Of a stretch of 42,068 nucleotides of DNA, positions 1 to 42,068 are shown one piece after another. The DNA lies in contig NZ_JACUUA010000011.1 of assembly GCF_014859565.1 (NCBI RefSeq), forward strand, positions 1-42,068, written 5' to 3'. Under the pieces are notes generated by a model. That model did no database searches. It saw nothing but the letters and a program-made list of their open reading frames with translations, and had not been told where the DNA came from. Position numbers and translations under genes: made by a program. Within the stretch, counting starts at the first letter, position 1. Every line of letters starts with the position of its first letter. The stretch is from Marinospirillum sp. GTDB taxonomy: Bacteria; Pseudomonadota; Gammaproteobacteria; Pseudomonadales; Halomonadaceae.

Positions 1-1
1 C

Positions 2-115
2 CTGCACCCGGAAACAGTGGTTAGAGAACATGTGGAATGGGCGCTGGAAAGGCAGCTGAATTTGCTGCACAAACCATTTAATGCCGGAGAATATTGTGGA
101 AATCAAGCCCATTAA
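2..115 (+). CDS. queG: C-terminal end of a probable epoxyqueuosine reductase (QueG), partial
   Basis: The window opens inside a plus-strand frame that ends at TAA 113-115. The visible residues include HPETVVREHVEWAL, which resembles the conserved C-terminal helix of QueG, the cobalamin and [4Fe-4S] enzyme that makes queuosine in tRNA. Only 37 codons are visible, with none of the iron-sulfur or cobalamin-binding parts, so the assignment rests on this tail alone. The last dozen codons overlap the start of a higA-like remnant at 81. The natural C-terminus may therefore have been replaced by whatever event put that remnant here. Confidence 0.45.
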   Translation: MHPETVVREHVEWALERQLNLLHKPFNAGEYCGNQAH

Positions 116-347
116 AAATGATGCTGACTATCGTTCAGCATTACAAAGCATAGAGCAGCTGATGATAGCAGAGCCGGATACTCCTGAAGGCGAGAAACTG
201 GATGTGCTGGTCACACTGGTTGAAGCTTATGAAGCTAAACACTTCCCAATGGAATTGCCCGATCCTGTCGAAGCTATCAAGTTTGAGATGGAGCGCAAGG
301 GTTTATCTGTAAAAGACCTGGAACCGATGATTGGTAATGGATGGTAA
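81..347 (+). pseudogene. Truncated HigA-family antitoxin
   Basis: The 88 codons match the N-terminal two thirds of the HigA/YgjM-type antitoxin family (IKPIKNDADY, then TPEGEKLDVLVTLVEAYE, then DPVEAIKFEME). That family continues with KDLEPxIG followed by a helix-turn-helix (GRVSEVLN...) and about 30 more residues. Here the frame reads KDLEPMIGNGW and stops, so the DNA-binding domain is lost. No HigB toxin gene lies upstream, and no Shine-Dalgarno precedes the ATG. The stop abuts the minus-strand dusC stop at 348, suggesting a deletion. It is most likely a non-functional remnant. A short regulatory peptide is possible but unsupported. Confidence 0.6.
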
Positions 348-1319
348 TCAGATAACCTGACCCAGCAGGTCAACCAGCTGCTGTTCCGTCTCACACCGCT
401 TACAGGCTTCAAAAAGCCGTTTTGCTTCTTCTCCCCAGCGCAGACGTAATAATACTAGCCACTGTTTAACCCGCATAACTCTGACATCTTCGCGGTAGAT
501 TTGGGCATCCTGCAGTAGCCATTCCAGCAGCAGGCCAATCACCCGTTTAAAATCCACGGTTTCCACTTCTTCACCGGCTGTATGTTGTTTGATCTGTAAA
601 GCCAGCCATGGGTTGGTCATGGCGGTACGACCCAGCATCACATCCCTGATACCGCTGACTTCAACACAACGCTGGTAGTCTTCTACCGTCCAGATTTCGC
701 CGTTAGCCAGTACCGGTACATCCACAACTTCGGCAATACGTGCCACCCATTCCCAGTGAGCAGGTGGCTTGTATCCCTGTGTTTTGGTACGGGCATGAAC
801 CACCAGTTGGGTGATTCCTGCAGCATTGAGTGCACGGGCATTATCCAGCGCTAACTCTGTATCGTCATAACCAAGACGCATTTTGGCGGTCAGCATCGCA
901 GAGGTCGGTTTTAGCGCTTCAGCCACCGCTTTGCTGGATTCATACAACTTGTCCGGGTAGCGCAACAGGCTGGCACCCCCCAGATTACGGTTGACAATTT
1001 TTGCCGGGCAACCAAAGTTCAGATCCACTACTTTTGCACCAACACGGGCGGCAACACGGGCATTGGAGGCCAGCGCCTGTGGATCACTGCCCAGCAGTTG
1101 GATATGCACCGGCACACCGGACGGAGTTAGGGCATTTTGTCGCAGCTCCGGACACAGACGGTAAAAAACCCGACCGGGCTGACGCCCATTGGTCACCCGA
1201 AGAAATTCAGTGACACAAAAATCCCAACCACCCTGACGAGTCATCAAATCACGGGTGGTGACATCCATTACACCTTCCATAGGTGCCAGTGCTACTAAAG
1301 GAGGAGTTTTAACGTCCAA
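348..1319 (-). CDS. dusC: tRNA-dihydrouridine(16) synthase DusC
   Basis: This FMN- and NADPH-dependent enzyme reduces uridine to dihydrouridine in the tRNA D-loop. Residues 9-17 (VALAPMEGV) are the flavin-binding start of the Dus TIM barrel. LNFGCPAK carries the catalytic cysteine, C104. Later motifs are TAKMRLGYDD, VVHARTKTQGY, LANGEIW and DVMLGRTAM. LCPELR, PSGVPVHIQLLG and NGEIW are shared with DusC rather than DusA or DusB. At 323 aa the length is normal. The start is TTG at 1319, preceded by AGGTG at a short spacing. The next in-frame ATG would cut off part of LAPMEGV. The gene is divergent from oadGAB. Confidence 0.88.
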   Translation of the reverse strand: MDVKTPPLVALAPMEGVMDVTTRDLMTRQGGWDFCVTEFLRVTNGRQPGRVFYRLCPELRQNALTPSGVPVHIQLLGSDPQALASNARVAARVGAKVVDLNFGCPAKIVNRNLGGASLLRYPDKLYESSKAVAEALKPTSAMLTAKMRLGYDDTELALDNARALNAAGITQLVVHARTKTQGYKPPAHWEWVARIAEVVDVPVLANGEIWTVEDYQRCVEVSGIRDVMLGRTAMTNPWLALQIKQHTAGEEVETVDFKRVIGLLLEWLLQDAQIYREDVRVMRVKQWLVLLRLRWGEEAKRLFEACKRCETEQQLVDLLGQVI

Positions 1320-1493
1320 AATTCACCTGAAAATTGAAAAAAGCGGCTTTTGCTGCAAAAGCGGCAGTTTACCTGCCAAGTTGCCGAAGTACATGACCAA
1401 TCAGTCGTTTTTTCTTGAAACAGGTAAAAAATCCGGATGACTACTGGGTTGTTTTCCTTGCTCAGGAGCAAGTGCTTAACAAGGTAGTGATTC

Positions 1494-1508
1494 TTGTAGT
1501 TGCTACAA
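1494..1508. promoter_or_regulatory. Perfect inverted repeat upstream of oadGAB (candidate operator)
   Basis: TTGTAG-TTG-CTACAA is a perfect 6-bp inverted repeat with a 3-bp spacer. It lies about 60 bp upstream of the oadG start in the roughly 250-bp divergent region shared with dusC. Its size and symmetry would suit a dimeric regulator. No regulator family is assigned, and no clear -35/-10 pair was identified around it. Confidence 0.3.
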
Positions 1509-1570
1509 AAAAAAATCTGGTGCAAGGTTAGGTCTGTTTCAGGGGCACTTACCCAATAAGAGGACGTGCA

Positions 1571-1822
1571 ATGCAAGATACAGATCTGATGATGGAAGGC
1601 TTTAACCTAATGCTCCTCGGCATGGGTTTTGTATTTGTCTTCCTGACCGTACTGGTCATCGCCACAACCTTGATGTCCAAAATTATCCTGCGTTTCTCCA
1701 AACCGGAGCCTGTTGTTGCTTTCGGCCAGAAGAAACCAGCAGTATCCGGCGGACAAAACCCGGATATGATTGCGGCCATCACTGCAGCAATTCACATGCA
1801 TCGCCAGCGTCAACAGAAATAA
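1571..1822 (+). CDS. oadG: Oxaloacetate decarboxylase gamma subunit OadG
   Basis: This is the small membrane subunit that assembles the Na+-translocating oxaloacetate decarboxylase. The 83-aa product has one N-terminal membrane helix (about residues 11-35, rich in L, F and V). A hydrophilic cytoplasmic tail follows and ends HMHRQRQQK; a histidine near the OadG C-terminus binds the metal of the alpha subunit. AAGAGGA sits at a good distance before the ATG. It is the first gene of the oadG-oadA-oadB order typical of gammaproteobacteria, 51 bp ahead of oadA. Gamma subunits diverge quickly, so the call depends partly on context. Confidence 0.88.
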   Translation: MQDTDLMMEGFNLMLLGMGFVFVFLTVLVIATTLMSKIILRFSKPEPVVAFGQKKPAVSGGQNPDMIAAITAAIHMHRQRQQK

Positions 1823-1873
1823 AACAACTCACTTATTGACGAACGAATTCTGACTACTAGACAGGTAACGACC

Positions 1874-3676
1874 ATGACTGCACCCAAGAAAAAGCTCGGC
1901 ATCACCGATGTTGTCCTGCGTGACGCACACCAATCGCTGTTTGCCACTCGTATGCGTCTGGATGACATGCTTCCCATCGCTGAAAAGCTTGATCAGATTG
2001 GTTACTGGTCACTGGAAAGCTGGGGTGGTGCGACTTTTGATTCCTGCATCCGTTATCTGGGCGAAGATCCATGGGATCGTATCCGCGAGCTGAAAAAAGC
2101 CATGCCCAAAACACCACAGCAAATGCTGCTGCGTGGTCAGAACCTGCTGGGTTACCGCCACTATGCTGATGACGTGGTGACCAAGTTTGTTGAACGTGCC
2201 GCCGCCAACGGTGTAGACGTATTCCGTATTTTTGATGCCATGAATGACCCACGCAATCTGGAGCAGGCGATCAAAGCTGTTAAAGGATGCGGCAAACACG
2301 CTCAGGGCACCCTTTCTTACACCACCAGCCCAGTGCACACGACAGAAATGTGGGTGGATTATGCCAAGGTACTGGAAGACATGGGGGCAGACTCCATTGC
2401 CATTAAAGACATGTCTGGCATTCTGACGCCTTACAATGCTTTTGATCTGGTTTCACGCCTGAAGGCACAAACCGGTCTGGAAGTTCAGCTTCATGCCCAT
2501 GCCACTGCTGGTCTGTCCGACATGACCATCATGAAAGCGGTGGAAGCCGGTATCGACCGGGTGGATACGGCCATTTCGTCCATGTCCATGACCTATGGTC
2601 ACTCTGCCACTGAATCCGTGGTGGCGGCTCTGGCCGGTACAGATCGTGATACCGGTCTGGATCTGGAAGCACTGGAAGAAATTGCTGCTTATTTCCGTGA
2701 AGTCCGTAAAAAATACGCCGCCTTTGAAGGCTCTCTGCGCGGCACGGATTCCCGTATTCTGGTGGCTCAGGTGCCCGGCGGTATGCTGACCAATATGGAA
2801 AGCCAGCTGAAAGAACAGGGTGCTGCAGACAAGTTTGATGAAGTGCTGGCCGAGATCCCGCGTGTGCGTGAAGATCTGGGCTTTATCCCACTGGTGACTC
2901 CAACCTCGCAGATTGTTGGTACTCAAGCGGTTATCAACATCCTGATGGGTGAGCGTTACAAATCCATATCCAAAGAAGTGCAAGGCATCCTCAAGGGTGA
3001 ATACGGCGCAGCACCGGCACCTTACAATGCTGAACTGCAGGCACGGGTACTGGAAGGTAAAGAAGCCATCACCTGTCGCCCCGCTGACCAGATTGACGAC
3101 GAAATGGACAAGCTGGCCGCTGAGCTGAAACAAAAAGCCAAAGAAGATGGCATCAAGCTGGCCAGTGGTGGCAATGAAATTGATGACGTGCTGACCTACG
3201 CCCTGTTCCCGCAAATCGGCCTGAAGTTCCTGAAAAACCGTGGTGATGCTTCTGCCTTTGAACCCGCCCCAACACTGGAAAGTGCTCAGGCGGCCATGGC
3301 ACCCAAAACACCTGCCAAAACGGGTGATGACTCAGGTGTTTACACCGTTAAAGTCAACGGCCAGGCCTATGTAGTGCAGGTTTCTGAAGGGGGTGATATT
3401 TCTGCCATCACCACAGCCGCACCGGCAGCAGCCCCCGCAGCTGCTGCTCCTGCCGCTGCAGCAACGGGTGAAGCCATCTCTGCACCTCTGGCCGGTAACA
3501 TTTTCAAAATTCTGGTTAAACCCGGTGATGCTGTAGAAGCCAATCAGGTGGTCATCATCATGGAAGCCATGAAGATGGAAACCGAAATTCGTGCAGTCAA
3601 CGCCGGTACTGTCGGAACCATCTCTGTACGTGAGGGTGATGCCGTACAGGTTGGCGACACCCTGCTGACTCTTTAA
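1874..3676 (+). CDS. oadA: Oxaloacetate decarboxylase alpha subunit OadA (biotin carrier)
   Basis: This subunit transfers the carboxyl group of oxaloacetate to biotin, releasing pyruvate. The carboxyltransferase domain comes first ([16 protein letters not shown] near residue 12, [32 protein letters not shown]). It is followed by a conserved PYC/OADA domain up to about residue 480 and an Ala/Pro-rich flexible linker (about 510-530). The C-terminal biotinyl domain carries EAMKMETEI, with the biotinylated lysine at about K567. At 600 aa it is normal for the family. It lies between oadG and oadB, 15 bp before oadB, clearly in one operon. Confidence 0.96.
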
Positions 3677-3691
3677 GCGGAGTTCTACCCT

Positions 3692-5011
3692 ATGGAAAAA
3701 ATTCTGCTGCTGTGGGAAAACTCAGGTTTGTATAACCTGAGTCCCGGTCAGTTGATTATGATGGTGATTTGTCTGGGGCTGGTTTATCTGGCAATTGCCA
3801 AGAAATTCGAGCCACTTTTGCTGCTGCCGATTGGTTTTGGTGGGCTGCTGGCCAACGTGCCGGAAGCCGGTTTGGCCTTGTCAGCCTTTGATCAGGCACT
3901 GAGTATTTTTAACCTGGAAACCATGAACCTGCTGGCATCTGAGCTGGGTGTCAGTTTAAATGCCGGAACGGAAGCAGCCAACAAGGTGATCCTGATGGAT
4001 GCCATCAAAGGCATTGATGATCCTCAGGTAAAACACAAACTCTACGAGCTGGTATCACTGGCCGGATACACTGATGGTTTCCTGTATGTGTTTTATAAAG
4101 TGCTGGTTGCCTCGGGTATTGCACCGCTGGTGATCTTCCTGGGTGTAGGTGCCATGACGGACTTTGGTCCGCTGCTCGCCAACCCACGCACCCTGTTCCT
4201 GGGTGCTGCAGCCCAGTTTGGTATTTTTGCCACAGTGCTGGGTGCTGTAAGTATGAGCCAACTGGGTATTGTGGATTTCACCATCTATCAGGCTGCTGCC
4301 ATTGGTATCATTGGTGGAGCAGATGGCCCCACCGCCATCTACGTTGCCAGTGTGCTGGCTCCAGAGCTGCTGGGTGCTATTGCTGTTGCCGCTTATGCTT
4401 ATATGGCGCTGGTGCCGATTGTGCAGCCGCCCATCATGCGTGCCCTGACCACCCAAGCTGAGCGTGCCATTGTGATGACTCAGCTGCGTCCCGTTACCAA
4501 GCGTGAGAAGATCATTTTCCCACTGGCAGTACTGGGGCTGGTTGCCCTGTTCCTGCCTTCTGCTGCTCCGCTGCTGGGTATGTTCTGTCTGGGTAACCTG
4601 ATGCGTGAATGTGGTGTGGTTGAGCGCCTGTCCGATACCGCACAGAATGCACTGATCAACATCGTCACCATTTTCCTGGGGCTGGCGGTGGGTTCACGCC
4701 TGATAGCTGATCTGTTCCTGACGGTAGAAACCATGGGCATCATGGCACTGGGTATTGTGGCTTTTGCCATCGGCACTGCCACCGGTATTTTGATGGCCAA
4801 GTTGATGAACAAGGTCAGCAAAATGCCCATCAACCCGTTGATCGGTTCTGCCGGTGTATCCGCTGTTCCGATGGCAGCACGGGTATCCAACAAGGTCGGG
4901 CTGGAAGCCAACCCGCAGAACTTCCTGCTGATGCATGCCATGGGTCCAAACGTGGCGGGTGTCATCGGTTCGGCGGTGGCTGCCGGTGTAATGATTATGT
5001 ATCTGGGCTGA
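3692..5011 (+). CDS. oadB: Oxaloacetate decarboxylase beta subunit OadB (Na+ pump)
   Basis: This integral membrane subunit decarboxylates carboxybiotin and couples that step to Na+ export. The 439-aa product is almost entirely hydrophobic, with around nine to eleven helices. It shows family motifs such as [31 protein letters not shown] (which holds the Na+-site aspartate) and a C-terminal [18 protein letters not shown] region. It is full length and follows oadA by 15 bp. The operon should set up a sodium motive force during catabolism of citrate, pyruvate or similar substrates. A strong terminator follows. Confidence 0.96.
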
Positions 5012-5030
5012 TTTCTGCCCTGCAAAAAGA

Positions 5031-5066
5031 AAAACCCGGAACCAGTTTTATGGTTCCGGGTTTTTT
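5031..5066 (+). terminator. Rho-independent terminator of oadGAB
   Basis: The 14-bp stem (AAAACCCGGAACCA pairing with TGGTTCCGGGTTTT) has a 6-nt loop and ends in a run of T residues, starting 19 bp after the oadB stop. Confidence 0.93.
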
Positions 5067-5131
5067 GTGCCTCTCTTAAGTGGAGGCTTTTAAAACAGGC
5101 GCTGTTGCACTTGGTAGATAAAGCCAGAAGA

Positions 5132-5245
5132 TTAAGCTGCCATTTGTAGCTGCGTGTGTTGCCCAGCCTCTGCAAAGAGCGCTTCCTCCCACAGATACCG
5201 CGTTTGCAGCTCTTCAACCAGTGCCATCAAAGTTTCTTCGCTCAT
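5132..5245 (-). CDS. Possible 37-aa small protein, unrecognised
   Basis: In the roughly 420-bp gap between the oadB terminator and the CBS gene, a minus-strand ATG at 5245 is preceded by GAGGGAG at about 8 nt. It opens a 37-codon frame rich in Glu and Leu (starts MSEETLMALVEELQ, ends LQMAA). I do not recognise the family. An amphipathic helix is likely over residues 3-25. A stretch just downstream of its stop (about 5098-5124, GGCGCTGTTGCACTTGGTAG) loosely resembles ends of some insertion sequences, so this could be a transposase fragment. The good ribosome-binding site is the only positive evidence for translation. Confidence 0.3.
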   Translation of the reverse strand: MSEETLMALVEELQTRYLWEEALFAEAGQHTQLQMAA

Positions 5246-5329
5246 ACAAGGCTCCCTCTGCCTGTAAATCTACTACTTTGGGTGAATACCCATATTTAAG
5301 ATGGCAGCTGACTCGCCAGCCAGCCACTG

Positions 5330-5357
5330 TTGACACATGAAGTTTTTTTATTTGAAT
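5330..5357 (+). promoter_or_regulatory. Candidate sigma-70 promoter for the CBS-domain gene
   Basis: A consensus -35 box (TTGACA, 5330-5335) is followed at 16 bp by TTGAAT (5352-5357), a four-of-six match to the -10 box, in an A/T-rich region. It would give a leader of about 125 nt before the start at 5489. A second A/T-rich stretch (TATAAATT near 5371) could serve instead. Confidence 0.35.
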
Positions 5358-5488
5358 TTCATTAACTTAAGTATAAATTTATCTCGCAACCGCACATTCA
5401 AGCCAAGTCGCTGTTTTGATTCAAGTCTGCTGGCTCCTTAACCAGAGTTATGCTAAAAGAGAAGCTTCCACGATGACGGAGCAAAATC

Positions 5489-6184
5489 ATGGTTTTTGCC
5501 ATCTATGAACAGGGATTGCGTATCCATACACCCAAAGAAAAACTTCTGGCTCGTCCGGGTGTACGTCAAACCCAGGAAACCAGTGCTACCCGCCGTCTGA
5601 TGGATCACAATGGTGATGCCGAGCATAACCAGAACATCAGTGATCAAACGTGGATTCATGGTTACCCGGATGATTCCGGCGAAAAAAATCATCCACCCAT
5701 CAACAAGGCGATGGAGGCCTATGTTGCAGTAGAGCAGAGCAAAAAACCGCGTGTACCGGTACTTCCCGCCCATCAAGTCATGCGCTCACCGGTCATCACC
5801 CTAAATGCTGATGCCAGCCTGAACGAAGCGTGGCGCATCATGAATGCTGAGAAGATTCACTATCTGGTGTTGCTGGATAACGAGGGTAAACCAACTGGCA
5901 TAGTGAATGACCGCCAGCTTTTGCAAGAGGCAGCCGGGATTGGTGAGCTGAGCAAACAGGATGAGGTGAATCTGGCAACAATGGCTATCAGCACGCTGGT
6001 TGACACACCACTGGTTTGTGCCAGCCCGGATACCGATATTCGGGATATTGCACGGGTTATGCTGGCACAAAAGGTGCGAGCCATGCCCATAATTGATGAT
6101 GACACTGGTGATCTGCTGGGGCTGGTTACCCGCTCAGACCTGATGCTGGGACTGGTGAATCAGACACTGGAAATCTGGACCTGA
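5489..6184 (+). CDS. CBS-domain pair protein
   Basis: The 231-aa soluble protein has a variable N-terminal part (1-90) with no recognised domain. A tandem CBS pair follows: the first from about 93 (VMRSPVITLNADASLNEAWRIM, then HYLVLLDNEGKPTGIV) and the second from about 165 (VDTPLVCASPDTDIRDIARVM, then AMPIIDDDTGDLLGLVTRSDLM). CBS pairs bind adenosine nucleotides and act as energy sensors. No enzymatic or transport domain is attached, so the target is unknown. GGAG lies about 8 nt before the ATG. It is the only gene between the oadGAB terminator and the phosphofructokinase; a role in energy metabolism is only inferred from that position. Confidence 0.8.
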   Translation: MVFAIYEQGLRIHTPKEKLLARPGVRQTQETSATRRLMDHNGDAEHNQNISDQTWIHGYPDDSGEKNHPPINKAMEAYVAVEQSKKPRVPVLPAHQVMRSPVITLNADASLNEAWRIMNAEKIHYLVLLDNEGKPTGIVNDRQLLQEAAGIGELSKQDEVNLATMAISTLVDTPLVCASPDTDIRDIARVMLAQKVRAMPIIDDDTGDLLGLVTRSDLMLGLVNQTLEIWT

Positions 6185-6403
6185 TTTTTATGTTTCAGCG
6201 GCTTAGCGCTGATCATCAGCTATCCGCTTGGATAGAAAGCTTTAATTTTGCAGCCACCTCGCCATACCAATCAAAAATACTTTTCGGGTTACAAACACCT
6301 CATGCAACCCTTAGTAATATCCGGTAAAATGCCCAGAATTTTTTGAATGCTGCTGCCTTGCAGCAAAGAGCAACCAACAAACCTATCAGGAGCTTTCCTA
6401 CTC

Positions 6404-7663
6404 ATGGCGAAGAAAAACGCCTTTTACGCCCAATCCGGCGGCGTTACTGCAGTGATCAATGCCAGTGCTTGTGGTGTGATTGAAACAGCGCGTCGTCACA
6501 GTGATCAGATTGGCACTGTTTATGCCGGTCGCAACGGTATTCTTGGCGCACTGACTGAAGAGCTGATCGACACCTCAGCCCTGTCAGATGAGACTGTTGC
6601 CGCTCTGCGCCATACCCCGGGTGGTGCTTTTGGCTCCTGCCGTTACAAACTCAAGGACATTGACTCACACCGCAGCCAGTACGAACGCCTGATTGAGGTG
6701 TTCAAGGCTCACGAGATCGGTTATTTCTTTTATAACGGTGGCAATGATTCTGCGGACACCTGCCTGAAAGTGGCACAACTGGCTGAATCCATGGGTTATC
6801 CGTTAAAAGCGGTGCATATCCCCAAGACGGTTGATAACGACCTGCCCGTTACCGACAACTGCCCCGGCTTTGGTTCCGTTGCCAAGTATATTGCTGTTTC
6901 CACTCAGGAAGCGGCCATGGATATCGAATCCATGTGTGCCACTTCCACCAAGGTATTTATTCTGGAAGTGATGGGTCGTCATGCTGGCTGGATTGCTGGT
7001 GCCGGTGGTCTGGCCGGTCAGGGTGAAGGTGAACCACCACACCTGATCATTTTCCCGGAAATCCCCTTTGATCGCGCTACAGTGATGGCTCGTGTGGATG
7101 ACTGCGTTAAAAAATACGGCTACTGCGTAATTGTGATTTCTGAAGGTGCCCGTTATGCCGATGGCACTTTCCTGGCTGATGCCGGTACCACTGATGCTTT
7201 TGGTCACAAACAGCTGGGTGGTGTAGCTCCGACTCTGGCCGGTATGGTCAAGCAGGATCTGGGTTACAAATACCACTGGGCGGTGGCAGATTACCTGCAG
7301 CGTTCAGCACGTCACCTGGCTTCAGCCACCGACGTATCTCAGGCTTATGCTGTTGGTGAGGCTGCAGTCAAACTGGCTCTGGAAGGCAAAAACTCGGTGA
7401 TGCCAACCATCCAGCGCACCAGTGAAACACCCTATCAGTGGGAAATCGGTGAAGCCTGCCTGTCTGATATCGCCAATGTCGAAAAATTCATGCCGCGTGA
7501 TTACATCACTCCGGATGGTTTTGGCATTAGCGCTTTGGGTCGCCAGTACCTTACACCCTTAATCCAGGGTGAAGACTTCCCACCTTATAAAGATGGTATG
7601 CCGCAGTATGTTCGCCTGCAGCACAAACTGGTCAGCAAAAAACTGCCGGACTTCCAGCCTTGA
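6404..7663 (+). CDS. 6-phosphofructokinase, pyrophosphate-type
   Basis: This enzyme phosphorylates fructose 6-phosphate to fructose 1,6-bisphosphate, reversibly if PPi is the donor. The PFK fold is clear: SGGVTAVINA at the N-terminus, GGNDS at 112-116 and PKTVDND at 140-146. ATP-type enzymes have GGDGS and a glycine in place of the lysine of PKTVDND. An acidic residue in the first motif plus that lysine mark the PPi-dependent type. GRHAGWIAG and ISEGARYADG are further matches. ATG 6404 is chosen because AGGAGC precedes it and the protein starts MAKKNAFYAQSGG; an upstream in-frame ATG at 6347 has no ribosome site. The 419-aa length is normal for this clade. Confidence 0.88.
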   Translation: MAKKNAFYAQSGGVTAVINASACGVIETARRHSDQIGTVYAGRNGILGALTEELIDTSALSDETVAALRHTPGGAFGSCRYKLKDIDSHRSQYERLIEVFKAHEIGYFFYNGGNDSADTCLKVAQLAESMGYPLKAVHIPKTVDNDLPVTDNCPGFGSVAKYIAVSTQEAAMDIESMCATSTKVFILEVMGRHAGWIAGAGGLAGQGEGEPPHLIIFPEIPFDRATVMARVDDCVKKYGYCVIVISEGARYADGTFLADAGTTDAFGHKQLGGVAPTLAGMVKQDLGYKYHWAVADYLQRSARHLASATDVSQAYAVGEAAVKLALEGKNSVMPTIQRTSETPYQWEIGEACLSDIANVEKFMPRDYITPDGFGISALGRQYLTPLIQGEDFPPYKDGMPQYVRLQHKLVSKKLPDFQP

Positions 7664-7680
7664 TCTGAAGCTTTAAAGCA

Positions 7681-7800
7681 AGGCCGCAGGACTGTCGGTC
7701 TCTGCCAATGGAGGCCAGCGTCAGACGAGTCACGCACTCGCCGCAGCCTGAGAAGCTGGAAGCCTCGCCCGTGGCGCTTAGGGCGGGGGGGAGCAGTCAC
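7681..7800 (+). mobile_element. IS200/IS605-type right-end relic (end of a tnpB tail and omega-RNA region)
   Basis: The 120 bp between the phosphofructokinase and the RDD gene read in one plus-strand frame as a typical TnpB C-terminal tail (VRRVTHSPQPEKLEASP, then VALRAGGSSH). They end with an imperfect hairpin (CGCCC...GGGCG) and GGGGAGCAGTCAC. The last 45 bp match, nearly base for base and in inverted orientation, the sequence at 42016-42068. In IS605-family elements this end is the right end and the 3' part of the guide (omega) RNA. No left end, tnpA or body of tnpB is present, so it is a solo relic. The RDD gene's stop codon (7797-7799) lies inside it. Confidence 0.7.
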
Positions 7801-8240
7801 TCACGGATTTTTGGCAGCACCACCACCTGAGTTTTGGACAGGATGTCCGGCCAGGTGCGTTGCTCACGATCAAACTTCAACCATAGATAACCCAGTCCCA
7901 GACAGGTCCAGGACAACAGCCCGCCGATCAAACGTAAAAAGGTCTGCCGGGCATCCAAGGCTTTACCTTCCGGGGTTTGTACACGAATACGCCAGGCCAG
8001 CATCCCCAGCGTCTGACCACTGCGCCGCCAGAAGTACCAGTAAAAAAGAAAAGGCACCATCCAGACCAGGAGTTTGAATAACAGGTGTTCATTGGCCTCA
8101 CCATCAGTGATTGCCACACCGATAAACCCAGCCATCATAAACAACGCAGACAGCAAGAACAGGTCATAAACCATTGCAGCCAGACGGCGAAAGAGTCCAG
8201 AGGGGTACACATCGTTTAAATGACCAAATACACGCGGCAT
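7797..8240 (-). CDS. RDD-family membrane protein
   Basis: The protein has an RDD domain: GLFRRLAAMVYDLFLL at the N-terminus with the family R and D residues, then two further hydrophobic segments (FMMAGFIGVAI and FLFYWYFW), SGQTLGMLAWRIRV, and a last helix with LGYLWLKFDREQRTWPDILSKT. RDD proteins are inner-membrane proteins, some linked to ion exchange; the substrate is unknown. The start at 8240 (MPRVFGHL) has GGA at about 8 nt. An in-frame ATG at 8273 overlaps the lptG stop as TAATG and is a plausible alternative. It lies downstream of lptF-lptG, probably in the same operon. Its stop is supplied by the IS relic, so the last residues may not be original. Confidence 0.75.
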   Translation of the reverse strand: MPRVFGHLNDVYPSGLFRRLAAMVYDLFLLSALFMMAGFIGVAITDGEANEHLLFKLLVWMVPFLFYWYFWRRSGQTLGMLAWRIRVQTPEGKALDARQTFLRLIGGLLSWTCLGLGYLWLKFDREQRTWPDILSKTQVVVLPKIRE

Positions 8241-8272
8241 AACTTTTTCCACTGATAATTTTGAGAAGTACA

Positions 8273-9340
8273 TTAACCGGCTCGGCGAATCTGCCATAAC
8301 GCCCAGATGGTGCAGAAAGCAGCAGGAATCAACACCGCCAGAGCAGGGGTAAACCCCCACAACAGAGCTGTTGGACCCAGCAGGTCCTGTATGAATTTGA
8401 CCGAAAGCCCGATGATGACCCCATGAAACACCCGAGTCCCGGCCGGAACCGAGCGCAGAGAACCAAAGGTGAATGAGGCTCCTAACAACACCACAGCAAA
8501 AACAGTCACTGGCAGCAGCACCTTTTGCCAGAAAGCCAGCCAGTAAAAACCGGCTGCCTGACCTTTATCCTGCAAATAGCGGGCATAGTGCCATAATTTT
8601 GACGGTGGCAAATCCCGTGGATCAAAGGCTTGTAATGCCACAAATTCCGGCTGGATCGGCAAATTCATCAACAACTGCTGATGGCGTGTTTCTTCTACCC
8701 GCTCAGCAGTGAAATGCAACTCTCTGGCATCCTGCACCTGCCAGCCATGCTCTTCATAATTTGCCCGGGGGGCTGTCACCTGCCGTTTAAGCGTCCAGTC
8801 CTCATTCAGCTCAAACAAGGTAATACCCAGCAGCAGACCATCATCCCGCGCGACATTAATACGATAAAAAAGTGATCCTTCTTTTAACCACAAATCCTGA
8901 GCCGTGTTTACACTGCTTTGTTGCTGACCAGTGCGTTTTTCCCAGCGCCAGGTTTCCGCTGCCTGTACCCACTGCAGCAATAGATACTCACTGGCTAGCA
9001 TGGCTACCACCAGCAACAAAAATACCGGGCGAGAAGCATGAAGAATCAACCTTGGAATGGATACTCCGGCTGCCCGCATCACGGTCAGTTCGCTGGTGGA
9101 TGCAAGGCTGCCCAGACCGATCAACACCCCCACCAGTATGGCAATGGGCAGGAACATATAAAACCGCTCAGGCAGACGCAACAACATATACACAGCCGCT
9201 TCTTTTAATCCGTAACCACCGGCTAATGAAGTCAACTCATCCAGCATGGAAAAAATCAGATCCAAGCCAACAATCACCACCAGCACGGCCAGCGTGCCTT
9301 TTAAAACCGATGAAGCGATATAACGTCCCAGCAGCCTCAT
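8273..9340 (-). CDS. lptG: LPS export ABC transporter permease LptG
   Basis: LptG pairs with LptF in the inner membrane to form the LptB2FG complex, which extracts lipopolysaccharide and passes it to LptC. The 355-aa protein has the family layout: helices near residues 12-32, 50-70 and 98-118, a periplasmic beta-jellyroll domain (about 130-260), then three C-terminal helices. LGSLASTSELTVMRAAGVS is the conserved coupling-helix region that contacts LptB. Its ATG overlaps the lptF stop as ATGA, indicating translational coupling. lptB, lptC and lptA are not in this window. Confidence 0.93.
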   Translation of the reverse strand: MRLLGRYIASSVLKGTLAVLVVIVGLDLIFSMLDELTSLAGGYGLKEAAVYMLLRLPERFYMFLPIAILVGVLIGLGSLASTSELTVMRAAGVSIPRLILHASRPVFLLLVVAMLASEYLLLQWVQAAETWRWEKRTGQQQSSVNTAQDLWLKEGSLFYRINVARDDGLLLGITLFELNEDWTLKRQVTAPRANYEEHGWQVQDARELHFTAERVEETRHQQLLMNLPIQPEFVALQAFDPRDLPPSKLWHYARYLQDKGQAAGFYWLAFWQKVLLPVTVFAVVLLGASFTFGSLRSVPAGTRVFHGVIIGLSVKFIQDLLGPTALLWGFTPALAVLIPAAFCTIWALWQIRRAG

Positions 9341-10395
9341 TTAGCAAATACTCCTTTGCGCCAGCAAAGCAGCAGCCCAGCTGCCAGAAAAGCACCATGC
9401 ACCAGCCATAATCCCGGCCACAGAGGAAGCTGCCCTTTATTGACTGTACCTTGCAAAGACATCAACCCACCTAGAAACAGCATCTGCAATAAAAGCACCG
9501 GCAAAATAGCCATAAAACGCCCCTGGCGGGGGTTCACCTTAGTCAAAGGCAAGGCAATAAACACCATCACCAGCACCATCACCGGTAAACCCAGTCGCCA
9601 CTGCAGTTCAACCTGCGAAGCAAGCAGGTCATTCTGTAAAAGCTCACTGCTCGGCATGGCTGCCACCTGTTGTCGCACACTCGGAGGCTGATAAATACTC
9701 ATCCGCAACGCATAACGCTCAAACTGCAAATCGGTACTGCGCAAATCTTCTTGTGGCAGTACATAGCGGTGACCGTCTTCCAATAGCAGAAAGCGACTGC
9801 GAGTAGTATCAGTGATTTGCTGATAACCTCGCTCGGCCAATGCCAGGCTGCTTTCTTCTGCAGAGGACTGGGCAATAAACACCTGGGCCAGAGTTTGCTG
9901 ATCCTCACTGATACCATCAACATACACTGCCTGATTACCAATCCGCACAAACTGCCCGGGTGTGATGGATTCAAAACCGGTACGCTCCCGCTGTTCAGCC
10001 ATCAACAGGGCACTGGCATACTGAGTTTTGGGGGTTACATACAGACTACCCACAGCAGTGCAACCAGCGACCAGGAGCGCCAGCACCAGAACCAGTTTCA
10101 GCAGTTGGTTCTGGCTCACACCGCTGGACTGAATCACTGACATTTCACTTTCCATATACAGGCGACCAAAGGTCAGCATCAGCGCCAGTACAAAACTGAT
10201 CGGTAGAATCAACTGCAGTGCATAGGGAGTATACAGCAGTGTCAGTTGCCCCAATACATCCAGGGATATACGCCCAGAAGCCGCCCGCCCCAGCAAACGG
10301 GCAAACCGGCTGCCAACAATCACCAGCAGCAACACACTGCTCACCGCCAGGGTGGTGATTAGCACTTCCCGCGCAATGTAACGATAAAGAATCAA
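9337..10395 (-). CDS. lptF: LPS export ABC transporter permease LptF
   Basis: LptF is the partner permease of LptG. The 352-aa protein starts MILYRYIAREVL, typical of LptF. It has the coupling region LTFGRLYMESEMSVIQSSGVS (about 93-113), a periplasmic domain in the middle, and C-terminal helices with ALPLTKVNPRQGRFMAI. It is the first gene of the leftward lptF-lptG-RDD operon and diverges from pepA across about 125 bp, the usual arrangement in gammaproteobacteria. Confidence 0.93.
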   Translation of the reverse strand: MILYRYIAREVLITTLAVSSVLLLVIVGSRFARLLGRAASGRISLDVLGQLTLLYTPYALQLILPISFVLALMLTFGRLYMESEMSVIQSSGVSQNQLLKLVLVLALLVAGCTAVGSLYVTPKTQYASALLMAEQRERTGFESITPGQFVRIGNQAVYVDGISEDQQTLAQVFIAQSSAEESSLALAERGYQQITDTTRSRFLLLEDGHRYVLPQEDLRSTDLQFERYALRMSIYQPPSVRQQVAAMPSSELLQNDLLASQVELQWRLGLPVMVLVMVFIALPLTKVNPRQGRFMAILPVLLLQMLFLGGLMSLQGTVNKGQLPLWPGLWLVHGAFLAAGLLLCWRKGVFAK

Positions 10396-10439
10396 AAAAA
10401 GACTCCAGTAAACAGACGATGCATTTCTTACATAAAGCC

Positions 10440-10469
10440 ATTATCCTACAGGTGCATCAGGCTTGTCTT
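10440..10469 (-). promoter_or_regulatory. Candidate sigma-70 promoter of lptF-lptG
   Basis: On the minus strand AAGACA (10469-10464, four of six matches) is followed at 18 bp by GATAAT (10445-10440, five of six matches), about 45 bp upstream of the lptF ATG. Confidence 0.45.
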
Positions 10470-10520
10470 GTTACTGGCCAAAATGGCACCTCTATCTAAC
10501 TAAACTGTTACGGAGCAGCT

Positions 10521-12020
10521 ATGAATTTTAAACTGGTTACCCAATCTCCAGCCCTTACGGAAACTGCCTGTGTGGTACTTCCCGTTCTGCAAGAGGGTAG
10601 CCTTACCTCCAGTGGTGAAGCACTCGACAAGGCAACAGAATCCCTGATTCATCAGGTGATTGAGCGGGGAGACTTCAAGGCCAAACTTGGCAAAACCTTT
10701 CTGATGCCTTTTGCTCCCGGCGCTGAAGCCCAGCGCATCCTGCTGGTGGGCATGGGTGAAGAAGCTAAGCTTACTGACAACAAATTCCGCAAAGCCTGTC
10801 AGGCTGCTTATGATCAACTGGCGCAACTCAGCCTGCATGACTGCTTGATTACACTCGCTGATACCCCGCTGAAAAATCGTGATTCTGCCTGGAAACTGCG
10901 ATTGCTGGCCGAAGTGGCTGAAACCAGCTTTTATCGTTTTACCGAATTCAAAACAGCTACACCACAAGAAGATCTACCTTCCGAGATCCTGTTTTTCTGG
11001 CCGGATAACCATGAAGGTATCGAGGGTGAAAAAGCTCTGCGTGCCGGTCAAGCCATAGGGCAGGGTAAAAACCTGGCTCGCACCCTGGGCAACCGTCCCG
11101 GTAACGTCTGCACCCCAATCCATCTGGCAGATACAGCGCTGGGACTGGTGGCAAAAGATTCAGCATTCACGACCACCATTCTGGATGAAAACCAGATGGC
11201 TCAGCTGGGCATGAATAGCCTGCTATCGGTTGGTAAAGGCAGCGACCAGCCGCCACGCCTGATCGTGGTGGAATATAAGGGATCCAGAGACCCAGAAGCT
11301 CGCCCCCATGTACTGCTCGGCAAGGGCATCACCTTTGATACCGGTGGTATCAGCCTGAAGCCCGGTGAAGGCATGGACGAAATGAAGTTCGACATGTGTG
11401 GCGCGGCCAGTGTACTGGGTGCATTGGAAGCGGTGCGCCAGTTAAAACCAAAACTGAACCTGGTGTTCATAATTGCTGCCGCCGAGAACATGCCTTCTGG
11501 TCGCGCCAGCAAACCCGGCGATATTTACACCAGCCTGTCCGGTAAAACCATCGAAGTATTAAACACCGATGCCGAAGGTCGTCTGGTGCTCTGTGATGCC
11601 CTGACTTACGCCGAACGCTTTAATCCGGACAGTGTGGTAGATATTGCCACCTTAACCGGAGCCTGCATCATTGCACTGGGTCACCAGACCACAGCCTTAA
11701 TGAGTAATAACGATGAACTGGCCGCTGCACTGTTAAAAGCCGGTATAGATGCTGACGACCGTGCCTGGCAGCTGCCAATCTGGGAAGAGTATCAGGAACA
11801 GCTGGACTCCAATTTTGCTGACATGCAGAACATTGGTGGTCGCCCGGCTGGCAGTATCACTGCTGCCTGTTTCCTGTCACGTTTTGCTGAAAACTACCGC
11901 TGGGCGCATCTGGATATTGCCGGAACTGCCTGGAACTCCGGCAAACAAAAGGGTGCAACTGGCCGTCCCGTTGGTCTGCTGGTGCAATACCTGATGGATC
12001 TGGAAGCGGCTGTAGAATAA
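10521..12020 (+). CDS. pepA: Leucyl aminopeptidase PepA (M17)
   Basis: PepA is a cytoplasmic di-metal aminopeptidase that removes N-terminal residues. In E. coli it also binds DNA in plasmid-dimer resolution and carAB control. The C-terminal catalytic domain carries the M17 signatures: VLLGKGITFDTGGISLKP with metal ligands, MKFDMCGAASVLG, and the family signature NTDAEGRLVL with the D and E ligands. The less conserved N-terminal domain (1-160) is present. At 499 aa it is full length. ACGGAGC precedes the ATG. Its TAA overlaps the holC ATG (TAATG), the usual pepA-holC-valS order. Confidence 0.96.
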   Translation: MNFKLVTQSPALTETACVVLPVLQEGSLTSSGEALDKATESLIHQVIERGDFKAKLGKTFLMPFAPGAEAQRILLVGMGEEAKLTDNKFRKACQAAYDQLAQLSLHDCLITLADTPLKNRDSAWKLRLLAEVAETSFYRFTEFKTATPQEDLPSEILFFWPDNHEGIEGEKALRAGQAIGQGKNLARTLGNRPGNVCTPIHLADTALGLVAKDSAFTTTILDENQMAQLGMNSLLSVGKGSDQPPRLIVVEYKGSRDPEARPHVLLGKGITFDTGGISLKPGEGMDEMKFDMCGAASVLGALEAVRQLKPKLNLVFIIAAAENMPSGRASKPGDIYTSLSGKTIEVLNTDAEGRLVLCDALTYAERFNPDSVVDIATLTGACIIALGHQTTALMSNNDELAAALLKAGIDADDRAWQLPIWEEYQEQLDSNFADMQNIGGRPAGSITAACFLSRFAENYRWAHLDIAGTAWNSGKQKGATGRPVGLLVQYLMDLEAAVE

Positions 12021-12448
12021 TGACGCAGATCGACTTTTACCTGCTGCCGGAGGGTGACGGCAGCAGTCGCATGGATTTTGCCTGCCGTCTGGCTGAAACC
12101 ATCTGGCGCAAGGGACACCAGCTGTATATTCAGGTGGCCGATGAAGCCATGGCCAGACAACTGGATGAACGCTTGTGGAGTTTTAAACCGGATGCATTTC
12201 TGCCACATGGGCTGCTGGGAAACCAGCCGCCATCACCAGTCGAAATTAGCTGGCAGGATGATCCCGGCAACCACCACGATGTGCTGTTAAATCTGGATTT
12301 AAAGGTACCGGTGCACTTTTCGCGCTTTCAGAGAGTGGCGGAAATCATTGATGACAGTGAGCAGGTACGAGAGCCCAAACGAGCGGACTGGCGCTTTTAC
12401 AAGGAACGGGGCTACCTGATCAAGGCACATGATATGCGTCGCCGTTAA
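12020..12448 (+). CDS. holC: DNA polymerase III chi subunit HolC
   Basis: Chi joins the clamp loader, through psi, to single-stranded-DNA-binding protein at the replication fork. The 142-aa protein shows family features: IDFYLLPEGD at the start, CRLAETIWRKGHQLYIQ, LDERLWSFKPDAFLPHGL, LLNLDLKVPVHFSRFQRVAEII, and a C-terminal WRFYKERGY(L). Its ATG overlaps the pepA stop, so translation is likely coupled. valS follows after about 150 bp that holds a possible promoter of its own. Confidence 0.92.
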   Translation: MTQIDFYLLPEGDGSSRMDFACRLAETIWRKGHQLYIQVADEAMARQLDERLWSFKPDAFLPHGLLGNQPPSPVEISWQDDPGNHHDVLLNLDLKVPVHFSRFQRVAEIIDDSEQVREPKRADWRFYKERGYLIKAHDMRRR

Positions 12449-12537
12449 GTCCCGCAGGTGGAAAATCAGTAGCATGTAGGAGGTACAGCCAAAGCCATCA
12501 CAGTTTTTGCAACCTACCCTCACCAGTTGCAAAAAGC

Positions 12538-12543
12538 TATAAT
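12538..12543 (+). promoter_or_regulatory. Consensus -10 box upstream of valS
   Basis: TATAAT lies 53 bp upstream of the valS ATG, in the 148-bp gap after holC. No good -35 box is found at 16-18 bp, so this is a weak candidate for a valS promoter. Confidence 0.3.
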
Positions 12544-12596
12544 CCCGCGCAATCAAACCTTTTGTCCAGCAGCATCAGCAAATCAACGGAACCCTC

Positions 12597-15467
12597 ATGA
12601 CCAGCAAGCCAGAACCCTCTCTCGACAAGACCTACCAACCCACCGAAATTGAACAGCGCTGGGCCAAAGAATGGGAAGAAAAAGGTTATTTCCGTCCATC
12701 CGGTCAGGGTGAAGGCACAAGCCCCAAAAAAAGCTACAGCATCATGATTCCACCACCGAATGTTACTGGCAGCCTGCACATGGGCCACGCCTTTCAGGAT
12801 TCCATCATGGACACCCTGACCCGCTGGCAGCGCATGCAGCAGAAAAACACCCTCTGGCAGGTGGGCACAGATCACGCCGGTATTGCTACCCAGATGGTGG
12901 TGGAGCGTAAACTGGCCGCTGAAGAAGGCAAAACCCGCCATGATCTGGGCCGTGATAAATTTCTGGAGAAGGTCTGGGAGTGGAAAGAAGAATCCGGCGG
13001 CACCATCACCCGCCAGCTGCGCCGCCTCGGTGCCTCAGTGGACTGGGATCGTGAACGCTTCACCATGGATGAGGGTTTTTACAAAGCTGTGCAGGAAGTG
13101 TTTATTCGCCTGTATGACGAAGGCCTGATTTATCGTGGCAAACGCCTGGTCAACTGGGACCCAAAACTTCACACCGCCATTTCTGATCTGGAAGTGGAAA
13201 ACAAGGATCAGCAGGGCAACTTCTGGCACTTCCGTTACCCGCTGGCGGATGGTGTAAAAACCACCGATGGCAAAGACTATTTGATTGTTGCCACCACCCG
13301 CCCGGAAACCCTGCTGGGGGATACCTGCGTTGCCGTTAACCCCAAAGATGAGCGTTATGCCTCCATCATCGGTAAAGACGTGATCCTGCCATTGGTCGGT
13401 CGCCGCATTCCAGTGGTAGCCGATGACCATGCCGATATGGATAAAGGTTCCGGCTGTGTAAAAATCACCCCAGCACATGACTTTAACGACTATCAGGTCG
13501 GCAAGCGCCATCACATGCCACTGATCAACGTGATGACCATTGATGCTGCCATCCGTGAAGAAGCTGAAGTTTATAACCTGGATGGCAGTGCCAACAGTGA
13601 AGTTGACCCCACCCTGCCAGAAATTTTCCGCGGACTGGATCGTTACGAAGCACGCAAGAAGCTGGTCGCGGAAATGGACAGCCTGGGGCTGCTGGAGAAG
13701 GTAGAAGCCATCAACAACACCCTGCCCTACGGCGACCGCTCCGGTGTGGTGATTGAACCGCTACTGACCGATCAATGGTTTGTGAAAATTGCCCCGCTGG
13801 CCGAGCCAGCAATCAAGGCGGTGGAAAACGGCGACATCCAGTTTGTACCCAAACAATACGAAAACATGTACTTCGCCTGGATGCGGGATATTCAGGACTG
13901 GTGTATTTCCCGCCAGCTCTGGTGGGGGCATCGTGTACCGGCCTGGTACGATGAAAGCGGCAATATTTATGTGGCACAAAGTGAAGAAGCCGCCCGCCGC
14001 AAATACAATCTGGGCGACGAGATCAGTCTGGAACAGGACAGCGACGTGCTGGATACCTGGTTCAGCTCCGGCTTGTGGACCTTTGGCACCCTGGGCTGGC
14101 CGGAACAGACTGATGAATTAAAAACCTTTCACCCCACCAGTGTGCTGGTGACGGGTTTTGACATCATCTTCTTCTGGGTGGCACGCATGATCATGCTGAC
14201 ACTGAAGTTCACCGATCAGGTGCCGTTTAAAACCGTGTATGTCACCGGCCTGATCCGTGATGACAACGGCCAGAAGATGTCCAAATCCAAGGGTAACGTA
14301 CTCGACCCGCTGGACATGATTGACGGCATTGATCTGGACAGCTTGCTGGCAAAACGCACCAGCGGCATGATGCAACCCCAGCTGGCAGAAAAAATTGCCA
14401 AACAGACCCGCAAAGCCTTCCCGGAAGGCATCGGTGCCCACGGCACAGACGCGCTGCGTTTCACCCTGCTGGCGATGGCCACCACTGGCCGTGATATCAA
14501 CTGGGACATGAAACGTCTGGAAGGTTACCGGAATTTCTGTAACAAAATCTGGAACGCCGCCCGTTATGTGCTCAGCAACACCGAAGGCGAAGACTGCGGC
14601 GTCAATGACGAAGCAGTGGAACTGACCCTGGCTGACCGCTGGATCATCTCCCGCCTGCAGGAAACCGAAGCCGCCATCACCCGGCATCTGGAAAGTTACC
14701 GCTTTGACCTGGCCGCCAACACCTATTACGAGTTTGTCTGGAACGACTACTGCGACTGGTATCTGGAACTGTCCAAGCCGGTGTTGTGGAACGAAGAATC
14801 CAGCCCTGAAGCCCTGCGTGGTACTCGCCGCACCCTTGTGCGGGTACTGGAAGTCATCCTGCGCCTCGGCCACCCGATGATGCCGTTCATCACCGAAGAA
14901 ATCTGGCAACGTGTGAAAGGGCTGGCCGGTGTGGAAGGGGATACCCTGATGCAGGCTCAGTGGCCGGTGCCGAATGAATCACGCATTGATGCCGCTGCGG
15001 TCAGTGACATAGAGTGGGTTAAAGGTGTGATTCTGGCAGTACGGGAGCTGCGTGCCGCCAACAATCTGGCACCCGGCAAACCCCTGCCGATTTTGATCCA
15101 CAACGCCAGCGCCGAAGATCAGCAACGTCTGCAAGACAACCGCCTGTTCCTGCAGAAACTGGCCAAACTGGAAAGCATTGAGCTGGCCGACACCCTGCCA
15201 ATGAGCGCCATGCAGCTGGTGGGTCAGATGGAAGTGCACCTGCCGCTGGCCGGCTTTATCGACAAGGATGCTGAAATTGCCCGCCTGCAGAAGGAAATCG
15301 ACCGCCTGCAGCAGGACATTCAGCGCACCGAAGCCAAGCTGGGTAACGAAGCCTTTGTCAGTAAAGCGCCAGCTGCCGTGGTGGACAAGGAAAAGGCCAA
15401 AATCGAAGAAAATCGTATGGCCTGCAACAAACTGCAGGAGCAGCAGGAACAGTTAAAAGCTCTATGA
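12597..15467 (+). CDS. valS: Valyl-tRNA synthetase
   Basis: This class I synthetase charges tRNA-Val. [15 protein letters not shown] contains the HIGH-type motif (HMGH, residues 61-64), and KMSKS begins at K560. The editing (CP1) domain lies between them ([31 protein letters not shown]). The anticodon-binding domain and the C-terminal coiled coil typical of ValRS follow (about 890-956, alternating Leu/Lys/Glu, [16 protein letters not shown]). At 956 aa it is full length. The start is ATG 12597. Confidence 0.97.
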
Positions 15468-15477
15468 GCAACCACCT

Positions 15478-16092
15478 GTGATTGAAGACAACAAACACCG
15501 CCAGCACAGTCTGGTTGAAGATGCCCTGGCACTGATCACTGCCACGCCGCTGGTGGCACTGGGCATCACCTTTTACAGTCACGCAGAGCTGCTGACCGGC
15601 AGTACCGCAGGGCTGGCCTTTCTGATCAAGTATTTGACAGAATGGGGCTTCGGCCCGGTGTTTTTTGTGCTTAACCTACCGTTTTATGTGCTGGCCTTTC
15701 TGCGCATGGGCTGGAAATTCACCCTGCGCACCTTCTGTGCTGTGGGACTAGTATCCGTGTTTGCTGAACTCACGCCGCAATGGGTGAGTCTGCATCAGAT
15801 CAATCCAGTGTATGCCGCCCTGCTGGGTGGTATGTGTATGGGACTGGGCATGCTGATGTTGTTCCGCCACCGCGCCAGCCTGGGGGGCGTCAACATCCTG
15901 GCACTCTACCTGCAAGATCGCTTCAACATCCGCGCCGGAAAATTCCAGATGAGTGTTGATCTGGTGATTGTACTGGCCGCCCTGCTGGTATTACCACTCG
16001 ACAAGGTACTACTCTCCATTGGTGGAGCTGCTATCCTCAACCTGATCCTCACCCTCAACCACAAACCGGGACGTTACCAGGGCGTGAGTTGA
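15478..16092 (+). CDS. YitT-family membrane protein
   Basis: The 204-aa hydrophobic protein has five or six predicted membrane helices and YitT/DUF161 features: TPLVALGITFYSHAELLTGSTAGLAFL, LNLPFYVLAF, GLGMLMLFRHRASLGGVNILALYLQ, and a C-terminal DLVIVLAALLVLP helix. Its function is unknown. The frame begins at GTG 15478, only 10 bp after the valS stop, with weak upstream GAG. An ATG just upstream runs straight into a stop, so GTG is the only sensible start. It is probably read with valS. Confidence 0.78.
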   Translation: MIEDNKHRQHSLVEDALALITATPLVALGITFYSHAELLTGSTAGLAFLIKYLTEWGFGPVFFVLNLPFYVLAFLRMGWKFTLRTFCAVGLVSVFAELTPQWVSLHQINPVYAALLGGMCMGLGMLMLFRHRASLGGVNILALYLQDRFNIRAGKFQMSVDLVIVLAALLVLPLDKVLLSIGGAAILNLILTLNHKPGRYQGVS

Positions 16093-16158
16093 AACCTTGC
16101 CTTCATACTTGCTCAGGCACTATGCTCACAACAGCCAGCAGCATTTGAGGAGATTCTG

Positions 16159-16383
16159 ATGGAAGCCGTGCGTTTTTATACCCAGCCCGTCGATGGACAA
16201 GTAATCGTTCGTCTCCCAGCGGCGCTGGCCAATATCGAACAGCTTGAAGTCATCGTATTGCCCGCCAATGAGCCAAAAGTGCATGAGCGGCGCAAACCCA
16301 ACCCGTTGTTGATGAATAGTCTGCAACTTTCAGACGATCTGATTGCACCGGCCGCACCCGAAAGCGATTGGGATGCACACTGA
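16159..16383 (+). CDS. Antitoxin of a PIN-toxin pair
   Basis: The 74-aa protein starts MEAVRFYTQPVDGQVIVRLP. This beta-strand-rich beginning is seen in short antitoxins encoded ahead of VapC-type toxins; the acidic, Pro-rich C-terminal part would be the toxin-wrapping segment. I cannot place it in a named antitoxin family with certainty. TGAGGAG gives a strong ribosome-binding site. Its TGA overlaps the toxin ATG as TGATG, so the two are translationally coupled. Small size, coupling and order support the call. Confidence 0.7.
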   Translation: MEAVRFYTQPVDGQVIVRLPAALANIEQLEVIVLPANEPKVHERRKPNPLLMNSLQLSDDLIAPAAPESDWDAH

Positions 16384-16772
16384 TGCTAATGGATACCCAT
16401 ATCTGGATTCGCTGGCTGACTGCTTCAGACGGGGAACAAGCCTTACCTGGGCATTTAGTTGAAAAGATTGAGTTGTCACCAACCCTGGCCATCAGTGCCA
16501 TTTCCTGCTGGGAGCTGGGTCAACTGGTCAAACGTAACCGTTTAAGGCTACAGATGCCGATGGAGCAATGGCTGAATCTGGCTTGTGAAGGTATCCAGGT
16601 GATTCCAGTTAACCGTGGCATCGCTGAACTGGCCGCCAACCTGCCAGAACACCACCGCGACCCCGCTGATCGGTTTATCATCGCCACCAGTTTGATCCAC
16701 AACCTGCCTTTAATCAGCCTTGACCAGGCTTTTAAACAGTATCAGGAACTGACTGACCACCTGATCAGTTGA
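16383..16772 (+). CDS. PIN-domain ribonuclease toxin (VapC-type)
   Basis: The 129-aa protein starts MLMDTHIWIRWL, with the first PIN acidic residue at D4. It continues with ISAISCWELGQL (conserved glutamate) and DPADRFIIATS (last acidic pair), the full PIN active-site set. Such toxins cleave tRNA or rRNA when the antitoxin is degraded. The start at 16383 is preferred over 16368 because it overlaps the antitoxin stop and keeps the usual N-terminus. The pair sits between yitT and epmA with no flanking repeats. All catalytic residues are present, so it looks functional, unlike the two broken higA-type loci elsewhere in the window. Confidence 0.85.
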   Translation: MLMDTHIWIRWLTASDGEQALPGHLVEKIELSPTLAISAISCWELGQLVKRNRLRLQMPMEQWLNLACEGIQVIPVNRGIAELAANLPEHHRDPADRFIIATSLIHNLPLISLDQAFKQYQELTDHLIS

Positions 16773-16779
16773 TCCTGCA

Positions 16780-17724
16780 CTACCAACGCAGCGCACTGAA
16801 GGTCAGCACCTCATCCAGTGAATCTGCCTGCAGTGCCAGCATCACCAGCCGATCAAATCCCAGCGCAATACCACTGCATTCCGGCAAGCCTTGCTGCAGG
16901 GCTTCAATCAGCTTGGTATCGGGAGTGATTTGCTCTTTGCCCAATGCCCGACGCTGGGCATTATCGGCCACAAAACGAGCAGCCTGTTCATCCGCCGCAG
17001 TCAGTTCCTGATAGGCATTGGCCAGCTCCAGACCATCCACATATAACTCAAAACGACTGGCCACGGCATTGCCAAAAGCATCCTGATGCACCTGCGCCAG
17101 CGCTGCCTGGCTGGCCGGAAACTCATACAACACCACCCGACCCAGTGTTTTGAATCCCGGCTCTACCTGATGACTGATCAGTAAATCCAGACAGGCATCC
17201 CGATCCAGCATCTGTGCATCAATACCTGAGCAGGTCACACAAGCTGCACGCAAGGTTTCCAGTTCAGCAGTAAAAGGGTCCAGCCCGACCAGCTGTAAAA
17301 AAGCTTCCCGATAAGTCAGGTGCGTATAATCCGCAACACCCAGCAGCTCATCCACCAGCGCCCGGCATTCACTTTCCAGTTCGGCCAACGACCAGCCGGG
17401 GCGATACCACTCCAGCATCAGAAACTCAGGGTTATGTCTGCGGCTCACCTCACCATTACGGAAACACGGCCCCAGTTGATAAATCGGCCCACTGCCTGCG
17501 ACCAGCAGGCGTTTCATGTAAAACTCTGGCGAGGTTTGCAGGTACAGTGCCTGCGGCTGCGCCGAGCCACCTTCCAGACGCGTCACAAACGAATCCAGCA
17601 GCGGATCGGTTGATCCACCCGGCCCCAGCACTGGAGTATTCACCTCCAGCACCCCACGCCGGGCGAAAAAAAGCCGGGTTGTATTCAACAACCCGGCACG
17701 TTTCAGCAGTAGATCTTTAAGCAC
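16780..17724 (-). CDS. epmA: EF-P--lysine lysyltransferase EpmA (GenX/PoxA)
   Basis: EpmA is a class II LysRS paralogue that attaches (R)-beta-lysine to a lysine of elongation factor P. It has the LysRS catalytic core without an anticodon-binding domain: [58 protein letters not shown] and a C-terminal [12 protein letters not shown]. Start choice is uncertain. GTG 17724 (8-bp overlap with efp) gives 314 aa; TTG 17754 gives 324 aa with a 38-bp overlap. Neither has a clear ribosome site. It lies directly downstream of efp, its substrate. Confidence 0.9.
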
Positions 17725-18283
17725 GACTGACGTATTCGCCTGTGCGAGTATCAATCTTTAAGAGATCACCTTCGTTTACAAACAAGGGCACCCGAACTGT
17801 TGCACCTGTTGGCAATACGGCTGGTTTGGAACCACCTTGAGCTGTGTCACCTTTCACACCGGGGTCTGTCTCAGTCACCGGCAATACGATAAAATTCGGA
17901 GGAGTCACGCTGATCGGTGCACCGTTGTACAGCGTAACCATGTACACTTCTTGTTCTTTCAACCACTTGCTGGTATCACTCAGAGCACGGGCATCAGCAC
18001 CCACCTGCTCGAAGGAGCCGTCGGTTTTCATGAAGTGCCAGAATTCGCCGTCGGTGTAGAGGTATTCCATGTCCACATCCATGACATCCGCGCCCTCTAC
18101 CGACTCACCGGATTTGAAGGTTTTTTCGCCAACACGGGCGCTCATCAGGTTGCGGTACTTAACACGGGTAAATGCCTGGCCTTTGCCGGGTTTGATATGC
18201 TCAATCTCCATCATCGAGCAGGGGTCGCCATCCAGCATAAACTTGAGGCCGCCCTTGAATTCATTGGTTGCGAAATTCGCCAT
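17717..18283 (-). CDS. efp: Elongation factor P
   Basis: EF-P binds between the ribosomal P and E sites and relieves stalling at polyproline. The 188-aa protein has the KOW-like N-terminal domain with [16 protein letters not shown], which carries the lysine modified by EpmA and EpmB. Two OB domains follow ([14 protein letters not shown], and near the end [30 protein letters not shown]). The PGKGQA loop is the type that receives beta-lysine, consistent with epmA downstream and epmB divergent 27 bp away. Confidence 0.96.
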
Positions 18284-18310
18284 AAGTCAGATCTCTGAAT
18301 AAATAATCAC

Positions 18311-19354
18311 ATGGAACAGACATTAAAAAACGGGTCGCTCATAATACCCAAAAGCTCAGTGACTCACCACTGGAGTGAAACACTAAAACGAGCGGTTCGA
18401 GATCCACTGGAACTCTGTCGCCTGCTCAATATCAATCCGGAGCAACTGCCGGGTGGTACCAGTGGGCTGCAACAGGGACACCAGTTGTTCCGCACACTGG
18501 TGCCGCACCCATTCATCAACCTGATGCAGCGTGGCAATCCACAAGATCCACTGTTGTTACAGGTGCTGCCGCTGGCTCAGGAAAATCTGCCACAAGCAGG
18601 TTTTGTTGCTGATCCACTGCAGGAGCATCAATCCAACCCCTTGCCGGGCTTGATTCATAAATATCAATCGCGGGTGCTGCTCACCAGCAGCGGTGCCTGC
18701 GCCATCAACTGCCGTTATTGTTTTCGGCGGCATTTTCCTTATGCTGAAAACAGCCTGAGTCAACAAGCCACCAGCGCCATTCTGGATTACCTGCAACACC
18801 ACCCAAAAGTGAATGAGGTGATTCTGTCCGGCGGCGATCCCTTGGCAACACCAGACCTGCGTCTGGCTGATAAAATCCAGCAGTTGCAGCAATTACCTCA
18901 GCTGAAACGCCTGAGAATTCATACCCGCCTGCCGGTGGTTTTACCATCACGCATCACCGATGAGTTGTTGCAGACCCTTGCCAGCACTCATCTGAAAGTG
19001 ATTTTGGTGTTGCATATTAATCATCCGCAGGAAGTTGGAACCGAACTCTGTGAGGCATTACAACGTCTTAGGCGCACAGAAATCACCCTGCTGAACCAGA
19101 GTGTGTTACTGCGGGGCATTAATGATCAAGCAGAAATTCTTGCACAGCTATCAGAAACTTTGTTTGAGCAGGGGGTTATGCCTTATTATCTACACGCTTT
19201 TGATCCCGTGGCCGGAGCAGCCCACTTTGCAGTGGATGATCAGCAGGCGCGTCAGATTTATGCCGGGCTACTGACACTTCTCCCCGGATATCTGGTACCC
19301 AAACTAGTCCGCGAGTATCCTGATCAACCGGCCAAGACTCCATTAGGCTGGTAA
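18311..19354 (+). CDS. epmB: EF-P beta-lysylation protein EpmB (lysine 2,3-aminomutase)
   Basis: EpmB is a radical-SAM, PLP-dependent aminomutase that converts (S)-alpha-lysine to (R)-beta-lysine for EF-P. CAINCRYCFRRHFPY contains the CxxxCxxC cluster motif. ILSGGDPL, RLRIHTRLPVVLPSRI and YYLHAFDPVAGAAHFAV are lysine-aminomutase features. At 347 aa it is normal. With epmA and efp it completes the pathway; the final hydroxylase EpmC is not in the window. The gene starts 27 bp from the divergent efp start. Confidence 0.94.
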   Translation: MEQTLKNGSLIIPKSSVTHHWSETLKRAVRDPLELCRLLNINPEQLPGGTSGLQQGHQLFRTLVPHPFINLMQRGNPQDPLLLQVLPLAQENLPQAGFVADPLQEHQSNPLPGLIHKYQSRVLLTSSGACAINCRYCFRRHFPYAENSLSQQATSAILDYLQHHPKVNEVILSGGDPLATPDLRLADKIQQLQQLPQLKRLRIHTRLPVVLPSRITDELLQTLASTHLKVILVLHINHPQEVGTELCEALQRLRRTEITLLNQSVLLRGINDQAEILAQLSETLFEQGVMPYYLHAFDPVAGAAHFAVDDQQARQIYAGLLTLLPGYLVPKLVREYPDQPAKTPLGW

Positions 19355-19411
19355 ATAAAATAGACGGTTGGTAAACCAGCGTGCTGGTCAACAAGAGGTG
19401 GAAAAAACAAC

Positions 19412-21055
19412 ATGAGACAGCTGCCATTCAATTTTCCTGAACTCTGCCGGGATCAGCTGGAAAGCTGCGCCACCCAGCTGGATGCACTGGAACGATGGGT
19501 TAAACAGCTACCCATGGCTCACCCAATGGCCAGCCAGGAAAAACTGGCGCAACTGATGAATGAGCTCAACCAGCTGCGCTTGCTGCCATTGCGGCGACAG
19601 GAGTGGCTGAACACCCTGCAACCTGCTATACAACAGGTGTTGAACGAACTGGAACACAACAATGATCCTTTAGCCGGAGACAAGGCACAGGGCTTACAAC
19701 AACAGCTGGCACAGGGTTACAAGCGAGTTGTTAATGACTTGCTGGAGTTAAGAGATCAACTGCCCGCTCCACTGCTGGCACGCGGCCTGCTTCAGTCACT
19801 TCACGCAGCTATCCAGCATACCGGCGCACTGATTTACCGATCCTGTAAACTCAGCATCAACGCACCCACTGAATGCTGGCCAGAGCTGAACCTGCTCTAC
19901 CATGTTGCCTGCCAAAGTCGTCTGCAACTTAAACCCGTACAACACAATCCACCCCAGAACTGCCAGCAGGCCTACCTGCAACTGGTGTTACTGGGGCTGG
20001 TACAGGCAGAAAACCTGCGCAGTGATGAGCTGGAGTTACTCTTCCCACAACTTGCTTTGTGGAGTAAACAGCTAACCCTGCTGCCTGCTGGTGACTCAGA
20101 CAACCTGTTTCAGGTACTGGCAAAAAACAACTACTTACCACGCAGAGCAGAGCCCCTGACTCAGGCAGCAACCGACCGAGAGCTGGGGCTGGATACCCGT
20201 GATATTGTTACACTGCTTTTTGCTGAACTCCAACAGGGGCACTCATCACTCGGCAACCGACTTATCCAACACCTGCAAACGACCCTGGGTGAAACCTCAG
20301 AAAGAGGCACACCCAGAGTGGACACCAGCGGCTCCGTTCAACTGACCCTGGGGCTGCGCAGTGTACATTTTCATCTTAACGGTCGGCGACCTTTTGAAAG
20401 CCTGGTGGCCGGACAAAATCTCGCGCCCCAGACCAGAGACAACCCTTTTTTACAAGAGCAAAAAGTTGACCCCTGGGCATCCGCACACGATGCAACCGAA
20501 AACAACAGCATGGGTTATATCCAACTGGTTGAGATAGAAAACAACCTGAGCACCTCGCTGGAAGAAGAACTGGATAAACGCCACCCACAACATGAACTGC
20601 AACTGGTGAATACCAGCGCCACAGGTTATTGCCTGCATTGGCAGGGTACCGCGTCACCCTTGCTGCGAACCGGTGAACTGATAGCACTAAAAGAAAAAGC
20701 GGCTGATCCCTGGCAGCCGGGATTAATCCGTTGGATCAAAGAAGTACCCGGCGGTCACCAACTGGGCATTGAGCGCCTCGGCAGCCGAATGCAGCCCTGC
20801 GCCATCAAGCCCATCATTAAAGTGGGGGAACCCCTGGATTATATGCCCGGTTTTCTGATACCAGAACTGCAGGTGCTGGGTATTGCTGCCAGCGTGATCA
20901 CCCCCTTACTGCCTTTTCGGGAAGGGCAAAAGGTATCCATCAGCACCCGACAGGGTGTACAACGCGCCAGACTGACTCAATTGATGAGCAGCCCTGGCGA
21001 GTTTAATCAATTCCGACTGGAATCATTGGGACAGGAGGGTTTAAGCCTCCACTAG
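19412..21055 (+). CDS. PilZ-like domain protein of unknown function
   Basis: The 547-aa protein lacks a signal peptide and membrane helices. The first 350 residues are Gln/Leu-rich and helical with no recognised domain. The C-terminal third contains LQLVNTSATGYCLHWQG, with NxSxxG at N400-G405, followed by GELIALKEK, PGLIRWIKEVPGGHQLGIERLG. This is the strand pattern of PilZ domains. The RxxxR motif that completes c-di-GMP binding is not evident before NxSxxG, so binding is uncertain. Related long proteins occur beside epmB in other gammaproteobacteria. AAGAGGTGG precedes the ATG. Its end overlaps the convergent Rieske gene by 15 bp. Confidence 0.5.
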   Translation: MRQLPFNFPELCRDQLESCATQLDALERWVKQLPMAHPMASQEKLAQLMNELNQLRLLPLRRQEWLNTLQPAIQQVLNELEHNNDPLAGDKAQGLQQQLAQGYKRVVNDLLELRDQLPAPLLARGLLQSLHAAIQHTGALIYRSCKLSINAPTECWPELNLLYHVACQSRLQLKPVQHNPPQNCQQAYLQLVLLGLVQAENLRSDELELLFPQLALWSKQLTLLPAGDSDNLFQVLAKNNYLPRRAEPLTQAATDRELGLDTRDIVTLLFAELQQGHSSLGNRLIQHLQTTLGETSERGTPRVDTSGSVQLTLGLRSVHFHLNGRRPFESLVAGQNLAPQTRDNPFLQEQKVDPWASAHDATENNSMGYIQLVEIENNLSTSLEEELDKRHPQHELQLVNTSATGYCLHWQGTASPLLRTGELIALKEKAADPWQPGLIRWIKEVPGGHQLGIERLGSRMQPCAIKPIIKVGEPLDYMPGFLIPELQVLGIAASVITPLLPFREGQKVSISTRQGVQRARLTQLMSSPGEFNQFRLESLGQEGLSLH

Positions 21056-21349
21056 AATCATGCCTTGCTCAACTTTCACAACAAAGGTATCTATATCAAC
21101 ATAAGCCGGTGGTGTAAGCGCCTTTCCGGTGCGCAAACAAAAACGTGCACCATGACGGGGACAAACCAGCAGCCCTGCCTCAATACAACCGCCATCAAAC
21201 CCACGCCGATCATGTGAACATTCATTCACCACCGCCAGCAACTCACCTTCGGCACGAGCAACCAGCAGCTCATCACCGTCATCCTTCTCAACAATTTTGA
21301 ACTGACCTTCCGCCAGCTCTTCTTCTTTACATACTTGAATCCACTGCAT
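21041..21349 (-). CDS. Rieske [2Fe-2S] small ferredoxin-like protein
   Basis: The 102-aa protein is a single Rieske domain. C44-x-H46 (ECSH) and C63-x2-H66 (CPRH) are the four cluster ligands, and TPPAYVDIDTFVVKVEQG forms the last strands. Stand-alone Rieske proteins of this size are NirD-like small subunits or ferredoxins of dioxygenase systems. No partner oxygenase or reductase is nearby, so the electron acceptor is unknown. GGAGT precedes the ATG. Confidence 0.85.
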   Translation of the reverse strand: MQWIQVCKEEELAEGQFKIVEKDDGDELLVARAEGELLAVVNECSHDRRGFDGGCIEAGLLVCPRHGARFCLRTGKALTPPAYVDIDTFVVKVEQGMILVEA

Positions 21350-21460
21350 TTTTTACTCCTGAAAAAGATATATCGCTAAATAGAAACCCGCCAGATTGTT
21401 CTCTATCCGGCCAGTGTACTTAAGACACAAACAATAAAAACCGCCATAAAAATGTAAAAT

Positions 21461-21476
21461 TGGCACGCTCGCTGCA
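21461..21476 (+). promoter_or_regulatory. Candidate sigma-54 (RpoN) promoter
   Basis: TGGCACG-CTCG-CTGCA matches the -24/-12 consensus TGGCACG-N4-TTGCA with one mismatch and exact GG-to-GC spacing. It lies in the 340-bp gap between the Rieske gene and the outer-membrane protein gene at 21690, giving a leader of about 200 nt. Apart from this and A/T-rich DNA just before 21690, I see no other feature in the gap. No enhancer-binding-protein site was identified. Confidence 0.4.
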
Positions 21477-21689
21477 TTGTGCCAAGAGAATCTGGATGGC
21501 CTGGAGAGACCCCGGTCAGTTACCGATGAATTCACTGCATCCAGCTCTGACTTTGGGTATATCAACTGGATAACCTTTGCATTTTAATGTATGAATTATT
21601 AAGGTTGTAAAGTAAAAATTCTGGCTTGCTTGTACTAACACAATCAAACGAATACTCCAACTGGATTGATCCACTAAAATAGGAAGTAA

Positions 21690-22346
21690 ATGATGAAGAA
21701 AACACTGATTGCTGCATCTATCGCTGCTCTGTCTGCTGGTTTTGTTGCAGCGCCTGCTTTTGCTGAGGTTGCTGGCCATGTTGGTGCTACTTTAGCCCAA
21801 CCTACCAACTCTGATCTCGATACCATGATGACACTTGAAGCCGGTGTTGAATACAGCCATGAGTCTGGCGCTTATGCTGGCCTGCTGTTCACCACTATGG
21901 ATCTGCTGGATTCCGACTCGGAATTTAAACAAAGCGAAATCGAACTGAACCTGGGTTATGCTGGTGCAATCAATGACGCTGCTGGTTATGATGCTGGCCT
22001 GACTTACACCATCCCTATGGACAGCGATGCTGATGCCGAATACGAACTGTACTTTGGTGGTAACTACTCTGTAAATGAAGCCTTGGGCGTTAGCGCCTAT
22101 TTTTACCTGCCAGAAGCTGATGACAGCATCTATCTGGAATTTGGTGCCGACTACGCACTGGATGCTGTTGACCTGTTTGCCCTGCTGACTCTTGGCGTGC
22201 AAGATGCCAGCGAAGGTGACACTGCTCTGGAATTAGGTGTAGGCAAAGAAATCATGCCTCAGCAGTATGTTACCGGTGCTTTTGCTCTCAATCTTGATGA
22301 CAGCGATGCCAGCTACCTGGAATTCACCTACACTTACAGCTGGTGA
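21690..22346 (+). CDS. Outer-membrane beta-barrel protein (TorF-type putative porin)
   Basis: The 218-aa precursor has a signal peptide (MMKKTLIAASIAALSAGF...APAFA) with cleavage after about residue 25. The mature part is acidic and alternates short amphipathic strands, ending in aromatic-rich YLEFTYTYSW, the C-terminal tryptophan signature for the BAM machinery. Repeated Tyr/Asp/Gly-rich strands (GVEYSHESGAYAGLLF, YELYFGGNYSV) resemble the small TorF-type porins. Substrate unknown. AGGAAG precedes the ATG. A GC-rich hairpin follows the stop. Confidence 0.7.
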   Translation: MMKKTLIAASIAALSAGFVAAPAFAEVAGHVGATLAQPTNSDLDTMMTLEAGVEYSHESGAYAGLLFTTMDLLDSDSEFKQSEIELNLGYAGAINDAAGYDAGLTYTIPMDSDADAEYELYFGGNYSVNEALGVSAYFYLPEADDSIYLEFGADYALDAVDLFALLTLGVQDASEGDTALELGVGKEIMPQQYVTGAFALNLDDSDASYLEFTYTYSW

Positions 22347-22351
22347 ATGCT

Positions 22352-22375
22352 CCCCGCCCAATTGGGCGGGGGTTT
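22352..22375 (+). terminator. Hairpin after the TorF-type gene
   Basis: A perfect palindrome CCCCGCCCAATTGGGCGGGG is followed by only a short T run. It is a probable but weak rho-independent terminator 6 bp after the stop. Confidence 0.6.
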
Positions 22376-22509
22376 ACGCTGTTGCTAAATGTGTTATCCT
22401 TTCTTCATCAGATTCATACATCTGACCCAAATCTGTCATTTAAGGCTGCTAACTTTTCCACGTTAACTCATTAACCCATGAACACACCAAAAGCAAAAGG
22501 TAAACCCTG

Positions 22510-23469
22510 ATGAAAAAGACACTACTCGCCTCTGCTGTTGCTGCAACCCTGGCTGCCACATCAGTGCAGGCTGCCACCATCGCTCAAACAGACACCGCCA
22601 AAGTTGATATGTATGGTCGCATCAACCTGATGCTGGAAAATAATGATGGCGATAATGCTATTAAAAATAACACTTCACGTATCGGTTTTCGCGCCAGCGA
22701 CAAGATCAACGAAGACCTGACTGCTTTTGCCCGTGCAGAATTCCGTTTTTCGGCTGATGAGCGCCAAGAGTCAAAGAACGGAGATCCGGTGTTTAATGAC
22801 CTGCGTAATACCTATGTCGGCTTGCAAGGTGGTTTTGGTAAGGTGACTGTGGGTAACTTTGACTCACTCTATTACCAGGCTGTTTCCAATGTTGCCGATT
22901 TGTTTGAAAACAAAGGTTTCCGCGCTTTGAACAAGGGCGACAGTAATGCCCGCGGTGACACCATTGCTTTTGAAACTGCCGACTTAGGTGGTATGCAGTT
23001 TGGTCTGTCTGCCAAACACGCACCTGAAACCGACGCCAGCGACGAAGCTTTTGGTCTGCAGGCTTATGGTCAGTTCACCATGGTTGATAACCTGACACTG
23101 GCCATTGCCTTTGATCAGAACATTGAAGAGCTGGATGGCGGTGCAGACAGCGATCCAATCATTGGTGCCAGTGCCACCTACAAAATGGATGCTTTAAAAG
23201 CCTCCCTGTTGATTGAAAGCTCTGGCGACTTTATGCACATTGCAGCCGGTGGCTCTTACACCTATGGCCCGGGTGATGTTTATGGCTTGGTGTCCATGAT
23301 GGATGACGGCAATGAGTCCGGCCTGGATCTGGCCATTGGTGCCAACTACAAACTCTCCCGCGCCTTCCGTACCTATGGTGAGTTTGCCATGGGTAACGAC
23401 AAAAACAATGAAGACTACACCCTTGGTGACAAGAGCGTGATGACAGTTGGTATGCGTTACGACTGGTAA
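22510..23469 (+). CDS. Gram-negative general porin
   Basis: The 319-aa precursor has a signal peptide ending SVQA-AT (about residue 21). A 16-stranded-porin pattern follows: KVDMYGRINLMLE as the first strand, SRIGFRASDKINEDLTAFARAEFRF, RNTYVGLQGGFGKVTVGNFDSLYY (the constriction-loop region), and C-terminal VMTVGMRYDW. This layout matches OmpU/OmpC-like trimeric diffusion porins. The mature protein is acidic, as in marine species. It has its own strong terminator. Confidence 0.9.
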   Translation: MKKTLLASAVAATLAATSVQAATIAQTDTAKVDMYGRINLMLENNDGDNAIKNNTSRIGFRASDKINEDLTAFARAEFRFSADERQESKNGDPVFNDLRNTYVGLQGGFGKVTVGNFDSLYYQAVSNVADLFENKGFRALNKGDSNARGDTIAFETADLGGMQFGLSAKHAPETDASDEAFGLQAYGQFTMVDNLTLAIAFDQNIEELDGGADSDPIIGASATYKMDALKASLLIESSGDFMHIAAGGSYTYGPGDVYGLVSMMDDGNESGLDLAIGANYKLSRAFRTYGEFAMGNDKNNEDYTLGDKSVMTVGMRYDW

Positions 23470-23518
23470 GTCTCTCTGGAAGGGCTCTACACACGCGACC
23501 AAGGATGGTCGACTTCAA

Positions 23519-23545
23519 GCAGCCCAACTCGGGCTGCTTTTTTTT
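23519..23545 (+). terminator. Rho-independent terminator of the porin gene
   Basis: The 7-bp stem GCAGCCC/GGGCTGC with loop AACTC is followed by eight T residues, about 50 bp after the porin stop. Confidence 0.92.
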
Positions 23546-23648
23546 GCTCTAAAACCATCAATACCGCAACAGCTCCTCAATACTGGCAGCCGTGAGGATG
23601 CCCTCTGCCCAAGCGCTGCAAATAATAACATATTTGCTATTATTCATG

Positions 23649-23988
23649 CATGACTTACACCATCACCTACTACAGTGACAAGGTTTAGAAGGACATACTC
23701 GACCTGCCGCCGGGGCTTCGAGGTCGGTACTTTGCCTTGACCGACCGAATGGAGTTGCACGGCCCCAATCTCGGTGAGCCGCACAGTAAGGCTTTCGGAA
23801 ATGGACTACTTGAACTCCGAATCAAGTCAGCAGAAGGTATTGCACGGGTTTTTTACTGCACCCTGATCAACAAACAAGTTGTGATTCTGCACAGCTTTAT
23901 TAAAAAAACAGACAAAACACCAGCCAAAGAGAAGCGAGTGGCTGAAGTTCGAATGAAAGAGGTAAAGAACCATGCTGACACATGCTGA
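23649..23988 (+). pseudogene. HigB-type toxin, broken by an amber codon and a frameshift
   Basis: The reading begins MTYTITYYSDKV and meets TAG at 23685-23687. It continues KDIL, then must shift frame by one base near 23697-23701 to resume as DLPPGLRGRYFALTDRME. The rest is a typical RelE/HigB-like toxin (GPNLGEPHSKAFGNGLLELRIK, GIARVFYC, VVILHSFIKKTDKTP). Two independent lesions in the first 17 codons mean no full toxin can be made without an improbable restart at 23737. It overlaps the higA start by 17 bp, the normal toxin-antitoxin layout. Confidence 0.8.
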
Positions 23989-24253
23989 ACTAAAAGCCAA
24001 AGCTCTGGCAGACCCAGAGGCAAAAGCCGAATATGAACGCGTCAATCGTGAAGAATATGCGCTGTTGGATGAAATGCTGGCAGCACGGCGCTCAGCCGGG
24101 TTGACTCAGGCACAGATCGCTGAACGGATGGGAACCAAGGCACCTGCAATAGCACGCCTGGAAAATGCTCTGGCCTCTGGTAAGCACTCACCCAGCCTGG
24201 ATACACTAAATACCGTAGACCCGTCATTCAGGGCGACATCGATGCGCGACTAA
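23972..24253 (+). pseudogene. HigA-type antitoxin, 3' end replaced by IS605 DNA
   Basis: The first 79 codons match the XRE-type antitoxin partner of HigB: LTHAELKAKALADPEAKAEYE, then a helix-turn-helix (GLTQAQIAERMGTKAPAIARLE) and SGKHSPSLDTL. At about 24208 homology stops. The family would continue with RRYAEALG or similar. Here the DNA becomes the internal part of a tnpA gene, which in this frame adds 14 unrelated residues before TAA. The DNA-binding domain is complete, so the product might still bind its operator, but the C-terminal part is lost. Confidence 0.75.
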
Positions 24254-24537
24254 AAGAAATTATACACGACGTAGTCAGTAATCATCGCGCTGAGATAATC
24301 GAGCTGGAAACCATGCCCGATCATGTGCATCTGCTCGTTGAAGTCGATCCACAGTACGGCATTCATAAACTGGTCAAAGCGATTAAAGGCCGATCTTCTC
24401 GGTTGCTGCGATCCGAGTTTCCCAGCTTAAAGTCTCGTTTGCCTACGCTGTGGACGAATTCTTATTTCTGTTGCACGGTGGGCGGCGCACCGCTCGAAGT
24501 GATCAAGCAATACATTGAAAAACAGAGAAACGTATAA
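24208..24537 (+). pseudogene. tnpA: tnpA (Y1/HUH transposase) lacking its N-terminus
   Basis: From KYRRPVIQGDID the frame matches IS200/IS605 TnpA: HUH motif in MPDHVHLLVEV, KGRSSRLLR, LPTLWTNSYF, and GGAPLEVIKQYIEKQ with the catalytic tyrosine. About 30 N-terminal residues that precede KYRRPV in intact proteins are missing, with no start codon ahead. An internal ATG at 24313 would give only 74 aa. The active-site HUH and Tyr survive, but the fold is incomplete. tnpB begins 2 bp after the stop. Confidence 0.85.
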
Positions 24538-24539
24538 AA

Positions 24540-25988
24540 GTGAAGCGAGCGAAGAATCCGACCTTTATCGTTGAGTTGCCTGTTTCCGTTTCGCAAGAGA
24601 CGGAAAGGCAGCTGACTGCACGATTATTGGCGGGTGCGCGTCTTTACAATGCTGCACTGGGTGAGGCGCTGCGTCGCTTGGATCTTATGCGTGAATCCAA
24701 AGACTGGAAGGCAGCCAGAAAACTGGAAGATGAGGAGCGCACCCATGCTTTCCGGTCAGTCGTCAAAAAATTCGAGTTCACCTCTGCATCGGTTTCTACA
24801 TTCGCTACGCGCTGCAAAAATGAAGCAGGATGGAAGTCTCGCCTCAGTGCCAATGAGACACAGCGCATTGCAGAAACCGCCTTCGCCGCCGCTGAACAGC
24901 ACAGTTATGGCAAGCGTGGTCGCCCTCGCTTCAAAAGCGCAAAGCGACCGCTCAAGTCTTTTTCAGGAAAAACGAACAAGGCAGGCATTCGCTACCGCCC
25001 CGAACTCGGCATCGTTGAGTGGGCTGGACTGATTCTACCGATCCAATACCCGCCTGCGGGCAAGGATCGATGGCTGGATGAAGCCCTGAAAGCGAAAACC
25101 AAGTTCTGCCGCCTGGTGTGGCGCAACGTCAAAGGAAAGCGGCGCTGGTACGTGCAGCTTGCCCAGGCAGGGCTTTCACCTGCCAAGGAAAAGAATTCGA
25201 CCTTGCCAAACAATGAAGTGGGTCTGGATGTTGGCCCTTCATCGGTTGCCGTCGTCTCAGAGACCGCTAGCGACCTGCTGGCCTTCTGCCCGACCATCGA
25301 ACAACCCTGGAAAGAGATCAGGACACTTCAGTGGGCGATGGATCGTTCGCGTCGCGCCACGAACCCGCATTGCTACAACGAAAACGGTACCTGGAAAAAA
25401 TGCGCGAAGGTTAAGGTGGTTTCCAAGAACTATCTCGCTCTGAAGCAGGCTGTGGCGGAACTGGAACGCAAGCTGGCAGCTGAGCGAAAGCGCTCTCAAG
25501 GTCAGCTGGTCAACGATGTGCTGCGCCTGGGTAATATCATCAAAACCAAAAAGCTGTCGTACAAGGCTTGGCAGAAACTCTACGGGAAAAGCATCAAGAC
25601 AAAGGCTCCTGCGACATTCATTGCTGGGTTGAAACGCAAGGCTGAAAGTGCCGGTGGACAACTCATCGAACTGAATACGCAGCGCCTGAAAATGTCGCAA
25701 TACGACCATGTGAGCGGTGAGTACACCAAAAAAACACTGAGCGAACGCTGGCACTTTCTTGGAGGCAAGACTTCCGAAAGCGCCCTGCTGGTTCAGCGTG
25801 ATTGCTACTCTGCTTTTCTGGCGCTTTGCGTTATTGAAAACGAACACCAGTCTAGCCAGCTGCATACGCGCTGGCCGGTTGTGAAACAGCGACTAGAGCA
25901 AGCGGGCTGGTGTCGTCCAATAGAAGTTGCGAATGGCGGGACAATTGTCTTGCCTACGGCAAAGCCGTCAGAGCGACTCGCTTGTTAA
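24540..25988 (+). CDS. tnpB: TnpB-like RNA-guided nuclease homologue with altered RuvC-II site
   Basis: TnpB proteins are omega-RNA-guided nucleases of IS605 elements. RuvC-I is intact (NEVGLDVGPSSVAVV, D230), and RuvC-III is intact (VQRDCYSAFLA, D421). In the subfamily I recognise, RuvC-II reads IKTEKLSYKAFQ; here it is IKTKKLSYKAWQ, with lysine 337 (AAA, 25548-25550) where the catalytic glutamate is expected. The zinc-ribbon cysteines are absent (SQYDHVSGEYTKKTLSERWHF); a cysteine-less version is also my recollection for some relatives. The start is GTG 24540. A +1-shifted frame (25910-26116) runs on into the right end (ends PPKPPGFIHGDV) and may be the original tail. Nuclease activity is doubtful. 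Confidence 0.85.
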   Translation: MKRAKNPTFIVELPVSVSQETERQLTARLLAGARLYNAALGEALRRLDLMRESKDWKAARKLEDEERTHAFRSVVKKFEFTSASVSTFATRCKNEAGWKSRLSANETQRIAETAFAAAEQHSYGKRGRPRFKSAKRPLKSFSGKTNKAGIRYRPELGIVEWAGLILPIQYPPAGKDRWLDEALKAKTKFCRLVWRNVKGKRRWYVQLAQAGLSPAKEKNSTLPNNEVGLDVGPSSVAVVSETASDLLAFCPTIEQPWKEIRTLQWAMDRSRRATNPHCYNENGTWKKCAKVKVVSKNYLALKQAVAELERKLAAERKRSQGQLVNDVLRLGNIIKTKKLSYKAWQKLYGKSIKTKAPATFIAGLKRKAESAGGQLIELNTQRLKMSQYDHVSGEYTKKTLSERWHFLGGKTSESALLVQRDCYSAFLALCVIENEHQSSQLHTRWPVVKQRLEQAGWCRPIEVANGGTIVLPTAKPSERLAC

Positions 25989-26115
25989 AGGGGTGTGGAT
26001 TTGGCTACGGCCTGGATGTTGTAACTCGATTTGAGTCTGAGTCGAGCGAGAGTCAGGAGACCCTGAATCATCAAGCACCACCAAAACCCCCTGGATTTAT
26101 CCATGGGGATGTTTA
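25989..26115 (+). ncRNA. Probable omega-RNA 3' region / IS605 right end
   Basis: The stretch after tnpB ends with a hairpin, CCCC-TGGAT (26088-26096) pairing with ATCCA-t-GGGG (26099-26108), then GATGTTTA. In TnpB systems the guide scaffold covers the tnpB 3' end and right end, and the guide is the flanking DNA. That flank begins GGAGAAAATCAAGATG, the ribosome-binding site and start of the next gene. RNA boundaries are inferred. Confidence 0.4.
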
Positions 26116-26128
26116 GGAGAAAATCAAG

Positions 26129-27670
26129 ATGACACTCAAAAAACTGCCGATTGGCATTCAAACTTTTAGCCAAATCCGCGAAGGCGATTATGTTTACATC
26201 GACAAAACTGCGCTGGCTTATGAGCTGCTGCAAAGCTACAAGTATGTCTTTCTAAGCCGCCCCAGGCGTTTTGGTAAATCCCTGTTTTTGGATACCCTGC
26301 GTAATATTTTTGAAGGCCAAAAGCACCTCTTTTCCGGCTTGGCGATTGAAGACCAGTGGGATTGGAGCGTTAGTTATCCGGTGATTCACATTTCCTTCGC
26401 TGAAGGTAAAATCAAATCCTGCGATGACCTTGCAGACAAGTTTGAAGAGATCTTTATCATCAATCAGGAGCGGCTGGGCATCACCTGCCAGTTTGAGGCC
26501 AGAGACCGACGCTGTTTTAGTGAAATGATTCGCAAAGCCCATGAAAAATACCAGCAGCAGGTCGTGGTGCTGGTGGATGAATACGACAAGCCGATTCTGG
26601 ACAACATCACCAATACCCCTCTAGCGCAAGAACTCCGCGATGGTCTGGTGAATTTTTACAGCGTGATCAAAGGTAGCGATGAATTTTTACGCTTTGCGTT
26701 TTTGACCGGCGTGAGCAAGTTCACTAAAACCTCCATTTTCAGCGGCTTGAACAACATCACTGATATTTCCTTACAGCGTAAATTCGGCGACATTTGCGGT
26801 TACAGCCAGCAGGATGTAGAAACCACCTTCGCACCCTATTTAACGGGTGTTGATATGAAAAAGGTGAAGGAGTGGTACAACGGCTATAATTTCCTTGGCA
26901 ATCAGATGTATAACCCCTTTGATATCTTAAAGTTTATTGCCAATGAACACACTTTTAAGAACTACTGGTTTGAAAGCGGCACGCCCACCTTTTTGATGGA
27001 GCTGATCAAAAAACAACACTACTTCCTGCCCAATCTTGCTGATTTGCGGGTTGATGAAAAACTGCTTAACAGCTTTGATATCGACAACCTGGATTTGGAA
27101 GTGATCCTTTATCAAAGCGGTTACCTGACAATAGATACCGTGCAAACCACGCTGTTTGACACCCTTGAATACACCCTGAAAATTCCTAACAAAGAAGTCA
27201 AGCAATCGCTGAACGATTACATCATCGACACCCTGATCAAAGACAAACGCTCGATTCCAACCAAAACCCACATCTACAAAAGCCTGCTGGAAGCGGATAT
27301 GCCAGGCTTCCAACAAGCCCTCACCAGTCTGTTTGCCAGCATTCCCTACAACCACTTCACCAAAAACGACATTCAAAACTATGAAGGCTTTTATGCCAGT
27401 GTTGTCTATGTGTACCTGCAAAGCCTGGGGCTGAATATCATCGGCGAAGATGTGACCAACACAGGCCGCATTGATCTCACTATCAAGATGGAACAGGCGA
27501 TTTATATTCTCGAATTTAAAGTCGATGGCAAGGGTAAGGCACTGCAACAGCTCAAAGACAAGGGCTATGCCGCCAAGTACCAGAGCGAAGGCAAGGATAT
27601 CTACCTCATCGGCATTCATTTTTCTACTCAGGAAAAAAACCTGTCTCACTTTGAATGGGCGCGGGGGTAA
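26129..27670 (+). CDS. AAA-ATPase-like / PD-(D/E)XK nuclease-fold protein
   Basis: The 513-aa protein has the two-part layout of the AAA-ATPase-like (PF09820) plus PDDEXK_9 (PF08011) families. The N-terminus has LPIGIQTFSQIREGDYVYIDKT and an atypical Walker A (RPRRFGKSLFLDTL, K50-S51). Walker B is VVVLVDEYDKPI (D150-E151). The C-terminal part shows D449 (GRIDLTI) and E462-x-K464 (ILEFKV), the PD-(D/E)XK core. The family is widespread in variable numbers and its role is unknown; defence or selfish-element roles have been suggested without proof. It is full length. It follows the IS right end with GGAGA as ribosome site. Confidence 0.82.
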   Translation: MTLKKLPIGIQTFSQIREGDYVYIDKTALAYELLQSYKYVFLSRPRRFGKSLFLDTLRNIFEGQKHLFSGLAIEDQWDWSVSYPVIHISFAEGKIKSCDDLADKFEEIFIINQERLGITCQFEARDRRCFSEMIRKAHEKYQQQVVVLVDEYDKPILDNITNTPLAQELRDGLVNFYSVIKGSDEFLRFAFLTGVSKFTKTSIFSGLNNITDISLQRKFGDICGYSQQDVETTFAPYLTGVDMKKVKEWYNGYNFLGNQMYNPFDILKFIANEHTFKNYWFESGTPTFLMELIKKQHYFLPNLADLRVDEKLLNSFDIDNLDLEVILYQSGYLTIDTVQTTLFDTLEYTLKIPNKEVKQSLNDYIIDTLIKDKRSIPTKTHIYKSLLEADMPGFQQALTSLFASIPYNHFTKNDIQNYEGFYASVVYVYLQSLGLNIIGEDVTNTGRIDLTIKMEQAIYILEFKVDGKGKALQQLKDKGYAAKYQSEGKDIYLIGIHFSTQEKNLSHFEWARG

Positions 27671-27776
27671 CTTCATCCACTGCAGGTTATGAACAGAAAA
27701 CTTCACCAGGTCGTTAAACCCATCAAACAGCAACTGGCGAGCAGTCAAATTACAACCAAGGAGCCAAGCTAACTCC

Positions 27777-28664
27777 ATGAGCCGACTTGTACTTTTGATC
27801 CTCTTGGTTTCATTATCAATCACCACGACCCTGGCGGTCGATAGGCAGCTGCTGGATCTGCATCGCTTTGCTTACATCGGAGATTTGGAACGGTTAGAAA
27901 CCGTGCTTGATGCGGGTGCAGACCTCAATGCAAAAGATCAGCATGGCATGAACGCGCTGCTCTGGGCGGCTTATAATAATCAAACCCAAGCGGCTCAGCG
28001 ATTACTGGCTGCCGGTGCTGAACCCAATGCCACCACGCCTAGTGGGTTTACGGCACTGACCTATGCTGTACGCTACGGGAATACCAGTCTTGTTGAGCAG
28101 CTGTTGGCCGCAGGCGCAGACTTATTAACTGATAGCCGTGGTAATGACGCGCTTTATGAAGCCGTGCGGCAGGGCAATCTGCCAATTACTCGTTTATTGC
28201 TGCCCTTGCAGCCCAACCTGAATCACACCTACCAAAACCCTGATACTGATCGTTCACTCAGTACCAACCTGCTCCTGATTGCTGATGTGTTGTTCGTTTC
28301 TGCGTATAATGCCGCTTTTTATGCTTCTCACTCTGGTTTGTTCATGTCCCGATTTCTGAGCCTGATCCTGTTAGTTTTATTATTGATCACCCAGTATCGC
28401 CTTTGGTGGGGTGAGAACGGGTTGATTGAATTCCGGCAGGCTCGCGCCTTGGTTAGCACCATGGAACAGGAAAACCAACAGCTAAAAAAACGCAATCAGC
28501 GCCTGGATGCCGAAGTGCAGGACTTAAAAAGCGGGTTAGCTGCCGTGGATGAACGCGCACGTTTTGATCTGGGCATGATTGGCAGTGATGAAACTTTTTT
28601 TTGGCTGATCGGCCAACCACCCGCTGAGTTCTCACTTCCCGAATCTGGAAACACTTCACCATGA
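27777..28664 (+). CDS. Ankyrin-repeat domain fused in frame to FtsB
   Basis: The 295-codon frame has an N-terminal hydrophobic segment (1-20, ending near TTTLA), four ankyrin repeats (about 27-150: DLERLETVLDAGADLNAKD, NALLWAAYNN, TALTYAVRYGN, DALYEAVRQGN), and a hydrophobic linker (161-189). From M190 it is a complete FtsB. No stop separates the parts. The first 16 codons (MSR...LILLV.L.IT) match the FtsB part's own first 16 codons at 11 residues, suggesting duplication of the ftsB 5' end. AAGGAG lies 13 nt before the ATG, a long spacing. Either a real fusion is made, or ftsB is also started internally. eno, usually upstream of ftsB, is absent. Confidence 0.7.
   Translation: MSRLVLLILLVSLSITTTLAVDRQLLDLHRFAYIGDLERLETVLDAGADLNAKDQHGMNALLWAAYNNQTQAAQRLLAAGAEPNATTPSGFTALTYAVRYGNTSLVEQLLAAGADLLTDSRGNDALYEAVRQGNLPITRLLLPLQPNLNHTYQNPDTDRSLSTNLLLIADVLFVSAYNAAFYASHSGLFMSRFLSLILLVLLLITQYRLWWGENGLIEFRQARALVSTMEQENQQLKKRNQRLDAEVQDLKSGLAAVDERARFDLGMIGSDETFFWLIGQPPAEFSLPESGNTSP
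28282..28310 (+). promoter_or_regulatory. Candidate promoter for ftsB inside the fused ORF
   Basis: A perfect -10 box (TATAAT, 28305-28310) lies 33 bp before the internal FtsB ATG. At 17 bp upstream is CTGATG (28282-28287), three of six matches to the -35 box. The sequence sits in the linker between the ankyrin and FtsB parts, where coding constraint would be low. Confidence 0.5.
28344..28664 (+). CDS. ftsB: Cell division protein FtsB (internal start within the ankyrin fusion)
   Basis: FtsB forms the FtsQLB complex that activates septal peptidoglycan synthesis. From ATG 28344 the 106-aa product matches normal FtsB in length and order: MSRFLSLILLVLLLIT membrane helix, QYRLWWGENG, a coiled coil (about 30-70, QLKKRNQRLDAEVQDLKSG), then ERARFDLGMIGSDETFFWLI. 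It is the only FtsB in the window, and its ATGA overlap with ispD is the standard arrangement. No strong Shine-Dalgarno precedes this ATG, but a consensus -10 box does. This is the same reading frame as the ankyrin fusion and is entered separately because it is probably the essential product. Confidence 0.75.
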   Translation: MSRFLSLILLVLLLITQYRLWWGENGLIEFRQARALVSTMEQENQQLKKRNQRLDAEVQDLKSGLAAVDERARFDLGMIGSDETFFWLIGQPPAEFSLPESGNTSP

Positions 28665-29383
28665 GCTTTACGCCTCGCCTCTGGTGCTTGCTGCCTGCTG
28701 CCGGTATAGGGCAGCGCATGGGTGCTGACTATCCCAAACAATACCTGCCGCTGGCCGGTAAAACCCTGCTGGAAGTCACCCTCGGCAAGCTGCATCAGGC
28801 TTTTCCTGCTGCCACCCTGATTTTACCTCTGCACCCAGACGATCACTGGTGGCCGGATGTTCATCAGCGCATCCTGCAAAATCATCCGAATTTACAACTG
28901 ATAACGACCCTTGGTGGTGCTGAGCGGGCTGATTCAGTGCTCTGCGGACTAAAAATACTGGAGCAACAGGCCGCAGCAGCAGACTGGGTGCTGGTGCATG
29001 ACATGGCTCGCCCCTGCGTGACGCAGAGCGACCTGTTCAAACTGTGGGACACGCTGCAAAATCATGCAGTGGGCGGCCTGCTGGCGGCACCCGTCGCTGA
29101 CACCATGAAGCGCAGCAATCCACAAGGGCAGGTCGAAACCACCGTGGAACGCAGCCAGCTCTGGCACGCGCTGACGCCTCAACTGTTTCGTTACGGCCTG
29201 CTGAAAAATGCCCTGCAAACGGCGCTGGATCAGGGGCTTAACATCACCGATGAAGCCTCGGCACTGGAGGCTGCCGGTTATTCTCCACAATTGGTCAGCG
29301 GGCGGCGCGACAATATTAAAGTCACTCATCCAGAAGACTTGCCGCTGGCAGAACTTCTGCTGAAAAGCCATTCACTCAGCTAA
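28661..29383 (+). CDS. ispD: 2-C-methyl-D-erythritol 4-phosphate cytidylyltransferase IspD
   Basis: IspD makes CDP-methylerythritol in the MEP isoprenoid pathway. CLLPAAGIGQRMGADYPKQY is the nucleotide-binding signature with the conserved Arg and Lys. VLVHDMARPCV, AAPVADTMKR and ITDEASALEAAG are further family motifs. At 240 aa it is full length. The ATG overlaps the ftsB stop (ATGA). ispF follows 12 bp later. Confidence 0.95.
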   Translation: MSFTPRLWCLLPAAGIGQRMGADYPKQYLPLAGKTLLEVTLGKLHQAFPAATLILPLHPDDHWWPDVHQRILQNHPNLQLITTLGGAERADSVLCGLKILEQQAAAADWVLVHDMARPCVTQSDLFKLWDTLQNHAVGGLLAAPVADTMKRSNPQGQVETTVERSQLWHALTPQLFRYGLLKNALQTALDQGLNITDEASALEAAGYSPQLVSGRRDNIKVTHPEDLPLAELLLKSHSLS

Positions 29384-29395
29384 AAGGCGTTGATC

Positions 29396-29875
29396 ATGCG
29401 TATCGGACAAGGTTTTGATGTTCATAAATTCGGCCCCGGTGACCACATCACTCTGGGTGGTGTTTGTATTCCTTTTCACCAGGGGTTGGTTGCTCATTCC
29501 GATGGTGATGTACTCATTCATGCCCTGTGTGATGCGCTGCTGGGTGCTTGTGGACTAGGGGATATCGGGCATCACTTCCCCGATACCGACCCGGCCTTTG
29601 CCGGTGTGGACAGTCGTATTCTACTGCGCCGTGTGATGGAAGCCATTCAGCAACAGGGTTATCAACTGGTGAATGCTGATATGACCATCATTGCCCAGAC
29701 ACCCAAAATGGCACCTCATCTACCGGCGATGAAAAACAAGCTGGCAACCGATCTCAACACCACCTGGGATCGTATCAATATCAAAGCCACCACCACAGAA
29801 AAGCTCGGTTTTACCGGACGCGGTGAAGGTATTGCCGCTCAGGCCGTGGTATTACTGGAATCCCCATGCAACTAA
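29396..29875 (+). CDS. ispF: 2-C-methyl-D-erythritol 2,4-cyclodiphosphate synthase IspF
   Basis: IspF cyclises CDP-ME 2-phosphate, the step after IspE in the MEP pathway. [12 protein letters not shown] carries metal ligands D8 and H10. [19 protein letters not shown] gives a third histidine, [12 protein letters not shown] is characteristic, and [19 protein letters not shown] ends the fold. The ATG at 29396 has AAAAGG at a suitable distance; a TTG two codons earlier is unlikely. At 159 aa it is normal. Its 3' end overlaps truD by 10 bp. Confidence 0.95.
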
Positions 29876-30990
29876 TCGAATCCCTGCTGGCATCCCTCCA
29901 GCAACCCCTGCCGCGTGCTTTTCCTGCATCACCTTGGCAGGGTGAGTATCGCCTGCAGCCACAGGATTTTATGGTGGAAGAAGTTCTGGGTTTTGAACCG
30001 GAAGGCCAGGGAGAACACCTTTACCTGTGGATCGAAAAAACCGGCAGCAATACCCCTTTTGTTGCTCAGGAACTGGCTCGCAAAGCGGGTATCCACCCCT
30101 CAGCCGTGACTTTTTCTGGACTCAAGGATCGCCACGCCGTTACCCGGCAATGGTTTTGCCTGCACTTGCCCGGCAAGGTTGATCCTGCCCTGGACAGCCT
30201 GAATGGTGACAACTGGCAGGTACTTAATGCTTGCCGTCATCCTCGCAAACTCAAGCGCGGCACCCATCGCGCTAACCGTTTTCAGCTGCGTATTCGCATC
30301 AACAATGCAGACGCCAGCACCGGTGAATGGCTACAACAACGCTGGCAGGAAATACTCTCAAACGGTGCACCCAACTACTTTGGGCCACAGCGGTTTGGTC
30401 ATGGCGGGCAGAACCTGCAGCAGGGATTAAACTGGCTGCTGGCAACCACCCGGCCAAAACCACCTAAACGTCAGGATCGCAGCATCTGGCTGTCTGCAAC
30501 TCGCAGCGCACTGTTTAATCGCTGGCTGGCTGAAAGCCTGCAGCAACATCAGTGGCTGAATCCTTTACCCGGCAGCTGTTTTAACCTGCAAGGCACCCGC
30601 AGTTATTTTTCTGACCCACAAGCGGCTGAAGATGAACTGATCAGCCGTATCAAAAGGCAGGATTTAAATCCGGCGGGGCCTTTAGCTGGCAAGGGCTGGC
30701 CACAGACTCATGGTTTGGCAGCAGAAGCAGAAGAAGCGTTTCAGCGACAATGGCAAGGTTTGTGGTCCGCACTGGAAAACCAAGGCTTAAAACGCGAATA
30801 TCGCCCCTTACGAATGCTGGCCGAGCAACCCCTATTGGCATGGCAGGCTCCGTGGTTAACCCTGGGTTTTACCCTGCCCAGCGGTTGTTTTGCCACTAGC
30901 CTGTTGCGTGAACTGGTTGATGCCAAGGATGCCATGACCCGCGAACATGCTAAAGTAACCACCCAGTCTTCACAGGAGTTGCTGCCATGA
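29866..30990 (+). CDS. truD: tRNA pseudouridine(13) synthase TruD
   Basis: TruD makes pseudouridine 13 in tRNA-Glu. FKVEE-like [27 protein letters not shown] opens the protein, [16 protein letters not shown] contains the catalytic Asp (D88), and [10 protein letters not shown] is the second signature. The inserted TRUD domain follows (about 150-300). At 374 aa it is slightly longer than E. coli TruD. It overlaps ispF by 10 bp and surE by 4 bp (ATGA). Confidence 0.94.
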
Positions 30991-31742
30991 AACTACTTTT
31001 ATCCAATGATGATGGTGTTCACGCTCTGGGTCTGGCAACCCTGGCTGCGGCACTGGAAGATCTGGCTGAACTACTGGTAGTAGCACCGGATCGTAATCGC
31101 AGTGGTGCCAGCAATTCCCTGTCGCTGGATCGCCCATTAAGTACCCGACAGATGGATAACGGCTTCTGGTCGGTGGATGGCACTCCAACGGATTGTGTGC
31201 ATCTGGCCATGGGTGGCATTTTTGGCAGCCAGCCGGATATGGTGATCTCCGGCATCAATCACGGTGCCAATCTGGGTGATGATGTGCTTTATTCCGGCAC
31301 GGTGGCTGCTGCCACTGAAGGACGTTTTCTCGGTTTACCAGCGCTGGCGGTTTCACTGGATGGTGAACGTAACTTTGCCACAGCGGCATCGGTGGTGCGT
31401 AAACTGGTGGAAGGTTTTATGTCACAAACCAGCCGCCTGCAACTGCCACCGCGCAGCCTGCTGAATATCAACGTACCGGATGTGCCCTTGTTTGCCCTGA
31501 AGGGTTACCAGACCACCCGCCTTGGACATCGGCATCGTGGCCCGGAACCCATCAAAGTGCTGGATCCGCGTGGTAAACCCCGTTACTGGATTGCAGCAGC
31601 AGGGGATGCAGCAGAATCCGGCCCCGGAACCGATTTTTATGCTGTGGCAGAAGGGAAGGTTTCCATTACTCCGCTGCAGTTTGACATGACCCGACACGAG
31701 AGCCTGGATCAGGTATCCACATGGATGAACTCCATCAGCTGA
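30987..31742 (+). CDS. surE: 5'/3'-nucleotidase SurE
   Basis: SurE dephosphorylates nucleoside monophosphates and short polyphosphate and supports stationary-phase survival. [11 protein letters not shown] carries the metal ligands D8-D9. [21 protein letters not shown] holds the conserved Ser and Asn, [12 protein letters not shown] and [24 protein letters not shown] are signatures. At 251 aa it is normal. It is coupled to truD (ATGA) and overlaps pcm by 22 bp, the classical surE-pcm-rpoS neighbourhood. Confidence 0.96.
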
Positions 31743-32395
31743 ATCCGCAGCTGCGCGGTATAGGTTTCACCTCTCAGCGCACCCGCAACCGTATGGTTGA
31801 TCGCCTGATCAGTAAAGGCATCAGCAATCCACAGGTGTTGGAGGCTTTGCGTCGTTTGCCTCGCCACCTATTTCTGGACGAAGCACTGGCACATCGTGCT
31901 TATGAAGATACCGCACTACCCATAGGTCTGGGACAAACCCTCAGCCAGCCTTATATTGTGGCGCGTATGACCGAACTGCTAATGGAAGTCAGCCCGCGTC
32001 GTGTACTGGAAATTGGTACTGGCTCAGGGTTTCAGTGTGCACTGCTGGCCTGCCTGATTCCCGAAGTTTACAGCGTGGAGCGTCTCGAACCCTTGCTGCA
32101 CAAGGCGCAATTACGCCTGGTTGGATTACAACTGAAAAATGCTCGCGTGACTCATGCTGATGGCAGTATCGGCTTAAAAAAACATGCACCCTACGATGCC
32201 ATACTACTGACCGCTGCCCCGGAACACATTCCCGAAACCCTGTTTGACCAACTGCAAGAAGGTGGACGCATGATTTTACCCGTCGGGACTGAACAACAAA
32301 TCCTGAGTGTATTTGATAAAAAAGGAGGCCGTATGCTGCGTCAGGATATTGAGCCGGTTCACTTTGTCCCGCTGTTACCGGGAGTCAGTCGATGA
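31721..32395 (+). CDS. pcm: Protein-L-isoaspartate O-methyltransferase Pcm
   Basis: Pcm methylates isoaspartyl residues to start their repair in aged proteins. [28 protein letters not shown] is the N-terminal signature, and [20 protein letters not shown] the substrate region. [16 protein letters not shown] binds AdoMet, followed by [11 protein letters not shown] and [12 protein letters not shown]. At 224 aa it is slightly longer than average. It overlaps surE and, by ATGA, popT. Confidence 0.95.
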
Positions 32396-33300
32396 AAGCA
32401 TGGCAAATTTATCTGCGCGGCATGGGTATGGGTGCTGCGGATGTAGTGCCAGGCATTTCCGGTGGCACCGTAGCCTTTATCACCGGCATTTATGAACGCC
32501 TGATCAACTGCCTGCGCAGCTTTGACTGGCAACTGCTGGCTGCCTGGAGGAAGGGTGGTTTAAAGGGCATTTATCAGGCGGTGGATGGCACTTTTTTGCT
32601 TTCTCTGCTGGCCGGTGTGTTCACCAGCCTGTTGTTGCTGGCTCACCTGATCAGCTGGCTGCTGGTGACCTATCCGCATCATCTGAATGGTTTCTTTTTT
32701 GGTCTGGTTGCCAGCTCCGGCATTATCATTTCTCGCCAGATCGTTCACTGGACATTCAGTCGATTGTTTTTTATTGCCCTGGGTGCGGTGCTAGCCAATT
32801 TACTGGGATTACTGTTACCCAGTATCGGACAGATTACTCCGTTAACTTTTTTTCTGGCTGGCATGATCTCTATTTGTGCCATGATTCTACCCGGAATATC
32901 CGGTAGCTTTTTATTACTGGTGATGGGGCTTTACGGCCCACTGATCGAGGCATTAAAAGCAGCCAACCTGCCACTGCTGTTTGCATTTGCTGGTGGTGCG
33001 GGCATTGGCCTACTGTCATTTTCCCACCTGTTGGGCTGGTTATTTGAGCATTACCGAGCAGCCACTTTTGCCACCCTGTTCGGTTTTGTGATTGCCTCAC
33101 TCAGCCATATCTGGCCTTGGCAACTACTGACCCATTACCGCATCAGTCCAGAAGGAAAAATGATCCCTTTAGACACACAAGTGTTACTTCCCTGGAGTTA
33201 TACTCAAATTACCGGGGAACCCTCCCACCTCATCCCTGTCGTAATTTTAGCCTTGGGTGGCTGGCTGCTAGTGCTTTGGCTGGCACCACGCAACAAATAA
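32392..33300 (+). CDS. DUF368 membrane protein (PopT-type undecaprenyl-phosphate translocase)
   Basis: The 302-aa protein has about eight membrane helices and the DUF368 signatures: RGMGMGAADVVPGISGGTVAFITGIYERLI at the N-terminus and the internal repeat FFLAGMISICAMILPGISGSFLLLVMGLY. DUF368 proteins (PopT) recycle undecaprenyl phosphate across the inner membrane. It lies between pcm and rpoS, the slot usually held by nlpD, with a 4-bp overlap with pcm. Assignment to the family is firm; the transport role is taken from characterised members. Confidence 0.85.
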   Translation: MKAWQIYLRGMGMGAADVVPGISGGTVAFITGIYERLINCLRSFDWQLLAAWRKGGLKGIYQAVDGTFLLSLLAGVFTSLLLLAHLISWLLVTYPHHLNGFFFGLVASSGIIISRQIVHWTFSRLFFIALGAVLANLLGLLLPSIGQITPLTFFLAGMISICAMILPGISGSFLLLVMGLYGPLIEALKAANLPLLFAFAGGAGIGLLSFSHLLGWLFEHYRAATFATLFGFVIASLSHIWPWQLLTHYRISPEGKMIPLDTQVLLPWSYTQITGEPSHLIPVVILALGGWLLVLWLAPRNK

Positions 33301-33415
33301 ACATGGTGAATCTTTTCCGGCATATTAATTGCAAGTTTTTGAATGTACTGAAGTCACCCTAAGCAGAGTCTGTCTTCTGACTTGATTCTGCCCTGCAACA
33401 CCAAAGGAGCGGGTT

Positions 33416-34420
33416 ATGACCAGAAGCGAAAAAAACATCTCTGCAACTCTTACCAAAGAGCCACTGGATATTGAAGCAAAGCTGCTTGATGAAGACAGTG
33501 ATGAGCTCCAGCTGAACGACACTGAGCTTAGTGAGGCGGAAGAATTTGAGCAGGCACTCGAAAATGATTCTCTGACACCCAACACCTCGCTGGATGCCAC
33601 TCAGATTTACCTGAATGAAATTGGTGCCTCTCCCCTGTTAACCCCGGAAGAAGAAGTTTATTTTGGCCGCCTGGCGCGTAAGGGTGATGCCGCTGGACGT
33701 AAACGGATGATTGAAAGCAACCTGCGGCTGGTGGTTAAAATTGCCCGGCGTTACAACAACCGGGGATTATCCCTACTGGATCTGATAGAAGAAGGCAATC
33801 TCGGCCTGATCCGTGCAGTAGAAAAGTTCGATCCTGAACGTGGCTTTCGTTTTTCCACCTATGCCACCTGGTGGATTCGCCAGACTATCGAACGGGCATT
33901 AATGAACCAGACACGCACCGTGCGCCTGCCCATTCATGTGGTCAAAGAACTCAACACCTACTTGCGCGCCGGACGCGAGCTGTCACAACAGCTGGATCAT
34001 GAAGCCACACCGGAAGATATTGCCCGCCATCTGGACAAACCGGTTGAAAGCATCAAAAGGCTGCTGGGATTAAACGAACGCAACACCTCCTTTGATTATC
34101 CGGCAGGCCAGAAGGCTGACAAACCCTTGCTGGAAACCCTGACCAGTGAAGGTGACAGCGATCCGCTGAACCATATCCAGGGTGAAGACATCTGTAACAA
34201 TGTAGAAATCTGGCTGGAAGAACTGACAGAAAAACAACGCGAAGTAGTGACTCGGCGATTTGGATTACGCGGCCATGAAGCAACCACGCTGGAGGAAGTG
34301 GGTCGTGAAATTGGCCTCACCCGTGAGCGGGTTCGGCAGATCCAGATGGAAGCACTAAAACGCCTCAGAAAAATGCTGGATCGGGAAGGTGTGGATATGG
34401 AGGCGGTCATCAGCAACTAA
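33416..34420 (+). CDS. rpoS: RNA polymerase sigma factor RpoS
   Basis: RpoS is the general stress and stationary-phase sigma factor. An acidic N-terminal region 1.1 (1-55) is followed by region 1.2 ([21 protein letters not shown]), region 2 ([51 protein letters not shown]), region 3 and region 4 with a helix-turn-helix ([28 protein letters not shown]). At 334 aa it is normal. AAAGGAG precedes the ATG. The 115-bp upstream gap may hold a promoter, but no convincing -35/-10 pair was found. nlpD, which often carries the main rpoS promoter, is absent. Confidence 0.97.
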
Positions 34421-34450
34421 AAACTCCGCCTTATTTGTTCCTGTTGTGAT

Positions 34451-34476
34451 AACCGGCTGTCATCAGCCGGTTTTTC
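34451..34476 (+). terminator. Rho-independent terminator of rpoS
   Basis: AACCGGCTG (34451-34459) pairs with CAGCCGGTT (34464-34472) across the tetraloop TCAT, followed by TTT and C, 30 bp after the rpoS stop. Confidence 0.9.
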
Positions 34477-34649
34477 TTTGTACGCAATAGCATACATACA
34501 TGAGTGCTAACAGCAGTAGTTGCATCAAAACCACTTGATACAGATCAATTTTTTTATCTATCCAATTGATTTTAAAGTAGATAAAGATTAGTCGCATATT
34601 CATGTCAGTCACTTTCACCCCCTTCCTATCCTGCCATAAAGTGTTAATC

Positions 34650-34897
34650 TGAACGTGTTGTCAGGGAGCAAGGAGCAGGATGACAAGGATAAAGGGAAGC
34701 CAGTTGCAAGGTCAAAGGAGGTCAGGAAGACCAGACCCTAGAGCAACCGGACAGCTTTGGAAAGCTGAAGGCAGGTCAGCCGAATTAATGCAGACAAGGA
34801 TTTCGGGAAACACCCCAAAGGAGACTGCAACTGGATGTGCAGTCAGCACGGATAGCGCAATGGAAAGACCCTCGGGCGGCTTAGCCGCCCTTATTTT
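34650..34897 (+). ncRNA. CsrB/RsmZ-type CsrA-sequestering small RNA
   Basis: About 250 nt between the rpoS terminator and the next gene contain 15 GGA motifs, the CsrA/RsmA binding core. Several sit in hairpin loops: GGTC-AGGAA-GACC (34720-34732), CAGCTT-TGGA-AAGCTG (34752-34767) and GACTGCA-ACTGGATG-TGCAGTC (34823-34844). TTGTCA/TGACAA (34658-34686) encloses three more. The 5' part TTGTCAGGGAGCA resembles the start of CsrB. A GC hairpin with a T tail (34874-34897) is the terminator. CATAAA at 34635-34640 may be the -10 box. In Pseudomonas the sponge RNA RsmZ also lies beside rpoS. The 79-codon ORF here (34680-34919) crosses the terminator and is spurious. Confidence 0.85.
34874..34897 (+). 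terminator. Terminator of the CsrB/RsmZ-type RNA
   Basis: GGGCGGC (34874-34880) pairs with GCCGCCC (34884-34890) across TTA and is followed by TTATTTTTT. Confidence 0.9.
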
Positions 34898-34900
34898 TTA

Positions 34901-34909
34901 TGCTACAAT
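34901..34909 (+). promoter_or_regulatory. Extended -10 promoter for the DUF3943 gene
   Basis: TG-C-TACAAT is an extended -10 element directly after the small-RNA terminator, 42 bp before the ATG at 34952. The -35 position falls in the terminator stem and is poor, as is common for extended -10 promoters. Confidence 0.45.
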
Positions 34910-34951
34910 CCCGCCTTAAATTTATTCAATCCCTCGGTATTCAAGAACATC

Positions 34952-35788
34952 ATGCTGACCAGAAGATACTTCCTTCTTAGCCTCTTTTTTTGTTGTTTTC
35001 CTGTCTGGTCACAAATCCAAAGTGAACCGACGCTTCCATATAACAGCTTGGCTTATTCTTACCTGGCTAATATTCAACCAAGCATGGATATGAAGCTAGC
35101 AGCAAATCCACTCGCGGATCAATCGCAGCCCCCTAAATACCAGGGCATGGTTCGTGAAACACGCAACATAGGCATTATGTCACTGGGGATTATGGCAATA
35201 ATCTACGCCCTGCCAGAAAGCATTTCTAAATGGGATCGCAGTGAAATGACCTTCAGCAAGCTGGGTGATAACTGGGTTCAGAACAACAAAGATGGCCCGG
35301 TATGGGATCAGGACGAGTGGCAACTCAATTACATCGGCCACCCGTATTTTGGTGCTGTTTATTATATGGTAGCACGCAACCAAGGCTTGACCCCACTTGA
35401 ATCAGGCGGCTATTCCTTTTTAATGTCTACCTTCTTATGGGAAATGGGTATTGAGGCGCTCGCAGAAATCCCATCAAAACAGGACATCATTGTTACCCCC
35501 CTGATCGGATCTATAGTAGGTGAAGCCTTCTATACTTGGGAGCAACGCATCCAAGCTAATAATAGCAAGCTATTAGGTTCTCGCTTTCTTGGCAAAAGCA
35601 CCCTGGTGTTTCTTAACCCTGCAGGTAGCCTGTCGGCACGTATCAATCGTGCTCTTGGAGACGATAAACCAACCAGCGGGGCTTACAGCCAATTGATATA
35701 CAGCCCCGCATACCAGCGCTTTGAACCCGGTGTGGGTTACTCAGCCGAACCAGAATGGATAGGCATAAAACTAGGCTTCCAATTCTGA
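34952..35788 (+). CDS. DUF3943 domain protein, exported
   Basis: The 278-aa product starts with a signal peptide (RRYFLLSLFFCCFPVWS, cleavage about 20). The DUF3943 core spans about 100-215: WQLNYIGHPYFGAVYYMVARNQGLTP, FLMSTFLWEMGIEALAEIPSKQDIIVTPLIGSIVGEAFY. Family members are predicted envelope proteins of unknown function, often with a C-terminal aromatic ending; this one ends IGIKLGFQF, which could be an outer-membrane insertion signal. It converges with the beta-barrel gene 5 bp away. Confidence 0.7.
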   Translation: MLTRRYFLLSLFFCCFPVWSQIQSEPTLPYNSLAYSYLANIQPSMDMKLAANPLADQSQPPKYQGMVRETRNIGIMSLGIMAIIYALPESISKWDRSEMTFSKLGDNWVQNNKDGPVWDQDEWQLNYIGHPYFGAVYYMVARNQGLTPLESGGYSFLMSTFLWEMGIEALAEIPSKQDIIVTPLIGSIVGEAFYTWEQRIQANNSKLLGSRFLGKSTLVFLNPAGSLSARINRALGDDKPTSGAYSQLIYSPAYQRFEPGVGYSAEPEWIGIKLGFQF

Positions 35789-35793
35789 GCAGC

Positions 35794-36348
35794 TCAGGAT
35801 GAAAAACTCAAAACTAAAAAAGCTTCAACCTGATTGTTCAGCCGTACGTCTCGATCCAGTGCAGCGCTGGGTGTTTCCACACTAAAATGGTTGTAGCGTA
35901 CACCTGTTTCTAACTGCCAGCCACGTCCAACAGGGTGTAGCACACCAACCTGCACACCACCAGACAAGCCGGACTGGTAATCATCTTTGCCACGCAAGGC
36001 TGAACCCAGCTCAAAATCCACCACCCCACCAAATACACCAGCAAAAGCCTGCCAGTCGCTACCTACATGCCACAGCCGCTCATAATTGGCATGTATGGTA
36101 CGGGTATTCACCTCATCCCAGCTATATAGGTTCAAGTCAGCATAAACTCGGTAATGCGGATAACTGACACCCAACACCGCACCGACTCCCGTAGCGGTGT
36201 CATCCTTAATACCACTAAAAACACCACTGGCCTGACTGAAGCGCAAACCAGCCAGAGTGGCAACATCTGACGCAGCAACAGGCAAAGCCATTGCCATCAG
36301 TAATAACCCACCACAGACCAGTTGAACTGGCTTTTTGAAACACTGCAT
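35794..36348 (-). CDS. Small outer-membrane beta-barrel protein
   Basis: The 184-aa precursor has a signal peptide (LVCGGLLLMAMALPVAAS, cleavage near residue 26). About eight amphipathic strands follow (YRVYADLNLYSW, HANYERLWHVG, WQAFAGVFGGVVDF, GLSGGVQVGVLHPVG, WQLETGVRYNHFSV, QVEAFLVLSFSS). The length and strand number fit an OmpA- or OmpW-like eight-stranded barrel, but no named family motif is recognised. It has its own 110-bp upstream region shared with the divergent ygiQ gene. Confidence 0.6.
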   Translation of the reverse strand: MQCFKKPVQLVCGGLLLMAMALPVAASDVATLAGLRFSQASGVFSGIKDDTATGVGAVLGVSYPHYRVYADLNLYSWDEVNTRTIHANYERLWHVGSDWQAFAGVFGGVVDFELGSALRGKDDYQSGLSGGVQVGVLHPVGRGWQLETGVRYNHFSVETPSAALDRDVRLNNQVEAFLVLSFSS

Positions 36349-36461
36349 GACCTATCTCCAGAAAAACTGGCCGTAGGATAACCTTTTTTACCTGACGCTT
36401 CACCCTGGATCAGTTAAAATGATCTACATCAATTTCCCCTCTGCTGCACCCCGGATACCCC

Positions 36462-38723
36462 ATGCCTGCATCTGTTGCCACACACACTAACATCACACCA
36501 GCCAGCACCCGCAAGATTTTTGATTACCCCAAATACTGGGCTGAATGTTTTGGTACTGCCCCTTTCCTGCCCATGAGCCGGGAAGAAATGGATCAACTCG
36601 GCTGGGATCGTTGTGACATCATTCTGGTCACCGGGGATGCTTATGTGGATCACCCTTCTTTTGGTATGGCGGTGATCGGGCGCACCCTGGAAGCCCAGGG
36701 ATTCCGGGTCGGCATCATTGCCCAGCCGGACTGGCAATCCAAAGACGACTTCATGAAACTCGGCAAACCCGAGCTGTTTTTTGGTGTAACTGCAGGCAAT
36801 ATGGACTCCATGATCAACCGCTACACGGCTGATCGCAAGATACGTTCTGACGATGCCTACACTCCCGGTGGTACGGCAGGAAAGCGCCCGGATCGTGCCA
36901 GTCTGGTTTACACCCAACGCTGCAAAGAAGCCTGGAGTGATGTGCCGATTGTACTGGGTGGCATTGAAGCCTCATTACGCCGCATTGCCCATTATGACTA
37001 CTGGCAGGACAAGGTACGTCGCTCCATCCTGCTGGATGCCAAGGCCGACATCCTGCTGTATGGCAACGCCGAGCGGGCACTGGTGGAAGTGGCGCACCGT
37101 ATAGCCCAGGGTGAAGAAGTTGCACAAATCACTGATGTACGCGGCACAGCGTTTATCCGCAAAGACACCCCGCAGGACTGGCTGGAAATTGACTCCACCC
37201 GCGTGGATCGTCCCGGACGCGTGGATCAGATCATCAACCCCTACGTGAATACTCAGGACACGGCAGCCTGCGCCATAGAGCAGCAGAAAGGTGAACAGAC
37301 CAGTCCACTTTTTGATTCACAAACCGAACAAGCGCTGGAACTACTGACCGCTGAACAGGCTGCAGAGCGCAAACGCCTGGAAAAACAGGTTCGCGGGGAA
37401 GGACGTGACCATACCGTGATCCGCCTGCCCAGCTTTGAAAAAGTCGCCAAAGACCCGGTGCTCTACGCCCACGCCAACCGGGTATTGCATCTGGAAACCA
37501 ACCCCGGCAATGCCCGTGCACTGGTACAAAAACACGGAGAGCAGGATTTGTGGATCAACCCACCGCCGATTCCGCTGACCACCGAAGAGATGGATGCTGT
37601 TTTTGATCAGCCCTACACCCGTGCACCCCATCCGGTTTATGGTGATGCCCGTATCCCAGCCTGGGAAATGATCCGTTTTTCCGTCAACATCATGCGCGGC
37701 TGTTTTGGGGGCTGCACCTTCTGTTCCATCACCGAACACGAAGGGCGCATCATCCAGAACCGCTCCAAAGGCTCCATCCTGCGGGAAATTGAAGCCATGC
37801 GTGATCAGGTCAAGGGTTTCACCGGCATCGTATCTGATCTGGGCGGCCCCACTGCCAACATGTACCGTCTGGCCTGCAAAGACCCGGATATCGAGGCCGC
37901 TTGCCGTAAACCTTCTTGTGTTTACCCCGGCATCTGCCAGAACCTGAACACCGACCACACTTCACTGATAGAACTCTACCGCGAAGCCCGTGCGTTACCC
38001 GGTGTCAAAAAGGTATTAATTGCCTCCGGCCTGCGTTATGACCTGGCAGTGGAATCACCTGAATATGTGAAAGAACTGGTGACCCATCACGTGGGTGGTT
38101 ACCTGAAAATTGCACCGGAACACACCGAAGAAGGGCCATTATCGAAGATGATGAAGCCGGGCATCGGCAGTTATGACCGCTTCAAACAAATGTTCGACAA
38201 GTTCTCGAAGGAAGCAGGTAAAGAGCAATACCTGATTCCCTACTTTATTGCTGCCCACCCCGGCACCACTGATGAAGACATGATGAACCTGGCACTCTGG
38301 CTGAAGCGCAACGACTTCCGCGCTGATCAGGTGCAGGCTTTTTACCCCTCACCCATGGCTACCGCCACCGCCATGTACCACAGCGAACGCAACCCACTGC
38401 GCAAGGTGAACTACAAGAGTGACAGGGTGGATGCCATCAAGGGTGAGCGTCAGCGTCGCCTGCACAAGGCATTTTTGCGTTACCACGATCCCAAAAACTG
38501 GCCGCTGTTGCGTGAAGCCTTAAAAAGTATGGGGCGTGCCGACCTGATCGGTTACGGCAAAAAACACCTGATTCCCCCGACTGACCCGATCAAGGGCACC
38601 ACTAAAGCAGAAGCCTTTAAAAAAGGTGCTAAACCAGTGCTGACCCAGCACACAGGTTTACCCCCAAGGGATAAGGCATACACCAAAAACAAAACCAAAA
38701 TGAAAAAACAAAAAGGCCGGTGA
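36462..38723 (+). CDS. YgiQ-family radical SAM protein
   Basis: The 753-aa protein has the N-terminal YgiQ domain ([52 protein letters not shown]). A radical-SAM core follows, with C414-xxx-C418-xx-C421 ([10 protein letters not shown]) and SITEHEGR. The C-terminal part has [40 protein letters not shown] and a basic tail. The family is conserved in bacteria, its chemistry unproved; members of the UPF0313 group are thought to modify RNA or proteins. It stands alone, divergent from the beta-barrel gene. Its last codons lie in the pilus-operon terminator. Confidence 0.9.
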
Positions 38724-38734
38724 TTAGACCGGCC
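38702..38734 (-). terminator. Terminator of the minor-pilin operon
   Basis: Read on the minus strand, GGCCGGT (38734-38728) pairs with ACCGGCC (38721-38715) and is followed by TTTTTGTTTTTT (38714-38703). It lies about 50 bp beyond the pilX stop and overlaps the ygiQ 3' end. The plus-strand side has no T run. Confidence 0.75.
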
Positions 38735-38782
38735 ATCACTTACACCGCAACGCAGGGAAAATAATTTTAATCCAAAACCAAA

Positions 38783-39988
38783 TCAAAAGTAATCAAAGTC
38801 AAGATCCCCATCAATACTAGTATTACTTTCAACTTTATCAGGAAAGTCTTCATTTGGATTAGAACCGAACAAATCCGTACTTTGCGCCAGATAAAGCGAA
38901 TTGGAAATGACCGACAAACCCAGCTGTGGCGTACCCTGCACACTTGCAACACGAGAATGAGGGGCAAAAATCAAACCAGACATACTATTCTGACCCTCAG
39001 TATTCAAAGTCAGCGTACCGGTTCCTTGACTCATTAGCAGTACAGGAAAGTTCTGGTTGGTATCTTCATCCTTTGCCTTGCCGGTGAAGGTCACATCACC
39101 ATTACCTTCAACAATAATGATGGTCATTGAGCTTATATTATCAAGGGAGAAGCTAGCCGTTGTTCCTTGCGGAGCTTGTAACCTCACAACTGGAAAACCA
39201 TAGCCCTCCATAGATGAAAGCTGCGCCCAGATTCCATCAAGAATATCCTGATCATCAAATGCGGCATAATCACCAGGAGTTAAATCATCTATATTCTTTC
39301 CACCTTGGCAATTGGGGCCAGTCCCACCAATGCAATTACTTTGGTTAGGATTTGCTTTTTCAGGAGGCTGCCCTGAGCCAAGAAATATGGTTTGTGGGTG
39401 GTTATCAAGAAGATCAAAAAGATCCTGAACAGGCGAATTTGGTGGGAATTGTGGAATGCTTATTTTCAAATTAACAGCGGCAGCCAGAGTTAAAATAGGA
39501 TTATTCAAGTCTGAGCCAGACTGGCTACGTGCCACAACTCTAATTTTACAAGATGAACCAAGAGCACTTCCTGTGCAAGGAGAAGTTGACTGATCTATCA
39601 ACACAACATTCTCATCAATCCAATAATAAACATCTGGAGACTGATTAAAACGATATTTGCTATTTAATGTTCCATCGCCATCGCCATATTCATTTAAATT
39701 CAAAAAATCTGCCAACCCTGCATCCGTAGAGAAAGCATTTTGAATACATGCAGCAGATGCATTTAAGCTGGTCAGGTTACAGTCACTTGCCGCCAAGCGC
39801 CGCTCCACCCTTAACAGAGCTGCCTCAGTTGCTGATTCCAAGCTAGGTCTACTTTGAACCGTTGTCGCAACACGCTGCTCCACACCTGTACGGTCGATGG
39901 AAGATACAACAATCACGCCAATAAACAGCATCATCAATAAGGCCAGGGCCAGGATAAAGCCGCCTTGTTGTTTATATTGATAATTCAT
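38783..39988 (-). CDS. pilX: PilX-type type IV pilus assembly protein
   Basis: The 401-aa product begins with a short basic leader (MNYQYKQQGGF) and one hydrophobic segment (ILALALLMMLFIGVIVVSS) as in PilX minor-pilin-like proteins. SIDRTGVEQRVA is the typical segment after it. The middle has several Cys and a Ser/Gly/Asn-rich domain, and the last 130 residues are beta-rich (VTFTGKAKDEDTNQNFPVLL...), longer than usual PilX (about 200 aa). AGGTGG precedes the ATG. It is the last gene of the operon fimT-pilV-pilW-pilX. A deleted paralogue lies just upstream. Confidence 0.75.
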   Translation of the reverse strand: MNYQYKQQGGFILALALLMMLFIGVIVVSSIDRTGVEQRVATTVQSRPSLESATEAALLRVERRLAASDCNLTSLNASAACIQNAFSTDAGLADFLNLNEYGDGDGTLNSKYRFNQSPDVYYWIDENVVLIDQSTSPCTGSALGSSCKIRVVARSQSGSDLNNPILTLAAAVNLKISIPQFPPNSPVQDLFDLLDNHPQTIFLGSGQPPEKANPNQSNCIGGTGPNCQGGKNIDDLTPGDYAAFDDQDILDGIWAQLSSMEGYGFPVVRLQAPQGTTASFSLDNISSMTIIIVEGNGDVTFTGKAKDEDTNQNFPVLLMSQGTGTLTLNTEGQNSMSGLIFAPHSRVASVQGTPQLGLSVISNSLYLAQSTDLFGSNPNEDFPDKVESNTSIDGDLDFDYF

Positions 39989-40006
39989 AACCCACCTGCC
40001 TGAAAG

Positions 40007-40217
40007 TTAAAAAGCAAAATCGAAGTCTGGTGCTTCCGAGCTGTACACCGTATTTACAGTGTTCTCAAAACCATACTCACCATCAAAACCGTCCAGATCG
40101 TTCGGTGCTGGTAATGACTACCAATCCGACAAAAAGCATCATTAACAGGGAGAGCGCCAAAATAAAGCCCTGTTGAGGCGTGGTACGATTTACCTTTACC
40201 TGTTTTACTGAACCCAT
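40007..40217 (-). pseudogene. Internally deleted copy of a PilX-type gene
   Basis: From ATG 40217 (AGGAG upstream) the reading gives a PilX start: QQGFILALSLLMMLFVGLVVITSTERSG, very close to the intact gene's own QQGGFILALALLMMLFIGVIVVSS. About 40 codons in, it passes a junction and stops at 40083-40085. In the next frame, the DNA after the junction reads NDLDGFDGEYGFENTVNT...APDFDFAF up to the TAA at 40007-40009. That end resembles the intact gene's C-terminal SIDGDLDFDYF. The middle of the gene, probably several hundred codons, is gone. Confidence 0.75.
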
Positions 40218-40232
40218 GCTTTTCTCCTGAGC

Positions 40233-40856
40233 TTACTGGGTTGCCCGCTCTCTTAATCGGCTTCGCAGAGTTGCGGTAAATACGTGATCAGAATAACCTT
40301 CCAACCTTCTGAATTCTGTTGCATCAAAAGCCAGTTTCACTCTGACAGCTATAACTTCAGCATGTGTTGCTCCGGCACAGTCCTCATAATGAGCAAGCAT
40401 CTGTTGGTCTACATGGTGGTAAATCAAACATTTCAGTTCAAAGCTACTAATGTCATAAGCAATGATTTCTGTGGTTGCGCCCACACGACAAGCAAGGTGG
40501 TTTGTCCCTGCCGGTTGATAGTAGGTTTCAAAGAACTCAACACCTTCACTTGGTTCTTCACCGATACAACTGAGTCGTCCAGCTGCACCCATGCGCTTCA
40601 CAGAAAGCTGATTATTCGTTGTGGTTGCATTATTTGCTGTGTCATTAGCCAGCACTTCCGCTGTTCTTAAGCTGCGACTGATCAGACTGGTGGTGAAGCG
40701 CAGTGTTTCCTGTACTTGTTCATAATCACGGGTGAGGTTTTGTGCCTGGGTAATGGCCGCTATGCTGGAGGCAATACCCATCAGCAGCAAAGCACCAATT
40801 GCCAGTGCCACCAGCAGTTCTATCAGCGTAAAACCCTGTTGTCGGTTATTACTCAT
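40233..40856 (-). CDS. pilW: PilW-type minor pilin
   Basis: The 207-aa prepilin has a class III leader (MSNNRQQG, cleavage before FTLIELLVALAIGALLLMGIASS) with Glu at position 5 of the mature protein. Its polar part includes TRDYEQVQETLRFTTSLISRSLR, a PilW/PilJ-like segment. It has paired cysteines and is shorter than typical PilW (about 280 aa). It overlaps pilV by 8 bp. Minor pilins of this kind prime assembly at the pilus tip. Confidence 0.8.
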   Translation of the reverse strand: MSNNRQQGFTLIELLVALAIGALLLMGIASSIAAITQAQNLTRDYEQVQETLRFTTSLISRSLRTAEVLANDTANNATTTNNQLSVKRMGAAGRLSCIGEEPSEGVEFFETYYQPAGTNHLACRVGATTEIIAYDISSFELKCLIYHHVDQQMLAHYEDCAGATHAEVIAVRVKLAFDATEFRRLEGYSDHVFTATLRSRLRERATQ

Positions 40857-41385
40857 TGCAACCTCCCGACCAATAATTAATCAACAGGCTTTGGGTAATG
40901 CTGTCCTTCATGGGTGCGGTAGGGGTAATCGTCAAGGTAAAACGCCAGTAACCATCCTCAACAACCTTGCCTGCTTGCTCATCAGCTGGCGAAGGATCCT
41001 TATCAGCAAAATCAGCAGCTAAACTTGAAACCCACCCGCTGCGAGAACCCGTCATATGGTCAGCCCGCCACTCCTCATGCAAGCCCGACAGAAAAGAGTT
41101 TAATCCATCAGTACCCGTATCATTTATAAAGCTCTCTAACTCTGCAGGATCTTCTAAATCACTAACTTCAACGCTTAGAAAACACAAGTTCGCCCGCAAT
41201 CTTTCTTGCATATCCTGTGAGTACAAGCCGGCCAGACTGCGCTGGTGGGCTGCCAAAGCTTGGTTTTGCCCTCTAACCTGTAGTGTCACCATTGCCATTA
41301 GCCCAACGGTGATGACCAACCCTGCAACCAGCACTTCGATCAGGCTGAATCCTTGTTGTTTTTTTGGCTTGCCAAGGTTTTTCAT
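40849..41385 (-). CDS. pilV: PilV-type minor pilin
   Basis: The 178-aa prepilin begins MKNLGKPKKQQG, then FSLIEVLVAGLVITVGLMAMVTLQVRGQNQALAAHQRSLAGLYSQDMQERLRAN, a standard PilV start. ATG 41385 is chosen because it overlaps the fimT stop as TAATG; a GTG three codons earlier (41394) is possible. It lies between fimT and pilW, the conserved order of the minor-pilin operon. Confidence 0.85.
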   Translation of the reverse strand: MKNLGKPKKQQGFSLIEVLVAGLVITVGLMAMVTLQVRGQNQALAAHQRSLAGLYSQDMQERLRANLCFLSVEVSDLEDPAELESFINDTGTDGLNSFLSGLHEEWRADHMTGSRSGWVSSLAADFADKDPSPADEQAGKVVEDGYWRFTLTITPTAPMKDSITQSLLINYWSGGCNE

Positions 41386-41921
41386 TATTGGCACTCACTG
41401 GAATCATTGGTTTCACGGATGACAATGCGCCCATTAAAACAAACTTCTACCTGCTTGTTTCGGCTGCCAGCAGTGGTTTGTAAGTAGACAGTGGCATTAT
41501 CAGCAGCAACCTGACGATTACCCAGCCCATGAAAATTCAATTGCCTATCTGTAACACCGAAAAATTCCAGTTCTGTGCTGGGCGTCAGGTCAAATACTCG
41601 GCTCAGGGTTAAGGTGCTGCCTGTAACTGCAAACACTCCTAACCGGCTGGTTGCTGTGGTACTACAAGCAGTGGCTGTAGAGCTGCTAACAAAACACAGG
41701 CGATAGTTACGTCTAAGCCGGGTAGCTTCATTGCGGGTATAAAGAAGCGCCCCGTAGACTTCGTTAGTGATGGCTGTTAATCGTCCACGCTCAATCATCG
41801 CCTGTCCGGCTGGCATGGCAACTCCCACTATGATAGCAATCAAACCCAGCACCATAAGCAATTCCAACAGGGTGAATCCCTGCTGTTGAGTCACTCCTGC
41901 AGATGTGGTTTTGCGCGGCAT
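41385..41921 (-). CDS. fimT: FimT/GspH-family minor pilin
   Basis: The 178-aa prepilin has a leader ending QQQG, then FTLLELLMVLGLIAIIVGVAMPAGQAMIERGRLTAITNEVYGALLYTRNEATRLRRNYRLCF. This is the GspH/FimT signature, in which a basic segment with paired Arg follows the long helix. The C-terminus VEVCFNGRIVIRETNDSSEC is typical. AAGGGA precedes the ATG. It is the promoter-proximal gene of the pilus operon. pilY1 and pilE, which normally follow pilX, are absent here. Confidence 0.85.
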   Translation of the reverse strand: MPRKTTSAGVTQQQGFTLLELLMVLGLIAIIVGVAMPAGQAMIERGRLTAITNEVYGALLYTRNEATRLRRNYRLCFVSSSTATACSTTATSRLGVFAVTGSTLTLSRVFDLTPSTELEFFGVTDRQLNFHGLGNRQVAADNATVYLQTTAGSRNKQVEVCFNGRIVIRETNDSSECQ

Positions 41922-42015
41922 GGTATCCCTTCTTCATAAAAAAATACTTTTGTTTACTATATTCACCTATTGTCACACAAGCAAGGTTTATGGAAGGCGG
42001 TATTTCTTCACGGCC

Positions 42016-42068
42016 GTGACTGCTCCCCGCCCTAAGCGCTAAAGCGCCACGGGCGAGGCTTCCAACTT
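42016..42068 (-). mobile_element. IS200/IS605-type right end, continuing past the window
   Basis: On the minus strand the end reads GGAAGCCTCGCCCGTGGCGCT...GGGCGGGGAGCAGTCAC and stops at 42016. It has the same hairpin and end as the relic at 7681-7800, with a slightly longer loop. The tnpB it belongs to would lie beyond 42068 on the minus strand. The flank past the end (GGCCGTGAAGAAATA on the minus strand) is the guide region for that omega-RNA. It lies about 95 bp upstream of fimT. Confidence 0.65.

Follow-up and report, generated by a model that had tools for sequence, protein, structure and literature searches.

An ankyrin-repeat reading frame runs without a stop codon into ftsB in one Marinospirillum-like bacterium, probably as an unusual nested gene arrangement

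INTRODUCTION

FtsB binds FtsL and FtsQ and is essential for cell division. Proteins of this family (NCBIfam NF002058; Pfam PF04977) are expected to have a short cytoplasmic N-terminus, one transmembrane (TM) helix followed by a coiled coil, and a total length of ~100 aa. Bacterial ankyrin-repeat proteins with an export-like N-terminus (PF12796) combine a hydrophobic N-terminus with a short ankyrin array. In the excerpts of the open-access literature considered here, the promoter region of ftsB in E. coli is mentioned (PMC10076392), FtsB is listed as absent from the organism under study (PMC4378268), and an Ank-FtsB fusion is not reported.

Here, we analyzed a 42,068-nucleotide stretch of DNA from Marinospirillum sp. 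(the window), in which no stop codon separates an ankyrin-repeat gene from ftsB, so that both read as one long protein. Residues 190 to 295 of this protein resemble FtsB in that they score above the curated cut-off, begin at the start of the homologues, contain the TM helix and coiled coil, and are followed by ispD and ispF; unlike FtsB, they are preceded in frame by 189 codons that reach into an ankyrin domain. This upstream part shares the hydrophobic N-terminus and short ankyrin array of the export-like ankyrin proteins but, unlike them, has no stop before the next gene, and the best-scoring protein match to the full-length frame shows 41% identity across 39% of the query. The slot of the ankyrin gene directly upstream of ftsB is the one that small genes following eno occupy in Marinospirillum; those small genes, however, end before ftsB, and eno is not upstream in the window.

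RESULTS

Domain content of the open frame

From a signal-peptide-like N-terminus, the frame continues through four ankyrin repeats and a linker into a complete FtsB (Table 1). Pfam Ank_2 (PF12796) matches with an E value of 6.8e-33 (113.5 bits versus a cut-off of 27.3), Pfam DivIC (the FtsB family, PF04977) matches residues 201 to 277 (E value 5e-21), and the NCBIfam model for "cell division protein FtsB" (NF002058) matches from residue 192 with 106.4 bits versus a cut-off of 101. The codon score of the ankyrin part is coding-like at 0.24 per codon. An AlphaFold model of the 295-aa protein, based on a 38-sequence alignment (mean pLDDT 83.4; pTM 0.54), has four helix pairs that correspond to the four ankyrin repeats, a poorly predicted stretch at residues ~150 to 159 (pLDDT below 50 at 152 to 155), a linker helix of low confidence at 160 to 185 (pLDDT ~62 to 72), and the FtsB TM helix at 189 to 212 followed by a coiled coil at 215 to 264. 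The single TM helix and coiled coil expected of FtsB are present in the model as well as in the hydropathy profile. The best Foldseek matches are designed ankyrin proteins; the solved structures matched by the sequence of the FtsB part are FtsB chains (8hhg and 8bh1).

Table 1. Coordinates of features at the ankyrin-ftsB locus, in window positions
Feature	Position	Strand	Basis or remark
Upstream neighbor, AAA-ATPase_like + PDDEXK_9 protein	26129..27670	+	Pfam
AAGGAG, likely Shine-Dalgarno sequence of the ankyrin start	27758..27763	+	13 nt from ATG, longer than usual
Single open frame, 295 aa	27777..28664	+	ATG at 27777, stop ending at 28664
Hydrophobic N-terminus, signal-peptide-like, residues 1-20	27777..27836	+	Kyte-Doolittle maximum 2.25; putative signal peptide
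Four ankyrin repeats, ~residues 24-144	27846..28208	+	Pfam, model helices, Foldseek
Linker, residues 150-189	28224..28343	+	3' part is the counterpart of the relatives' ftsB promoter/leader
TATAAT, -10-like box	28305..28310	+	33 nt before the FtsB ATG, inside linker codons; family conservation
ftsB proper, 106 aa, from in-frame ATG (residue 190), including stop	28344..28664	+	NCBIfam and homologue starts
ispD	28661..29383	+	Pfam IspD; overlaps the ftsB stop
ispF (YgbB family)	29390..29875	+	Pfam

Pfam, NCBIfam, and AlphaFold together confirm the 295-codon frame with hydrophobic N-terminus, ankyrin repeats, linker, and complete FtsB that had been described in a sequence-only reading of this DNA. 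The ftsB-ispD-ispF order noted there is likewise preserved, with Pfam IspD and then YgbB/IspF downstream of ftsB. In one Marinospirillum relative (L091:1824-3029), ispD and ispF appear by eye to be fused in one 401-aa frame.

By hydropathy, the N-terminus of the ankyrin part is signal-peptide-like, and the ankyrin part may be periplasmic. If the ankyrin part is exported, then FtsB would have its normal topology only if the segment of residues 160 to 185 spans the membrane.

The FtsB start codon and comparison with other genomes

The in-frame ATG at 28344 coincides exactly with the start of the closest FtsB proteins, P0128 (87% identical) and P0129 (84% identical), which are listed as 106 aa with the same Met (protein records). 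A search for FtsB restricted to proteins of 58 to 185 aa gave 62 matches, and among the 30 of these that were aligned, 27 start at or within ~3 residues of M190, while the remaining 3 (P0157, P0161, and P0170) start slightly upstream. A start at 28344 fits the short cytoplasmic N-terminus and total length of FtsB, whereas a start at 27777 does not. The Shine-Dalgarno match at the ftsB ATG comprises at most three bases, as it does in six of the eight Marinospirillum loci described below; the longer match belongs to the ankyrin start, which argues against a nested ftsB.

Judged by match names, Marinospirillum is the nearest genus, and we compared eight of its genomes, in which FtsB is 61 to 77% identical. 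In all eight, the FtsB frame measures 109 to 142 aa from stop to stop, a stop is located 1 to 36 codons upstream of the ftsB start, eno lies upstream of ftsB (by Pfam in one locus and by eye in the others), and no ankyrin gene precedes ftsB. Among the ORFs of at least 140 aa in the window, eno was absent by eye. What lies between eno and ftsB differs among the Marinospirillum species: six loci have a small gene, either of a first type of 153 to 188 aa (L085, L090, and L092) or of a second type of 141 to 145 aa with a lipoprotein-like start (L087 to L089), both types being assigned by eye, and L086 and L091 have none. Two of the encoded proteins were tested and matched no Pfam family.

The sequence-only reading had proposed a search for the same fusion in related genomes. 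None of the eight Marinospirillum genomes has an Ank-FtsB fusion, and no second Ank-FtsB protein was found in the protein searches. The refuting case named in that reading, a relative with a stop between separate ankyrin and ftsB ORFs, did not occur among the eight either, as their loci have no ankyrin gene at this position. FtsB was sought in proteins of 162 to 516 aa (161 candidates scored), which gave four matches, none with ankyrin repeats; two have an unrelated-looking N-terminal extension, and two have IspD. In the search with the full-length protein (7998 candidates scored), the FtsB Pfam domain was seen by eye in none of the best 120 of 1012 matches, and the best-scoring match is the partial one mentioned above. 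No protein identical to that of the window was returned by the full-length search, the long-FtsB search, or the search of 58- to 185-aa proteins. Stop-to-stop ftsB frames of >200 aa occur in at least 6 rows among 151 genomes, so long upstream frames are not rare. The three of these frames that were read (L103 to L105) contain no ankyrin repeats by eye, two rows of the survey of sequences before ftsB have 227 and 240 open codons, and with a stricter pattern, an FtsB frame of 200 to 420 aa was absent among L001 to L080.

A sequence or assembly error, by which the stop of the ankyrin gene would lie in another frame or have been lost and the fusion would be confined to this contig, is consistent with the occurrence in one sequence only, with the lack of an identical protein in the searches, and with the stops in both other frames soon after residue 150 (28276 and 28241). 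However, the longest single-base run in 28209 to 28343 is five T, and both domains are clean and in frame. Moreover, the chance that 40 codons of locally composed DNA are free of stops is 0.21, or 0.07 if the one-in-three frame is included. Because such a run arose in 21% of trials, an accidental in-frame run is plausible and an error is not needed as an explanation. We consider an error highly unlikely.

The linker and the ftsB promoter region

Within 60 nt upstream of ftsB, a T/CATAAT motif is present in five of the eight Marinospirillum loci and in 20 of the 21 parsed family loci, which are the best-matching loci of 151 genomes (1 of 22 was not parsed). With genus and family taken together, the box is present in 25 of 29 parsed loci, and 23 of the 25 boxes are located 28 to 38 nt from the start. 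No exact match was found within 60 nt in L086, L087, L091, and L093; in L091, only 17 nt separate eno and ftsB. In a more distant set of ispD loci, a loose pattern detected T/CATAAT before ftsB in 0 of 56 parsed loci (24 of 80 were not parsed). At the window's own frequency, the expected count of TATAAT in 60 nt is 0.006. Based on these comparisons, the putative -10 box upstream of ftsB is a family-specific feature; its absence from the ispD set and from the four exceptions counts against the nested reading. A generic sigma-70 scan reported no plus-strand promoter at the linker, and a -35 element was not established; it is therefore the conservation of the -10-like box that carries the promoter assignment.

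The last 60 bases before the ftsB ATG are T-rich (29 of 60), and a T-rich leader tends toward hydrophobic residues when translated. Read in frame, the leaders of the Marinospirillum relatives have a positive mean hydropathy in seven of eight cases, while six of the eight contain an in-frame stop within those 20 leader codons; the linker of the window is no more hydrophobic than these leaders. Because the relatives' leaders are also hydrophobic, the hydrophobicity of the linker, which reaches 1.70 over 19 residues, loses most of its weight as a sign of a selected membrane pass. With a codon score of 0.037 per codon, the linker falls between in-frame gene chunks (0.37) and out-of-frame chunks (-0.34), and we did not count this low score as proof since the signal-like N-terminus scores even lower. 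Residues 152 to 171 score like coding DNA (0.28), which, together with the intermediate score, counts against the nested reading. Most likely, the end of the linker is the translated form of the ftsB promoter and leader, and the linker segment could still insert in the membrane despite this origin.

These observations bear on the possibility of a functional fusion, in which the 295-aa protein would be the main FtsB of the organism: the N-terminus would export the ankyrin domain, the helix of residues 160 to 185 would return, and the FtsB helix would cross again, thereby keeping the FtsB topology and tethering the ankyrin domain in the periplasm at the divisome. The frame is indeed open throughout, the ankyrin repeats are intact, and the hydropathy maximum of the linker is accompanied by a modeled helix of the right length. 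However, this helix is modeled with low confidence and contains an Asp, the linker DNA carries the -10-like box and is matched in hydrophobicity by the relatives' leaders, the FtsB start is conserved, and Ank-FtsB is absent from the eight Marinospirillum genomes. We regard a functional fusion in this sense as quite unlikely. From the fusion claimed in the sequence-only reading, the in-frame reading frame stands as real, whereas the FtsB start and the -10-like box are intact inside it and the 3' part of its linker corresponds to the leader of the relatives and shares the hydrophobicity of those leaders. FtsB is therefore better accounted for by the internal start offered there as the alternative (a product of ~12 kDa).

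Genomic neighborhood of the ankyrin gene

In the eight Marinospirillum genomes, the ankyrin part has no match in six and weak matches at other locations in two (G030 and G056; E value 2e-5 or worse). An order-wide search with the ankyrin part gave matches at 1e-12 in 24 of 390 genomes drawn from a larger group, with 30 to 46% identity, and weak ankyrin matches were found in one of four Oceanospirillum genomes. Among the short ankyrin relatives from the order-wide search and the family loci, none looked like an ortholog. Viral contigs contained no relative of the 295-codon ORF, and plasmids (68 records) and phages (9 records) gave ankyrin matches only, below 60% identity. In G026, a more distant member of the family, three ankyrin genes with lipoprotein-like starts (by eye) stand in tandem (L115, L118, and L120).

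The upstream AAA-ATPase_like + PDDEXK_9 neighbor matched none of the eight Marinospirillum genomes at 1e-20 in a search run without a positive-control genome. An IS200/IS605-type element occupies positions 24225 to 25988. It contains what looks by eye like a piece of a transposase, together with a 482-aa TnpB-like protein, which scores 63.8 bits versus a cut-off of 100 bits with the guided_TnpB model and matches no Pfam family. By eye, positions 23650 to 24220 hold the frames of a toxin-antitoxin-like pair, in which the RelE/HigB-like toxin meets an in-frame stop early on and the HigA-like antitoxin is truncated by the adjoining insertion element. The porin gene at 22510 to 23469 is present in seven of the eight Marinospirillum genomes and is never near ftsB (in G006, it lies ~40 kb from ftsB on the same contig), which suggests that this stretch of the window has been rearranged. 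Around the ankyrin-ftsB junction, we found no repeats marking an insertion.

The ankyrin part could be newly captured or decaying and unexpressed, with standalone FtsB as the sole product. The broken toxin-antitoxin-like pair and the IS200/IS605-type element nearby fit this possibility, as does the low identity and coverage of the best-scoring protein match, but the coding-like codon usage, the intact repeats, and the AAGGAG upstream of the ankyrin start argue against it. We regard this variant of the explanation preferred below as unlikely.

DISCUSSION

The open frame with its domains, the conserved FtsB start, the separate ftsB frames of the relatives, and the conserved -10-like box are direct observations. 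We infer that the box at 28305 to 28310 functions as a promoter, that 28344 is where translation begins, and that the long product is minor. The explanation that we consider likely is that an ankyrin-repeat protein, apparently exported, is encoded by a lineage-specific gene immediately upstream of ftsB and that the frame of this gene runs stop-free through the ftsB promoter/leader into ftsB. The native promoter and native ATG would supply most of the FtsB, while Ank-FtsB of ~32 kDa would be an additional, probably incidental and minor product. Since no stop intervenes, any product begun at the ankyrin ATG must have FtsB at its end. The arrangement is probably an unusual case of nested genes; that it is known from one sequence counts against this reading.

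If ftsB is indeed nested in this way, then the case illustrates how the frame of an upstream gene can come to extend over the promoter and start of an essential gene, and how a normal FtsB would then be concealed by annotation within a long "fusion." We give little credence to the 295-aa protein being both made and working beside a normal short FtsB, in which case it would place a periplasmic binding arm on FtsQ-FtsL-FtsB, with a new membrane pass derived from translated promoter DNA. A working fusion would provide FtsB with a protein-binding domain of its own and with a membrane segment that arose from promoter DNA.
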